Source of the DNA: Fimbriimonadaceae bacterium
GTDB taxonomy: Bacteria > Armatimonadota > Fimbriimonadia > Fimbriimonadales > Fimbriimonadaceae
Length of the DNA: 64,000 bases
Assembly: GCA_025934835.1 (NCBI GenBank)
Contig: JAICWL010000003.1
Coordinates: 1 to 64,000 of the forward strand
Direction: 5' to 3'
Below are positions 1-64,000 of the stretch, in pieces. Below the pieces are notes generated by a model, which saw only the letters and a program-made list of their open reading frames with translations, searched no databases and had not been told where the DNA came from. How positions within the stretch are numbered: the first letter of the stretch is position 1; every line of letters starts with the position of its first letter. Both the position numbers and the translations under genes were made by a program.

Positions 1-124
1 AAGTCAAGCCTGCGCTAACCTCGTAGGTCCAGCGGTTATGCGCCTCGAGAGGCATCAAATCCGTGCCGCCACCGCGGCAACCCGCCAAAACCAGAACAGC
101 CCCTAGCATCCATGCTGAGCGCAC
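1..124 (-). CDS. Putative lipoprotein, N-terminus only (runs off window edge)
   Basis: Not in ORF track. GTG at 124 reads VRSAWMLGAVLVLAGCRGGGTDLMPLEAHNRWTYEVSAGLT, with hydrophobic signal and LAGC lipobox; same strand, just downstream of uvrD. Confidence 0.6.
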   Translation of the reverse strand, partial: MRSAWMLGAVLVLAGCRGGGTDLMPLEAHNRWTYEVSAGLT

Positions 125-151
125 GATCCATTGTGGCCCACAAACCACCCC

Positions 152-2368
152 TCAGACGGCCTCGAGCTTTGCGAGCTTCTGCACAAGCTTTTTGACTCCC
201 GTAACGCCTGGAAACGCGACAGTCACCTCAGAGTCTCCGGCGACCGGATTGCAGGCGATGACCACGCCGATGCCGAACTTCGGATGCCGCACGCGCTGGC
301 CCATTTCGAAAATCGGCTTCCATCCGACCGCAGGGCCGGTCTGCACCGCCGGCTTCGGCTCATTGAACGTATACGAGCCGTTCCTCTCGAGCCGCACCGG
401 ACGAGCGAGCGTATCGGGCTGATAGCCGGTCGCATTCAAAGTGTCCAGCAGCGTTTCGGGAATGTCGTCGAGGAACCGCGACCGGCGGTTGAAGTTCGGC
501 GTTCCGAACATCGATCTGCGGTGCGCATGGAACAGATGAAGCTCTTCCCTCGCGCGGGTCATGCCGACGTAAGCCAGCCTCCTCTCCTCTTCGACCTCGG
601 AATCCGACGACAAGCTGCGCGAGTGAGGAAATACGCCTTCCTCCATGCCGGCGATGAACACCACCGGGAACTCGAGGCCCTTGGCGGAGTGCAAGGTCAT
701 CAGCGTGACCGCGTCGCCGTTCGACCCGTCCAGAGAGTCTACGTCGGCGACCAGAGACACGCTTTCGATGAAGCCGCCGAGCGACGGCTCCTCCGTCGAG
801 GAGTCGTACTCGGTGGTGACATTGAGCAGTTCTTGGAGGTTCTCGAGCCTTCCCAGCGCCTCCTGCGAATTCTCCGCTTTCAGCGCGTCGAGGTACCCGG
901 TGGTTTGGAACAGCGAGCGCAATACCGGGGTTACCGGCCCTCGCTCGGCTAGCTCGGACGCTTCGTCGATTGCACCGACGAACGCCCTCAAGGCGGACGC
1001 AGCCTTCTTAGGAAGCTGGGATTGGACCGATTGGTCGCGAGCCGCCGAGATCAGCGTCGCCGTTCTTTCCGAAGCCCACGTCTGCAGCGCGGCCATGGCG
1101 CCCGGTCCTATCCCGCGCGTGGGTGTGTTGACCACGCGCCGAAAACTCACGTCGTCTCGCGAGTTCAGTACGAGCCGCATGTAGGAGACCATGTCCTTGA
1201 TCTCTTTGCGCTCGTAGAACCTCTGGCCGCCGATCAGCTTGTGTGGAATCCGCATCGTGAGGACTGCTTCTTCCATGACGCGGGACTGCGCATTCGTGCG
1301 ATAAAGCACCGCGAAATCGCTCCAGCGCCGCCGGCCGGACTGGAAGTCTCCCAGGATTCTCTCGGCGATCATCATTCCCTCGTCCTGCTCGGTTCCAGCC
1401 TGGCTGAGTGTGATTGGCACGCCGCTGTCGTTCTCGGTCCAAAGCTGCTTAACCGCGCGAGAGCGGTTTCGTCGGATCACCTCGTTCGCAGCGCTCAAAA
1501 TATTCTTGGTGGACCGGTAGTTGCGCTCGAGCTTCACGATCTTGGCATCGGGGTAATCGCTTCCGAAGCGAAGAATCAGGCTTACGTCCGCTCCTCGCCA
1601 GGCATAGATCGATTGGTCGTCGTCGCCCACCACCATCACGTTCCGGTGCTTGGCAGACAAGAGGCTGACGATTTTGTACTGCGAGTAGTTGACGTCCTGG
1701 TATTCGTCGACCAACACATGCTTGAAGCGCTGCTGGTACTTGTCCAGCACGTCCTGGCGTTGGTCGAACAGCCGATTCGTATGAAACAGGATGTCGTCGA
1801 AGTCGAGAGCGCACGCCTTGTGGAGCAGCGCGTTGTAAGACTTGTAAACGTCCGCGGCGATGCGCTCGACGAATCCGGTTGCCGTCCTCGAATACTCCTC
1901 GGGAGTCTGCAGCTTCTCCTTCGCGCTCGAGATCTCGTTAAGAATCGCTCTCGGCTGCAACGATTTGTCGTCGATGTTCTTCGCTTTGAATATCTCGCGG
2001 ATGAGCTGGAGTTGATCTCCGTCGTCGTAAATCACGAAATTCGGATCGATACCGATCGCTTTGCCATCGATTCGAAGAATTCGCGAGCAGAGCGCGTGGA
2101 ATGTGCCTATCCACATGGTTCGCGCCACGGCGCCACCGACCAGCGTTTCCACTCGCTCCCGCATCTCGCGCGCCGCCTTGTTCGTAAATGTGACCGCGAA
2201 GATCTCCGCGGAGGACACACCGCCTTGAATCAGCCTGGCGATGCGGTACGTGATCACGCGCGTCTTTCCCGACCCTGCTCCGGCGAAAATCAGAAGGGGG
2301 CCGCCCGGATGTTCGACAGCCTCGCGTTGCTCGGGATTCAGGGTTTCAAGGTCCAAAACGACGGACAT
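152..2368 (-). CDS. pcrA: ATP-dependent DNA helicase UvrD/PcrA family
   Basis: LNPEQREAVEHPGGPLLIFAGAGSGKT Walker A, VDEYQDVN, LTFTNKAA-like and LMTLHSAKGLEFPVVF SF1A motifs. Confidence 0.95.
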   Translation of the reverse strand: MSVVLDLETLNPEQREAVEHPGGPLLIFAGAGSGKTRVITYRIARLIQGGVSSAEIFAVTFTNKAAREMRERVETLVGGAVARTMWIGTFHALCSRILRIDGKAIGIDPNFVIYDDGDQLQLIREIFKAKNIDDKSLQPRAILNEISSAKEKLQTPEEYSRTATGFVERIAADVYKSYNALLHKACALDFDDILFHTNRLFDQRQDVLDKYQQRFKHVLVDEYQDVNYSQYKIVSLLSAKHRNVMVVGDDDQSIYAWRGADVSLILRFGSDYPDAKIVKLERNYRSTKNILSAANEVIRRNRSRAVKQLWTENDSGVPITLSQAGTEQDEGMMIAERILGDFQSGRRRWSDFAVLYRTNAQSRVMEEAVLTMRIPHKLIGGQRFYERKEIKDMVSYMRLVLNSRDDVSFRRVVNTPTRGIGPGAMAALQTWASERTATLISAARDQSVQSQLPKKAASALRAFVGAIDEASELAERGPVTPVLRSLFQTTGYLDALKAENSQEALGRLENLQELLNVTTEYDSSTEEPSLGGFIESVSLVADVDSLDGSNGDAVTLMTLHSAKGLEFPVVFIAGMEEGVFPHSRSLSSDSEVEEERRLAYVGMTRAREELHLFHAHRRSMFGTPNFNRRSRFLDDIPETLLDTLNATGYQPDTLARPVRLERNGSYTFNEPKPAVQTGPAVGWKPIFEMGQRVRHPKFGIGVVIACNPVAGDSEVTVAFPGVTGVKKLVQKLAKLEAV

Positions 2369-2374
2369 GGGTCT

Positions 2375-2380
2375 ACATTA
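2375..2380 (-). promoter_or_regulatory. -10-like TAATGT, 6 nt before pcrA ATG
   Basis: Reverse strand TAATGT-agaccc-ATG. Confidence 0.55.
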
Positions 2381-2555
2381 TGGGTCCAGGGCCGGTTCCA
2401 TTGCTGGCCTAATTCGAGGCGGCAGGCTCGGCCGAGGCGGCAAGCAGCTTTACGAAACTAGAACTCTGTGACATCATGAGCCCGCCCGACGTCATAATGG
2501 GCATCAGTCGACTAGCACGCTTGCGGCTCGTTCCGCGAGGGGGTCGGGAGAACGA

Positions 2556-4085
2556 ATGAAGCGATGTATCGGTAGTTTGGCTTTGGCGCTTGCAGCCGGC
2601 GCAGTCATGGCGCAGGCGCCCTTCACGATCGTGAGGCCGGTGGACAATGCGAAGGTTCGGGAGAAGGTCAAGGTCCTGATCCCGAAAGGGAGCATTCCTC
2701 CGGCGGGCTACATCGGCGTGTTCCTTGGCGGCAAATTCCTGCAGGCCACGGTTCCGTCGCTCGATCCGAGCGGCAAATACTACGAGTACGTGCTCGATAC
2801 CAAGGGGCTTGGCCTCGAAGACACTCAGCCCGGGCATCCGATGAAGCTCGAAGTAGCGCTGTACGTCGACTATAACGAACAGCCCAGGATCGTGGATCGG
2901 TCTTCTGTCGACATCAACATTGCGAACCACGCAAACATCAACCTCGGCAGCGGTCGCGTGCTCCGATACTCCTTCCACCCCGGCACGCAGATGATCTACA
3001 ACTTGGAGCAGCGGATTACCGAGGCTTCGATCGATCAATCTCAGCTCGACGCCGGCGGAAAGGCCGCGGAGCTTCCGGCGAGCGCCGAGAATCTGCGCGT
3101 GCTGTACGCGATCGACAACAGCTATGGCGGCGGCGATGGCCTCGTGCGCATCCAGCCGCTGCTGCCGCACGGAAAGGATTATTTCATTCACACGTTCGAC
3201 CCCGCGCAGGGCCCCCAACAGATCACCGAGGACGACTTCTCGGCGATGTACATGCGCATCACGTCGACCGGTCGTCAAGTATTCAGCAATCTCCCGGCAT
3301 ACTTCCCGCCCGAGGGTTCCACTGGCGCAGGCGTCGTGAACAACGTGTTCATTCGAGCGGCGCTGCCCGTGCTTCCGGCCAAGAAGGTCAAGCCAGGCGA
3401 TTCGTGGAGCACCAGTATTCTCCGGCCGTCGCCCGATCTCGACTTGAACAACGCCTGGAACGCCAAGACGCTGTTCGTGTCTCGGCCCGCAAGGGGTGAG
3501 TTCCAATCCGTCGAGTGGGAAATGGATCATCCTTGCGCGAAGATCGTGAACACGATCATCAACCCGACCGCCGCGGGGATCAAGGAAACCCAAACGTTTT
3601 GGTTCGCTCTCGATACCGGCAAGGTCGTAAAGATCGTCGAGGACACCACTGAAACTCAGAAAGAGACGCAGCCTGGCGGCGCGCCTGGCATGACGATGCC
3701 CGGACGCCCAGGGGGCCCCTCGGGATTCGGACCGGCGGGAATTCCTGGCGGCCTACCCCCAGGCGCAACCAAGGGTGGTCGCGACGGCGGAAATGCAGCC
3801 GGTCGAGTAGGTCCGATGGCCCCTCCAGGATCGCTGCACCAGATCGGCCCGGGACGCGGTGGCAAATTCGGAGGCCCAGGCAGGCCCGGCGGCGGACCTG
3901 GAATGCCTCCCGGCTTCGGTGGACCCGGCCGACCAGGCGGAGCGGGAATGCCTCCCGGTTTCGGCAGAGGCGGCATGGCTCCCGGCGGGCCCGGATTCGG
4001 CAACAACCGAATGGGGGCTCCTTCGAGCAACACGACCGTAGTCAACCAGCTTCGTATTCAGCGCGTATTCACGCTGGAGCACTAA
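2556..4085 (+). CDS. Secreted protein with Gly/Pro/Met-rich C-terminal region
   Basis: Signal peptide MKRCIGSLALALAAGAVMAQA; GGGAG-type SD (gggagaacgaATG); C-term GPGRPGGGPGMPPGFGGPGRPGG repeats. Confidence 0.85.
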   Translation: MKRCIGSLALALAAGAVMAQAPFTIVRPVDNAKVREKVKVLIPKGSIPPAGYIGVFLGGKFLQATVPSLDPSGKYYEYVLDTKGLGLEDTQPGHPMKLEVALYVDYNEQPRIVDRSSVDINIANHANINLGSGRVLRYSFHPGTQMIYNLEQRITEASIDQSQLDAGGKAAELPASAENLRVLYAIDNSYGGGDGLVRIQPLLPHGKDYFIHTFDPAQGPQQITEDDFSAMYMRITSTGRQVFSNLPAYFPPEGSTGAGVVNNVFIRAALPVLPAKKVKPGDSWSTSILRPSPDLDLNNAWNAKTLFVSRPARGEFQSVEWEMDHPCAKIVNTIINPTAAGIKETQTFWFALDTGKVVKIVEDTTETQKETQPGGAPGMTMPGRPGGPSGFGPAGIPGGLPPGATKGGRDGGNAAGRVGPMAPPGSLHQIGPGRGGKFGGPGRPGGGPGMPPGFGGPGRPGGAGMPPGFGRGGMAPGGPGFGNNRMGAPSSNTTVVNQLRIQRVFTLEH

Positions 4086-4122
4086 GCGCAGGTTGCCACG
4101 AAGCAGCGTAGTATAGGAGGAA

Positions 4123-4962
4123 ATGGCAGCCCTCCTAAGAGGAATGAAAAAACCGAGGCGGGATCTTCCGGACGATCCGGAAGAATTCCGCCTCACTCTC
4201 GTTGAGCACCTCGAGGAGCTCCGAAGCCGCATCATGCGCTCGATTGGAGTGCTGGGAGGCGCCTGGCTTGTCGCCTGGTTCTTCTTGCCGCCGGTGTACG
4301 CATTCCTGAACGGCGTCGTTGATGCCGCCATCTTGCCGACCGTACCGAAGGGCGTCGAATTCAAAGAGGTTTTTCACAACGCTACAGATCCGTTCATGCT
4401 GCAGCTCAAGCTGTCGTTCATGATGGCGCTCGCAATCTCGATACCCTTCCTGGTCCTTCAGATCTGGGGATTTGTGGCGCCCGGGCTCAAGCCGCAAGAG
4501 CGCAAGCCGTTCAAAGCCCTAGCGCCGTATTCGGTTCTGCTTTTCTTCACGGGCGCAGGGTTCGCGTGGCTTGTGCTGCCGAACGCTCTTCGCTGGTTCA
4601 CCTCCTACCTGGGCAACTTCAACGACGTGAGCCTTTACCAGGAGGCCGGCACGATGGTGTTTTTCATCATCAAGATGCTGATCGCCTTCGGTTTGGGCTT
4701 CCAACTTCCTCTGGTCGTGTTCGCCTTGGGGGCGCTCGATCTGCTGTCCGCAGAGACGCTCACGAAATATTGGCGCCACTCGGCGACCGTGATTTTCGTG
4801 GTGGCGATGATCATCACGCCGAGCAACGACCCGCTCACGATGCTGATGATGGCGATACCGCTCGTCCTCCTGTTCAGCGTCAGCGTGGTGCTCGTTCGCT
4901 TCGTGCAGAAAAGAAAGAAAAAGAAAGCTCAGCTAGCGGAGAGCACGGGCGATTCCGAGTAG
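4123..4962 (+). CDS. tatC: Twin-arginine translocase subunit TatC
   Basis: LVEHLEELRSRIMRSI N-terminal signature, 6-TM layout, ITPSNDPLTMLMMAIPL. Confidence 0.95.
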   Translation: MAALLRGMKKPRRDLPDDPEEFRLTLVEHLEELRSRIMRSIGVLGGAWLVAWFFLPPVYAFLNGVVDAAILPTVPKGVEFKEVFHNATDPFMLQLKLSFMMALAISIPFLVLQIWGFVAPGLKPQERKPFKALAPYSVLLFFTGAGFAWLVLPNALRWFTSYLGNFNDVSLYQEAGTMVFFIIKMLIAFGLGFQLPLVVFALGALDLLSAETLTKYWRHSATVIFVVAMIITPSNDPLTMLMMAIPLVLLFSVSVVLVRFVQKRKKKKAQLAESTGDSE

Positions 4963-4996
4963 AAGTCGGGTACAAATTACTGGACACCTGTCTACT

Positions 4997-5395
4997 TTGC
5001 GGCTTTGCCAGCCGTCCAGAATCCTCGTGAGCAAGCCCGTCTCTTCATCCCGTTACACGTCCGCCAATAGGGCCGAACAGGCCTCGCTTTTCGAAACCAC
5101 CCGCCCTGCACAGCCGCGTGTTGCAAAGCGCGGGGCGACGGTCGAAGTTTTCTGCACGCGGAGCGGACCGAAGCGCGGCGAGCCCGATCAAAGCTCGGTG
5201 TTCCGTACGAAGGCCGAGGCGGTCGAATTCCTCGTTAACCTGCACGGTCTTAGCCTCGAGGAGTCGAGGATCCTCAAAAAGGAACTCGCCCTGAATCTGA
5301 ATCGGAAATGGCACGGCTCGGATCGGTGCGACATACGCTCGCTCGAGGTCTCCGTGAAGGAAGCCCAGCATCTGCTCGAGAACGGCCCTAGGTAA
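4997..5395 (+). CDS. Hypothetical protein (start uncertain; TTG 4997 or GTG 5027)
   Basis: Intact ORF between tatC and rpsF, charged, no recognised domain. Confidence 0.5.
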   Translation: MRLCQPSRILVSKPVSSSRYTSANRAEQASLFETTRPAQPRVAKRGATVEVFCTRSGPKRGEPDQSSVFRTKAEAVEFLVNLHGLSLEESRILKKELALNLNRKWHGSDRCDIRSLEVSVKEAQHLLENGPR

Positions 5396-5396
5396 G

Positions 5397-5402
5397 GTAT
5401 GC
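5397..5402 (+). promoter_or_regulatory. Candidate -10 element TATGCT for rpsF operon
   Basis: TATGCT upstream of a structured ~65 nt leader before rpsF. Confidence 0.35.
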
Positions 5403-5418
5403 TCCCGAGTTGCCGCAA

Positions 5419-5451
5419 GGCTCTCTGCGCCGTGAAACGGCGCCGCAAGCC
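5419..5451 (+). promoter_or_regulatory. Structured rpsF leader, candidate S6:S18-binding motif
   Basis: Outer stem GGCT/AGCC, perfect 7-bp hairpin GCGCCGT-GAA-ACGGCGC (5427-5443), asymmetric internal loop containing a CCG; lies upstream of rpsF ATG 5473. Confidence 0.45.
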
Positions 5452-5472
5452 CACAGGGAGCGATCACAGCAT

Positions 5473-5772
5473 ATGCCTTCCAGAACTCGAAAATACGAAG
5501 CGTTTTACATCGTCAAGCCGGACTTCACGGATGCCGAGGTCCAAGCAGTAGCGGACCGCTATGCGGGCGTCGTGTCCTCGCACGGAGGCTCCGTCGAAAA
5601 GGCCGCCAAATGGGACAAGCGGAAGCTGGCCTACGAGATCAAGGGGTTCAAAGAGGGCAACTACATTCTCATGAACTTCGAGTCCCCCACGGATCAGATC
5701 TCGGAGCTGAACCGGCTCATGAAGATTAACGACGACGTGATCCGCCACCGCATATATTTGCTCGAAGAATAG
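5473..5772 (+). CDS. rpsF: 30S ribosomal protein S6
   Basis: RKYEAFYIVKPDFTDAEVQAV...DKRKLAYEIKGFKEGNYILMNF. Confidence 0.95.
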   Translation: MPSRTRKYEAFYIVKPDFTDAEVQAVADRYAGVVSSHGGSVEKAAKWDKRKLAYEIKGFKEGNYILMNFESPTDQISELNRLMKINDDVIRHRIYLLEE

Positions 5773-5778
5773 TAATCT
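5773..5778 (+). promoter_or_regulatory. -10-like TAATCT, 6 nt before ssb GTG
   Basis: TAATCT-aagatc-GTG. Confidence 0.4.
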
Positions 5779-5784
5779 AAGATC

Positions 5785-6210
5785 GTGGTTAACCGCGTTG
5801 TCCTCATCGGCCGCCTTACGCGCGACCCGGAGCTGCGAACGACGAACTCCGGAAAGAGCGTCGTCGAATTCTCGATCGCCGTCCAAAAGAAGATCAAGCC
5901 CCAAGAGGGCCAGTCGGATGCCGATTTCTTCCGCGTGAAGGCTTGGAATCAGACGGCCGAATACGTCAGCACCTACCTGACCAAGGGCAGACTCGTCGCC
6001 GTCGATGGTCGCCTCGAGAGCCGGAAGTACACCGACAAGGACGGCAACAACCGCGAAGTCATCGAGGTGATCGCCGACAACGTGAACGGCCTGGATCGTC
6101 CGCGCGACGATGCCGGCGAGGGCACTCCGCGGCCCGCTGCCGCAGCCACACGCTCGTCTGGCGGCGCTGCCCCAAGCGCGGAAGAGTACGACCCGTTCGC
6201 GGACGAATGA
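5785..6210 (+). CDS. ssb: Single-stranded DNA-binding protein
   Basis: GTG start; VNRVVLIGRLTRDPELRTTNSGKSVVEFSIAVQ OB-fold, acidic tail EEYDPFADE. Confidence 0.95.
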   Translation: MVNRVVLIGRLTRDPELRTTNSGKSVVEFSIAVQKKIKPQEGQSDADFFRVKAWNQTAEYVSTYLTKGRLVAVDGRLESRKYTDKDGNNREVIEVIADNVNGLDRPRDDAGEGTPRPAAAATRSSGGAAPSAEEYDPFADE

Positions 6211-6237
6211 TCGCTGGCCAGCGGCCAATTTAAGCCG

Positions 6238-7296
6238 ATGCCGATCGATCTGAACGACCGCAGGGAGCTCCAAAAGCAGGACCCGAAAGGGATGATCTCC
6301 CTTGTCGAGGGCTTTCCCGACCAATGCCGAACGGCCGTCGAGATCGCCAGAAGCGTGGCGCCCCCGAAACTCGAGCACCGGCCCGGATGCGTCATGCTCA
6401 CCGGCTTGGGTGGCTCGGCCGCCGGGGGGGATTTCGTGCAGGCGCTTTTCGATCACGCAGGCGCCGCGCCGTTCGCGGTCAATCGCGATTACACCGTTCC
6501 TCGCTACGTGGGCGTCGGCGACCTGGTGTTTTGCGCCAGCTACTCGGGCAATACCGAGGAGACGATATCCTCGTATCTTGCGGCTAAGGCTTCGGGTGCG
6601 AGAATCGTAGCGGTGACCAGCGGGGGGAAGTTGCGTGAGCTTGCAGAAGATGCAGGCGACACGGTCTACCTCGTCCCTGGCGGGCAGCCACCGCGAACGG
6701 CTCTCGGATTCATGCTTATGCCGGTTTTGGTGGTCTGCGAGCAGCTCGAATTGCTGCCCAAGCTGGATTTCGACGAGGCGTTTGCTGAGCTCGATCGGGT
6801 TTGCGGAAGCTCGAAGCCTGAGATCGAAGACTGCCGCGCGAAGCGAATCGCCATGGACCTACACGGCGCGGTCGGCGTTATCTACGGGCTAGGCATCTGG
6901 CAGGGCCTGATTGCGGGCCGCTGGAAGGGTCAACTTAACGAAAACGCCAAAGTGCTCGCGCTGGCGAATCGCTATCCGGAGCTGGACCATAACGAGATTC
7001 TGGGATGGCTGGGCGCGGCCGGGCAGGGGGTGGAGCGGTACGTCGGAGTGCTGCTGAAGGGCGGGGACGAGAGCCCCAAGATGCTGGCCCGAGCCGAGGT
7101 CACCGAGAAGCTATTGGATCCGGTCGTGAAGTTTCACCACGTTACCGCTCTGGGAACGGGGCTGCTGGCGAAGTTGCTTTCGCTGGCGTACCTTGGCGAT
7201 TTCGTTTCGCTTTACCTGGCATTTTTGAACGGGGTCGACCCGGAGGACATCAGCAGCATCGACACGCTGAAGCGAGAGCTTGCCAAGGTTAACTGA
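6238..7296 (+). CDS. Bifunctional phosphoglucose/phosphomannose isomerase (SIS domain)
   Basis: GLGGSAAGGDFVQ..., CASYSGNTEETISSYLAAKASGARIVAVTSGGKL SIS signature. Confidence 0.9.
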   Translation: MPIDLNDRRELQKQDPKGMISLVEGFPDQCRTAVEIARSVAPPKLEHRPGCVMLTGLGGSAAGGDFVQALFDHAGAAPFAVNRDYTVPRYVGVGDLVFCASYSGNTEETISSYLAAKASGARIVAVTSGGKLRELAEDAGDTVYLVPGGQPPRTALGFMLMPVLVVCEQLELLPKLDFDEAFAELDRVCGSSKPEIEDCRAKRIAMDLHGAVGVIYGLGIWQGLIAGRWKGQLNENAKVLALANRYPELDHNEILGWLGAAGQGVERYVGVLLKGGDESPKMLARAEVTEKLLDPVVKFHHVTALGTGLLAKLLSLAYLGDFVSLYLAFLNGVDPEDISSIDTLKRELAKVN

Positions 7297-9604
7297 CTTG
7301 GGTTTCCTCGGGCTTCTGCCCAAGTTTTCGGGCGATGATACGCGCCTCGATCGTCTTCATCGAATCCCGCACGATCTTCGCTAGGCTCTCGTAGTTGTTT
7401 TTTGGCTCGAGGCAGACGATCAGCCGCCTTCGGGCCCGGGTGAGGGCCACATAGAGGAGCCTTCTGGCCTCCTCGCCCTCGAGCATCCTTTTGTGCGCGG
7501 CCAGAAAGCTGTAGATCACTGCGGGGGACTTGGCATGTTTGATCGCGGCAAGGCCGGTGCGGCCGTCCACGATATGGGACTTCGGAGCTTTGAAAAGCCG
7601 CGCCGCTGTTTCCGCCACGACAACCACGGGAAACTCCAGCCCCTTGGCCTTGTGGATCGTCATGATGGACACTACGTCCTCGCCCGAGATTGGCGCGTCT
7701 CCCTCCCTGTGCCGGAGCGCCTGAACCTCGCGGATGCGTTCGGCGTATTCGAGGGGCCCCATTACCTGCTCCTCGGTGGCGAGCTTGAGCAACTTCCGCG
7801 CGTTCGATAGGAGCTGCTTCGAATTGTGCCGCTTGGCAAGCTCGGCGAGATAGTCCGATTTGGCGAACACTTCGGCCAGCACCTCCCAGGCCGGCAGTCT
7901 GTCGGCATACTTGCGAAACGGCTCGAACCAAGCCAGAAACCGTTGGAGCCGCTCCCGGTCTTCGGGGATGGGCGCGACAAACTCGGCCAACGCGTCGGAG
8001 AGGGGCCGGTGTTGAGAGAGCATCACGATCGAATCGAGCGTGAGGCCAACGACCGGGCTCCTCAGACAACATAGGAGCGCGAAATCGTCGGTCGGGTCGG
8101 CTAGCGCGCGCAGCGTATTGGCAAGGTCGTAAACTTCGAGCCGCGTGTAGTAGCTTTCGGAACCGCCGACTACCCGGCACTCTATTCCCAGCTCGGTGAG
8201 CTTCATCTCCAGCTTCTGGCCATAAGCTCCGCTGCGCACCAGAATAGCGATGTCCTTAGGATTCTCGCCGCCTGCGATCAGCGCGGCAACAGCCTTGGCG
8301 ATAGCCGCCACGTCGTGCCGCTCGTGCTGCCAAAGCTCCACGCCGTCGATTTGCACGATCGAAGTGTCCTCGAAGTCGATAACCTGATCGCGCTTGCCCA
8401 TCGGCTGATATTCTCCGGGCCACACATTCTCGAAAATGGCATCCACAAATTCCAGGACACCTGGGGCGGAGCGGTGATTCTTCGCGATCAGCTTGGTCGG
8501 CCCTTCGTCCATCCTGCCGCGGAACAGAGACACGTCCGCCATGCGGAACGAATAAATGGATTGCTGGTGGTCGCCGATCAGAATCTCCTCTTGCAGATCG
8601 AGCTGCCGCAGCAGCCGAAACTGGATCGGATTCAGGTCCTGCGCCTCGTCGACCATCAGCACTTTGTATCGATCTCGAGTTTGCTTCCGGGTTTCTAGCG
8701 AGGAGCCGAGCAAGCGGACCCCGCGGCGCTCCAGCTCGGTAAAGTCGAGTGCCTGGGCCCGCTCCACCGCCCGGTCGAATATGTGCCAAGCGGCGCAGGC
8801 GATCTTCACGAGGCCGCACGTTTGCTGCAGGCATGCGGGCTCCTCTTCCTGGGAGGCATCGTAAAGCCATTTTGGGACTTTGATGTCGAGAGCCGCAAAC
8901 GCGTCTGCCAGGCACTCTTTCAAGTTCGAGTCGCGTAGCGGCCGAAGTTGGGAGCGGATGTCTTCCGGCAGCTTCGACGCGATGACTTGATACGAGCGAA
9001 GGGCGAGAGCGGCGGGGTTCGCGTACCAAGACTCGATCTCTTCCCTGTCATATGCAGATGCCCGCAACTCTTCCAGCACGGCCGCTACGGAAGTCTCCAT
9101 TGCGGAATACGGTGAGGCCGAGCGGTGTCCCGCGCTTCCGTAGCCGATTGCGGAAAGAATAGCTTCCACATCTCGATCCCCTTCGTAGTCCAACGCCAAC
9201 GCCTCACGGACGCAACTCGAAACCAGCTGGGAATCCTGTGCGCCGGCCAGGATTTCGAATTCCGGATCGAGCCCGGCTGCAAGCGCGTTTTCCCTCAGCA
9301 GTCTCTCGCAAAACGAGTGCAGGGTCTGGATCGGGCCGGTTTCGGCTACTTGCGCTTCGCGGATGAGCCCCTTGGCGCGCAGAGCCCGGACGATGCGGCG
9401 TTTCATTTCGGCTGCCGCCTTGTTCGTAAATGTCACCGTGAGGATCGCGTCCGGCGGTATGCCCTGGTCGACGTATCGCAGATATCGTTCGCTCAGGACG
9501 AACGTCTTTCCTGCCCCAGCCGATGCCCGAACCACGAACCTGGAGTCCGACGACTCGATGATCTCGGTCTGTTCCGGTGTGGGCGAAATCTGACCGTCAT
9601 TCAT
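7289..9604 (-). CDS. UvrD-family helicase, AddA-like, without a C-terminal nuclease domain
   Basis: RASAGAGKTFVLSERYLRY, VTFTNKAAAEMKRRI, VDEAQDLNPIQF, IMTIHKAKGLEFPVV; ends shortly after the helicase core. ATG at 9604 overlaps the end of the upstream AddB-like gene. Confidence 0.88.
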   Translation of the reverse strand: MNDGQISPTPEQTEIIESSDSRFVVRASAGAGKTFVLSERYLRYVDQGIPPDAILTVTFTNKAAAEMKRRIVRALRAKGLIREAQVAETGPIQTLHSFCERLLRENALAAGLDPEFEILAGAQDSQLVSSCVREALALDYEGDRDVEAILSAIGYGSAGHRSASPYSAMETSVAAVLEELRASAYDREEIESWYANPAALALRSYQVIASKLPEDIRSQLRPLRDSNLKECLADAFAALDIKVPKWLYDASQEEEPACLQQTCGLVKIACAAWHIFDRAVERAQALDFTELERRGVRLLGSSLETRKQTRDRYKVLMVDEAQDLNPIQFRLLRQLDLQEEILIGDHQQSIYSFRMADVSLFRGRMDEGPTKLIAKNHRSAPGVLEFVDAIFENVWPGEYQPMGKRDQVIDFEDTSIVQIDGVELWQHERHDVAAIAKAVAALIAGGENPKDIAILVRSGAYGQKLEMKLTELGIECRVVGGSESYYTRLEVYDLANTLRALADPTDDFALLCCLRSPVVGLTLDSIVMLSQHRPLSDALAEFVAPIPEDRERLQRFLAWFEPFRKYADRLPAWEVLAEVFAKSDYLAELAKRHNSKQLLSNARKLLKLATEEQVMGPLEYAERIREVQALRHREGDAPISGEDVVSIMTIHKAKGLEFPVVVVAETAARLFKAPKSHIVDGRTGLAAIKHAKSPAVIYSFLAAHKRMLEGEEARRLLYVALTRARRRLIVCLEPKNNYESLAKIVRDSMKTIEARIIARKLGQKPEETQVS

Positions 9605-12476
9605 CGTCGGCGGTTCGAGTGCCGCGAGCGCCCGCCTCCTCTTCGCCGAAATCCTGGCTTCTTCTGCAAAGCTCGCCATATTCGCAGCTCGCGCAGTAGT
9701 CGCCCGATCTCGCGTCGACAATCCCCTGCCGCAAAGTCGACATCACATCGGCGAGACGGTGCTCGGTGCTCAAGAACAGATCGTTTTGGTACGTGAGCGG
9801 GTCGCTCACGTTCGACATGTCGACGATCTTGAGACCCTTCGATTCGGGCGAGCTGATCTTCGCCCCGGATGGTCGGCGCACCAGCAGGAGGTAGCGCAGC
9901 CCCGATGTCGAATCGATTTCCAGCGCCGGAGCACGCCCCTTTTCGTATAGCGCGATCATGTGGAGCCCGAAGAGGAACTCGTCATGTTCACTCATGTCCT
10001 TCAGGATGCCCCGCGACCAAAACATGTACGCCACGTTCAGGTCGCCGAGCCTCGATATGCCGTCGACCTTTCCTTTGAGCCGTGCCCCATGCTTCAGCTT
10101 GCCTCGCAAGCGCTGGCTGCCGAACTCCACGCTCGGCTCGACGCTCCCCTCCTGTTTCGTCCAGTGCTCGCGAGAGGCGAACTCCCTGGCAACCCAGTCC
10201 CGTATCAGGCGCTTGCCGCCCGCGAGCTGGAGCTGCGCCTCCCAGTCCGGGATGTCGCCATACTCTCGATCGAGGTGGGCCTCCAAAGCGAATTGGAGCT
10301 TTTGGGTCGCCACCTCCCTGGTTTCCGCGGTGATCAGGCCCGATTCGATGGGCAGCTTCAGCAGCCGGTTCCAAGAACCCGACCGGCGTTTGCCCTCGAT
10401 ACCGAGCGAATACCGCGCCGCCTGCTTGAACGGGCACTGATTCGCATCGCGAAGCTGGCTGGGAGTCACGCCGTCGTCACCTGCGGAAGCGACCAGCATG
10501 ATCGCACCCGGTGAGCAGAGCTCGACCGGCGCCGAGGTCTCGCGCTCGCCATCGAGCGCTTTGCGGATAGCAGCGTCGGATTCGCTCGCACACTCGTCAG
10601 CCGGTGGTACCAAGGCCGAGCGGGGATACTCCACCGTGCGCTGGTTCTTCGCGGCATTCAGCCCGAGGACAGCCTCCAAGTAGAAGGACGGAATGTTGCT
10701 CTGCTCGTCCTCGATCAGCGAATAGGAAAATATGAGCCTCTTGCCGGCGGCCGCGCAAATCCTGTAGAACTCGTCCCGCTCGGCGTTGGCCGCATCCTTA
10801 GAGTCGCATAGGGGCGGCAGCCCCGGCATGAGCGCCGATAACTCGGCCCGCTCCGCGTCTGGCAGGATCGGATCCTCGCTTCGCCGCCGGGGGAATACCC
10901 CCTCGAGCGCTTCGAGTACGAACACGTTTTCGCAGCCGGCGAGCGAGCATGCTTCGCTGGAGACCGATATATTGGCGTCGTCGGTCGGCGGAATGCTCAC
11001 GTCGGATATTTCCCACACTTTCCGGGCGTGCCGTACGAACGATCTCAGGTTCATCGTTCCGCCTTCGCCGATGCGATCGATTTGCGCAAAGCCGACCAGG
11101 CTGAGCTGGAGCTGGTTTTGCGCGGTGGCGTCGCGCTTCGTGGCGTAGCCGGTCTCGAAGGCATCATGCCAAGGGAGCTTGTCGATCAACTCGCGCAGGC
11201 GCTGTTGCCACTCCACGAGGGTCGCTTCGGAGGCGGCGCAAGCTGTTCGCCAATCCAGCAAGTCCAGCAGCCACGGGTACTCCTCGCGGTTCAGCTCGAC
11301 CCACGTGCGAAAGCTTTCCCATTGCCGCTCCTTCATGCGGTGGCAATCGCGCAGTATCGTCGTGATCGCCCTTCGCTGATCGCCCGAAAGGCTCAAATAG
11401 CTGCTCGAAAGGATGCCGCCCAGGCTCCGCACGTCGCTGTCGGCGCACGCCTGAAGCACGCGAAGCGTTAAACGCGCGAACGAGTTTGTGAGCAGCGGCG
11501 CGCGCCTGCGCATGCGAACGGGAATCCCGAGCCTTCTGCTCGCCGAGTCGATCAACGGAGCGTACGTCTCGAGGTGCCGGACGAACATGCCGCACGGCCC
11601 TGATTGCCGCGCGCATTCGCGCAAAATCCATTCGACCTCGGCAAGCGGGTCGTACGCCACGCGCACGCCGATTTCATCGAGTAGCGGCGCCGAGTCGTCG
11701 GGGGTTCCGAACAACCCATGCATCAACCGATTCGCGCCCCCGATCTCCTCCACAGTTGAGCCCAGCATTTCCGCCGTCCGCGCTGCTCCGAGGAAGATCT
11801 GGCCCTTGGCCGCGTGCCTGTCCAGGACTACGGTTACCTCCACGCCCTGATCGGCGAGCCACCGAAGCCAGCGAGCAGCCATAGGGTGCACTTCGGAACC
11901 CATGAAGACCAACACTCGCTCGATGGCTCCGTCCAGCTCGGCCGTCGAGCCCAGGCAAGCCCGAATCTGGCTGCTCGAGGTCTGGTAGCCGAGCTCCGCG
12001 AAGGTGCGGCGCATCGACTCCGCGATGGCGGCCAGGCTGCGCAGACGCGACGCCAGCGCCGGAGAAGCGACCTCGGCTGCCGCCAACATCTCTTCTTCCT
12101 CGATTCCCCAATGCGAAAGCTCTCTAAGCGTGCGGTCGACCGCCCGATGAACTCCCGGCAGGTCCCGGCAGCCCGCGAGGCTCGTTCCGTCATCAAGCAC
12201 AGCGCACGCGCGTGCGATGACCGCCTCGCGGATGCGCGATTGGACCAGCGGCATCACCTCCTCGCCGCACATTGTGAGCAGGCGACTGACTAGAGTGCCG
12301 AACTCCATTATTTCGGTGCTGTACTCGCTCTCTCGCGCCTCGCGGCAGCGGGTCAGCGTGGGTCGGTCGAAGGAGGTGATGACGCCGTTGGGATGCCTCT
12401 CGAACTCGCGAACGATCGCGCTGAGAGCGACCGAGCCCGGGACTGCACCGATAACCCGCATGCGCCCTGTTGCCAT
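9597..12476 (-). CDS. AddB-like protein with PD-(D/E)XK-type C-terminal region and Fe-S Cys cluster
   Basis: C-terminal QCPFKQAARYSLG plus CASCEYGELC (CX2CX5C) as in AddB; adjacent to AddA-like helicase. ATG chosen at 12476; ORF-track start 12932 overlaps the divergent gene. Confidence 0.8.
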   Translation of the reverse strand: MATGRMRVIGAVPGSVALSAIVREFERHPNGVITSFDRPTLTRCREARESEYSTEIMEFGTLVSRLLTMCGEEVMPLVQSRIREAVIARACAVLDDGTSLAGCRDLPGVHRAVDRTLRELSHWGIEEEEMLAAAEVASPALASRLRSLAAIAESMRRTFAELGYQTSSSQIRACLGSTAELDGAIERVLVFMGSEVHPMAARWLRWLADQGVEVTVVLDRHAAKGQIFLGAARTAEMLGSTVEEIGGANRLMHGLFGTPDDSAPLLDEIGVRVAYDPLAEVEWILRECARQSGPCGMFVRHLETYAPLIDSASRRLGIPVRMRRRAPLLTNSFARLTLRVLQACADSDVRSLGGILSSSYLSLSGDQRRAITTILRDCHRMKERQWESFRTWVELNREEYPWLLDLLDWRTACAASEATLVEWQQRLRELIDKLPWHDAFETGYATKRDATAQNQLQLSLVGFAQIDRIGEGGTMNLRSFVRHARKVWEISDVSIPPTDDANISVSSEACSLAGCENVFVLEALEGVFPRRRSEDPILPDAERAELSALMPGLPPLCDSKDAANAERDEFYRICAAAGKRLIFSYSLIEDEQSNIPSFYLEAVLGLNAAKNQRTVEYPRSALVPPADECASESDAAIRKALDGERETSAPVELCSPGAIMLVASAGDDGVTPSQLRDANQCPFKQAARYSLGIEGKRRSGSWNRLLKLPIESGLITAETREVATQKLQFALEAHLDREYGDIPDWEAQLQLAGGKRLIRDWVAREFASREHWTKQEGSVEPSVEFGSQRLRGKLKHGARLKGKVDGISRLGDLNVAYMFWSRGILKDMSEHDEFLFGLHMIALYEKGRAPALEIDSTSGLRYLLLVRRPSGAKISSPESKGLKIVDMSNVSDPLTYQNDLFLSTEHRLADVMSTLRQGIVDARSGDYCASCEYGELCRRSQDFGEEEAGARGTRTADDE

Positions 12477-12484
12477 CCGACTCC

Positions 12485-12490
12485 AGTGTA
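12485..12490 (-). promoter_or_regulatory. -10-like TACACT, 8 nt before addB-like ATG
   Basis: Reverse strand TACACT-ggagtcgg-ATG. Confidence 0.5.
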
Positions 12491-12494
12491 TCAT
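12489..12494 (+). promoter_or_regulatory. -10-like TATCAT, 6 nt before GTG of 12501 gene
   Basis: TATCAT-cggttc-GTG. Confidence 0.55.
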
Positions 12495-12500
12495 CGGTTC

Positions 12501-13097
12501 GTGGAAGCCACCGTATGGAGTGCGCGGCGCAGGTGGATGGGAAACGCGGTTCCAGCGGTTTTTTGGCTTCCGTTCGTAGTTTCCGGTTTGGCGTTCATGG
12601 CTGTGCGCGCCGTGATCGTGGGGCCGGGATTGTGGCTTCTTCTGGTCGGCACCGTGGTCGGCTGGGTGGCGCTGAACCAATTCGGGTTCTTCGAAAACGG
12701 CCGCATGCGAGCCTCGCTCGAGCGCATCCTCAGGGCAAAGGAGGGGGATCTGCCCGACGATCGCATGTTCGTGGGATATGCTTCGCCCAAGTACGCCGGG
12801 CTTATCGACGCGCACGAGGATGTTGGCTTTCTCTGCTTCCTTCCCGACCGGTTGCGCTTCGTCTCCGAGGTTCGGACGGTCGATTTCCCGTTCGCTCAGA
12901 TCCGGAGAGTGCGATTCCGCCCGAATGCCCACAGCTTGCTGGGTCTCGGGAGGTGGGTGAGCATCGAGGGCAGAGCCGGCAAGGAGACTTTGGAAATGAA
13001 AGTCGAGCCTCGTGAGCGCCGCACGATGCTAGCGAACTTTCGGCTTTCCAGACCGCTTCGCGACCGCATCCGCGCGATTGTCCGCGGTTCCGTCTGA
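12501..13097 (+). CDS. Hypothetical two-TM membrane protein
   Basis: GTG start (VEATVWSARRRWMGNAVPAVFWLPF), two hydrophobic segments, C-terminal soluble domain. Confidence 0.75.
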   Translation: MEATVWSARRRWMGNAVPAVFWLPFVVSGLAFMAVRAVIVGPGLWLLLVGTVVGWVALNQFGFFENGRMRASLERILRAKEGDLPDDRMFVGYASPKYAGLIDAHEDVGFLCFLPDRLRFVSEVRTVDFPFAQIRRVRFRPNAHSLLGLGRWVSIEGRAGKETLEMKVEPRERRTMLANFRLSRPLRDRIRAIVRGSV

Positions 13098-14639
13098 TCG
13101 ATCGGCAGCGGGAACCGTGAAGAAAAACGTAGCTCCCATACCTGGCGCAGCATGCGCCCACACCATGCCGCCGTGGCGCTCGACGATGCGCTTGACATTG
13201 GCCAGGCCGACCCCATTGCCGGGTATTTCGTCGCCCACAAGCCGCTCGAATGGCCGGAACAGCTTGGAAGCGTAGTCGGGGTCGAACCCGATTCCTTGGT
13301 CTGCCACGAAAAAGCTGCCGTTGCCATCCTGTCCGAATCGAACCTGCCCGCCGGATGTCGAGAATTTGCAGGCGTTTTCCAGCAAGTTCTGCAGCGCCAA
13401 CCTCATGAGGCGCCCATCCCCTTCGGCTGAGAGCCCCGGTTCGATGGCGAACTCGATGTTGTTGGCCCTCCCGTCTCGGCGCAGGTCCGCCGCAATTTCC
13501 AAAGCGAGATCGCTCATGTCGATCGGAGTCCGCATCATTTCGGACCGCGAGATGCGCGATAGCCGCAGCAGGTCGTCGATCAGCTTGCCCAGGCGCGAGG
13601 AAGCCAGCGCCTGCCTGGCGAGAAGTGCGCTCGCTTCCGGCGGAAGTAATTCGCCGAAGTCTTGCCGCAACATTGCGCTCGTGGAATTGATCGCGCGCAG
13701 AGGCGCCCTAAGGTCGTGCGACACCGAATACGTAAAGCCTTCTAGCTCGAGGTTCGCTGCCCGCAGATCGGCGGTGTGTTGGCGGACTTTCCGATCGAGC
13801 TCGTCTTCACGAGTCTTTCTCTCGGTCGCATCCACGGTGATGCCCACAAACCGCACGAGCTTGCCCCTGGTGTCGCGGATGGGCGTGCCCTGCGAATGGA
13901 ACCACCGCGGACCTTTCGACGGCAACACCAGTTCACCCTCGACGTTGAACGGCGCACCAAGCTTCTTCGAGCGATCGATCGCCTTTATCAACGCGTCGGC
14001 ATCCTCTGGGGCCATCATCGCCAGAGCCGCGGCCAGGGGGTCCTTTGCTCCCCTTGGCAGCTCATGCAGATCGTACATCTCGTCGGTCCAGACGGCGGTA
14101 TCCGTCTCGGCATCCCATTCCCAAGCTGCCGCGCCGGCGACAGCCATCGAAAGTCTGAGCAGCTCACGCTCGGACCGAAGCATGTCGAGCGCGACCTTCT
14201 GATCGTTGATATCCGTGCTCGTGCCGAGCCAACGAACGATTCGGCCATGGGCATCGAACCTGGGCGAGCATCGGCTTAGGTACCAGCGGTACTGGCCGTC
14301 GTTTCTGCGCAGCCGAAGCTCGCATTCCCAGACGCGGCCCTCGCTCATGCAATCGGAGAATCGGGAAAAGGCGACCTCGCGGTCGTCCGGGTGGACGATG
14401 GTGGCCCAGCCTCGTTCCTCTACCGCGGACTTGTCGCCCCCGATGAACTCCACGTAAGTCTCGTTGATGAAATCGACATGGCCGTCCGCTAGGGAGGACC
14501 AAACGATGATGGGAAGCGCATCCAGCATATCGCGGAAATGCTGCTCCAGTGGCGAATCGTGATGCCCTGATTCCCGGCCGCTCGTGCGGCTCACGTGGTC
14601 CGCGGCGTCATCGCCGGGCCCGCCGCTCACAATGTCCAA
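13029..14639 (-). CDS. PAS-domain sensor histidine kinase (orphan)
   Basis: PAS repeats (DGHVDFINETYVEFIG; DGQYRWYLSRCSPRFDAHGRIVRWLGTSTDIND), H-box FTYSVSHDLRAPLRAINS, G-boxes; no response regulator nearby. Start TTG 14639 or GTG 14630. Confidence 0.9.
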   Translation of the reverse strand: MDIVSGGPGDDAADHVSRTSGRESGHHDSPLEQHFRDMLDALPIIVWSSLADGHVDFINETYVEFIGGDKSAVEERGWATIVHPDDREVAFSRFSDCMSEGRVWECELRLRRNDGQYRWYLSRCSPRFDAHGRIVRWLGTSTDINDQKVALDMLRSERELLRLSMAVAGAAAWEWDAETDTAVWTDEMYDLHELPRGAKDPLAAALAMMAPEDADALIKAIDRSKKLGAPFNVEGELVLPSKGPRWFHSQGTPIRDTRGKLVRFVGITVDATERKTREDELDRKVRQHTADLRAANLELEGFTYSVSHDLRAPLRAINSTSAMLRQDFGELLPPEASALLARQALASSRLGKLIDDLLRLSRISRSEMMRTPIDMSDLALEIAADLRRDGRANNIEFAIEPGLSAEGDGRLMRLALQNLLENACKFSTSGGQVRFGQDGNGSFFVADQGIGFDPDYASKLFRPFERLVGDEIPGNGVGLANVKRIVERHGGMVWAHAAPGMGATFFFTVPAADRSDGTADNRADAVAKRSGKPKVR

Positions 14640-14764
14640 GATGCTCCACCCTGTTTATTATGGGCACGATATAGGTCGACGCGTGAAAAGTACGCTGAGC
14701 GCTTGGGTTCGCAATGCCAAGATCGGCGCCCAACGCGCCCGCCGAGCCTGGTAACCCTTGGGCC

Positions 14765-15280
14765 TCACTGGGGAGGTGTGGGCCGGTATTTTCGAATCCC
14801 TCGACACTGCGGGAACATCGTGCAACCCCAGAATTGCTCTCCAATGTAGTTTCCTCGCTTTGCAGTACGCAGGACCATAGCGCTGCCGCACTTCGGGCAT
14901 CCAATTTCGCGATCCTCGGCGAAAGCTGGAGAACCGTTCACCAAGCGGACCCTTCGCAGCAAGGAATCACCGTCGATCAGTGCGATTCCATTGGCGCGGG
15001 CGAGTTGTCGCGCTTCTGACGTGAAATTGCCGCAAGTGACGATGAACCCCCGTGGCCCGCCGCTGCCATGAGCAACTAGGGCTCCCAAGAACTCGCGAAC
15101 CCTCGGTGCGCCGACACTCCAGGACCGATACTGCTTGCACTGAACGCAGTACTTCTCGCCTTGGGCAGTTAGGAGCACGAGATCGACGCCGCCATCCCCT
15201 TGCCCGGGGCCCTCATGCACGAGCCAACCCTCCCTCCGGAAAAGATCCGCCACTAGGAATTCGAACTGCCTCCAGTTCAT
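14765..15280 (-). CDS. Mrr-type restriction endonuclease domain with topoisomerase-type C4 zinc finger (C-terminal ORF of a split gene)
   Basis: NWRQFEFLVADLFRREGWLVHEGPGQGDGGVDLVLLTAQGEKYCVQCKQYRSWSVG (D-QXK) and CPKCGSAMVLRTAKRGNYIGEQFWGCTMFPQCRG. Confidence 0.85.
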   Translation of the reverse strand: MNWRQFEFLVADLFRREGWLVHEGPGQGDGGVDLVLLTAQGEKYCVQCKQYRSWSVGAPRVREFLGALVAHGSGGPRGFIVTCGNFTSEARQLARANGIALIDGDSLLRRVRLVNGSPAFAEDREIGCPKCGSAMVLRTAKRGNYIGEQFWGCTMFPQCRGIRKYRPTPPQ

Positions 15281-15385
15281 GGCCTTGAGGTCAGCGAGTG
15301 TGCGCTGTCTATCGAGGAGCCGTCCACGTTGGCTGCTCGAGAACAGGCCTATGATCGCTCCCAGGGACAGGCAAAAAGCCGAGCC

Positions 15386-15552
15386 TAGCAGGAAAAAATC
15401 ACGATTAGCCTCGTTGAGGCCGGCAATCCCAATCCGAGCACGAGCACAAAGGGCGCAAGAATGACGAGGCCAATCGCGATGGCTCCGGCAGATTCGGGGT
15501 GAGCCCTGCCGATATCCACCAAGTCCTCAACCAGGCTCTGCTTTCGGGGCAT
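15386..15552 (-). CDS. N-terminal TM ORF of the Mrr-type gene, frameshifted relative to 14765..15280
   Basis: ATG 15552 with SD: MPRKQSLVEDLVDIGRAHPESAGAIAIGLVILAPFVLVLGLGLPASTRLIVIFSC*; adding one T to the T6 run gives ...VIFFLLGSAFCLSLGAIIGLFSSSQRGRLLDRQRTLADLKAMNWRQFEFL, joining the Mrr ORF. Confidence 0.65.
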
Positions 15553-15557
15553 GACTC

Positions 15558-16040
15558 CTACTCCATATGCTCGCAGCCGAAGCTTTCGTTGAGCGGTTCA
15601 AGCTCCGCACTGCCGTCCGATCTACCGGATGCGCGCTCGGTTTTCAAATTGTCGGCCTGACTAAGAACATTTTCACGAAAGCCACTAAAGTCCGCTTCGT
15701 CGGAGCTTGCAAAAGCGCGGTCGAACTCGGCCCCGCCGAGGAAAGTTGAGACGACGGCTTGCTGCGGCTTTTGACAAATGACGATCATTTCTGGATGGTT
15801 GTTATCGATCTCGGCTTCTTCATTCTCAGAGGGATCGATTTCGGGGCGGGCCAGAGCCAGTCGGACACATGCGGCTGTTGAGACGCTGCGACGCAATAAC
15901 AGACCTAGGTGTCTCGGGAGCGGGTGCCCTGTCGGACGGGCCAACCGATGCGCTCCAGCGACTGGGCGTTCAGCTAATCGGGATCGAAACGAAGCGATAA
16001 GCTCCCCCAAATCGTTGGTAATAGGGATCGGTCTGGGCAT
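15558..16040 (-). CDS. Hypothetical protein
   Basis: 160-aa ORF with AAGGA-like SD, 5 nt upstream of the TM ORF; composition less typical than neighbours. Confidence 0.4.
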   Translation of the reverse strand: MPRPIPITNDLGELIASFRSRLAERPVAGAHRLARPTGHPLPRHLGLLLRRSVSTAACVRLALARPEIDPSENEEAEIDNNHPEMIVICQKPQQAVVSTFLGGAEFDRAFASSDEADFSGFRENVLSQADNLKTERASGRSDGSAELEPLNESFGCEHME

Positions 16041-16164
16041 CGATGATCCTTAGGCGGTAGTCAAAGCGCTCGTCCTGCGAGAAGCTACGCGGGCGATCGG
16101 TGCCTTCGTTTTTCGGTCGTCATCAGCTTGCATGCTTGCTTGATGCCGAGTTGCGACAAAACTG

Positions 16165-16240
<76 letters not shown>

Positions 16241-16286
16241 GTAACCTTAATTTACCTCAACGTTTCGCCGTGTAAACTCGCCGAGC

Positions 16287-16823
16287 GTGCCCGCCATTAT
16301 TCGTCCCTGGAGGCCGGAAGACACCCCCGGCGCCGTGCATGTCGTGAAGAGCGTTTTCGACGAGTACGGCTTCACCTGGGAGGAGTCCGGCTATCACGCC
16401 GACCTCTACGACATTCAGTCGCACTACATCGACGCCGACCACGAATTCTGGGTTGCCGAAGAGGATCGAAGGATCGTCGGAACGGTAGCGCTGGAGACTT
16501 TCCCGAGGCTGCCCGGAGAGCTTGGCAGCGTTACGCGGGTCGGCAGCCAGCCGCGCGTTGCAGGCGCCGACTGCTCGCTCGAGAGGCTGTATGTTCTGAA
16601 GGAGGCGCGACGAACCGGGCTAGGCGGGAACCTCGTGCGCACCGTGCTCGAGCGCGCCGCCCAGCGCCACAAAACCGCCCTCGAAATGTGGAGCGATAAG
16701 CGGTTCGGCGACGCACACAGGCTGTACGCGCGGTTCGGCGCCGAGGTGGTCGGCGAGCGCATCTGCCACGACCCCGATCAGAGTCCCGAATGGGGACTGC
16801 TGGTTCGCCTCGCGGCTACTTAG
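16287..16823 (+). CDS. GNAT family N-acetyltransferase
   Basis: LERLYVLKEARRTGLGGNLVRTVLERA acetyl-CoA binding motif; GTG start. Confidence 0.88.
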   Translation: MPAIIRPWRPEDTPGAVHVVKSVFDEYGFTWEESGYHADLYDIQSHYIDADHEFWVAEEDRRIVGTVALETFPRLPGELGSVTRVGSQPRVAGADCSLERLYVLKEARRTGLGGNLVRTVLERAAQRHKTALEMWSDKRFGDAHRLYARFGAEVVGERICHDPDQSPEWGLLVRLAAT

Positions 16824-18096
16824 CCCGCAGGATCTTGCCGTGGATCGGTGGCTCGGGCGGGCTCACGATTCGCTTCACGTCGATATAGGTCGTGCCGATA
16901 ACGATGAGCAATACGAGAGTGAGCCCTATGGTACTAAGGAGTCCCTGCACCTGAATGCTCAACCGCTTGCCTCCACGCAGCATTTCGGCAAGCGAAACCG
17001 TCATTTGGCCGCCATCCAGCGGCACGATCGGAAGCAGGTTCATGATTCCGAGCGAGATGCTGAGCATGGCCGAGAGCTCGAGAACATACGTCGGCCCAGC
17101 CTGGGTTGCGACCTGCGAGATCTGCACGATCTCGACGGGCCCGCCGACGTTGTCGGACGTGTGCGAGGGGTAGCGGACGATCGATGCCAGGCCACGCAAC
17201 GCGAAGATCGGCTGGTTGACGGCCTCGACGAGGGCATCCGGCAGGTTCAGCCGACGCCGCTCTAACGGCAAAGGCACCACGCCGAGGACCCAGTGGCGTT
17301 TGTATTCACCGGTCGGGATCAAATTCTTGTCCACGACCTGCTCCGCGGTCTTCTCTTGCTCCGGCCTGACGACAGTGGAGACGAGCTTTCCTTTTCGGCT
17401 CACCACGACCTTGAGTGGAGCGCCGTCGCTGTTATCGATGATTTTTCTCGCGTCGTAGAACTCACGGATGGGCGTGCCGTTAATGCTCACGAACAGGTCG
17501 CCCGCTTGGAGCTTGGCTTTATTGGCCGCCCCGCCGGTTACGATACCGCTGATCTCCGGGGACGGATTAGGACGCATCGCGCCCACGGTCATGTAAAGCG
17601 GCACCAGAATGAGAATTCCCGCCAGCACGCTAAACAGCGGACCTGCAAACAGAACGACCAGGCGCTGCCAAGGCGGCTTGCTATAGAACCCTCCGGGAAT
17701 CCGGACCTCGCTGCCATCTTCCTCCGGCATCATTCCCTTGATGCGCACGTAGCCGCCGATAGGCAAGCTGCGGATCGAGAAATCGGTCTCTTCGCGCAGA
17801 GCCGGGCCGCTCGGAGTTTCGATCAACTCCGACATGCGCACCATCTTGCCGCCTTCCAATACCGAGCCTTCGCTGAGGCTCTTGGCGACCGGGTCGGTTC
17901 CAGGCAGGATCGGCACAATGTAAGGTCGGCGCCCGAGCAGCGCGACTCGCTTCCCCATGCCGATCGAAAACTCCTCGACGCCCATATTGAACAGCCGGGC
18001 GAAAGGGTAATGCCCAAGCTCGTGGGCTGCAACCAGCACCGAGAGCATCACGAGTAGCACTATGGCGACTTCGACGTAGTTGTGAATAAATGCCAT
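16816..18096 (-). CDS. rseP: RIP metalloprotease RseP (site-2 protease)
   Basis: AAHELGHYPFARLF HExxH motif, PDZ region, NLLPIVPLDGGQ. Confidence 0.93.
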   Translation of the reverse strand: MAFIHNYVEVAIVLLVMLSVLVAAHELGHYPFARLFNMGVEEFSIGMGKRVALLGRRPYIVPILPGTDPVAKSLSEGSVLEGGKMVRMSELIETPSGPALREETDFSIRSLPIGGYVRIKGMMPEEDGSEVRIPGGFYSKPPWQRLVVLFAGPLFSVLAGILILVPLYMTVGAMRPNPSPEISGIVTGGAANKAKLQAGDLFVSINGTPIREFYDARKIIDNSDGAPLKVVVSRKGKLVSTVVRPEQEKTAEQVVDKNLIPTGEYKRHWVLGVVPLPLERRRLNLPDALVEAVNQPIFALRGLASIVRYPSHTSDNVGGPVEIVQISQVATQAGPTYVLELSAMLSISLGIMNLLPIVPLDGGQMTVSLAEMLRGGKRLSIQVQGLLSTIGLTLVLLIVIGTTYIDVKRIVSPPEPPIHGKILRAK

Positions 18097-18099
18097 GGA

Positions 18100-19218
18100 T
18101 TAGTTCGGCCCGATCAGCATACGTGCCTGGGCTCTCGATTCTGCGTCCGCGGCCAGCACGTTGTCCAGCGAGGACTCCCTAGCCTGGTGCGTTTCGACGA
18201 TCTGTTCGACGATATCCGAGATCTGCAGGAAACCAATTTCGTGGCGCAGAAAAGCAGCTGCCGCTTCCTCGTTCGCGGCGTTCATAGCGCACGGCGTGGT
18301 CCCACCTAGTTCTACGCTACGCCTCGCCAACTTGAGGCAGACGAAGGTCCCCGTGTCGACGGGCTCAAACGTCAATTTCGGCGTCTGGACAGGGTCCCAC
18401 CTGGGCAAGCTGTTTGGCAGGCGGTCGGGAAAGAGCAGCGCATAGGATATCGGCAGCCTCATGTCGGGCCAGCCAAGCTGACCCAAGACGCTTCCATCTT
18501 TGAACCGAACGAAGCTATGCACGATGCTTTGCGGGTGAACCACGACCTCCACTTGGTCGATATTCACGCTAAACAGCCATTTGGCCTCGATCGATTCCAG
18601 CCCCTTGTTCATCAGAGTGGCCGAATCGACCGTGATCTTGCCTCCCATCTTCCACGTCGGGTGATTCAGCGCCTGATCCACAGTCACATTTTCAAGGTCT
18701 GAGCGCGTCTTGCCCCTAAACGGTCCCCCGCTGGCGGTCAGAATCAGCCGATCGACTTGATCCGGCCGGTATCCCTGGAGGCATTGGAATATCGCGCTGT
18801 GCTCGCTGTCGATAGGGGTCATTTTGACCCCGCTCTTCCGAACCTTGGGCATAACGATTTCGCCGGCTGCTACGAGCACCTCCTTGCTCGCGAGCGCTAT
18901 ATCCTTCCCCGCCTCAATCGCCGCGAGGGTCGGCATAAGGCCGATTACGCCCGAGACGGCCACGACCACGATATCAGCCTCCGGGGTGGTGGCGATTTCG
19001 GTTACCGCTTCGATCCCTCCAGGAATGCTGCATCCGCTCGGAGGGCGCATCAGGGCGAGTTTTTTCACTCCGAAGCGCGCTGCTTGCTCTGTTAGAGCTT
19101 GCTCGTTCGAGCCTGCCGCCAAGGCCACCACCTCGAGCTCGCGAGGGTGCTGTGCGATAACGTCGAGCGTCTGCGCGCCTATGCTCCCGGTCGAGCCCAA
19201 TACAGCAACGCGCCTCAC
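18100..19218 (-). CDS. dxr: 1-deoxy-D-xylulose 5-phosphate reductoisomerase
   Basis: VAVLGSTGSIGAQTLDVI, ALASKEVLVAAGE, LTASGGPF, MNKGLESIEAKWLF; GTG start. Confidence 0.95.
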   Translation of the reverse strand: MRRVAVLGSTGSIGAQTLDVIAQHPRELEVVALAAGSNEQALTEQAARFGVKKLALMRPPSGCSIPGGIEAVTEIATTPEADIVVVAVSGVIGLMPTLAAIEAGKDIALASKEVLVAAGEIVMPKVRKSGVKMTPIDSEHSAIFQCLQGYRPDQVDRLILTASGGPFRGKTRSDLENVTVDQALNHPTWKMGGKITVDSATLMNKGLESIEAKWLFSVNIDQVEVVVHPQSIVHSFVRFKDGSVLGQLGWPDMRLPISYALLFPDRLPNSLPRWDPVQTPKLTFEPVDTGTFVCLKLARRSVELGGTTPCAMNAANEEAAAAFLRHEIGFLQISDIVEQIVETHQARESSLDNVLAADAESRAQARMLIGPN

Positions 19219-19224
19219 GCGAAC

Positions 19225-19230
19225 AGTCTA
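19225..19230 (-). promoter_or_regulatory. -10-like TAGACT, 6 nt before dxr GTG
   Basis: Reverse strand TAGACT-gttcgc-GTG. Confidence 0.55.
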
Positions 19231-19269
19231 GCCGCCCGGCGCGCCTCACTCCCGGGACGGTCCGGGTGC

Positions 19270-19275
19270 CATAAT
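19270..19275 (+). promoter_or_regulatory. -10-like CATAAT, 7 nt before lysA ATG (19283)
   Basis: CATAAT-gaaccgt-ATG. Confidence 0.5.
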
Positions 19276-19282
19276 GAACCGT

Positions 19283-20572
19283 ATGCTCTCGGCGCTCGCT
19301 CAGGACACGCGTTTTCGCCTGGATGAGCCCCTAGCAAGACGGCTGGCGGTCCGATACGGTACCCCGCTGTACGTCATCGACGAGCGTCATTTTCGCAGCC
19401 GCATTCGGGATTACCGCGCGGCATTCGTGCTCGACGGGTTCGAGACGGAGATCAGCTATGCGTCCAAAGCCAACTCTACTTTGGCGCTTCTCGCGATTGC
19501 GTACAGCGAAGGTTGCTCGATCGACGCAGCCTCCGAAGGCGAGCTTCGCGCGGCGCTGCTGGCCGGCGTCCCCGCAGGTTCGTGCCACCTGCACGGGAAC
19601 AACAAGTCGCGCGACGAGATCGCATTTGCTCTGGATCAGGGCGTGGGGCATATCGTAGCCGATCACTTCGGGGAGCTGGAGATGATCGCCGGGCTCGGCG
19701 GGCACTCCGCCAAAGTCGTACTGCGGTTGGCGCCAGGCGTCGACCCGATCACTCACGCCAAGATATCCACGGGTCAAGACGACACGAAGTTCGGATTCAA
19801 TATCGCCGACGGCTCCGCAGAAGCGGCAGTCACGAAGTGTCTTTCGCTTGGTCTGAATCTGTACGGATTCCATTGCCACGTGGGCTCGCAGCTCGTCGAT
19901 CCGGAAGCCCAACGGTCTGGCGGAGAGCTCATCGCGGAATTCGCGGTCTCCATGAAGAACCGCCATGGATACGCGGCTCGCTACATCAACGTAGGCGGGG
20001 GGCTGGGCGCGATGTACACCGAGCACGACCGCCCGATGAACGTCGACGAGTATTGCCGGCTCGTAGCCCAAACGCTTCAGACGGCTCTGGCAGGGTCCGG
20101 CTTGCATCCGGTCTTGGGGCAGGAGCCTGGCAGATCGCTCATCGCGGAAAGCGGCGTTACTCTCTACACGGTCGGCGTCGTCAAGACTGTGCCTGCAAAG
20201 GACCGTGGCCGGCGAACCTACGTATGCGTCGATGGTGGACTCAGCGACAACCCCCGTCCAGCGCTTTACGGCTCCAAATACACGGTGGAGCGCGTAGGCG
20301 CACCGGCATGCGCGGGCGCGGCAGTTACGGTATCGGGCCGTCACTGCGAAACCGACAAGCTTTTCGAGGATGTGTCACTGCCAGCGGACATCGCTGCCGG
20401 AGACCTCCTTCAGGTGCTGGTGACCGGCGCCTACAACGCGTCGATGGCGAGCAACTACAACCGGTACCCACGGCCGGCGATGGTGCTTATCCGCCAGGAC
20501 GGCAGCGATTCGTTGATCGCCCGGCGCGATTCCTGGGACGAGATGTTCGCGAGGGAGCGCGTTCCAGAGTAA
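19283..20572 (+). CDS. lysA: Diaminopimelate decarboxylase
   Basis: YGTPLYVIDERHFRSRI, EISYASKANSTLALLAIA, FHCHVGSQL, PGRSLIAESG. ATG 19283 preferred over 19274. Confidence 0.92.
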   Translation: MLSALAQDTRFRLDEPLARRLAVRYGTPLYVIDERHFRSRIRDYRAAFVLDGFETEISYASKANSTLALLAIAYSEGCSIDAASEGELRAALLAGVPAGSCHLHGNNKSRDEIAFALDQGVGHIVADHFGELEMIAGLGGHSAKVVLRLAPGVDPITHAKISTGQDDTKFGFNIADGSAEAAVTKCLSLGLNLYGFHCHVGSQLVDPEAQRSGGELIAEFAVSMKNRHGYAARYINVGGGLGAMYTEHDRPMNVDEYCRLVAQTLQTALAGSGLHPVLGQEPGRSLIAESGVTLYTVGVVKTVPAKDRGRRTYVCVDGGLSDNPRPALYGSKYTVERVGAPACAGAAVTVSGRHCETDKLFEDVSLPADIAAGDLLQVLVTGAYNASMASNYNRYPRPAMVLIRQDGSDSLIARRDSWDEMFARERVPE

Positions 20573-20575
20573 GCA

Positions 20576-21253
20576 GTGTTTCAGCACATCCCCCCGGTTC
20601 CCGATTTGATCGCGATCATCGTGGTCATTTTCTTCGCCATCGGCATTCACGAATACGCCCACTGCAAGTTCGCGGACATGGCCGGCGACCCCACGCCGCG
20701 CTACTACGGCCGGGTAACGCTGAACTTGACCAAGCATTTCGAGCTGATGGGCACGATCATGATGCTTGCCACGGCGCTTTCGGGATACGGATGCGGATGG
20801 GGGAAGCCCGCGCCGATGGATCCGCGCAAGATGCGCAATCCGCGATGGGATTTGTTCGCCGCGGTAGCGGCGGGCCCCATATCGAATCTCGTGCAGGCTG
20901 TCGTCTACGGAATCGCCCTGCGCCTGATACTCCGCCTCGCGCCTGGTGCACTGGAGGGCGGCGGATTTCTATTCGTGCTGCTCGAGGAAGGGATCATCAT
21001 CAACCTTTCGCTGTGCCTGTTCAACCTCATCCCTTTCGGGCCTCTCGATGGTCACTGGCTCGTTGGTCAGCTTCTGCCCGACCCTTATCGGCATTCCTGG
21101 TACAAATTCAACCGCCAGATCGGCATGATCGGCTTGTTCGTGGCCATCGTGGCGCTCGACATGATTCATAACAACGGGGGCCCGGACATCCTGGGCATGA
21201 TCATTTTCCCGCCGCTCAGGTTCGCCTTTAGGCTGATTACGGGCATCGGCTAG
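20576..21253 (+). CDS. Site-2 protease family / M50 peptidase
   Basis: GIHEYAHCKFAD zinc motif, NLIPFGPLDGH. Confidence 0.88.
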   Translation: MFQHIPPVPDLIAIIVVIFFAIGIHEYAHCKFADMAGDPTPRYYGRVTLNLTKHFELMGTIMMLATALSGYGCGWGKPAPMDPRKMRNPRWDLFAAVAAGPISNLVQAVVYGIALRLILRLAPGALEGGGFLFVLLEEGIIINLSLCLFNLIPFGPLDGHWLVGQLLPDPYRHSWYKFNRQIGMIGLFVAIVALDMIHNNGGPDILGMIIFPPLRFAFRLITGIG

Positions 21254-21260
21254 CGCACTC

Positions 21261-22256
21261 ATGAACGATAGCAACCGAATTCTTAGCGGCATGAGGTCGA
21301 CCAACCCTCGGCTTCACCTCGGCAACTACGAGGGCGCTCTGCGGAACTGGGTTGACCTTCAGAACAAGGGGTTCAAGATGTACTGCATGGTGGCGGACCT
21401 GCATGCCCTCACCACCATGTACGAGGAGTCAGCCGAAGCCAGCCGCAACGCACGCGAAGTGGCCAAGGACTTCGTGGCGGGAGGCATCGATCCATCGCGC
21501 TCGTCAGTGTTCGTTCAGAGCCATGTGCCCGAGCATTCGGAGCTGCATCTTCTGCTTTCGATGATCACGCCTCTCGGATGGCTGGAGCGTGTGCCGACCT
21601 ACAAGGAGAAACAAGAGGACCTTGGCTCCGCGGAGCGCGAGCCGTACGGCTTGCTCGGCTACCCGGTGCTGCAATCCGCCGACATCCTTCTTTACAAACC
21701 GTACGGTGTGCCGGTCGGGCGCGACCAGGCGCCGCACCTGGAGATCGGCAACGACATCGCCGCTCGCTTCAACCGGCTGTATGGCCGCGAGGTGTTTCAG
21801 CCGTACAAGTATCTGATTCCGGAGGACGAGCTGCGCGCGAAAGTGCCCGGCCTCGACATGCGCAAGATGAGCAAGTCGTACGACAACTGCATCTATCTGA
21901 GCGATACCGAGGATCAAACGGCTGCGAAAATCAAACAGGCTTTCACAACGCCTACCAAGATCCGGCTGACCGACCCCGGCCAGCCCGAAGGGTGTGCCGT
22001 GTGCCAGTATTTGCGGCTCTATTCACCGGATTGGGAGCGGCAGTGGGAAGAGGATCGGCAAGGGTTGCGCGGCTGCAGCCAAAACAAGAAGGAGCTCACC
22101 GAGATTCTCAACGAGTATCTGCGGCCGATCCGCGAACGGAGGGCGCTGCTGGACGACGCCGCTATCGAAGAGATCCTCTGCCGGGGGGCCGAAGAGGCTC
22201 GGGGATTCGCTTCCAAGACGCTCGCAGAAGTCAAGTCGGCCATGGGGATGTTCTAG
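21261..22256 (+). CDS. trpS: Tryptophanyl-tRNA synthetase
   Basis: ILSGMRSTNPRLHLGNYEGAL, VGRDQAPHLEIGNDIAARFN, KMSKSYDN (KMSKS). Confidence 0.95.
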   Translation: MNDSNRILSGMRSTNPRLHLGNYEGALRNWVDLQNKGFKMYCMVADLHALTTMYEESAEASRNAREVAKDFVAGGIDPSRSSVFVQSHVPEHSELHLLLSMITPLGWLERVPTYKEKQEDLGSAEREPYGLLGYPVLQSADILLYKPYGVPVGRDQAPHLEIGNDIAARFNRLYGREVFQPYKYLIPEDELRAKVPGLDMRKMSKSYDNCIYLSDTEDQTAAKIKQAFTTPTKIRLTDPGQPEGCAVCQYLRLYSPDWERQWEEDRQGLRGCSQNKKELTEILNEYLRPIRERRALLDDAAIEEILCRGAEEARGFASKTLAEVKSAMGMF

Positions 22257-22259
22257 CCG

Positions 22260-23036
22260 ATGCCGCCGGGCCCGCTGGATGCCGAGGCGATATTCTTCGA
22301 CCTGGACGACACGCTCTGCGGCTACTGGGAGGCAAGCAAGGCGGCGCTAAAGCGGGCGTTCGAAGAGTGCGGCCCTCCGGGGCTCACACCGGACGAGCTC
22401 ATGGATCATTGGGCCGCTGAATTCCGCGAGTTCGCTCCGAGCCTGAAGCGGCTTGGATGGTATCCGGCCTATCTCGAGAGCGGCGAGCCGACGCGGACCG
22501 AGCAGATGCGCCGGACCCTGACTCGTGCTCGATGCGCTGACGAACAGTGTGCGCAGGCGCTTTCGGATTGCTACCTCCGGCATCGGGTCGACGGCCTACG
22601 GCTCTTCGACGGCGCGTTCGAGGTCCTCAAAAAGCTGAAGCGAAGATATCCGCTGGGACTGATCACGAACGGTCCCGCCGACACGCAGCGGCAAGAAATC
22701 GAGGTCTTGGGGATCGGAAGCTACTTCGACACGATATTGATCGAAGGTGAGATGGGCGAGGGCAAGCCTAACGTGAGCGTTTTTCGGCGAGCCGAGGCGG
22801 CGGTCGGGATGCCGCCCGAGAAGATTGTGTTCATCGGCAACAGTTACGCGCACGACATTTTGCCGGCGATCCAGGCGGGTTGGAAGACGGTTTGGATGCG
22901 TCGGCCCACCGACGTCCCTCCAAGCCATGGAGGAGTTACCACGCGCCCGGAAGAGCTTCCTGAAGGAGCACCCGAGCCGGATGCGGTGATTATCGAGCTC
23001 CGCGAGCTGCTGGGTCTGCTGGACCTCGGCGGTTAG
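22260..23036 (+). CDS. HAD family hydrolase
   Basis: AIFFDLDDTLCGY, LGLITNGPADTQ, VFIGNSYAHDI. Confidence 0.9.
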   Translation: MPPGPLDAEAIFFDLDDTLCGYWEASKAALKRAFEECGPPGLTPDELMDHWAAEFREFAPSLKRLGWYPAYLESGEPTRTEQMRRTLTRARCADEQCAQALSDCYLRHRVDGLRLFDGAFEVLKKLKRRYPLGLITNGPADTQRQEIEVLGIGSYFDTILIEGEMGEGKPNVSVFRRAEAAVGMPPEKIVFIGNSYAHDILPAIQAGWKTVWMRRPTDVPPSHGGVTTRPEELPEGAPEPDAVIIELRELLGLLDLGG

Positions 23037-23113
23037 GGGCGCGTTCGCGTTCCAGTCCGCGATCTTGCACAATTTGCACGGTCCGATGCGTGGCACTCCC
23101 GGACGAACCCCTA

Positions 23114-23119
23114 TAGAAT
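23114..23119 (+). promoter_or_regulatory. -10-like TAGAAT, 6 nt before ATG 23126
   Basis: TAGAAT-gcgaac-ATG. Confidence 0.6.
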
Positions 23120-23125
23120 GCGAAC

Positions 23126-23650
23126 ATGACCCGCGAGGATTTGGGGTTCGTCCTCAGCCGTTTCGCTTCCGTCCTGGTGCTATTGGAGTTACTTCGGTTG
23201 CTCCAAGCGTTGCCTAGCAGCTATGCCCTGGCAAACATGCCGACTGAGAGCTATGGGCGTCAGAGTTTTCTGATTTCTATAGCGGTCGACCTGTTCGCCG
23301 GTGGGTTGGCCGTACTTCTTTGGACGTGCGCCGATCGATTCGGCCGCTCTCTCGGTGGAAAGTCAAAGGGGGGGTTGCGACTCACCACCCGTGGTGCGCA
23401 GCGCGTGATGTTTTCGAGCCTGGGCCTTTATCTGCTCGCAGTCGGACTGGCTGGTCTAGCGGGCACTTGGGGCGGGTACCTAAGCGGCCCGATGCCGAGC
23501 TTCTTCGGCTCCAATTCGTACGTGAGCCGATTCATTGGGGAGGGAGTGGAGGCGTTGATAGGCGCGGCGATCTTGACGCGTTACAACTGGGTTGCGGTAC
23601 TCCACTTTTTGCGTGGGTGGCCGGGCGACCGCGCACTGGAGAAGGATTAG
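23126..23650 (+). CDS. Hypothetical integral membrane protein
   Basis: Several hydrophobic segments, no recognised family. Confidence 0.7.
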   Translation: MTREDLGFVLSRFASVLVLLELLRLLQALPSSYALANMPTESYGRQSFLISIAVDLFAGGLAVLLWTCADRFGRSLGGKSKGGLRLTTRGAQRVMFSSLGLYLLAVGLAGLAGTWGGYLSGPMPSFFGSNSYVSRFIGEGVEALIGAAILTRYNWVAVLHFLRGWPGDRALEKD

Positions 23651-23735
23651 GCGATCTGCCCGGCGAGGAATCGGATGGACCCAGTTGGCCTCGCCGCCCA
23701 CCCGAGGAGCGCCAGCCAAGTACAATTCTTCCAAT

Positions 23736-24830
23736 ATGTCTACTCTCGCGCCAGAGCGGCATGGGAACGTTTCGATCGATTCGATCGCCGACAAGGTGTT
23801 CGCCGGAGCGAGGATTCCATCCGAGGACGCGCTCTTCCTCTTCAACCACCCGAACCTCATCGAGCTTGCCACGCTCGCGAACGCCCGTCGTCAGAGCCTT
23901 GTGCCCGGCGATACGGTGACCTACATCATCGGGCGTATCCTCAACTACACCAATGTCTGCTGGGTGCGGTGCAAGTTTTGCGCGTTCTACCGAACGCCAG
24001 GACACGAGGAGGGATACGCGCTCAGCGACCAGGAGATCTTGGACAAGGTCGGGGACACAGTAGCCAAGGGGGGCGTCGAGATCCTCTTTCAGGGAGGTCT
24101 GAACCCCAAGCTGAAGATCGACTACTACGAGCACATTTTCCAGAAAATCCTGGCGGAGTATCCCGGGGTCATTCTCCACGCTCTCTCGCCGGCCGAGATT
24201 ATCTACATCGCGCACATCTCGCGCCTGTCGCTGCACGACTGCCTCGTGAGGCTGAAGGCAGCCGGCCTGCATTCGATTCCGGGCGCGGGCGGCGAAATAC
24301 TCGTGGACCGAGTGCGTAAGATCATCGCGCCGTACAAGGATACGACCGAGGAGTGGCTCGAATGCATGAGGGCGGCCTCGTCCCTAGGGCTTCGGAGCAC
24401 TGCGTCGATGATGTTCGGCCACGTGGAGACGGTCGAGGACCGTGTCGAGCACCTTCAGCGGATCCGGGACCTCCAGGACGAATGCGAGCCGTTTAGAGCC
24501 TTCATCACCTGGAATTTCCAGCCGGAAGACACAAATCTTCCAATCGCGCATAAGGCGTCCGGATTCGATTACCTTCGAACGGTGGCCGTGTCGCGAATCT
24601 TCCTGGACAACGTAGCCAATCTCCAAGTCTCGATCCTCACTCAGGGGCCCAAAATCGCGCAAGCAGCGCTCGGATACGGCGCGAACGATTTCGGCTCCGT
24701 GATGATCGAGGAGAACGTGGTGTCCGCCGCCGGGAACAAGTTCATCTTGAGCTCCGAAGAGTTCGAGCGGCTGATCCGCAGCGCGGGTTATGAGCCTAGG
24801 CGTCGCAATACGCGGTACGAGCTGATCTGA
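23736..24830 (+). CDS. mqnC: Dehypoxanthine futalosine cyclase (radical SAM, menaquinone futalosine pathway)
   Basis: NYTNVCWVRCKFCAFYR (CX3CX2C), EILFQGGLNPKLKIDYYEHIF, SMMFGHVET, ANDFGSVMIEENVVSAAG. Confidence 0.92.
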   Translation: MSTLAPERHGNVSIDSIADKVFAGARIPSEDALFLFNHPNLIELATLANARRQSLVPGDTVTYIIGRILNYTNVCWVRCKFCAFYRTPGHEEGYALSDQEILDKVGDTVAKGGVEILFQGGLNPKLKIDYYEHIFQKILAEYPGVILHALSPAEIIYIAHISRLSLHDCLVRLKAAGLHSIPGAGGEILVDRVRKIIAPYKDTTEEWLECMRAASSLGLRSTASMMFGHVETVEDRVEHLQRIRDLQDECEPFRAFITWNFQPEDTNLPIAHKASGFDYLRTVAVSRIFLDNVANLQVSILTQGPKIAQAALGYGANDFGSVMIEENVVSAAGNKFILSSEEFERLIRSAGYEPRRRNTRYELI

Positions 24831-24838
24831 CTCCCCAA

Positions 24839-24871
24839 GACGTAGCTTGGACTTTCCGTCCAAGCTACGTC
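24839..24871. terminator. Perfect 14-bp inverted repeat between convergent genes
   Basis: GACGTAGCTTGGAC-TTTCC-GTCCAAGCTACGTC between mqnC and the lipoprotein. Confidence 0.7.
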
Positions 24872-24882
24872 GGCTCCGCGAA

Positions 24883-26022
24883 TTATTTCCTAGGACGCCG
24901 CAATTGCAGGTCCAGCGTCAGTCTGCTTCGAGAGCGGCCCAGCAGGCTTGTCCAGTACGTCGTGGAAAGAATCGTGCTCGAAGCCTTTACGAGCACCCGG
25001 CTGGCGGTGCTTCCCGCCGCGTTCGAGTTGACCGTGTATACCCCTGAGAGGGCCGGGTCGACCGTGCTGAAGCCGGCGTAGGACAGCTTCGAGCCGTCGT
25101 CGTTGAACGAGGGGCCCACCTCCAGAAGATCGGCTGTGTTCGTGACCTGGGTTACGTTCGCACCCGTTGAGCTGATCGTGTAGAGATCGACGCTCGAACC
25201 GTCGGTCGAAGCTCCCGAGAACGCGATCTTCGAGCCGTCGCGGCTATAGGAGGGCTGCCTCTCGTCCAGATTCGGCGTGTTGGTGATCTGCTGCATCCCG
25301 GTGCCGTCCAGCCGGATCGTATAAATGTCCCCGAAGTCCGGATTCAATTTGGTGTACACGGCGCGGTTGCCGTCCGGGCTGAGGGTGAAATCTTCGGCGT
25401 CGTCCAGGATAACGGCCGTCGATCCGCCAATCGGCGTTTCGTACAGATGCGGGGTGGGGTCCGGATCCTGCGTGGCATTGAAGATGACCGTGTGACCGTT
25501 CGGCGTCACCTGTATCCCGAAGACGTTCGAGAAGGTTGGAGACAGAAGCGTCTTCGCGCCGACATTGGTAAGCGAGCTGTTCGAGTAGATGCCGTAGTTG
25601 CCGCCGCTGACGGGCTGGAAGGCGAACACAACCCTCGCATTCGCTGCAGCGTCGGGCGCCGAGTTCGGACCGAATGCTGCAAACTGAGCGCCAAGCGTTC
25701 CGAAAAGGGTGTCGTTCGCGCCGTTCGGATCGATGTGCCTGATCTCTGCCGTGACATTGTCCGAAGCGATGTCCGAGTAGAAAATTGTGTTCGGCGGGAG
25801 CGTTCCCATTGTCCCCGAAGTCGTCGACGTGGTGGAGGTCGTGGAGGTCGTGGACGTCGTGCTCGTTGTAGAAGTCGTGCTGGTGGTCGATGTCGTCGAG
25901 GTGGTGCCACCCGTGGCCGATACGGTTCCTCCCGCGCCTCCGCATCCGATCACGACCGCGGCAGCAGCGACTGCGATCGCTCCGATGAATCCGTTCAGCC
26001 CTTTCCAACTCGATGGTTTCAT
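24883..26022 (-). CDS. Lipoprotein with TTS linker and WD40-like/TolB-type beta-propeller
   Basis: IAVAAAAVVIGCGG lipobox; (TTS)n; PSYSRDGSKIAFSG, FTLSPDGNRAVYT propeller repeats. Confidence 0.85.
   Translation of the reverse strand: MKPSSWKGLNGFIGAIAVAAAAVVIGCGGAGGTVSATGGTTSTTSTTSTTSTTSTTSTTSTTSTTSTTSGTMGTLPPNTIFYSDIASDNVTAEIRHIDPNGANDTLFGTLGAQFAAFGPNSAPDAAANARVVFAFQPVSGGNYGIYSNSSLTNVGAKTLLSPTFSNVFGIQVTPNGHTVIFNATQDPDPTPHLYETPIGGSTAVILDDAEDFTLSPDGNRAVYTKLNPDFGDIYTIRLDGTGMQQITNTPNLDERQPSYSRDGSKIAFSGASTDGSSVDLYTISSTGANVTQVTNTADLLEVGPSFNDDGSKLSYAGFSTVDPALSGVYTVNSNAAGSTASRVLVKASSTILSTTYWTSLLGRSRSRLTLDLQLRRPRK
25817..25906. repeat. 9-bp minisatellite-like tandem repeat encoding (Thr-Thr-Ser)n
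   Basis: Imperfect gtsgtsgas units within the lipoprotein CDS. Confidence 0.8.
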
Positions 26023-26089
26023 AGTTCTCCCATAGTCCCCGCAGGCGTGGACAAACCACAGCACAGACGATTTGTGAAGCCTCTCAGGT

Positions 26090-26902
26090 TCATTGACGAT
26101 CCTGAAGCGCCCCGTATAGCTCCGGCCTTCGGCACGCCATTACATCGATCTCGTACTTGCCCGGTATGTTGACCACGCGCTTGTTGCGCGCGGCCGCCAA
26201 GTCGACATCCGCCCAGATCGTTTCTTCGCCGGCGCCAGCCGCTGCGAGCACGTGTCCACTCGGATCGATGATCTTGCTGAGCCCGATAAACTCGAATCCG
26301 TTCTCTTTTCCCACTCTGTCGCATGTCGCCACGAAGACGCCGTTTTCTGCTGCCCGCGCAATAGCGATGTGCTCCGCCGAAGTCTCGGCGCCCTTGGGCC
26401 AATTCGTCGGCAGCACGATCAACTCCGCCCCCGCGAGCGCAAGAGCGCGGCTCGCCTCCGGAGGACGGAGATCGTAGCAAATCAGAATCCCGATGCGGCC
26501 AAGCTTCGTATCAAAAACGTTCAGCTCGTCACCGGCCCGCACGAATCGGTCCAAGCCGAGATGGGGCAAGTGGACTTTGCGGTAGAAGCGCGGCTCTCTT
26601 CCAGGCTCCAAAAGGGCAGCGCCGTTGAAGTTGTGTGAGCCGCAACGCTCCGCAAACCCGACGACGGCGAGAATACCGAGCCTGTTACACGCAGACTGCA
26701 TCGGCTCGATCGCATCCCGCTCGATTCCAAGCGTATCCGCTTCCGACTGACTGTCCACGCAATACCCGGTCAGGTAAGCCTCGGGGAAAACGGCCAAATC
26801 GACGGAGTTCGCCGCAAGCTCCTCGAGCTTGGCGACGGCTTTGCTCAGGTTCGCCTGGGGATCGCGAAAGCTCACGTCGGCTTGAACGCAGGCAATGCGC
26901 AT
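26090..26902 (-). CDS. Carbon-nitrogen hydrolase (nitrilase superfamily)
   Basis: VDLAVFPEAYLTGY (Glu), FYRKVHLPHLG (Lys), ILICYDLRPPEASRALALAGAELI (Cys). Confidence 0.93.
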   Translation of the reverse strand: MRIACVQADVSFRDPQANLSKAVAKLEELAANSVDLAVFPEAYLTGYCVDSQSEADTLGIERDAIEPMQSACNRLGILAVVGFAERCGSHNFNGAALLEPGREPRFYRKVHLPHLGLDRFVRAGDELNVFDTKLGRIGILICYDLRPPEASRALALAGAELIVLPTNWPKGAETSAEHIAIARAAENGVFVATCDRVGKENGFEFIGLSKIIDPSGHVLAAAGAGEETIWADVDLAAARNKRVVNIPGKYEIDVMACRRPELYGALQDRQ

Positions 26903-26908
26903 GCGGCG

Positions 26909-26914
26909 AGTTTA
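26909..26914 (-). promoter_or_regulatory. -10-like TAAACT, 6 nt before nitrilase ATG
   Basis: Reverse strand TAAACT-cgccgc-ATG. Confidence 0.6.
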
Positions 26915-26921
26915 CTGCTTT

Positions 26922-29054
<2,133 letters not shown>

Positions 29055-29059
29055 CCCAA

Positions 29060-29093
29060 CGGCGGGCGGCCGAAAGAATCCTGCCGCCCGCCG
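29060..29093. terminator. Strong GC-rich hairpin between convergent eno and flgE
   Basis: CGGCGGGCGGC-N12-GCCGCCCGCCG perfect 11-bp stem. Confidence 0.65.
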
Positions 29094-29105
29094 ACCAAGC
29101 ACGGC

Positions 29106-30440
29106 CTACCGCTTGATGTTAATCAGGTCCTGAAGCATCTCGTCAACCGTCGTGACGACCTTCGTGTTGGCTTGGAAGCCACGCTGCGTGATGATCAGGT
29201 CCGTGAACTCGTTGCCGAGATCCACGTTGGACTGCTCGAGGAAACCGGAGTTCACCGCTCCACGTCCGCCGGATCGAGGCGAGCCTACGACGGCCAGGCC
29301 GGAGTCGTCGGTGTTCCGCCACAGGTTGTTGCCAGTTCGCTCGAGACCACCCGGGTTCGAGAAAATGCTCATCGCAAGCATGCCCAGGGGCCGAGTCAGG
29401 CCGTTCGTGAACAGTCCGGTAAGCACGCCGTCCAAGCCGATCGAAAAGCTTTGCAGCGATCCGGGCGGGAAGCCGTTCTGGTCCTTGAGGTTCACCTGCG
29501 TGTCCGTCTGAAGTTGGCCGATCTGGCTAAAATCGACGCCGATCGAAAAGGTCGGAGCGCCGTTCGAGCCCGGCACATTGAACTTGTTGAGCGTCGGCTG
29601 ATTGTTCGCTCCGGGTGGCAGCGAGGTTACAAGCTGACCGGAGGCATCGAAATACAGCCTCTCGTTCCCGGCATCCGAAGAGCTTCCGATCTGGTTCGCC
29701 GGCGCGGGAGCGCCGTTGTAAACCGTCCAGTCCCAGGCGTTAGTCGCACCAGCCGGCCAGCCTGCCGGAGGAGGATTCCCAGATGACGGGTTGTAAGACT
29801 GGTGGTTCGCGAACTCCATCGTGAGGTCGTGAGAGCCGCCCAAAGAGTCGTACACCCTCGCCTGCGACGTCCAGGAGTCGGTCGGCGCCGCCGTGGCGCT
29901 CAAGTTGCCGGCCATGGTCATTTGCGTGGTCTGCTGTACGGCGCTCAGCGCACCGAGAGGCACGTTGATCGCGTTCGCGGGTCCGATCGGCTTCGTCGTG
30001 TCGATATTGCCGTTCGCGTCGGCTTTCCATCCGAGCACGCGCTCGCCGGTGGCCGTATGCACGAGGTCGCCCTGTGCGTCCAGGTCGAACGCGCCGTCAC
30101 GTGTGTACGCTACTCGGTCGCCATTGGAGACCATGAAGTATCCGTTCCCTTGGATCGCGAGGTCCGTCGGGCGGTTCGTGGCGTTGAGCGAGCCCTGTTC
30201 TATGTTCGTGTCCGTGCCGCCGATGAGCACGCCCAGACCGAATTGGATCGGATCGGTTCCCCCGAGGTCGGTCGAAGGCCGGCCCGCGCCTCGTATAGTT
30301 TGGGCAACCATATCCTGGAACGTAACCCTCGAGCCTTTGTAGGCGGTCGTGTTGACGTTCGCGAGATTGTTGCCAATGACGTCCATGCGCGTTTCCTGCG
30401 CCTTCATGCTGGCCACGCCAGCGAGCATTGCCTGAAGCAT
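29106..30440 (-). CDS. flgE: Flagellar hook protein FlgE
   Basis: MDVIGNNLANVNTTAYKGSRVTFQDM, AIQGNGYFMV, SNVDLGNEFTDLIITQRGFQANTKVV. Confidence 0.95.
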   Translation of the reverse strand: MLQAMLAGVASMKAQETRMDVIGNNLANVNTTAYKGSRVTFQDMVAQTIRGAGRPSTDLGGTDPIQFGLGVLIGGTDTNIEQGSLNATNRPTDLAIQGNGYFMVSNGDRVAYTRDGAFDLDAQGDLVHTATGERVLGWKADANGNIDTTKPIGPANAINVPLGALSAVQQTTQMTMAGNLSATAAPTDSWTSQARVYDSLGGSHDLTMEFANHQSYNPSSGNPPPAGWPAGATNAWDWTVYNGAPAPANQIGSSSDAGNERLYFDASGQLVTSLPPGANNQPTLNKFNVPGSNGAPTFSIGVDFSQIGQLQTDTQVNLKDQNGFPPGSLQSFSIGLDGVLTGLFTNGLTRPLGMLAMSIFSNPGGLERTGNNLWRNTDDSGLAVVGSPRSGGRGAVNSGFLEQSNVDLGNEFTDLIITQRGFQANTKVVTTVDEMLQDLINIKR

Positions 30441-30557
30441 AGTTGTTCCTTCCCTATCAGGCAGCAGGCGTTAGCGTCGCCACTTCCGGGCTCCGCTTCG
30501 CGCTTCCCAGGTTCGAGCCTGGGTCCTGCGCATCGATGCTGCCTTCGTTAGTTGCCG

Positions 30558-30926
30558 TCACACGATGACGGCGCTGTCGATATTTGTAAAAACTTGGTCC
30601 TTCAAGTTTCCTTTGTCCACGGCCGTGATCACCGTGCGATTCTTGACGCTGACTACCAGCGCCACGTCGTCTACCATGACGAGCGATTCTTTCGCTCCCT
30701 TTGCCGCGGCTCGATCGACACCGCTCACCACCCGATCCCAGGCCGATTTGTCCAGCTCGATGTTTCGGCTTTCCAGGCGCGTTTTCGCGTGCCCGCTCAC
30801 CTTGAGCTGGTCTTGCAGCAGACCTTCGAAGTCCGAGCTGCCGGTTTTGGCCGGCTGAACGGCCGGGTTTTGGACCCGTTGCGCCTGCAACAGGTCTTGA
30901 ATCTTGGTGTTGTCGATTCGACTCAT
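30558..30926 (-). CDS. Flagellar operon protein (TIGR02530-like)
   Basis: GHAKTRLESRNIELDKSAWDRVVSGVDRAAAKGAKESLVMVDDVALVVSVKNRTVITAVD. Confidence 0.85.
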   Translation of the reverse strand: MSRIDNTKIQDLLQAQRVQNPAVQPAKTGSSDFEGLLQDQLKVSGHAKTRLESRNIELDKSAWDRVVSGVDRAAAKGAKESLVMVDDVALVVSVKNRTVITAVDKGNLKDQVFTNIDSAVIV

Positions 30927-30955
30927 GGCTTGTAGAAGCGAAGTCCGCGCCTTCC

Positions 30956-31573
30956 TTAGCTCCCGATCTTCTGCAAGCTCGAGACGGCTACGCTGACTGT
31001 TTTGCCATCGCTATTGTGCACATCTGCCACCGCCTGACCGTTGATCATCTCTACGGAGATGACAGGGCCGCTCACGGTGATCGTTTGGCCGTTCGCGTCG
31101 AGCCCGACCGCCTTCACGTTCTTTCCGATGAGGTCGGTGAAGTTGTTGATGCTTTGATCCGGCTGAACGTTTTGCAGAGAGCCCATGGTGACATCGGCGA
31201 TGCCGCCGTCAGCCTCCTGGACGCCTAGGTAGTACACGCCGTTCTTTACCGAGATTCGACTGACGACCCCGGTCACAAGCGACGCTTGCCCGCTAGAGCT
31301 GTCTGTCATCGGCTGAACGGCGGTGACCGTCTTGCCCATGAGCTGCTGCGCCTGCTGGAGCTGCGAGGACTTGATCAGGTTATCCAGTCCCTGCACCTGT
31401 CCAAGCTGCGCCATCTGGGCGAAGAAGTCTCTGTCGTTCATCGGATCGAGCGGATCCTGGTTTTCGAGCTGCACCGTCAGGAGCTGCATGAACTGCTCCA
31501 TATTCAGCTCCGAAGGGTTTGTCGTCGTCGCCGTCGGATTCGCGGCGGAGTTCGCCAAGCTAATAGGTGACAT
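30956..31573 (-). CDS. flgD: Flagellar hook assembly protein FlgD
   Basis: MEQFMQLLTVQLENQDPLDPMNDRDFFAQMAQ; position in hook cluster. Confidence 0.92.
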   Translation of the reverse strand: MSPISLANSAANPTATTTNPSELNMEQFMQLLTVQLENQDPLDPMNDRDFFAQMAQLGQVQGLDNLIKSSQLQQAQQLMGKTVTAVQPMTDSSSGQASLVTGVVSRISVKNGVYYLGVQEADGGIADVTMGSLQNVQPDQSINNFTDLIGKNVKAVGLDANGQTITVSGPVISVEMINGQAVADVHNSDGKTVSVAVSSLQKIGS

Positions 31574-31582
31574 ATCGGTTTC

Positions 31583-33010
31583 CTATATCCACACGTCCAC
31601 CCCGCCGATCTTTCGATAGGCTTGGAGGACCGTCGCCGTCCTTGTTGGAGCGCTCTGCGCCTCCCGAGAATTTGAGCCCGCCCGAGCTTGAGTCGACTGC
31701 TGATTCTGAGCGCCGGGCTGCGAGCTTCCCTGCCTGGGTGCGAACTGCGCCGAGTTGCCCGAAGACCGACTCGAAACGTCGACCTGGCCGAGGCTCAACC
31801 CCTTGCTCTGAAGCGCTGCGGCAAGCTGTGGCCGGCTTTGAGCCAGCGCGTCCCGCACCTGGTCGTTGCTCGTCACAATGCTCGCGTCGACCGTCGATTC
31901 GATCTTGCGGATCGTCACCGTCATCGACCCGAGCCCGGGTGGCTCGAGATGAACGACGACACCGTCGCGCGTCCTAGATGCCGCCAGAAGCTCGATCCGG
32001 TCCGCCACCTGCTGCACCACCTGGTTTCGGTCGACTGCGATAGGCGGCGCGCTCTTGGCTACAGGCGCCGAGGCCTCCAATTTCACGGGCTGCTGGGCCT
32101 GAGCCGTATTCGACCCTGAGCCACCCTGGTCCGGGTCCCGCGAGCCAGACTTGGCATCACTCGGACCGTCTGCCAGCGCGACTTTAGCCGCCGAGGTGTC
32201 GATCTTGATTTCGACACCCTTCTCCTTGGGAGCCGGATCGCCGCCCTTCTCCGCCGGCGCCAGAGGCTGAGGCCCCGCGTCTGCGGGGGAGGAGTTTACG
32301 GCTGCCGTCGCCTGCTGAGCGACCTTCACGTTGCTGACCGTTTCTGTAGGCTTCGCGGGCATAGGGGGCGCGGCCTGGACGCTCGTCACGATTGCATCGA
32401 GCGGGGGCTGCGCCGCTTTCGCGCCGGATTGCGGTGAAATGCCATCCGTGGCATTCACCGCTGGAGGGGTCGTAATCTGCTTCGCAGAAACTGCGCCGGC
32501 AGCGTTGGGAGCGGCGCTTTCGCTGCCTACAGGTCCGACATTTGTCGTAAGCTTTGGCCCGAGCCCGCCATCGATCGGAATCAGCTTCGGGGGCGACCCG
32601 TCGGGCGTATCCACGAGAAACGGGCCCTGAGGTGGTTGGACGTTTCCAGTCACAGCGGGCGCCGCACCCTGCTGCGCGACCGGTGTCGCGACCTGCGCTG
32701 CTACTACGGGGGGAGCGACGAGAAGCGCCACTGCGGCGGAGATCGTCGCGGCTGTTGCCGGCGTCGGATCCGATGCCTTCTTGGCTGGCTGCGCTAGGTC
32801 CGGGTCTTGCGAGTGAGCTGTCGGCTCTTTCTTCGCTGCCTCCTGCGCCGCCTTGTTTATGCCGGGTGGCGAATCCTTGCCCGGTGGCCCGCTTGCCGCC
32901 GATGCATGGGTCGCCGACAGAACCGATTCGAACCCGGCAACCGGCTGCGAACCGGACAGGGCCGGATCCACAGGCGTCGCCGCGGCGATCGGACTGGGTG
33001 CGATCTGCAT
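31583..33010 (-). CDS. fliK: Flagellar hook-length control protein FliK-like
   Basis: Ala/Pro-rich body and C-terminal VVHLEPPGLGSMTVTIRKIESTVDASIVTSNDQVRDALAQSRPQLAAALQSKGL; ggaggaattactATG SD. Confidence 0.85.
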   Translation of the reverse strand: MQIAPSPIAAATPVDPALSGSQPVAGFESVLSATHASAASGPPGKDSPPGINKAAQEAAKKEPTAHSQDPDLAQPAKKASDPTPATAATISAAVALLVAPPVVAAQVATPVAQQGAAPAVTGNVQPPQGPFLVDTPDGSPPKLIPIDGGLGPKLTTNVGPVGSESAAPNAAGAVSAKQITTPPAVNATDGISPQSGAKAAQPPLDAIVTSVQAAPPMPAKPTETVSNVKVAQQATAAVNSSPADAGPQPLAPAEKGGDPAPKEKGVEIKIDTSAAKVALADGPSDAKSGSRDPDQGGSGSNTAQAQQPVKLEASAPVAKSAPPIAVDRNQVVQQVADRIELLAASRTRDGVVVHLEPPGLGSMTVTIRKIESTVDASIVTSNDQVRDALAQSRPQLAAALQSKGLSLGQVDVSSRSSGNSAQFAPRQGSSQPGAQNQQSTQARAGSNSREAQSAPTRTATVLQAYRKIGGVDVWI

Positions 33011-33139
33011 AGTAATTCCTCCGTGAGGTACCAGCATCATCGGCTTGCAGCACCCGGACGCGTAGGGTAATTCGATCGCGTGCTCCTCGCGTGGGCCAAG
33101 AGCGGCGTCGGAAGGCCGATTTCTGCCATACTTCTGCCC

Positions 33140-33844
33140 ATGCCGCGGGGCTTTTTGCCGACCGATTGCGATGCCGTCCTTTTCGACGTCGATGGCACGC
33201 TGGTCGACAGCCTCGGCATGATCATCCCGGGCTTGGCAGACGCGTTCGAAACGTTCGGCGGACGCCGACCTGAGGAGTCCCTGATCGCGAGCCTTATCGG
33301 GCTCCCGCTTCGCGAGCAAGTAAGGCTCGTGGCGGGCGACGAGCCGACGGACGAACAAGCCGCCGGAATGAAGGCGTACGCGCTAGAACGCTTTGAATCG
33401 TATGTCGACAACGAAAGGTTTTTCGAGCCCGCCATCGAAGCGCTTCGCAAGCTGAAGCGGCGCGGACTCGCCACGGCTCTGGTCACTAGCAAGTGCTCCG
33501 TCGAGCTCGAGCCGTTTCTATCACGATTTCCCGCAGCAGACTCCGTGGACACGGTCGTCTGCTCCTCCAACGTTTCCAAACCCAAACCCGACCCTGAAAG
33601 CGCGCTGCTCGCATGCGAGCGGCTTGGCGTGGCTCCCCATCGAGCCGTCATGATCGGCGACTCAATCTTCGATGCTCGTTGCGCAAGCTCGGCTGGCATA
33701 CCGTTTATCGCGGTGAGCTATGGAGCGGGCACACGCGCCAACCTGCAAGCAGAAGGACCTGTCACCATCTTCGACTCGCCGGAAGAGCTTTTGGCATGGG
33801 CAAAGACCGCCACTCCCGAAATATCATGCCCCGTAAGAAGCTAG
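33140..33844 (+). CDS. HAD family hydrolase (phosphoglycolate phosphatase-like)
   Basis: DAVLFDVDGTLVDSLG, TALVTSK, KPKPDPESALLA, VMIGDSIFDARCA. Confidence 0.9.
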   Translation: MPRGFLPTDCDAVLFDVDGTLVDSLGMIIPGLADAFETFGGRRPEESLIASLIGLPLREQVRLVAGDEPTDEQAAGMKAYALERFESYVDNERFFEPAIEALRKLKRRGLATALVTSKCSVELEPFLSRFPAADSVDTVVCSSNVSKPKPDPESALLACERLGVAPHRAVMIGDSIFDARCASSAGIPFIAVSYGAGTRANLQAEGPVTIFDSPEELLAWAKTATPEISCPVRS

Positions 33845-36800
33845 ATTCACCTACACCGACTCTTGAAACACCCGAAACCGAACCCGCAAAAACAGCGACC
33901 CGCAGGACGAGGGCGAAGACGCCCGAGCCCACTCCCGCGCCTGTCGTAGAAGAGCCGAAGACCAAATCCCGAGCTCGCACCGCAAAGCCCAAGGCAGAAC
34001 CGGTCGCTGACAAGGAGAAGGCTCCTCGGCGCGCGAAGGCGAAATCTGCGGTCGAGCCCGAAAAGCCCGAGCTGGAATACTTCGGAGACGTCGCGGTGCT
34101 GTTCCGTTCCCGCGCGGTGGGAAGGGTAGCGGCCTCACCGAGCGCAGAAGAAGCGCCAGTGGCTGCCGAGCCTGAGCAGCAGTACACCTGGGAAGCCGAC
34201 GAGCTGCCGGTTCCGATTTGGCGCCCGTTGAAATCGAACGGACGCCCGGCGGCCGTCGCCGAGGACGCGCCCAACCTGGCTCCGAGGCGCTCCCGAAGAC
34301 GCCGCCGGAAGGATCAGCCCGAGCACGACTCCGTGCCCGCCCGGGCATCGATCGAAGAAGATTTCATCGAGCACGAGCAGCCGGCGGCAAGGCCCCAGGC
34401 TCAGCGCGGCAGGGCGATCCCCGAGCCCCCGTCCAAGCCGCCCATCCCGATTCCGGACGAAGCGCCTCAGGTCGTCTTGAGGGAAGGAATCCCGACGATA
34501 GTGCGGGATCACCGGGTTTATCCTCCGATCCTATTCTTCGGCAGCCCGTCCGACGAACGCCGTGCCGAAACCGTGCTCGACGAGCTGAAAATGGCCGTCG
34601 AAGCCGGGGTGCATATCCACAGCTTCCTCGTGGATCTGGACGTGGAGGCATCCGCCGTCGATGCGAGCGTTGCGTTTGCATCGTACATGCTCGCCCAGAC
34701 GGTCGGCGCCGACCCGGAGAGCCAGGTTGTGTTCCGCATCGCCTTCGTGGCGCCGCGCAACTGGGAAGATCGTTATCCGGACGCGAAGTACGTCACTTCG
34801 CTCGGCGAGCTTGCCGAGCCCAGCGTGTGCGACAACCGCTATTGGGCCACGGCTACCGAGTGCCTGGAGAAGCTTGTTCGTCAACTCCGAGCCCTTCCCT
34901 TGCGAGACCACATCCTCGGCATTCATCTCGAGCGGGGCGAGTGGTTCTACACGGAGAGCCAGGGATACGACACCTCCCGCGCAGCCTTGCACGGCTTCCG
35001 TGACTGGGCGCGAACTCGTTACTCGGGCGACGAGGTCACCCTTCGCGCGTCCTGGTTCGACGGAGACATTCGTTTCGACACGATCCAAATTCCGCCCTTC
35101 GAACCGGAAGGCGCCGAGGGGGAAAAGTTCGTGCGGTCGTCGCGCAAGCAGCGCCGCACCGTCGATTACCATCTGTTCCTCAGCGACGCCACCGTTCAGC
35201 GCATCAGCGACCTCGCGTATTCGATCAAGGCGGCCAGCGAGGGGTACTTCCTCGTCGGCTGCAGCTACGGCTATACGTTCGAGTGGTCCCACCCCAGCAG
35301 CGGGCACCTCGCGCTCGGCAAATTGCTTCGCTGCCAGGAAGTCGATTTCATTGCCGGTCCGCCAAGTTACCGAAATCGTGAGCCGGGCGGCACAGCGCCG
35401 TTCCCATGCCCAATCGACAGCTTCGCATTGAACGGAAAGCTGTACCTCAGCGAAGAGGATTTCAAGACTTCGCTGAGCGTGGGACACGAGCCGGACGACT
35501 TCAACCCCATCATCCGCACGCCGCAGGCTTTGGAAAGTGTCCATTGGCGAGGAGTGGGCGCAGCCCTCGCTCACGCGAGCGGCGTCGAGTGGATGGACCT
35601 TTGGGGCAATGGCTGGCTGAAGACCGCAGGAGTATGGGATCGCGCCGGCAAGGTTCGCGACGCGCTCATCGAGCGCATGGATTCCCCGCTGACTGCCCCC
35701 GAAGTGGCCATCTTCATCGATGAGCGAGCTCTCGCTTACCTGGTGGATTCCAACGCCTTCTCACTTCTCGTGCAGAACGTTCGCGAATCGGTGCTTCGGG
35801 CCGGAGTCAGCGCTGGGTTCTATCTGCTGAGCGACCTGGCTCACCGCGAGAAGTTTCCCGAGAGCAAGCTGTACGTGTTCCTGAATGCTTGGGACATCCG
35901 GCCGGAGCTGCGCGCGGCGATCAAGTCCAGGCTCCAGCGAGATAACAAGGTTCTGTTCTGGCTCTACGCCGCCGGACTCTTCGACGCGGGCCGCGATTCG
36001 CTCGAGCGCGCAAGGGAGGTCACCGGCATAGCGCTGAAGCCCCAGCCGTTTTACAGCAAGGCGGGAACGACCATCTTGAACCGGCGACATCCGCTAAGCG
36101 AAGCGTTTCCCGATCGGTCGCTCATCGGCGGCACAAAGCTCGAGCCGAGCTATTTCGCCATTCCCGAGAACGCGACGGTTCTCGGCGAATACAGTCAGAC
36201 CGGGCTTCCGAGCTTCGTGGTGCGAGAGTTCCGCGAGGGACCGGCAGAGACCCATTGGACGAGCGTTTTCCTCGGTGAGCCGCTCGTAAATCCGGCGCTC
36301 ATCCGCGCTTTGGCGGTTATGGCCGGCGCCCATGTTTGGAACTATCAGGAGGACGTTACGCACGTCCGCCAGCCGTTCCTCACCGTTCACTGTTCGGGAG
36401 CCGGTCCCCGGGCGATCGCGCTGCCCAGCAAGTTCTCGGCTTTCAACATCCTAACGAATACCTGGGCCGCCGTCGATTCGACGAACCTTCGCTTCACCGC
36501 CGTCGATGGTTCGAGCCATATGTTCATGGTCGGTCCGAAGGACGAGCTGAGCCACTTCCTGAACCGGGACACCAGCGGTTCGCTTCGGCTCGAGAGCCTT
36601 CCGCCTCGGGAGCTGAACGTACTCCAAGACAATGCGAACTTCGACGTACCGATCATGCGTCTCGACGAATGGATCGGAAGTGCGGACTCGGACGAAGTCG
36701 CCGACGAGTGGTTCCTCCGGCCGCCGCAGATCGACGATCTCGACCAGCCGGAGGCATCCGATAGTCAAGAAAGGATCGGCCGCCGCAGGAGACGCCGTCG

Positions 36801-36933
36801 CGGCAGGGGTCACGACCGCGAGCGCGGAGGCTCGGAAGAAAGCGCGAGCGCACGGCCCGAGCCGTCGGGCACGCCAAGCGCCGAGTTCGAGGAGCTTGGG
36901 ATGAACGTTATGTTCCGAAAGCGAGACAGCTGA
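33826..36933 (+). CDS. GH42-like (beta-galactosidase-type TIM barrel) protein with K/P-rich N-arm and Arg-rich C-arm
   Basis: LGIHLERGEWFY, EVDFIAGPPSYRNREPGG, DSFALNGKLYLSEEDFKT; no signal peptide; GRRRRRRRGRGHDRERGG tail. Confidence 0.75.
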   Translation: MPRKKLDSPTPTLETPETEPAKTATRRTRAKTPEPTPAPVVEEPKTKSRARTAKPKAEPVADKEKAPRRAKAKSAVEPEKPELEYFGDVAVLFRSRAVGRVAASPSAEEAPVAAEPEQQYTWEADELPVPIWRPLKSNGRPAAVAEDAPNLAPRRSRRRRRKDQPEHDSVPARASIEEDFIEHEQPAARPQAQRGRAIPEPPSKPPIPIPDEAPQVVLREGIPTIVRDHRVYPPILFFGSPSDERRAETVLDELKMAVEAGVHIHSFLVDLDVEASAVDASVAFASYMLAQTVGADPESQVVFRIAFVAPRNWEDRYPDAKYVTSLGELAEPSVCDNRYWATATECLEKLVRQLRALPLRDHILGIHLERGEWFYTESQGYDTSRAALHGFRDWARTRYSGDEVTLRASWFDGDIRFDTIQIPPFEPEGAEGEKFVRSSRKQRRTVDYHLFLSDATVQRISDLAYSIKAASEGYFLVGCSYGYTFEWSHPSSGHLALGKLLRCQEVDFIAGPPSYRNREPGGTAPFPCPIDSFALNGKLYLSEEDFKTSLSVGHEPDDFNPIIRTPQALESVHWRGVGAALAHASGVEWMDLWGNGWLKTAGVWDRAGKVRDALIERMDSPLTAPEVAIFIDERALAYLVDSNAFSLLVQNVRESVLRAGVSAGFYLLSDLAHREKFPESKLYVFLNAWDIRPELRAAIKSRLQRDNKVLFWLYAAGLFDAGRDSLERAREVTGIALKPQPFYSKAGTTILNRRHPLSEAFPDRSLIGGTKLEPSYFAIPENATVLGEYSQTGLPSFVVREFREGPAETHWTSVFLGEPLVNPALIRALAVMAGAHVWNYQEDVTHVRQPFLTVHCSGAGPRAIALPSKFSAFNILTNTWAAVDSTNLRFTAVDGSSHMFMVGPKDELSHFLNRDTSGSLRLESLPPRELNVLQDNANFDVPIMRLDEWIGSADSDEVADEWFLRPPQIDDLDQPEASDSQERIGRRRRRRRGRGHDRERGGSEESASARPEPSGTPSAEFEELGMNVMFRKRDS

Positions 36934-37841
36934 TGGATGCTGGTGGCAAGGCCGCTTTTCGGGCCGGCTACGCCGCGCTCATCGGCAAGCCGAACGTCGG
37001 AAAGAGCACGCTCTTGAACGCCATGGTGGGCCAAAAGGTGTCCATCGTCAGCAACAAGCCGCAGACGACGCGCCGCAAGGTCGTTGGAGTCGCGAACGGC
37101 CCGGGTTATCAAATCGCGTTCATCGACACGCCGGGCGTGCATGAAGCCAAAACTCAGCTTGGCCGAGTGATGGTGGAACACGCGCGGATGGCGCTTGCCG
37201 AAATCGACGCGGTCATCGCCGTAGTCGATGGCGCGCACCACCCCGGAGACATCGATAAACAGATTGCCGCGATTATCGAAGCTTCGGCCGAAGGAACGCC
37301 CAGGATCCTCTGCATGAACAAAATGGATCTGCTCAAGGCTGAGGACGTGCAGCGGAACGTCGACGCCTACACCGCGCTCTTCGGAACGAACGACTACATG
37401 CTCACCGCGGCAACCCAGGGGGTCAACGTGGACCGGCTGCTTGGCATGATCGTCGACCTGATGCCCGAGGGCGAGCCGATGTTTGCCGAAGACGAATTCA
37501 CCGACCAATCCAGCCGCTTCATGGCCGGAGAAATGGTGCGCGAAAAGATACTCGAAGCTACGCGCCAGGAGGTGCCCCACTCGGTAGCGGTGATGGTGGA
37601 CTCTTGGACCGACTCACCGGAGCTCACGCACATCGGTGCAACTATCCTCGTCGAGAAAGCCAGCCAGCGAGGCATCCTCATCGGCAAGGGCGGACAGTTC
37701 TTGAAGAGCGTCGGCACCAAAGCTCGAACGGACATCGAGGCGATGCTTGGCAGAAGCGTCTTCCTAGAGCTTCACGTGAAGGTGCAGGAAGGCTGGCGCA
37801 TGAGCCCGCGCATCTTACATGAACTCGAGTACGGCGATTAG
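36933..37841 (+). CDS. era: GTPase Era
   Basis: ALIGKPNVGKSTLLNAMVGQKVSIVSNKPQTTRR, DTPGVHEAK, C-terminal KH domain ILIGKGGQFLKSVGTKAR; TGATG overlap with preceding stop. Confidence 0.97.
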   Translation: MDAGGKAAFRAGYAALIGKPNVGKSTLLNAMVGQKVSIVSNKPQTTRRKVVGVANGPGYQIAFIDTPGVHEAKTQLGRVMVEHARMALAEIDAVIAVVDGAHHPGDIDKQIAAIIEASAEGTPRILCMNKMDLLKAEDVQRNVDAYTALFGTNDYMLTAATQGVNVDRLLGMIVDLMPEGEPMFAEDEFTDQSSRFMAGEMVREKILEATRQEVPHSVAVMVDSWTDSPELTHIGATILVEKASQRGILIGKGGQFLKSVGTKARTDIEAMLGRSVFLELHVKVQEGWRMSPRILHELEYGD

Positions 37842-37844
37842 CCG

Positions 37845-38714
37845 CTACTGCCCTTTGGGGTCGAGTGCCGCGCGCAGACCGTCGCCGACGAAGTTCAGCG
37901 CGAAGATCGTGAGGCTCAAGATGATGCACGGCCAAAACAGAAGCATCGGGTAGGAATTCAAATTGCCTCGGGCCGCGTTGATCATGCCGCCCCAGCTTGG
38001 CGTAGGCGCCTGCACTCCGATCCCGAGGAAGCTCAGCGAGCTTTCCGCCAAAATGGTCCCAGCGACCTCGATCATGCTGACCGCGAGCAGGATATTCCAA
38101 AGTTGGGGCAGCACATGCCTTGTGACCAGATAGAAAGTCGATGCGCCGGTAGCCTTTGAAGCGATGACGTACTCGCGATCCTTCAAACTTGCCACATAGG
38201 TTTTCACCAACCGGGCTACGCTCGGCCATGCGGTGATCGATAGCGCGACGATGACCGGCACCAGCCCTGGTCCGATGACCCCGATGATGAGGATCGCCAG
38301 CAGAATGTCCGGGAACGCGAACATTCCGTCAGTCAGTCGCATCAACGGAACGGCCACCCACCGCGGGGCAAATTCACCCAGAACTCCCACAGTCACCCCA
38401 ACGCTAAGGCTGATGATCTGAACGAGGAAGCCCACGAACAGCGAGATTCTCGCGCCTGCGGCGAGGCGGGCCATGAGGTCGCGGCCGATGTCGTCGGTGC
38501 CGAGGACGTATTTACCGCCGGCGGATAGAAACGGCATCCCAACCGGGTCGTAGACCGAATCCAGCGGCTGACCGGGCGTCCGGAGCATCCAGCTACGGAC
38601 CAGCGGGCCGAAAATGGCGAACAGGACGATGGCGACCAGAAACAGGATTCCGAAGACCAGCAGTGGATCGAATTTGCGCCGCGGCCCACGCTCTTTCGTA
38701 GCCTTCGATCTCAA
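37845..38714 (-). CDS. ABC transporter permease, DppC/OppC type
   Basis: GTDDIGRDLMARLAAGARISLFVGF, EAA-loop region; SLSFLGIGVQAPTPSWGGMI. Confidence 0.93.
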   Translation of the reverse strand: MRSKATKERGPRRKFDPLLVFGILFLVAIVLFAIFGPLVRSWMLRTPGQPLDSVYDPVGMPFLSAGGKYVLGTDDIGRDLMARLAAGARISLFVGFLVQIISLSVGVTVGVLGEFAPRWVAVPLMRLTDGMFAFPDILLAILIIGVIGPGLVPVIVALSITAWPSVARLVKTYVASLKDREYVIASKATGASTFYLVTRHVLPQLWNILLAVSMIEVAGTILAESSLSFLGIGVQAPTPSWGGMINAARGNLNSYPMLLFWPCIILSLTIFALNFVGDGLRAALDPKGQ

Positions 38715-39667
38715 ATCTGCGACTCCCGGATTCGCGGATCGAGGAGAGGCAGAATCAGGTCGACCACGGTGTTCAGCACAATAAACATCGCGCCGGTGAC
38801 GAACACGCAGGCCTGGATCACCGGCGTGTCGCCGCGCTGAATCGCCTCGATGGTTGTCTTTCCTACCCCAGGAATGCTGAAGGCGGTCTCGATGATGAAC
38901 GAGCCGGTGAGCAAGATTCCGAACGTCGTCCCAATCGCCGTGATGACCGGCAAGATCGCGTTCCGCAGCGCATGGCCGAAGATCAACCTGAGGGGCGGCA
39001 CGCCCTTAGCGACCGCCGTGCGGATGAACTCCTGTTGAAGCGTGTCGATCATGCTCGCGCGCGTGAGGCGGGTCAAGAGAGCCATCGGCCTCGCGGCAAG
39101 AATCAGCACGGGCAGCAGAAGCGAACGGAACATGCCGAAGCTCGCCAGGTCGGTGGGATTCCAGTCCACCGGCACCTGGTGGATCTTGAGGGCCACGAGG
39201 TAGACGAGCGTGGGAGCGAGCACGAAATTGGGCACGGTGACGCCCAGAGTCGACAAGGTGAGCACGGAGCGATCCGGGAATCCGTTTCGAAACACGGCCG
39301 CCAGCGTGCCGAGCCCGATTCCGACCGCAGCGGAAAGCAAGATCGCCAAGATCGAGATATTCAGCGTAAGCGGCAGCGTCCTCGCAAGCGTGTCGCGAAC
39401 CGGCTCGTGCGTTCCGTAGTAGCTCGAGCCGAATTCCCCATGGGCGGCGTTGGCCACAAACTCCACGTAGCGCACCGGCCATGGACGGTCGAGCCCCATT
39501 TGGTGACGAAGCTGCTGAACCTGCTGAGGCGTCGCCTTTTCGCCGGCGATCATTGTTGCTGCGTCGCCTTTGCTGAACGCCTGAGCGACGAAAATCACGA
39601 AGGAGATGAACAGTAGGCTGAGCAGTCCGAACAGCAGGCGTATAAGGATTGCTTTGGTCAGCCGCAC
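38711..39667 (-). CDS. ABC transporter permease, DppB/OppB type
   Basis: Q(M/L)GLDRPWPVRYVEFV, RTAVAKGVPPLRLIFGHALRNAILPVITAIG; GTG start. Confidence 0.93.
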   Translation of the reverse strand: MRLTKAILIRLLFGLLSLLFISFVIFVAQAFSKGDAATMIAGEKATPQQVQQLRHQMGLDRPWPVRYVEFVANAAHGEFGSSYYGTHEPVRDTLARTLPLTLNISILAILLSAAVGIGLGTLAAVFRNGFPDRSVLTLSTLGVTVPNFVLAPTLVYLVALKIHQVPVDWNPTDLASFGMFRSLLLPVLILAARPMALLTRLTRASMIDTLQQEFIRTAVAKGVPPLRLIFGHALRNAILPVITAIGTTFGILLTGSFIIETAFSIPGVGKTTIEAIQRGDTPVIQACVFVTGAMFIVLNTVVDLILPLLDPRIRESQI

Positions 39668-39689
39668 CGCAATCTAGTTTGGCACGACC

Positions 39690-40226
39690 TCAGCCGCCGA
39701 GAATCGTGGCGGAAGTGATGCGGTCGCCCCTTTCGATGCTTCGGACCACGTCCATGCCGGAAACTACCACGCCGAAGACAGTGTAGCGACCGTCGAGGAA
39801 CTTGTGCGGAGCGAGCAGGATGTAGAACTGGCTGTCACCGACTCCGTTCGCCATCGCCAGCCCAACTGCGCCCTCGACATGCGAGAATCCGCTGTCCTCG
39901 TACGGAATGCTTGCGCCGCTTCCGCCGTTGCCGGCCGCGTCGAGATTTGTCCGGCTGGCCGGATCGCCCACCTGAACCAGATAGGGCTTGGGCGACTTCT
40001 CGACACGGTGAAATCGCAGACCATCGTAAAACCCGCTCTTGACGAGCGAGATGATATGGCTAGTGGCCTTGGGCGCCGTCTTGGTATAAAGCCGAATCAC
40101 TACCGCGCCGCGGCCCGCGATTTCCAGCTTGAGATCGGTTTCACCCTGGCGCGAGCGAGCCGTTTGGGCAGTGGCCAAGGCGGCAATGCAGAGGAAGCAA
40201 AGGATTACAGTCAAATATCGCATCAT
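39690..40226 (-). CDS. Secreted cyclophilin-type peptidylprolyl isomerase
   Basis: Signal MRYLTVILCFLCIAALATAQ; FYDGLRFHRVEK, GAVGLAMANGVGDSQFYI, YTVFGVVVSGMDVV. Confidence 0.9.
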   Translation of the reverse strand: MMRYLTVILCFLCIAALATAQTARSRQGETDLKLEIAGRGAVVIRLYTKTAPKATSHIISLVKSGFYDGLRFHRVEKSPKPYLVQVGDPASRTNLDAAGNGGSGASIPYEDSGFSHVEGAVGLAMANGVGDSQFYILLAPHKFLDGRYTVFGVVVSGMDVVRSIERGDRITSATILGG

Positions 40227-40294
40227 TCGATGTCCAAGCTTTAGACGTGCCGGCAGGTCGGCCTGCTGCGTCCAAGTGCGATAAACCTGTAAGG

Positions 40295-40816
40295 TCAATC
40301 GGTGAGATATCGTCCGTAGCCGTCCATTTTGACTCCGCCGGCCAGGATGATGATGCCGTCGATGACCGACCACAGCCACCCTACGCCGGCGCAAAACGAC
40401 AGCAGGAGCTGCAAAACCCCGATCGCCGAGTAGCCCAAATACATTCGGCCGACACCGGGAATGATGATCTGGAGGATGCCGCCGGCAGTGCGGCTCTTGT
40501 CGCTCTTGATCGACCCGAAAACCGGAAAGTAGGGATCGGTGCGAAGCAGCAGGTCGGGCTCCATGTTTCGCGGCGGCGCAGCGGATGCGAAAGGGCGTGG
40601 GGCGACGGGCGGTGGGGGAGGCGACGCGAACGGGTTCGATGAGCCGAAGCTCGGCTGCAGCTCCTTCGCCTGGCCGGCCGGCACCCAATCGGTCATGCCG
40701 GTTTTCCACACGAACGTGTCCTGCTGGATCACTCCGCCCTCGATCAGCTCGTCAAGCTGCTCGCGCGTTAGCGGCCCCAGTTGCCCATAGTGCCCGATGT
40801 AGTACCAGTCCGCCAC
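40295..40816 (-). CDS. GYF_2 plus TM2 domain protein
   Basis: WYYIGHYGQLGPLTREQLDELIEGGVIQQDTFVWKTGMTDW (GYF_2), C-terminal TM2-like GRMYLGYSAIGVLQLLLSFCAGVGWLWSVIDGIIIL. Confidence 0.87.
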   Translation of the reverse strand: MADWYYIGHYGQLGPLTREQLDELIEGGVIQQDTFVWKTGMTDWVPAGQAKELQPSFGSSNPFASPPPPPVAPRPFASAAPPRNMEPDLLLRTDPYFPVFGSIKSDKSRTAGGILQIIIPGVGRMYLGYSAIGVLQLLLSFCAGVGWLWSVIDGIIILAGGVKMDGYGRYLTD

Positions 40817-40920
40817 AGTGTTCCCTATCAGACTTTATAACCCGCTCTTGGCCACAACGCTCCATTGGAAGGGCGAATGGCCCACATTCCTCGTGTTTTG
40901 CGTCGGTTTTTCACTCGGCC

Positions 40921-42234
40921 CTAGCAAATCGGAAAGTGCGAGCACAGCTCGACGACCTCATTCCGCGTAGATTCGATCACCTCCGCGTTGTCGGGGTCGG
41001 CGGTCACGCGGCCGATCATTCTCGCGATCAGCGCCATCTCCGGCTCCCTCAGTCCTCGCGTCGTCACAGCCGGTGTGCCCAGCCTAATGCCGCTCGTGAT
41101 CAGCGGTGACTTGTCATCGAAAGGAACGGCGTTCTTGTTGCAGGTGATGTTCGCCTTATCCAGCGCGAGTTGTGCGGCTTTGCCCGTGATTCCCTTGGAC
41201 CGCAGGTCAACCAGCATCAAATGGTTGTCGGTGCCGCCCGATACGATATGGAACCCTTCGGCCCGCAGCGCCTCCGCCAGAGCCTTCGCGTTCGAGATCA
41301 CCTGCTTCGCGTAGTCGGCGAACGAAGGCTGCAGGTTTTCGCCGAAGCCGACGGCTTTCGCGGCGATCACGTGCATGAGCGGCCCTCCCTGGATTCCAGG
41401 AATAACCATCGTATCGAGGAGTTCCGACATCATCTTGGTGCGCCCGCTCTTGGGGGCGGTGATGCCGAACGGGTTTTCGAAGTCCTTGCCCATGAGGATC
41501 AGACCACCGCGCGGCCCTCGAAGCGTTTTGTGCGTCGTGGAAGTAACGACATGCGCATAGGGGATCGGCGAAGGCAAAAGCCCTTTGGCAATCAGTCCGG
41601 CCGGGTGCGCGATGTCCGCAAACAGGAATGCTCCGACCGAATCCGCTATCTGCCGAAATGCGGCGAAGTCGATCGCGCGCGAATAGGCGCTCGCCCCGAC
41701 GGTAATCATTTTCGGCCTTTCGAGCTTGGCGAGATCGGCGACCCGGTCGTAGTCCAGCAGCTCCGTCTTCGGGTCGATGCCGTACGGAACGAAGTTGTAA
41801 AGCTTCCCTGAGAAGTTCACTGGCGAGCCGTGCGTGAGATGCCCACCGTGCGAAAGGTCCATGCCCATCACCTTGTCGCCTGGCTGCAGAAACGTGAAGT
41901 ACACGGCCATATTGGCCTGGCTTCCGGAATGGGGCTGCACGTTCGCGTACTCCGCGCCGAAGAGCTGCTTGACGCGGTCCCGCGCGATGTTCTCGACCTC
42001 GTCGACGACCTCGCAGCCGCCATAGTAGCGCGCGCCCGGATAGCCTTCGGCGTACTTGTCGGTGAGCACCGTGGCCATGGCCTGCCTCACCGCCAAACTC
42101 GCGATGTTCTCGCTCGCGATCAGCTCGAGGTTGTGATTTTGCCGCTCCTCCTCACGCCTCGTAAGTGAATAAATCTCCGGGTCGGATTCGGAGAGCGGAA
42201 TGCGTTTCACGCCTATGGCGGGAGCGGAGGCCAT
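40921..42234 (-). CDS. glyA: Serine hydroxymethyltransferase
   Basis: [53 protein letters not shown]. Confidence 0.98.
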
Positions 42235-42262
42235 TGCTCATTATGCCCGTTCGCCCGGGTCG

Positions 42263-42880
42263 TCAGCGGGTCCGGTAAGGCTTCCCCAGCATGGCCCGCC
42301 ACCTCGCCCACTGGGCCTTAGTCAGGCTATGGCGCAGAACGTTGTCCTCCCGCTCGAGCGTAGCTTGAACGAGCCGGGTGCGCGCCTCTGGCTTGCCGGG
42401 CAGCGGAAACATGCCCGCTTCGATCGCCTTCATTTTGCTGCCGAGCGTGGCCCGTTGGGCGGCTGTGAGCCCGATAGCCTTGGCGTTTTGGGGCATGAGA
42501 GCAGCGCGGCCGCCGATGAACTGCAGCGTTATCTGGTGAAACCGCGCACGCTGCCTCTTGCTGAGCTTCGCGGTCGTGAGTGCCTCGATCGAACGCTGGG
42601 TGCGCGCGAACGCGCTCGCGTAGACGGCTCGGTTCGTCTGGTTCGAGTGGCCGCTGCGGAACGAATAGGGCATCAGCTTGATCGTGGACGAAACAATGAT
42701 CCTGTGGATCGATTCCCGTTGCGCTCGGGTCAGCCCGAGGTCCGCGGCGATCGGGGGAGACTCCAGCAGCACGGGCAGGTACTGCACGTCGGCCGGGGCC
42801 GATCCGCGCCAGAGCGTGAACTGGCAGAGCGCGCCGGTGGCAGCGCAAAGAACCAGAACGCAGATTACTAGTTTGCTCAT
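42263..42880 (-). CDS. Secreted LTxxQ-like hypothetical protein
   Basis: Signal peptide MSKLVICVLVLCAATGALC; repeats LGLTRAQRESI, IGLTAAQRATL. Confidence 0.75.
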   Translation of the reverse strand: MSKLVICVLVLCAATGALCQFTLWRGSAPADVQYLPVLLESPPIAADLGLTRAQRESIHRIIVSSTIKLMPYSFRSGHSNQTNRAVYASAFARTQRSIEALTTAKLSKRQRARFHQITLQFIGGRAALMPQNAKAIGLTAAQRATLGSKMKAIEAGMFPLPGKPEARTRLVQATLEREDNVLRHSLTKAQWARWRAMLGKPYRTR

Positions 42881-44277
42881 GACTTGCCCGGTATGCCCGG
42901 TTCCGTTAGGAGCGCGGGGTCCAACGCCTTGGAAAGCGTCGCTTCGTCCAACAGCCCTTTCTCGCGTACGACCTGCGGAATCGACTTCTTTTCCTTGAGG
43001 GCGGTCTTGACCACCTCCGCGGCCTGCTTATAGCCGATGTGCGGGTTCAGCGCGGTCGCGAGTGACGGCGACGTTTCCGCGTAGTGCCGACACGTTTCCT
43101 CGTTCGCCACGATACCGGTCACGCAGTTGGCCGTGAACGTCTCGAGAGTATTCGTGAGAATCTGCAAGGCGAACTGCGCCGCGAACGCCATTCCAGGCAT
43201 CATCACGTTCAATTCGAGCTGCCCGGCCTGAACGCAATAATCGATCGTCTGACACTGGCCAAGCACCTGGAACAGCACGATATTCAGGTTCTCCGCCATG
43301 CTCGGGTTCACCTTGCCGGGCATGATCGACGAGCCGGGCTGCACGGGCGGCAACACTATTTCGGCGAGGCCGGTGAGGGGCCCCGAAGTTAGCAGCCGCA
43401 GATCGTTCGAGATTCTTGTCAGCTCCAGGCAAAGGATGCGGAGCCCGCTTGCGAGCGCTTCCAACGGCAGATTGCTTTGCATCGCCTCGCGCATATCTGG
43501 CGAGTGCCGGAACCTCAAGCCTGTGTACGAGATCAGATGGTCGACAACTTTTTGCGCGTACGCTGGGTGGGTGTTCAGCCCGGTGCCCGCCGCGCTGCCC
43601 CCGATACCAAGCTCTTCGAGCTCGGAGGCGGCATATTCCAGCCAGCGCCTGCCTTTCCTCACGCTTGCGGCGTAAGCGGCGAACTCTTGCCCGAGCCGGA
43701 TCGGCACGGCATCCTGGAGGTGCGTCCGGGCGGATTTCAGGATTCCGTCGAACTCTCTGCCCTTCTGAGAAAGCGCCTCTGCCAAGCCGTCGACCGCATG
43801 AAACAGATCCTCGAGCATCAGCCGCGCCATTATGCGCATCGCGGTTGGAAACGTATCGTTCGTCGACTGGCCGTAGTTCGGATGGTCGTTGGGGTTCACG
43901 ATGCGATATTCGCCTTTGACGCCGCCCAAGATCTCTTCCGCTCGGTTGGCGAGCACCTCGTTCACGTTCATATTGAGGCTGGTGCCCGCGCCCATATGAA
44001 AAACGTCCACCGGAAATTGATCTCGGAGCCGCCCACCGAGCACCTCGTCGGCGGCTTGAATGATCGCGCGACCCACATTCGGATCCAGCAAGCCGAGGTC
44101 CGTGTTGGCTTGCGCCGCGGCTTTTTTGAGCAGCACGTAGGCGTCGATCATCTTCGGGTGCTCGCGCAAGCCCGAGATCCGGAAGAGCTTACGAGACCGC
44201 TCCGCCTGCGAGCCCCAATAAGCATCCGCCGGCACTTGCACATCGCCCAAGCTGTCCTTTTCGACGCGAAACTCCAT
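42877..44277 (-). CDS. aspA: Aspartate ammonia-lyase / fumarase superfamily (aspartase-like)
   Basis: HMGAGTSLNMNVNEVLANRAEE, GSSIMPGKVNP signature. Confidence 0.88.
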   Translation of the reverse strand: MEFRVEKDSLGDVQVPADAYWGSQAERSRKLFRISGLREHPKMIDAYVLLKKAAAQANTDLGLLDPNVGRAIIQAADEVLGGRLRDQFPVDVFHMGAGTSLNMNVNEVLANRAEEILGGVKGEYRIVNPNDHPNYGQSTNDTFPTAMRIMARLMLEDLFHAVDGLAEALSQKGREFDGILKSARTHLQDAVPIRLGQEFAAYAASVRKGRRWLEYAASELEELGIGGSAAGTGLNTHPAYAQKVVDHLISYTGLRFRHSPDMREAMQSNLPLEALASGLRILCLELTRISNDLRLLTSGPLTGLAEIVLPPVQPGSSIMPGKVNPSMAENLNIVLFQVLGQCQTIDYCVQAGQLELNVMMPGMAFAAQFALQILTNTLETFTANCVTGIVANEETCRHYAETSPSLATALNPHIGYKQAAEVVKTALKEKKSIPQVVREKGLLDEATLSKALDPALLTEPGIPGKS

Positions 44278-44284
44278 CGGACTC

Positions 44285-44290
44285 AGTGTA
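44285..44290 (-). promoter_or_regulatory. -10-like TACACT, 7 nt before aspA-like ATG
   Basis: Reverse strand TACACT-gagtccg-ATG. Confidence 0.55.
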
Positions 44291-44318
44291 CCGAGAGCCG
44301 TATTTTGCGATGATCCTT

Positions 44319-44324
44319 CATAAT
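44319..44324 (+). promoter_or_regulatory. -10-like CATAAT, 6 nt before accB GTG
   Basis: CATAAT-ccgcct-GTG. Confidence 0.55.
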
Positions 44325-44330
44325 CCGCCT

Positions 44331-44771
44331 GTGGACAGATTGAAGCAGCGAATCGACGAGCTCGCGGCTCTGATGGACGAATTCAATCTCTCCGAGGCTC
44401 GAATGGAAACGGGCGAGCTCACCGTCGGGTTCCGGCGCAAGCGCGCACCGAGCGTCGAGCCTTCGGCCGAGGGCCACGAGGCCGAAGCCGAGCCGAACGA
44501 CACACAGGCGCCGGAGGCCGAAGCGGAAACCAATCACGGCACTCCGATTTCGAGCCCGATGACCGGGATTTACTATGCATCCCCGAGTCCGGGGTCCCCT
44601 CCGTTCGTCAAAGTCGGCGACGCCGTCGTCGCGGGCCAGGTCGTGGGCCTGATCGAGACCATGAAGGTTTTCAACGAGATCAATTCCCCATTGAGCGGCA
44701 CGGTAACGCGAGTCGTCGCAAGCAGTGGCGACATCGTGCAACCGGGCGATCCGCTGCTGTTCGTGGGTTAG
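44331..44771 (+). CDS. accB: Biotin carboxyl carrier protein of acetyl-CoA carboxylase
   Basis: VDRLKQRIDELAALMDEFNLSEARMETGEL; biotinyl site GLIETMKVFNEI. GTG 44331 proposed start (ORF track has 44286; ATG 44310 alternative). Confidence 0.9.
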   Translation: MDRLKQRIDELAALMDEFNLSEARMETGELTVGFRRKRAPSVEPSAEGHEAEAEPNDTQAPEAEAETNHGTPISSPMTGIYYASPSPGSPPFVKVGDAVVAGQVVGLIETMKVFNEINSPLSGTVTRVVASSGDIVQPGDPLLFVG

Positions 44772-45259
44772 TAGCCCGAGCGAGCACGGAGCGCGTCGGC
44801 GATCGGCTTTCGGACCGGAGGGGGAACCATCTCGCTGTAGTTTCCACCGAGCTGCGCAACCTCCCGCACGATCGAGCTGCTCAGGTAGCTGTACTCCCAG
44901 CGCGTCATCAGGAAAACCGTGTCCACTTGCTCGCTCAGGCGACGGTTCACCATCGCCATTTGAAACTCATAGTCGAAGTCCGACGTGGCTCGGAGGCCCC
45001 GCACGATAATGCCGGCTTCGCGGGCAAGCGCGTAATCGATGAGCAGGCCGCTGAACGAATCGACAGACACGTTCGGCCAAGGCGCAACGCACTGCTCCAA
45101 TGCCCGCACGCGCGCATCGCACGTGAGCATGGAGCTCTTCGACGAGTTGACCCCCACGGCGACGACCAAGTGGTCGAATAAGCGCGAAGCCCGCTCGACC
45201 ACATCCAGATGTCCAAGCGTCGGCGGATCGAATGAGCCGGGGTAGATCGCCAGGCTCAA
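44768..45259 (-). CDS. coaD: Phosphopantetheine adenylyltransferase
   Basis: LAIYPGSFDPPTLGHLDVVERA, YEFQMAMVNR, YSYLSSSIVREVAQLGG; TTG start overlapping upstream TGA (TTGA). Confidence 0.93.
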   Translation of the reverse strand: MSLAIYPGSFDPPTLGHLDVVERASRLFDHLVVAVGVNSSKSSMLTCDARVRALEQCVAPWPNVSVDSFSGLLIDYALAREAGIIVRGLRATSDFDYEFQMAMVNRRLSEQVDTVFLMTRWEYSYLSSSIVREVAQLGGNYSEMVPPPVRKPIADALRARSGY

Positions 45260-47661
45260 CGCGCGGCAAGCTCCGTTAGCGCAAGAGCGGCGCTTCGCGC
45301 GGGAGCGGGCATGGGCTCTTTGCCCTTGATCGATCTCCACAGAATCATATTGAGCTTGTCCGGGTCCGCGCGATCGTATCCGCTCCAATCGAGCTTGTCG
45401 GACATCGCTTCCAGCGCACCCTGCTCCGGATTCTTCGCCTGAAGGTCGATTGTCTCCGGCACCGGATCGTATGGCGAGAAGTTCGGCTTGGAGGTGAAGC
45501 AGCCGTAGAGAGGCGTGGCGTGCTCGTCGAACTGAGTCATCGGAGGCAAACCCAGAATCATCTCGATGGTCCGCACATAGCTCGCGGTGCTGTACATCGT
45601 GCTATCGACTACGCCTCGACGCGTGTAAGGTGAGATCACCAAGCCGGCAGTTCTGTGAGCATCCACATGGTCCGGGCCGTTCTGGGCATCGTCCTCGATC
45701 ACGAAGATAGCCGTGTTCTTCCAAAATCGAGAGCGCGTAATCGCCTCGACCATCTTCGAGAGCGCGAGATCGTTCGAGGCGACGCTCGCCTGGGGCGTGT
45801 ATTTCCCCGAGCGCAGACCATTCGTGTGGTCTTCACCGAGCGACATGACCACGAAATCCGGCCAAGTGCCGGTTTTCTCGGCCGCTTTCAAATCGTCCAG
45901 GAACACATCTATTTTCTGGTAGTCCCGTCCGAAATCGTCGCCATGCTGATACTGCGACCATCTGAGGCTGCCGTGCCCCTGGAGGCCATGGTTTCCAGTG
46001 AACTTGGGTGGGCTGTCGGGGTCCGAAGAGAAGTTGCTGTACTCGCCGTAACTGTAGTAGCTTTTGCCGTGAAGGCGGCAGTCATCCCACATGTAGCCGT
46101 TCGGCGAGGCCGTCAAGCGGTCGTCGGCAACAGGTTCGCCCCTGCCGCTGTAGCTATTGACCCACGCGCGCTCGACGAAGTCGGTCGCATACGCCGAATC
46201 GCACCACTGGTGCCCATCCTCGCTGACCTCTCCGTTGCAGTACAAGTTGTCGAGAGTGACGAAGTCGCGGGCGAGCTTGTGGGCGTTGGGAGTCACTTGT
46301 TCGCCGAACAGCACGAGGTTCGGGTCGCCGTTTGAATGCGGCAGGTCGCCGAATACCTGGTCGTAGGTCCTGTTCTCCCGAATGACGTACACCACGTGCT
46401 TAATCTGGCTCAGTCCCGCCTTGGCGTCTCTTTCGCGGCGGCCAGAAGGCGGCGTCGGCACGGTGCGCGCCACGTCCCTCGTATAAGCCGCGAGCGTCGC
46501 CGCATCCGGTACATCCACTACCGACACGTTCCCGGCAAGCAAGCTCGGAATGTAGTCGTACTTGAACTTTCCGCTGTACTCCGTCCTGGGAAACTTGGTC
46601 TTTGCCGGATAGTTCGAGCCGAAACCCATCCCCTTTCCAGTGCCCACGAACAGCTGCCGATCGTCCTTTGAGACCGCGAGCGAGCAAGGATACCAACCGG
46701 TCGGAATGAACCCTTCCACCTTGCTTTGCGCGCCGGAAACGTCCACCACGGCGACGTCGTTGTTGTCGGCATTCGCCACGAAAAGCTTCTTGCCGTCCGA
46801 AGTCACGGCTAACGCGTCCGGGGTCGATCCGACCAGCGCCTTCGGGTCAAGGCTCGTCCGAATCGTCTCCTTCAGGGTGTCGCCTTCGATGACCGAGACC
46901 GAGTTCGAGCCCGAATTCGCCACGAACAGTCGGCCGTCCGAGGAGAAAACCAAATCGTTCGGATGGCTGCCGACCTTCACCCGCGCGATCTCCTTGCAGT
47001 CACTGGTTCGGATGAGACTGACCGTCTGGTCGCCCCAGTTGCTTACCGCGATCGTCGAGCCATCGGGCGAGGCTGCCACGCCGTACGGCCGATACCCGAT
47101 GTGAACTTCGGCGGTCACAGCCGAGGTCGCGGGGTCGAGCCTCTGCACGATGTCTCGCTCGGTACGCGCCACCCAAAGAGAGCTTCCGGCCTTGGCGATT
47201 CCCGCCGTGTATCGGGCTGTCTTCTTCTCCTGATTCTTGTCGAGATCGATATCGGGGCCGCGCCGGGCATTCCCTGAAAGCGATACCGTGCGAACCGGCA
47301 GCGGTCCCCCGCTCACGTAGGCTGTGTCTCCGTCGATCGCGAGCCCTGCCCAGGCGTCGCCCAACGGCACGTATTCGACCTTGTCGCGGCTCCGTAGATC
47401 GATCACGCTGAGCCCCTGGTCGTGCCAGCCGCCCGTCGCGACTACGAGCTTGTTTCCGTCGGGTGTGAGGCACATGCGGAGCGGCAAGTCGCCCTTCAGG
47501 GCTTCCGCAGCGCCAGCCGGCTTGATCGCCCAACCGTTCGGGAGGACGAGGGCTCCGGTATCGAGCCGATCACCGGCGCGAAGAACGCCGAAATGGCTCG
47601 CGGCAAGAATCGCGCCGCCGACGGCGCACGCAACCGACAAAACAGCCTTGAGCAGTCTCAC
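45256..47661 (-). CDS. YncE/YVTN beta-propeller plus phosphoesterase (alkaline phosphatase superfamily) protein
   Basis: VSVIEGDTLKETI, LFVANADNNDVAVVDVSG repeats then HVVYVIRENRTYDQVFGDLPHSNGDP, IFVIEDDAQNGPDHVDAHRT; GTG start. Confidence 0.9.
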   Translation of the reverse strand: MRLLKAVLSVACAVGGAILAASHFGVLRAGDRLDTGALVLPNGWAIKPAGAAEALKGDLPLRMCLTPDGNKLVVATGGWHDQGLSVIDLRSRDKVEYVPLGDAWAGLAIDGDTAYVSGGPLPVRTVSLSGNARRGPDIDLDKNQEKKTARYTAGIAKAGSSLWVARTERDIVQRLDPATSAVTAEVHIGYRPYGVAASPDGSTIAVSNWGDQTVSLIRTSDCKEIARVKVGSHPNDLVFSSDGRLFVANSGSNSVSVIEGDTLKETIRTSLDPKALVGSTPDALAVTSDGKKLFVANADNNDVAVVDVSGAQSKVEGFIPTGWYPCSLAVSKDDRQLFVGTGKGMGFGSNYPAKTKFPRTEYSGKFKYDYIPSLLAGNVSVVDVPDAATLAAYTRDVARTVPTPPSGRRERDAKAGLSQIKHVVYVIRENRTYDQVFGDLPHSNGDPNLVLFGEQVTPNAHKLARDFVTLDNLYCNGEVSEDGHQWCDSAYATDFVERAWVNSYSGRGEPVADDRLTASPNGYMWDDCRLHGKSYYSYGEYSNFSSDPDSPPKFTGNHGLQGHGSLRWSQYQHGDDFGRDYQKIDVFLDDLKAAEKTGTWPDFVVMSLGEDHTNGLRSGKYTPQASVASNDLALSKMVEAITRSRFWKNTAIFVIEDDAQNGPDHVDAHRTAGLVISPYTRRGVVDSTMYSTASYVRTIEMILGLPPMTQFDEHATPLYGCFTSKPNFSPYDPVPETIDLQAKNPEQGALEAMSDKLDWSGYDRADPDKLNMILWRSIKGKEPMPAPARSAALALTELAAR

Positions 47662-47667
47662 GATGCA

Positions 47668-47673
47668 ATATTA
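47668..47673 (-). promoter_or_regulatory. -10-like TAATAT, 6 nt before phosphoesterase GTG
   Basis: Reverse strand TAATAT-tgcatc-GTG. Confidence 0.6.
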
Positions 47674-47803
47674 GCCGGAACTGCCGCCTGCTTCGGAGCG
47701 CGCCACGCCAGGAGCCTCGAAGCGAGGCGATTTTGGCGCGAAATACTTGCTTTTTGGAGACAATTACGGTGAAGCCGGCAGAATTCGAAAGATACTGAAA
47801 GGG

Positions 47804-48145
47804 ATGGCACAATATCATCCGACAAGGATTGTCAGACCGAGGACGCGCGGGGACCGCGCGAGTGCCGCCGAACGACTTCTGTGGTCGAAGCTTCGGCTCG
47901 CTCATTCCGATGGATTCATGTTTCGGCGCAATCAGCCGATCGATGGCTACGTGGTGGATTTCTTTTGCGCTCGCTCGCGAGTCGCTGTCGAGCTGGGAGT
48001 CGACAGGCAAACAACGCGCGTCGGCAAGTACCTGGAGCAGAAGGGCTATTCGGTCATCCGCGTTGGCCATACCGAAGCCGAAGAGGACCCAAGTGGAGTA
48101 GCCGCGCAGATCGTCGATCTCTGCAAGGATCTCGATCCGGGTTAG
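47804..48145 (+). CDS. DUF559 (Vsr-like endonuclease fold) protein, divergent
   Basis: ASAAERLLWSKLRLAHSDGFMFRRNQPIDGYVVDFFCARSRVAVEL... GYSVIRV. Confidence 0.75.
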   Translation: MAQYHPTRIVRPRTRGDRASAAERLLWSKLRLAHSDGFMFRRNQPIDGYVVDFFCARSRVAVELGVDRQTTRVGKYLEQKGYSVIRVGHTEAEEDPSGVAAQIVDLCKDLDPG

Positions 48146-49092
48146 CGACGCAGAAGCGACTTCAAGATGAACAGCGCGTTCGCCGGGCGCTCGGCCAGTC
48201 TTCTAGTGAAGTAGGGATACCACGCGTCGCCGAACGGCACATACACGCGCACTAGATGGCCCGTGGCGCTCAGTCGTTCCTGGAGGTCTCTCCGGATGCC
48301 GTACAGCATCTGGAACTCGAAGCTGGATTTGTCGATCTTGCGCTCGGCGACGAAAGCGAGAAGCTGGCCGATGATCTTCTCGTCGTGAGTCGCGATCGCG
48401 GGGTGCTTGCCCGCCTCGAGCAGGCGCTTGGCCTCCGTCAGATACGCCTCGTCCACCTTGGCTTTCTCGGGAATGGCGACGCTCGCCGGCTCGAGGTAGG
48501 CGCCCTTCACGAGTCTGATTCTACACCCCAGTCGAATCATCGTCTCGACGTCCTGGGGCGTACGCCTGAGATAGCTCTGCAAGACCGTGCCCGTGCCGCC
48601 GAATCGCTCGAAGGCGCTCGTCACGATTTCGATCGTTCGCTCGGTGTAATCCGAGCCTTCCATGTCGATCCGCACAAATCCGCCGTGCTGCCGCGAGCGT
48701 TCCAGGACCGAGTGGTAGTTGGCCTCGGCGATTTCCCGGCCGAGGTCGAGACCGCATTGGGTCAGCTTGATCGAGATGTTGATCGGCTCGACTCCGAGCC
48801 CGCGCGGGGCACGATCCTGCACGTCCGGAGCCGATATCCGATCGAGCATCTCGATGTACGATGCGGTCGCCTGGTCCGCCTCCGACACGCTCTTCGTGTT
48901 TTCGCCCAGCATGTCGAGCGTGACCATGAGCCCTTTGCCCAAGAGCGACTTGCTGGCTTCGATCGCTTCTTCCAATGTGTCGCCGGCGATGAACCTTCGA
49001 ACGAGCGATCGAAACACCTTGGAGTGCCGGACCATCCTCTCGACCGGCTTCATCGCCGCGGTTTTGAGGACGAAGGCACGCACGAGCGACAT
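48142..49092 (-). CDS. Proline dehydrogenase
   Basis: NISIKLTQCGLD, FVRIDMEGSDYTERTIEIV, IRLVKGAYLEP, FEFQMLYGIRRDLQ, RVYVPFGDAWYPYFTRRLAERPAN. Confidence 0.93.
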   Translation of the reverse strand: MSLVRAFVLKTAAMKPVERMVRHSKVFRSLVRRFIAGDTLEEAIEASKSLLGKGLMVTLDMLGENTKSVSEADQATASYIEMLDRISAPDVQDRAPRGLGVEPINISIKLTQCGLDLGREIAEANYHSVLERSRQHGGFVRIDMEGSDYTERTIEIVTSAFERFGGTGTVLQSYLRRTPQDVETMIRLGCRIRLVKGAYLEPASVAIPEKAKVDEAYLTEAKRLLEAGKHPAIATHDEKIIGQLLAFVAERKIDKSSFEFQMLYGIRRDLQERLSATGHLVRVYVPFGDAWYPYFTRRLAERPANALFILKSLLRR

Positions 49093-49105
49093 TGGCGCAC
49101 AGATT

Positions 49106-50362
49106 CTACTCGGCAGTCCGCTCGAGTAGGGCGTCGTACAGACCGGCAGCGCGCCGGCTGCCCCTTGCGAGGAACTCGGCCGCCGCCGAGCGAGCTTGTT
49201 TGCTCTGGTTGGTATCTTCGACGAGCAATCCCCACGCCTTTGCGAGCGACTTCGAGCCGGGACATACCTCTGCGTATCCAAGCGCGATCAACGGCTCCAT
49301 CAGCGCACGCTGTTGCGCGAAGTAGGGTCCGAGCGTGATCGGCGTCCGATACGCCAAAGCCTCGACCGGCGTGTGACCACCCACGTGGGGCTCGTACGTG
49401 CCGCCGATGAACGCCACATCGGCCTCGGCATACGCGCGTTTCAGCTCGCCATAGGTATCCAAGAGCAGAACCCCGCCCGCTTGTGGTGCTTCCCCGAGGG
49501 ACCTGCGCGCGAATGCGATGTTGTGTCGGATCAGCACCGAGTCGCTGCCGCCTGGCCGGTTCAGACGCCGAGGAGCCATGATAAAGAGGGCCTTCGGATG
49601 CCCCGCGAGGAACAGTTCGAAAGCCGGGAGCACGATCTCCTCGTCCGCCTCATAGGTGCTCCCCGCGAGCACGACCGGGCCGATGCCGGCCGGAACGATC
49701 CGTCCATCGCCGCTCGGCTCCGGCTGTTGAAGCAGGCCGACGGGACCTGTCACCAGCACCCGGTGTTCCGGCACCCCAAGTGAGAGCAGGCGGTCGGCAT
49801 GAACTTGCTCCTGCGCGGCATAAAGGTCTACAGGGAGGAACTTCCAAGCGGCGCCACGCACGCGATCCGCTTCAGCTTCGGTGATCGGAACGTTGAAGAC
49901 GAGCGTCGGAATGCCGAAGGCGTGGGCCAGCGCCTTCATGTGGTGGTTGTCCCAAAATTCGACGGCCCAGATCATCCTCGGGCGCCACCGCCGAAGGCAC
50001 ACCCACGCTGAAAGCGGATTGTTGAACGGCGCTAGCCCCATCCACCGCCCCTCCCTCGCAAGTGCGAACGCCTCTTTGGATTGAACGAGCACCGAGCATT
50101 GAACCCCGCGAAGACGCTCGAGCTCGTCGGCCACTTGCAAAGAGACGCGCGCCTCACCCAAGCCGCCGGCGATGAGCAGAACATCGCAGCCGGAGCCGCG
50201 CGGTTTCGAACCACCGAAAAGCCTCTCGCGGACTGTGCCCGAATAGCCGCGCCGCCGTGCACGGAGCAGACTGCGTACGCCCAGGAACGGGCTAAGCACG
50301 AGATGCCCGAGCAGGTAGAGGGCGTAGGGTAAACCGTAAGCCGACCCTTTCGAGGACCTCAT
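49106..50362 (-). CDS. waaA: 3-deoxy-D-manno-octulosonate transferase-like glycosyltransferase
   Basis: GGLGEARVSLQVADEL, RPRMIWAVEFWDNHH, VVLAGSTYEADEEIVLPAF, VAFIGGTYEPHVGGHTPVEALAYRTPITLGPYF. Confidence 0.8.
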   Translation of the reverse strand: MRSSKGSAYGLPYALYLLGHLVLSPFLGVRSLLRARRRGYSGTVRERLFGGSKPRGSGCDVLLIAGGLGEARVSLQVADELERLRGVQCSVLVQSKEAFALAREGRWMGLAPFNNPLSAWVCLRRWRPRMIWAVEFWDNHHMKALAHAFGIPTLVFNVPITEAEADRVRGAAWKFLPVDLYAAQEQVHADRLLSLGVPEHRVLVTGPVGLLQQPEPSGDGRIVPAGIGPVVLAGSTYEADEEIVLPAFELFLAGHPKALFIMAPRRLNRPGGSDSVLIRHNIAFARRSLGEAPQAGGVLLLDTYGELKRAYAEADVAFIGGTYEPHVGGHTPVEALAYRTPITLGPYFAQQRALMEPLIALGYAEVCPGSKSLAKAWGLLVEDTNQSKQARSAAAEFLARGSRRAAGLYDALLERTAE

Positions 50363-50428
50363 GCCCAGTTCGCCGATGCAGCTACGATTGCCAACGCCGG
50401 GGTTGCCGGCTTACGCGAGGTAACGGCG

Positions 50429-51487
50429 GTGGCGAAAGGCGAGGCACGCATATTCGTCAATCTGTTCACCAACATCGGCGACGTGGTCTGCTTCACCCCT
50501 TTGCTCCGCTGGCTTCGCCAAGCCCGCCCTGACGCCGAGATCGTAGCCTGCACGAGCAGCGTCGGAAAGCAGATCCTCGCCACCAACCCGAACATCGACG
50601 AGGTGGTTCTACCCCCGAAAGGCTCACTCGGCAAGATTGGGCAGGTGCTCTGGCTGAAGCGAAGAGGCTTCGACACGGCCATTTTAGCTCGGACACACAA
50701 CCCGACCGTGCTCAATGCGCGTCTGGCCGGTATTCCGCGCCGAATCGGCTTCGCGGACGCCAAGCGTCCTACGCTTCTTACCGATGTGCTCGTGCCCGTT
50801 GCCGGCAGGAGGCGAATCGATGGCCTCTCGGTCGCGATCGCGCAGCAGCTAGAAATCGTACCGGACGATCTCGGAACCGAGTTGCCCATCGACGACGGGG
50901 CTCGAGCAAGGGCGAACCAAGTGCTCGACGGCGTGCGCAACAACGAACGACTGGTGGCATTTCATTGCGGAGCGACGATGCCATCGAAAGTGTGGCCGAT
51001 CGAGCGGATGCGCCAAGTGTGGGAAACTTTGGCCGATCACGGCGTCCGCTGTGTGGTGATTGGCGGCGCCGAAGACCGCCAAACCGCACAGGATCAGATT
51101 CGGCTCAGTTCGAAACCTCCGATTTTGCTCGCGGGACGCCTCGGATTGTTGGAAACCGCAGCCGTGCTCGAGCGAAGCGCGCTGCTGGTTTCGAACGACT
51201 CCGGACCTATGCACATGGCAGCGGCGGTCGGCACGAGGGTCGTGTCGGCTTTTGGTCCCACGAGAATCGAAGACTATGGGCCGTCAGGCAGCGGGCACTG
51301 CCTCCTCCAAGCCGCATGCCAATGCCCGGAGCCGAAGACGTCCAGTTGTTCGGGGTGCATTCGCGCCATTGAAGCAGAGCAGGTTATCTCCGGGGCGATC
51401 GAACTGCTTAAGACGGATGCGTCGGAGTGGCCGCCGCAAAGCCTTCGAGGACGGACCGATACTCCTCCAATGTCGAGCAGTGCGTGA
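50429..51487 (+). CDS. Glycosyltransferase family 9 (heptosyltransferase-like)
   Basis: NLFTNIGDVVCFTPLLRWLRQARPDAEI, FHCGATMPSKVWPIERM, LLVSNDSGPMHMAAAVGTRVVSAFGPT. Confidence 0.92.
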   Translation: MAKGEARIFVNLFTNIGDVVCFTPLLRWLRQARPDAEIVACTSSVGKQILATNPNIDEVVLPPKGSLGKIGQVLWLKRRGFDTAILARTHNPTVLNARLAGIPRRIGFADAKRPTLLTDVLVPVAGRRRIDGLSVAIAQQLEIVPDDLGTELPIDDGARARANQVLDGVRNNERLVAFHCGATMPSKVWPIERMRQVWETLADHGVRCVVIGGAEDRQTAQDQIRLSSKPPILLAGRLGLLETAAVLERSALLVSNDSGPMHMAAAVGTRVVSAFGPTRIEDYGPSGSGHCLLQAACQCPEPKTSSCSGCIRAIEAEQVISGAIELLKTDASEWPPQSLRGRTDTPPMSSSA

Positions 51488-52406
51488 GGCGCTCTCTAGC
51501 CTGGGCAGCCCCTTGCTCGCCCTTGATGTAAAGCGGGATCTGGCCGCGAAGCGCCCGGCAGGCCCGAAGCTCCCCGTCCTCGCTTTCCGACTCCAACTCG
51601 ATCATTCGCTCGATATGCTCGAGCGCCGTACGCACCCGGTCCCCCAGCGTGGGCAGGTTCGGCTGGGGCTCGCCTACGAGCGCGGCTTTGATCCTGGCGA
51701 GCGCCCAGGGATTCGAGATCGCCGCTCGCCCGACCATCACTCCGTCGCAGCCAGTCTCGGACAGCATACGCAGCGCGTCCTCAGGCGTCTTGACGTCACC
51801 GTTACCTATCAGTGGCACAGTCACAGCGGCGCGCAGATCCCGGATCAGCTTCCAGTCAGCCTGACCGTCGAACCCTTGCCGCGCGAACCGCGCATGCAGC
51901 GTGATCATCTTGGCGCCAGCGCCTTCAAATCGCTTGGCTAGCTCGGGAGCCGCGAACATGGAGTAGTCCCATCCGGCTCGCACTTTGACAGTCACCGGGA
52001 TTCGGACGGTCGTTGCGAGCTTGGCGACGATCCGCTCGGCAAGATCGGGGTCCTTCAAGAGCGCCGCGCCGGAGCCCGTCTTGCAAACCTTCGGCACCCA
52101 ACAGCCCATGTTCACGTCGAGGACGTCCGCCCCCATATCCTGCGCGATCAGTGCGGTCTCGGCCATGATGTCCGGGTCGCCGCCGAATATCTGGATCGCC
52201 AGCGGCCGTTCGTCCGGATGGACCCGCATCTTGCGCAGCGTCTTGGATGCCCCGTAGTGGATCGCCATAGCGCTGACGAACTCCGTGAACATCAGCCCGG
52301 GGCCGCCGATTCGCTTCGCAATCAGCCTGAATGCCAGATTGCTCACGTCCTCCATAGGGGCGAGCACAAGGGGGTTCTCGATGGTCAGGTCGCCGATTCG
52401 AAACAA
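51408..52406 (-). CDS. dusB: tRNA-dihydrouridine synthase
   Basis: LVLAPMEDVSNLAFR, VDVNMGCWVPKVCKTGSGAALLKDPDL, PLIGNGDVKTPEDAL; TTG start. Confidence 0.93.
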   Translation of the reverse strand: MFRIGDLTIENPLVLAPMEDVSNLAFRLIAKRIGGPGLMFTEFVSAMAIHYGASKTLRKMRVHPDERPLAIQIFGGDPDIMAETALIAQDMGADVLDVNMGCWVPKVCKTGSGAALLKDPDLAERIVAKLATTVRIPVTVKVRAGWDYSMFAAPELAKRFEGAGAKMITLHARFARQGFDGQADWKLIRDLRAAVTVPLIGNGDVKTPEDALRMLSETGCDGVMVGRAAISNPWALARIKAALVGEPQPNLPTLGDRVRTALEHIERMIELESESEDGELRACRALRGQIPLYIKGEQGAAQARERLTHCSTLEEYRSVLEGFAAATPTHPS

Positions 52407-52416
52407 CGCTTTCTTC

Positions 52417-53283
52417 CTACTCCGCAGTCGGCGGCTCGAAGCTGTATTGCCCTGAGTAAACCTCGTGGGCCTCGCCGATCACAGTTATCGACTCATCCCA
52501 TCGGCCCATCTTGACAATGAGCCGGCCGCCGCTACTTGAAACTGCTACGGGTCCGCTGCCGCCAGCCCTCCGAAGGTAATCCGTGGCTGCTGCGGAAGCG
52601 CCCGTCCCGCAGCCCAGAGTCTCGCCCACTCCGCGCTCCCAAATCCGAATGCTCAGCTCACCCGGAGCGAGCACCCGGGAAAAGATCACGCTCGTTCTCT
52701 GCGGAAACACCGAGGCGTTTTCGATGGCCGGCCCGAGCCGAGCGAAATCTTCGTCGCTCGGCAGGATTGCCACCGGCACTATCGTGTGGGTGCTGCCGGT
52801 CGTTAAGCTGCTGCAGCGAATGTGTATTCCGCCGAGAGCCGCGATCTCCCGGTCGAAGATTTCGTCCGCGCCAGGAGCAAGGGGAACGTCTGGCGGAGAA
52901 TAGCTTGCCGGATCGAGCGCCATGCCGACGAGGCCCGACTCGATCCAGCATCGCACAATTTGGCCTCGGTGCCGGATGGTGAACGAGTCAGACACCCAAC
53001 CGAGCCGATGCGCGTGGACGGCGACGCATCTCAGGCCATTGCCGCAAAAATCCTCCGTGCCGTCTGGGTTGAACATCCTCGCTCGCAACCCCGTGCTATC
53101 TCGGCCCACCGTGAGGATTCCGTCTCCGCCGATGCCGAACCTGCGGTCTGTGGCTGCCACCGCCAGCCTGGGCAGAGTCTTTTCCAGCTTCGCCCCAAAG
53201 CCCTCCGAGAGATCTTCCTCGTGGAAAAGCGGAAAATCGTTTCCGACGGACTGAAGCTTCCAGAAATCCAGCGGGACGCTCAA
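52417..53283 (-). CDS. dapF: Diaminopimelate epimerase
   Basis: LDFWKLQSVGNDFPLF, MFNPDGTEDFCGNGLRCVA, GVGETLGCGTGASAAA; TTG start with TTGA overlap to the upstream gene. Confidence 0.95.
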   Translation of the reverse strand: MSVPLDFWKLQSVGNDFPLFHEEDLSEGFGAKLEKTLPRLAVAATDRRFGIGGDGILTVGRDSTGLRARMFNPDGTEDFCGNGLRCVAVHAHRLGWVSDSFTIRHRGQIVRCWIESGLVGMALDPASYSPPDVPLAPGADEIFDREIAALGGIHIRCSSLTTGSTHTIVPVAILPSDEDFARLGPAIENASVFPQRTSVIFSRVLAPGELSIRIWERGVGETLGCGTGASAAATDYLRRAGGSGPVAVSSSGGRLIVKMGRWDESITVIGEAHEVYSGQYSFEPPTAE

Positions 53284-55235
53284 ACGAGCGGCTCCAAGTA
53301 GTACTCCGCCGATCGCGCGGTCTCTCGGAACCACAGGCCGTCCGGACAAACCAGACGGAACCACCACGCGCTGGGCCGATGATTGGCTTTCTCGAGTCCT
53401 TGGGACGCGATGACCGCCTCCCGAATCAATCGCAGGCGTTTGAGCTCCGCTTCGACTTCGATGCTCCGCCGTCGCTCGTGGGCACGCTGCACCTGGTCCC
53501 GAGCGACGATGTCGACCTGCTCCCGCCGCATGGCGTGAAGCTGGTTCTGGATCTGAGTCGATTCATGGACGATCCGTTCGACCTCGCCCGTGAGCCGCTT
53601 GCGCTCCTCGACGGCGTCGGGCGTCGGCTCCTGCCCGAAAATTCGCTCCCGGAATTGCCGACCCTTGGCCAGTTCCGCTTCGATCCGTTCGCGGCGAAGC
53701 TCTCGTGAGCGGTCGAGCGCCTTCCGCCTGCGCTGTTTGACTTCCTCGAGCTCTCTGCGCACCTGCTCCATCTCCATGTGGAGAGCCTGATACTCTTCGG
53801 CCAGACTGCGCCACGATCCGCCCAGCATCGAATCGAGAAACCGGATCAGATCCAATGGACGCCTAAGCCCGGCAAGCTTTTCCAAAAGCGCCCGCTCCTC
53901 CGCGTCCACGGCTTTCCAGCGGGCCGCGAAGCTCGGAGCGCAAAGCTCTTCCCCACCAAACGGCCGTCGCAATGGCTCGGGCAGCCGAAGCCAGCTGCAG
54001 CAAACGCTCAGCGAATCCCATGCGGCATAGCGCACGCGCAGGATCGGGTTCAGTTTCGGCGCCCATCCTTGGGCTCCAAGTCGCTTGTGAAGCTCGCGCG
54101 AGTGCTTTACATAGTTGCTCGCGCCCTCGTGGAATACGAATACAAACTCCCGGGCGAGCATGCCGATGAGCGTGACCGCCTTGCCCACGAGCGTGCAGTT
54201 CGGCCCGAATTTGCGCTCGACGAGCTCTGCAAGCTCCCGGATGCCGCTCAGCGGCCGCTTGTACGACAGGAACTGTGGTTCCGGGGTCATGACCACGGCG
54301 CCGCGATTGCCGAGCCGAACCGTGCCGCGCCCCTTTCCTGGAATTACGAGGTCGAACGGAATCGCGCCAACGCCGAACCGCTCGAGCTCATACAGCCCCG
54401 ATGAGCCTTGGATCGCCTCGTCGTAGGCTCTACACGCCGCTGCTCGGGTGGCAGGGTCGACAAACAGGTTGGCAAGCTCGAATCGGGGTGCGTCGCACGT
54501 CTGCGAGTTGAATCGTAGGAGCTCGGTCGTCGACGTGGTGGTCAGTTCGATGCTCGCATTCGCGCAGAACTCGTACATGCCCGAAAGCAGCCGCATGTAA
54601 AATTCGGAGAGAGTGATCGACGGGTCCTCGGCCGCATCGCATACCATCGTTCGAAGCTCGTCGGCCAGTGCCTCGGCAGCAAGCCGGCCCTCGCCTCGTA
54701 GGCAGTCGATAGCCTCCCCGAGTGCCCAATCCAGACAGGACATCAGCTCGGGATATAGTTGGCGCAGTGGCGTTTCGGCGGTGATCGGAGGGTGGTCATC
54801 TAACGACACGACTCCTCTCCAGCCCCAAGCCTCGGTGGCCGAATCCAGCACGCCCGGCCTCGCCCTCTCGAGCTTGTCCAGTGCCGAGCCGTGCCGAGCA
54901 AGCATCTCCCGCGTGATGACGGTCTCGGACCCGAACAGCGCGGAGAACTCCACTGCGGCGCTCCACAGCCCGCGCGTCGTCGTGTCGTTGTGCGGAAACG
55001 CCTTGTATCGGCCCGGATTGCGCGGCCCGCTGGGCAGCTTCGCGAAGTAGTCCGTGTCGTGGACCCCCGCGACGAGCTTGCGCGAATATCCGGCTTTCCG
55101 GCTCTCCAGGTAGAGCCCGCCCTTCATCGGCTCGTCCCAAAAAATGGTCTGTCCGAGCGCCAGGAACGGTGAGTCACCCGCGAGCCTATCTAGCTCTGCG
55201 AGCACGCTCTCCAAGCCGGAACAGTTGGCCTCCAT
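53280..55235 (-). CDS. Large protein of unknown function with C-terminal coiled-coil
   Basis: Intact ~651-aa ORF in thioesterase-X-dapF-dusB operon; ALGQTIFWDEPMKGGL, GVHDTDYFAKLPSG, KAFPHNDTTTRGLWSAA; charged heptads near C-term. Confidence 0.8.
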   Translation of the reverse strand: MEANCSGLESVLAELDRLAGDSPFLALGQTIFWDEPMKGGLYLESRKAGYSRKLVAGVHDTDYFAKLPSGPRNPGRYKAFPHNDTTTRGLWSAAVEFSALFGSETVITREMLARHGSALDKLERARPGVLDSATEAWGWRGVVSLDDHPPITAETPLRQLYPELMSCLDWALGEAIDCLRGEGRLAAEALADELRTMVCDAAEDPSITLSEFYMRLLSGMYEFCANASIELTTTSTTELLRFNSQTCDAPRFELANLFVDPATRAAACRAYDEAIQGSSGLYELERFGVGAIPFDLVIPGKGRGTVRLGNRGAVVMTPEPQFLSYKRPLSGIRELAELVERKFGPNCTLVGKAVTLIGMLAREFVFVFHEGASNYVKHSRELHKRLGAQGWAPKLNPILRVRYAAWDSLSVCCSWLRLPEPLRRPFGGEELCAPSFAARWKAVDAEERALLEKLAGLRRPLDLIRFLDSMLGGSWRSLAEEYQALHMEMEQVRRELEEVKQRRRKALDRSRELRRERIEAELAKGRQFRERIFGQEPTPDAVEERKRLTGEVERIVHESTQIQNQLHAMRREQVDIVARDQVQRAHERRRSIEVEAELKRLRLIREAVIASQGLEKANHRPSAWWFRLVCPDGLWFRETARSAEYYLEPLV

Positions 55236-55295
55236 ATGCAGGTTACTCGTATACTTTACGCGCCAAGCCGAAGAACGTCGGCTTGCGAAGCGCAC

Positions 55296-55721
55296 CTATT
55301 CTGTGGCCGCGCACGCCGGTTCGCGATTCAGCAGCTCCCTGAGCCCGTCAGGAATAGAAAGTGCTTTTCGCTCTGTGCCCATCACCACCTGCCACGTGTA
55401 CCCTTCAGTGGTGGTCGCCCCGCTCGTTTCATTTCGAATCACGTATTCGAACCGGATTGCGGACCGCCGCATTTCGGCAAGGTGGATATCGACGAAGATG
55501 ATGTCGTCGTATCGCACTTCTCCCCGATACCGGACGTGCGCCTCCACTATCGGCATGAAGAATCCCCTTTCCTCGAGTTGTTTGTAGGTGAATCCGCGCG
55601 CCCGGCACCAGGCTCCTCTTGCCTGCTCGAACCAATAGAGATAATTCGCGTAGTACGCGTGGCCCATTTGGTCCGTTTCGCCGTATCGAACGCGGATTCT
55701 CTCGGAGGTGATCGAGCCCAT
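55296..55721 (-). CDS. Acyl-CoA thioesterase (YbgC/FadM hotdog family)
   Basis: RVRYGETDQMGHAYYANYLYWFEQARGAWCR. Confidence 0.93.
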   Translation of the reverse strand: MGSITSERIRVRYGETDQMGHAYYANYLYWFEQARGAWCRARGFTYKQLEERGFFMPIVEAHVRYRGEVRYDDIIFVDIHLAEMRRSAIRFEYVIRNETSGATTTEGYTWQVVMGTERKALSIPDGLRELLNREPACAATE

Positions 55722-55790
55722 GGGCCAAGGTTTACCCCCTGAGGCTGCCCGGCATCCGGCCGCCGGTCCTCCGTCTAACCGGTCAAACTG

Positions 55791-56312
55791 ATGCCGAAGA
55801 TGCAATCTCAGAACCCTGGCGAATCGGAGCCGGCGGCGAGACCGGAGTCTGTGCTTATCCGGTTCCTGGCCTCACTTTGCCTCACTTACCTCGTCGCGTT
55901 CGCGGCGATCGAGCTCAGTCTTCCAGGTCTTCGAGGGTGGTACTCGCTCGCCGAAGGTCCGTCCTGGCAGCCTCCCGCGCAATGGGTCACGCCGCTCCTC
56001 CTGCTCGTTTTCGGATGCGCCGGAGTCGCCGGTTGGCTGGCGATTCGCCGAAATAGGGGGACGGCGACGCTCTGCCTATGGGCTGCCAACGTCGTCTTGC
56101 TCGGGGCTTGGTGCGTGCTGTTTTTCGCACGGCAGGCGTTCGTGCCGGCGCTGGCGGAGTCTGCGGTTCTATTCGTCTCGGCTGCGGCCGCCCTGGTTTG
56201 GTATTTCCTTGTCAGCAAGCCGGCGGGGCTGTTGCAGTGCCTGGTTCTCTTGTGGGACCTATGGGCTGCTGCCACTTCCCTTGCGGCCTGGCGGGCATCT
56301 CAGGGTCGCTAG
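55791..56312 (+). CDS. TspO/MBR family protein
   Basis: [37 protein letters not shown]; ~5 TM helices. Confidence 0.75.
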
Positions 56313-58123
56313 CCTGCGACACCGGTCACGACGTCGTCTTCTTGCTCGAAAGTTCCGTAGTAGTACGGGGTTCGAGACTCGAACTCCCCCGCGCACGTGT
56401 CGACCATTTTGAAAACGGGCATCACTTTTTGTCGCTCGACTTCGGCCAGCACGCGCCGCTGATACGCGAAGTATTGGGCGATCCGCTGCTCCGCTCCCTC
56501 CGCGGACAAAGGCTCTCGGCCAAGACCGGAAAGATCCATCCCGAGGATGGCCATGTAAGCTGCAGGGTCTTTGGCGAAGCGCTCCTCGCCGGCTTCCAGA
56601 AGGGGCGCGAACGTGCGGCTCGAGCCCAGTATGCTGAGGATCGTGGGCGAGGGGAACCCGAGCAGAAACGCCGACTCGACGAGCTGTCCCAAATCCTCGT
56701 TCTGACCCAGAGTCTCTCGCGCTCGAGTCAGACGGCGCTCCATGTCGACCAAAACCTTGATCTTGCGCAGGAACCATCTGTCGACGCGGCTCAGCCTGTT
56801 CACTTCATCGACGCTCCAGCCACGGCGGAGCCCCTCCGCCAGGGCCCATAGGCGCTCGTCGGTCGGCTTTCGAATCGCTTCTCGGAGCGAGGCCTCGTCC
56901 AGCGATTGCATCCTAGGATGCCGCAGGTCGCGCTGCTTCACCTCCAAGCCTCGCAGCGCTTTCATCAGGGCGGCTTCGAAGGATCGGTCGATCGCCATCA
57001 CCTCGCCCGTCGCCTTCATCTGAGTGAAGAGCGATCGGTCGCCGGATGCGAACTTGTCGAACGGCCACCTCGGAATCTTCACGACGCAGTAGTCGAGGGC
57101 CGGTTCGAAGCACGCCTTGGTGGTGCCGGTCACCTGATTCTCGATCTCATCCAGGGTCTTGCCGGTCGCTATCTTCGCCGCTACCCGCGCGATCGGATAC
57201 CCCGTCGCCTTCGAGGCGAGCGCCGACGACCGCGACACCCTCGGATTGACTTCGATAATGTAGTAATCGAAGCTCTCGGGGTTCACGGCAAGCTGAACGT
57301 TGCATCCCCCCTCGATCCCAAGCGACTGGATGATCTTGAGCGACGCGGTGCGCAGCATGTGGTACTCCAGGTCGCTCAACGTCTGTGATGGCGCGACGAC
57401 AATCGAATCACCGGTGTGGACGCCCATCGGATCGAGGTTTTCCATATTGCAGACGGTGATGCAGTTGCCCGCGCCGTCCCGCATGACCTCGTACTCGATC
57501 TCCTTCCAACCGAGCAGCGACCGCTCGACCATGATCTGGCTGCGCATCGAGAGCTTCAGCCCCTTTTGGCCAACTTCCCAAAGCTCCTCTCTCGAATTGG
57601 CGATGCCTCCGCCCGTGCCGCCGAGCGTATAAGCCGGCCGGATGATGCAGGGGTACGGCACGACGTCCAGCGCCGCTTCAAGCTCCTCGTTCGAAGTGAT
57701 GATCCAGCTCTCGGGGACCGGCTCCTTGATCTCGCGCATAAGCGCACGAAAGCTCTCTCGATCCTCCGCCTTGCGGATCGCCTCCAAGGGGGTTCCAAGC
57801 AGCCGAACTTCGTAGCGCTCCAACAGGCCCGCGTCCGCAAGCTGGGTGGCAAGGTTCAATCCCGTCTGGCCGCCAAGCGTGGGAAGTAGCGCGTCCGGCC
57901 GCTCCCGGGCGATCACTCGCTCGCAAAAATCGACGGTCAGGGGCTCGATGTAAAGCGCGTCCGCAACCCCGGGGTCGGTCATGATCGTGGCCGGGTTACT
58001 GTTGATGAGGACGACTTCGTGGCCCTCCTCTTTGAGGGACTTGCAGGCTTGCGTGCCCGCGTAATCGAACTCGGCAGCCTGACCAATAACGATCGGCCCG
58101 GAGCCGATTACGAGCACCTTCAT
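56309..58123 (-). CDS. carB: Carbamoyl-phosphate synthase large subunit, N-terminal half only
   Basis: [48 protein letters not shown] ... [34 protein letters not shown]; stops before the second ATP-grasp half. Confidence 0.93.
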
Positions 58124-58206
58124 TCTATTGGTGGAGTTTACCGGGCTGGCGTGGGCACGGCCCCAAAGCCGGTGGCGAGATTTTTCCCGGGGCTAACGGG
58201 CGCCGC

Positions 58207-58872
58207 TCATAGCGGCTGCTTCTTGATCTCCGCCCAGCGCCGAGGATACGCACGCGGCGTCGGCCCTACTTTGCGATACACCGGAAAAGCCCGCATGGCG
58301 TCGGAGCCCGGAAGTTTGTGGATCACGACCTCTTCGAGTGCGAGTCCCAAAAGCCCAAAATCCTGAATCGGCCGCTCGGATTCCGTGCGCATCGGGACGA
58401 CGGCGCCTCCGACTCGGCATGGCCCCGCCGATAGCTCGAGCTGAATTCCCAGAGGCGCGAGCGCCCGGCCCGTCACCACGTCGAACCGATTCCGCCACTG
58501 CGCGTCCTCGGCTCTCCCGAGTACCGCTTCAAGGTTCGGGAGCAGATTCTCGCTGAGGAACAGGATCATTTTGCCGTTCGAATCCAGAGCGGTAACGCGC
58601 AGGTCCGGACGCGCGCAAGCCAGCGGCCAGGCGGGAAACCCTGGCCCACTGCCAATGTCCAGAACCGAAGCTCCGTGCGGAATTAGATTTTGAAACAGCA
58701 GGCTGTCCAGGAAATGCCGGCTGGCGCACTCGGCTCTTGGCACGCGGGTGAGGTTCCTGGTTTTGTTAGCCTCGTAGAGCCGCTGCTCGAACGCCGCGAA
58801 GGCCGCAACCTGGGCGCGGTCAAGCGACAGGCCCAGGCGCTCGCACTCCTCGACGAACTTCCGTTCGTCCAT
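58207..58872 (-). CDS. rsmG: 16S rRNA (guanine-N7)-methyltransferase RsmG
   Basis: NLTRVPRAECASRHFLDSLLF, VLDIGSGPGFPAWPLA, ALDSNGKMILFL. Confidence 0.94.
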   Translation of the reverse strand: MDERKFVEECERLGLSLDRAQVAAFAAFEQRLYEANKTRNLTRVPRAECASRHFLDSLLFQNLIPHGASVLDIGSGPGFPAWPLACARPDLRVTALDSNGKMILFLSENLLPNLEAVLGRAEDAQWRNRFDVVTGRALAPLGIQLELSAGPCRVGGAVVPMRTESERPIQDFGLLGLALEEVVIHKLPGSDAMRAFPVYRKVGPTPRAYPRRWAEIKKQPL

Positions 58873-58888
58873 TACAGACTATTGTGAG

Positions 58889-61537
58889 CTAGTCGCCGTC
58901 GCCCTGATTCTGGGCGCCCGATCCATCCGCAGGCAATCCCTCGACGCTCACCGACGTGGTGTACACCTTTCCATCCACTGTCAAGGTCACCCGATAATCT
59001 CCGGTTGCCAAGCGGCCATAGATTCTCCCGTTCCACGGGATCACGTTCAGGCCGGCATCGCGGGAAGCTGTCAGGTCGTCGGAGCTTTCGCCGGACGCGG
59101 AAGCGATGTTGAGCTTCACATCCTTTGCCGGAGACTTCAAGTAGTACATGATGCGCGTCCCGGGCTGTGAGTTCGCGGCCAGGAAGATGCCGTCTCCGTC
59201 CCAGCTCTGTCCGCCGCCGCCCCCAAGCGAGAGCACGTCTTGCGGCTTCATGAGGACTACGTCCTGCTTCATCTTGTCGGCCGAGAGCTGCTCGAGCCCG
59301 CTGACGTCGATCGTCCACAGAGAGCGCCCGTGAGTGGCGACGATCAGGTCCAGGTCGCGCGGGTGCACTACGAGGTCATGGACGGCAACGGTCGGGAACT
59401 TCGTGTTCATCCTGCCCCACGTCGCGCCGCGGTCGAACGAATACCGGAGAGCCTTCTCCGAGCCGAGATAAAGAAGATCCGGGTTCTTTTCCCCCTCGGT
59501 GATGACATACAGGCAATCGCCATCGGGCAGCCCCGCGCTCAGGGCCTTCCAAGTCTTGCCGTAATCTTCCGAAACGAAGGCATACGGCTTGAAATCGCTG
59601 CTTCGGTGACCGTCGAAAGTTGCATACACGCGGCCCAGAGCCCACTTCGATGCCAGAACGCGGCTACACCACGTGTTCGCCGGAAGCCCGGGAATGTTCG
59701 CCGTCACATTTTGCCAAGTTTCGCCGCCGTCCTGGGTGACCTGCACCTGGCCGTCGTCCGTGCCGACGTAGATCAGCCCTTCCTTGCGAGGAGATTCGCT
59801 GATCGTAATGATCGTGCAGTGGTTTTCGGCGCCGGAATTGTCCGAAGTGACGCCGAGCGAGCCGGCTGCCTTCGTCTCATCCTTATCGTTGGTCGTGAGG
59901 TCGGGCGAAATCGGTCGCCATGTGTCTCCGCGATCCACGCTCTTCATCAGCCTGTTGGCGCCCACGTAAAGCGTGCGCGGATTGTGCGGGCTAAGGATGA
60001 ACGGCGTGCTCCAATTGAACCGAAGCCGCTCCCCTTCCAGCCGCGGCCTCAGCGCTCTCGCGCCGCCGTTCTTCAGGTCGTAGCGGATCATCCCCCCGTT
60101 CTGGCTCTCCGTGTACACCGTGCCCCAATCCGTCGGGTCCACCTGGGCGTGGAATCCGTCTCCGCCGCCCACATTGTCGGCATCCCAGAATGCTGTGCCG
60201 CCGTGGCGAGTCTGCGTGGGAATCCCCCAGCTGCCGTTGTCTTGTAGCCCGCCGTACACCCAGTACGGCGTTCGGTAATCGAAGGCAACGGCGTAATACT
60301 GCCCGATCGCTAGGTCGTTCAGATGCTCCCAGGTCTTGCCCTTGTCGCGCGTCTGATAGACGCCACCATCGCAGCCCACGATCATGTGGTTGTCGTCGGT
60401 CGGCTCGATCCACCAGGCGTGGAAGTCCGGATGCACGCTCCTGCCGAGCGTCCGAAAAGTCTTGCCGCCGTCTTCCGTGTAGCTGATGTGGTCGCTCGGA
60501 ATGTAGAACCGGTTGATATTTTGTGGGTCCTGGCGCGGGATGCTGAAATAGAACGGACGCGGGTTCACGTAGCTGATCCGCTTCCAGGACTCGCCTCCGT
60601 CTGTGCTCCGGAACGTTCCTCCGGCGTAGTCCTTCACCGAGCCGTTGTCAGAAGGTCGATCCTTTTCAGCTCCCTTGTATTCGATTGTCGCGGTGACGAC
60701 GCGCGGGTTCTTGTAGAAGTAGGAAAGCCCGATGCGGCCGAGATTGCCTTCGGGAATCCCTCGCGTCACCTTGTGCCAGTTCTTGCCGCCGTCGGTCGAC
60801 CGGTAGAGGCCGCTCCCCGGCCCGCCGCTGATGAAATCCCACGGCAGCCTTCGACGTTGGTACATCGCGCAAAGGAGATTCCGAGGGTTTGACGGGTCCC
60901 TCGCGAGGTCTACTGCGCCCGTGTTCTCGTCGACGAAGAGCGTGCGTTCCCAAGTGACGCCTCCGTCGGTCGAGCGGTAGACGCCCCGCTCTTGGTTCGG
61001 GCCCCAAAGATTCCCGAGTGCGGCGACCGTCACAACGTTCGGGTTCTTCGGATCGATCAGTATCTTTGAGATCTGAAGCGTCTTCTCGAGGCCCATATGG
61101 GACCACGTTTGGCCGCCGTCCACCGACTTGTACACGCCATCGCCCCAGGCCACCGAGTTTCGGTTCGTGCCTTCTCCCGTGCCCGCCCAAACGATGTCGG
61201 GATTCGTCGCCGAAACTGCTACAGCGCCCATGGAAGCCGAGGGCTCATTTTGAAATTCAGGCGAGAACGTCAGTCCGCCGTCGTCGGTCTTCCAAACTCC
61301 TCCCGAAGCGCTCGCCACGTAGAATATGCGCGGCTCCTTCTCGTACACCGCGATGTCGGTTACGCGGCCACCCATGTTCGTCGGACCGAGTTCCCTCGGA
61401 ATCAGATTGACGATCATATTAGCCCAGGGGGTCGGCTCGGCGGCCGCAGCCGGAGGGGGCGTGGGCGGCGTCGCGAGCTTTTGAGCCGGTGCAACGACTG
61501 AAACAAGCAGCAGGGAGAGCGTTAGGGGATATTTCAT
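58889..61537 (-). CDS. Secreted BNR/VPS10-sortilin-like beta-propeller protein
   Basis: Signal MKYPLTLSLLLVSVVAPAQ; repeated SxDGGxxW (VYKSVDGGQTWSHM, VYRSTDGGVTWERT, LYRSTDGGKNWHKV). Confidence 0.92.
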   Translation of the reverse strand: MKYPLTLSLLLVSVVAPAQKLATPPTPPPAAAAEPTPWANMIVNLIPRELGPTNMGGRVTDIAVYEKEPRIFYVASASGGVWKTDDGGLTFSPEFQNEPSASMGAVAVSATNPDIVWAGTGEGTNRNSVAWGDGVYKSVDGGQTWSHMGLEKTLQISKILIDPKNPNVVTVAALGNLWGPNQERGVYRSTDGGVTWERTLFVDENTGAVDLARDPSNPRNLLCAMYQRRRLPWDFISGGPGSGLYRSTDGGKNWHKVTRGIPEGNLGRIGLSYFYKNPRVVTATIEYKGAEKDRPSDNGSVKDYAGGTFRSTDGGESWKRISYVNPRPFYFSIPRQDPQNINRFYIPSDHISYTEDGGKTFRTLGRSVHPDFHAWWIEPTDDNHMIVGCDGGVYQTRDKGKTWEHLNDLAIGQYYAVAFDYRTPYWVYGGLQDNGSWGIPTQTRHGGTAFWDADNVGGGDGFHAQVDPTDWGTVYTESQNGGMIRYDLKNGGARALRPRLEGERLRFNWSTPFILSPHNPRTLYVGANRLMKSVDRGDTWRPISPDLTTNDKDETKAAGSLGVTSDNSGAENHCTIITISESPRKEGLIYVGTDDGQVQVTQDGGETWQNVTANIPGLPANTWCSRVLASKWALGRVYATFDGHRSSDFKPYAFVSEDYGKTWKALSAGLPDGDCLYVITEGEKNPDLLYLGSEKALRYSFDRGATWGRMNTKFPTVAVHDLVVHPRDLDLIVATHGRSLWTIDVSGLEQLSADKMKQDVVLMKPQDVLSLGGGGGQSWDGDGIFLAANSQPGTRIMYYLKSPAKDVKLNIASASGESSDDLTASRDAGLNVIPWNGRIYGRLATGDYRVTLTVDGKVYTTSVSVEGLPADGSGAQNQGDGD

Positions 61538-61636
61538 GGACGCACACAATCAGACATCGAACGAATCTAGTGCTCCAATGTTTGTATCACAAAGCGGTCG
61601 GCCGAGTCGCGTCGCAGGCGCAAAAAAGCAACGTTC

Positions 61637-63538
61637 TCAGCTTTGCATCGCTCGGAGCTCTTCGAGACGAGTCGATTGCGCCTCCCACACGGCCAATCGG
61701 CCTTCGAGGTTCTCCTGCAGCGCCTGATGCCGCTGGGTCAGTTCGAAAACGTCGGCATTCGGGGGCAAGTTTGAAAGCAGCGCCTCGAGTCTGCGAATCT
61801 CCTGTTCAGTGGATTCGACGTCCTGCTCGGTTTCCTCGACGAGCTTCAAGACCCGCTGGATTTCCTTGCTCAATTCTCGAGGCGATAGCCCCGGGCCGGG
61901 GATGGGCTCCGGCTCGACTGCCTTGCGCTTCTGCTGCGTAGCCGGCGCCGGCCGGCTGCCGCGGTTCCGGTATTCCGTGTACGATCCACCAAACAGCACC
62001 GGCCCTGTGCGGCGCAGATCGAGCGTGTGGTCGGTAACTTCGGCCAGCAAGTGGCGGTCGTGCGAAACCAAGACCAGCGTGCCCTTGTATTCCTTCAGCA
62101 CGTCCACGAGAGCTTCTCGGGACGCCATGTCCAAGTGGTTGGTTGGCTCGTCGAGCACCAGCAGATTCGGGCTAAGGTGCGCGAGTCGGGCCAGCGACAG
62201 CTTGTTCTTTTCACCGCCACTGAGAGTCCGAATCGGCCGAAACACATCGTCGCCGACGATCAAGAATCGACCCAGCAGATTGCGGGCGTCCGGAGGCTTT
62301 AAGTCCAGCTCGTACACCATCATGTCGAGCGGCGACTGGTCCAGATTCCACTCCTGCGCGTCTTGGGAAAAGTAACCCGCCACGACGCCGGACCCCAGTC
62401 GCGCACGCCCTTCGGTCGGCTGGCTGAGCCCGAGCATCAGCTTCACGAGAGTCGATTTGCCCGCGCCGTTCTCACCGATGACGCCCCATCGCTCGCCGTT
62501 TCGGACCGTCCAGTCCAGTCCGGTGAACAGCCGCTGGTCCCCGAACGATATCCCCAGGCCCTCGGCCTCGAGAACGATATCTCCGCTGCGAGCGACCTTG
62601 CCGAACCCGGCTTTCATGCCTCGCTGCTCTCTTGGCGCCTCGACCTTGCTCTCGATCAGGCGGTTCATCAGCTTTTGCCTGCCTCGTGCCTGGGCCGTGC
62701 GCTGCGAATTGATGAAGCGGCGGACGTATTCGTCCATCTTGTCGATCTCCATCTGCTGCCGCCTCGCGACCTCCGCCTGACGCTCGTCATATTCCGCCCG
62801 CAGCCGCAAATACTTTTCGAACGGGCCGGGGAACGACTTCACCTCGCCGTCGCGAAGGTCCAGCACCCGTTCGGCCGTGTTTTCAAGGAACGTTCGGTCG
62901 TGGCTCACGAGCAGAACCGCGCCGTGATAGCCCCGGATCCAGCCTTCGAGCCACTCGGTCGCCTGCAGGTCCAGGTGGTTGGTAGGCTCGTCCAGAATCA
63001 GCAGGTCCGGTTCCTCCAAGAGCAGCCTCGCGATCGCCAACCGGGTCTTCTCGCCGCCGCTGAGCTTCGATGTGGGCTTTTCAAGCTCGGTTTCATCGAA
63101 CCCCATGCGCTGCAGCACGGTCCGAAGGTCGCGCTCTGCCGAATACCCCTCCGCTTCCAGAAAGTGCTCATGAAGCAGCGCGAATTCGTCGAGGTCTTCC
63201 TGCGTCGGCTCACGCTCGATGCGCGCCTCCAGCTCGGTCAGGCGCGAGCGCATCGCAAGCTGCCGCTGCACAGCCTGCTCGGCCTCCCCCAACACGGTTT
63301 TCGCTTCCGCTACCGGGGCTTCCTGGCGCAGATAGCCGATCTTGGCCCCGCGCGACAAATGCACCGAGCCGCGATCCGGCTCGAGCTGGCCGGTGATGAT
63401 CTTTAGCAGCGTCGTCTTGCCCGTACCATTGCGCCCGACGAGCGCGACTTTCTCGCGGGCCTCTAGCCGGAAGTCGACCTGGGTCAGAATCTGATCCACG
63501 CCAAACGACTTGGCGACATTGGACACGGAAAGAAGCAC
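61637..63538 (-). CDS. ABC-F family ATP-binding protein
   Basis: Two ABC modules: [46 protein letters not shown] and [30 protein letters not shown] start. Confidence 0.95.
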
Positions 63539-63610
63539 GGGAATAAGAGTTTACTTGTCGTAAGTTCCGTCCGCCGGGCCAGACTGCGCTCCCACGGCCC
63601 TAACCGACCG

Positions 63611-63616
63611 TATAAT
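63611..63616 (+). promoter_or_regulatory. Consensus -10 TATAAT, 6 nt before leuA GTG
   Basis: TATAAT-ttactt-GTG. Confidence 0.65.
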
Positions 63617-63622
63617 TTACTT

Positions 63623-64000
63623 GTGCCCCCAACGGACCGCGTGTTGGTTTTCGATACCACTCTCCGCGATGGAGAGCAGAGCCCCGGCGTCCGGCTGTCG
63701 CTTCGCGAAAAGCTCGAGATCGGCCATCAGCTCGTGAGTCTAGGGGTCGATATCATCGAGAGCGGATTCCCGATCAGCTCTCCCGGCGATTTCGAAAGCG
63801 TCAATACGCTCGCCAAAGAGCTCCACGGAGTGACGATTTGCGGCCTCACCCGCGCACGCGAGAAAGATATCGAGGTTGCGGCGGAGGCTCTCCAGCCCGC
63901 CGAGCGGCGCAGGATTCATACGGGACTCGGCGTTTCGGACAATCACCTGGAATACAAGCTGCGCATGACCCGAGAGCAAGCCCTGGAGTTGGGCATCAAG
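63623..64000 (+). CDS. leuA: 2-isopropylmalate synthase / homocitrate synthase family, partial at window edge
   Basis: GTG start, [54 protein letters not shown]. Confidence 0.92.

Follow-up and report, generated by a model that had tools for sequence, protein, structure and literature searches.

Relatives of class I aminoacyl-tRNA synthetases (aaRSs) have been found to serve outside translation, for which MshC provides a precedent, and cyclodipeptide synthases have also been placed among the class-I-aaRS-like (HUP) proteins (PMC2922099). A DapF-derived racemase paired with an activating synthetase is known from PddA/PddB (PMC8225329). PddB is a DapF-derived diaminobutyrate racemase in which the distal-carboxylate residues have been replaced and the substrate has changed; in the DapF of H. 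influenzae, the distal carboxylate of diaminopimelate (DAP) is bound by N64, N157, N190, and R209 (PMC8225329).

Here, we analyzed a window of 64,000 nucleotides, positions 1 to 64,000 of contig JAICWL010000003.1 from a Fimbriimonadaceae bacterium (assembly GCA_025934835.1). Translation, relatives, and alignments define P0001, a protein of 651 aa whose Armatimonadota family has no name; it is encoded at 53280..55235 on the minus strand next to a paralog of dapF. We describe its gene, distribution, and predicted structure, and how both proteins compare with the systems above.

Results

Gene, conservation, and distribution

The P0001 frame on the minus strand comprises 652 codons, namely 651 amino acids and a TGA stop. 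Upstream of the ATG at 55235, the frame stays open to a GTG at 55295. The start methionine is common to many relatives (MDxxC, MExxC), and ATG 55235 is therefore the likely start of P0001. Open-frame relatives with 36-64% identity were found at 44 loci, and an alignment of 45 sequences from the phylum (28-61% identity to P0001) contains 31 invariant columns. These relatives and invariant columns confirmed, at the level of sequence comparison, that P0001 is a real and old protein rather than a chance open reading frame. The initial annotation, made from the sequence alone, had described a conserved-looking protein of about 651 aa at 53280-55235, and the relatives bear this out; all motifs it quoted for this protein are indeed present.

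All 41 near relatives carry P0001. At the class level, it was found in 86 of 88 good genomes and, across the phylum Armatimonadota, in 149 of 194, a number that includes one match (G174) which is weak and which the profile search did not confirm. The lowest identity to P0001 across the phylum is 28%, and one copy per genome is the rule. Two reduced, nearly complete genomes of 1.5 Mb from the same family (G077 and G078) lack P0001 even by profile search, so the gene can be lost. P0001 is widespread and probably ancestral in Armatimonadota. A scan of GTDB contigs, which reached close relatives only and covered other phyla weakly, gave 44 P0001 loci with titles that are nearly all Armatimonadetes, Fimbriimonadales, or Chthonomonas. 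A contig titled 'Methanoregulaceae archaeon isolate SJ84' bears a P0001 relative; because this relative is 55% identical, the contig is probably mislabelled and derived from a Fimbriimonadales bacterium. P0001 was found in none of the plasmids and viral contigs searched, and a defence or phage origin was rejected for want of support from PADLOC, PHROG, plasmids, or viral contigs.

Searches of P0001 against Pfam, NCBIfam, PADLOC, and PHROG gave sub-threshold matches only, nearly all of them within the coiled coil. Sequence searches of the PDB with P0001 and two profiles produced nothing convincing: we treated as chance both a match to alpha-adaptin (E 0.007), which is an unrelated short segment, and one to a chemotaxis receptor (E 0.008), which falls in the coiled coil. 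No paper found in a search of the open-access literature describes P0001. The initial view that the protein could not be assigned to any family still holds after HMM, PDB-sequence, and Foldseek searches, none of which returned a confident match to a characterized family. The gene thus marks something real that no known family explains.

The neighbouring dapF gene is a divergent paralog

P0001 belongs to a row of four minus-strand genes separated by short gaps or none, which encode a thioesterase, P0001, DapF2, and DusB. The gene before P0001 (55296..55805, minus) encodes an acyl-CoA thioesterase of the YbgC/FadM type, and its stop codon lies about 60 nt upstream of the P0001 start. The TGA of P0001 overlaps the TTG start of dapF2 as TTGA. 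The dapF2 gene (52417..53283, minus; P0002 extended to the TTG start) encodes a DapF-family epimerase paralog in which both catalytic cysteines are kept and Asn157 and Asn190 are replaced. After a gap of 10 nt follows dusB (51408..52406, minus), the gene for a tRNA dihydrouridine synthase.

The genome has two dapF genes, the housekeeping copy being located on another contig. Scored with TIGR00652 (cut-off 114.65), DapF2 of the window reached 130.6 bits and the housekeeping DapF 277.4. In a tree of 66 sequences, a single branch divides DapF2 from the ordinary type, DapF1 (support 100/93; recovered in 100% of the 200 bootstrap trees), which identifies DapF2 as an ancient paralogous clade by sequence phylogeny. 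Without exception, the two types share N11, E208, R209, and the pair of catalytic cysteines (36/36 DapF2); N64 is almost as constant (35/36 DapF2). However, every one of the 36 DapF2 sequences has Ser or Thr at position 157, where 29 of 30 DapF1 have Asn, and 34 of the 36 have Ser or Thr at position 190, so that the full set of residues for the distal carboxylate of DAP (N64, N157, N190, R209) is not retained. Because N157 and N190 are replaced, as such residues are in PddB, DapF2 probably acts on a substrate other than DAP. Since R209 stays, this substrate may perhaps still bear an acidic distal group.

The initial annotation had placed P0001 in a dapF/dusB operon. The TTGA overlap and the 10-nt gap agree with this position, whereas the notion of a housekeeping dapF as the partner of P0001 finds no support, the neighbour being the divergent paralog and the true dapF lying elsewhere. 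That this neighbour is a separate paralog linked to P0001 had escaped the initial annotation.

Other genes of the window were also noted. At 56309-58123 (minus), only the N-terminal half of the large subunit of carbamoyl-phosphate synthase is encoded (604 aa, corresponding to 9-546 of 1058 in NF003671), which is either a split carB or a broken gene. A TspO/MBR-family gene at 55791-56312 (plus) is convergent with this carB half and touches its end. The genes at 50429-51487 (plus) and 49106-50362 (minus) resemble a lipopolysaccharide heptosyltransferase and a Kdo transferase, with scores below the curated cut-offs.

P0001 and DapF2 occur together

A comparison of the phyletic profiles of P0001 and dapF, suggested as a check in the initial annotation, revealed an association. 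Among 291 genomes, two or more DapF matches were present in 170 of the 195 genomes with P0001 and in 12 of the 96 without it, in a count that ignores kinship and tallies G174 and G266 as lacking P0001. Several of the 12 exceptions, with a second DapF and no P0001, are incomplete genomes. Genomes picked for lacking P0001 each have a single DapF, which is of type 1 by score, and the reduced genomes G077 and G078 lack P0001 and DapF2 alike. The association extends to gene order: among 37 loci outside the class, 16, spread over 12 families, have DapF2 as the gene directly behind P0001, and together with two further families (f1 and f5) the adjacency is found in about 14. In some families and classes, the two genes lie far apart and both are still present. 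The pair is not obligate, because one family (f43) has P0001 without DapF2.

Beside DapF2, a gene resembling M15 D-Ala-D-Ala dipeptidases was observed in seven loci (L084, L085, L091, L097, L154, L155, and L169), with P0001 adjoining or not, a hint of D-amino-acid peptide chemistry. In L091, a single open frame fuses this M15 dipeptidase-like gene with a methyltransferase-like part.

Predicted structure and conserved residues

The AlphaFold2 model of P0001, computed with 37 sequences, has a pLDDT of 93.1 and a pTM of 0.85. Residues 1-473 form a Rossmann-type core and residues 474-619 a coiled-coil hairpin; the short tail behind them carries an invariant RPxxWW motif. The core begins with a strand at 24-28, a helix at 35-47 that opens with WDEPMK, and a strand at 54-58 that is followed by HDTDYF. 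Judged from the invariant residues and the model, the segment of residues 24-66 (55038..55166, minus), which runs from strand 1 (LALGQT) through helix A, opening with WDEPMK, and strand 2 to HDTDYFAK, is a candidate ATP/amino-acid site. A large insertion follows the strand at 54-58 and includes the PFDLVIPGxGRGT strand sheet of residues 291-324 (54264..54365, minus), where P293, F294, G302, R303, and G304 are invariant. Residues 332-376 (54108..54242, minus) then form a helix, a strand at 348-351 leading into KA (LVGKA), a helix at 353-361, and a strand at 365-369 (FVFVF) leading into HEGASxY, with G351, K352, A353, S373, and Y375 conserved; in the model, this region would be the second half of the Rossmann-type sheet. 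The hairpin (53379..53816, minus) varies in sequence and length. Its residues are helical in the model and 36% of them are charged, in line with the long charged coiled coil first described. Residues 620-651 and the stop codon (53280..53378, minus) make up the tail, RPSAWWFxxxxPxGxWF, with R620, P621, W624, W625, and W635 invariant.

The mean frequency of the commonest residue is 0.66 in residues 24-66, 0.61 in 620-651, 0.50-0.59 in the rest of the core, and 0.38 in the coiled coil. Throughout the phylum, Q29, T30, W33, D34, K38, D62, Y63, and F64 vary hardly or not at all, as do the further polar residues E96, E104, R303, K352, S373, and R400. The invariant residues cluster directly after predicted strands, and this arrangement would resemble the active sites of Rossmann-type enzymes. 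In enzymes of the HUP fold, ATP and the amino acid are bound just past the first two strands. The initial suggestion that the FWDEP and HDTDYF motifs belong to an active site is accordingly plausible, with near-invariance across the phylum and a modelled position directly after the first two core strands in its favour.

The core resembles class I lysyl-tRNA synthetase in predicted fold

A Foldseek search with the whole P0001 model against the PDB and viral models returned coiled-coil noise only, for which reason we folded the core alone (residues 1-472; pLDDT 86.9). With this model, the class I lysyl-tRNA synthetase (LysRS) 1IRX was the sole PDB entry under an E-value of 1e-3 (5.1e-4; second chain 1.5e-3). 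The match has a probability of 1.00 and spans 420-455 aligned columns of the 472-residue query, at a weak TM-score of about 0.35 and 10-11% identity. The next matches, which are not significant (E > 0.2), were largely NAD synthetase, TyrRS, GMP synthetase, NcsA, and cyclodipeptide synthase, of which we take the first four to belong to the HUP superclass. The order of strands and helices in the model and the Foldseek matches agree with a HUP-type Rossmann core, whose nucleotide site would follow strand 1, and we consider it fairly probable that the modelled core is of this type. This resemblance to a class I aaRS had escaped the initial annotation.

Comparison of sequence profiles with hhalign aligned P0001 with class I LysRS at E-values of 0.07-0.6 and in the wrong register, and no match of P0001 to the PF01921 or TIGR00467 profiles appeared at E-values up to 10. 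Profile-profile comparison with a LysRS1-like group gave nothing, and when hhalign was run in windows, the strand motifs found no register at the expected place in either LysRS1 or BshC. Furthermore, the alignments of the near relatives and of the phylum keep no HIGH-, KMSKS-type, or PP-loop motif. Because the profile-profile comparisons gave nothing, P0001 is filed, by its sequence, under neither the LysRS1 nor the BshC family. Of the checks first suggested, HMM-HMM comparison yielded no homology to LysRS1 or BshC, and structure prediction yielded a confident model with a core nearest to class I LysRS.

P0001 was also considered as the LysRS of the cell, which could be ruled out by the separate LysRS present in all 19 genomes tested: class II LysS exceeds the cut-off in 17, and a full class I LysK is encoded in the other two (G119 and G155). 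Six genomes (G113, G115, G042, G134, G133, and G122) additionally encode relatives of class I LysRS with a length of about 490-500 aa (L132-L137), which match PF01921 (E 7.7e-44 for L133) and have lost both HIGH (CAYLGDERNLREF) and KMSKS. From their sequences, they are possibly pseudo-synthetases with another role; three of these genomes (G042, G115, and G133) also contain an ordinary class II LysS.

Discussion

The gene association between P0001 and DapF2 suggests an undescribed amino-acid pathway. We tentatively propose that P0001 is the founder of a new family of HUP-class (class-I-aaRS-like) amino-acid-activating ligases that works with a neofunctionalized racemase. ATP and an amino acid are the most likely ligands of the Rossmann-type core at the N-terminus, which would convert the amino acid into an aminoacyl-adenylate by activating its carboxylate. 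QT-WDExxK could take the role of HIGH here, and GKA and EGASxY could complete the pocket. P0001 would then pass the aminoacyl group to an acceptor other than bulk tRNA, like MshC and probably BshC. The coiled-coil hairpin might serve in dimerization or in recruiting the acceptor. The tail, with its invariant RPxxWW, may pack back against the core. As a cysteine-pair amino-acid racemase with a distal-carboxylate site remodelled away from DAP, DapF2 would supply the substrate, and the amino acid adenylated by P0001 is perhaps the product of DapF2. Adenylation, ligation, the acceptor, the identity of the substrate, and a pathway shared with DapF2 are what we infer here. The proposal of an activating ligase draws on the confident model, the Foldseek match of the core to class I LysRS, the clustering of invariant residues after strands, and the separate LysRS of the genomes tested, together with the separate clade, residue changes, linkage, and co-occurrence of DapF2; it is weakened by the lack of LysRS profile homology, the TM-score of about 0.35, the absence of the canonical motifs, the occurrence of P0001 without DapF2 in f43, the distance between the two genes in some families, and co-occurrence counts that ignore kinship. 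Possible, yet more doubtful, is the fuller picture of an ancestral two-gene module of a pathway specific to the phylum, in which the racemase inverts an amino acid other than DAP and the HUP ligase activates and attaches it, giving an undescribed D-amino-acid component of the cell wall or metabolite.

A single match just under E 1e-3, with a TM-score of 0.35 and no support from sequence, could also come from an enzyme that catalyses a different kind of reaction; its core would only look HUP-like, and its likeness to LysRS would be that of Rossmannoid folds in general. Since the alignment takes in almost all of the core, with up to 455 columns, and the HUP superclass also accounts for many of the weaker matches, we regard this as rather unlikely. 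The loss of the canonical class I motifs, the coiled coil, and the many invariant Trp, Gly, and Pro residues might even suggest a non-catalytic scaffold or regulator of enzyme ancestry with structurally conserved residues. However, the polar residues that are invariant or nearly so across the phylum (Q29, T30, D34, K38, D62, E96, E104, R303, K352, S373, and R400) exceed the needs of a scaffold, which makes this explanation very improbable.

If the fold is taken at face value, the core is closest to a class I LysRS, and the weak matches include a cyclodipeptide synthase. P0001 might thus be an aaRS paralog acting on tRNA. It could charge one specific tRNA, with a D-amino acid or a non-standard one for instance, or could use a charged tRNA as cyclodipeptide synthases do, with the coiled coil holding the tRNA like the arm of SerRS. 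The SerRS arm model did pick up five P0001 members (best E 1.2e-4), a result that a coiled coil alone can produce. However, the net charge of the core is negative (about -5 to -9), and that of the coiled coil is only slightly positive (+2.5 to +3), which, by composition, does not suggest strong RNA binding. Moreover, no anticodon-binding domain was recognized in P0001 and the 19 genomes tested have an ordinary LysRS, so action on tRNA seems quite unlikely. P0001 might further be a BshC-like ligase for a low-molecular-weight thiol and replace BshC, in which a Rossmann core is likewise joined to a coiled coil, there a dimerization domain (PMC4360819). BshC (PF10079) was detected in 6 of the 291 genomes, all lacking P0001; these six genomes (loci L122-L128) nevertheless represent only two families, f20 and f30. 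Profile comparison was negative (hhalign E 0.2-0.3; no Pfam match), the BshC structure 4WBD is absent from the 50 best Foldseek matches, our genome has no BshA over the cut-off, and the bacillithiol pathway has no place for a racemase partner. We therefore attach very little probability to a BshC-like role. BshC membership had also been considered from a likeness of GQQ/EDHDF to GQT/HDTDYF, and was ruled out by the profile comparison and the Foldseek rank.

With 31 invariant residues and no family model, P0001 represents core biology that annotation pipelines skip. Even though dapF2 exceeds the curated DapF cut-off, it probably should not be annotated as a diaminopimelate epimerase. If amino-acid activation by P0001 alongside a neofunctionalized racemase proves true, P0001 would be one more of the few class-I-aaRS-like ligases that work outside translation, and both proteins would point to an unknown D-amino-acid product in Armatimonadota.

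Among the known systems, class I LysRS (LysRS1/LysK, PF01921, 1IRX) is similar in predicted fold over nearly the whole P0001 core. LysRS1 also has a strand-helix-strand start with an acidic DDYD after strand 2, where the P0001 model has HDTDY. Unlike class I LysRS, P0001 ends in a coiled-coil hairpin and the RPxxWW tail instead of an anticodon-binding domain, and it is devoid of detectable sequence homology, HIGH, and KMSKS. BshC (PF10079, 4WBD), a putative cysteine ligase of bacillithiol synthesis, combines a Rossmann core with a coiled-coil domain as does the P0001 model, but its motifs GQQPG...GPLY, EDDD, and GPGExxY differ from those of P0001. MshC, the MetRS paralogs that act as ligases, and cyclodipeptide synthases, all class-I-aaRS-like proteins of non-ribosomal peptide synthesis (PMC2922099), have an aaRS-type HUP domain that serves outside translation and was recognized partly through gene context, as is proposed here for P0001; by family search, P0001 belongs to none of them, and its own context is a DapF paralog. 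Both PddB and DapF2 are DapF paralogs with altered distal-carboxylate residues that occur alongside an amino-acid-activating enzyme, an activity that for P0001 is proposed. However, PddA is NRPS-like and not a HUP protein, and N64 and R209, lost by PddB, are kept by DapF2. While PddB is a scattered gene of secondary metabolism, DapF2 is found phylum-wide.
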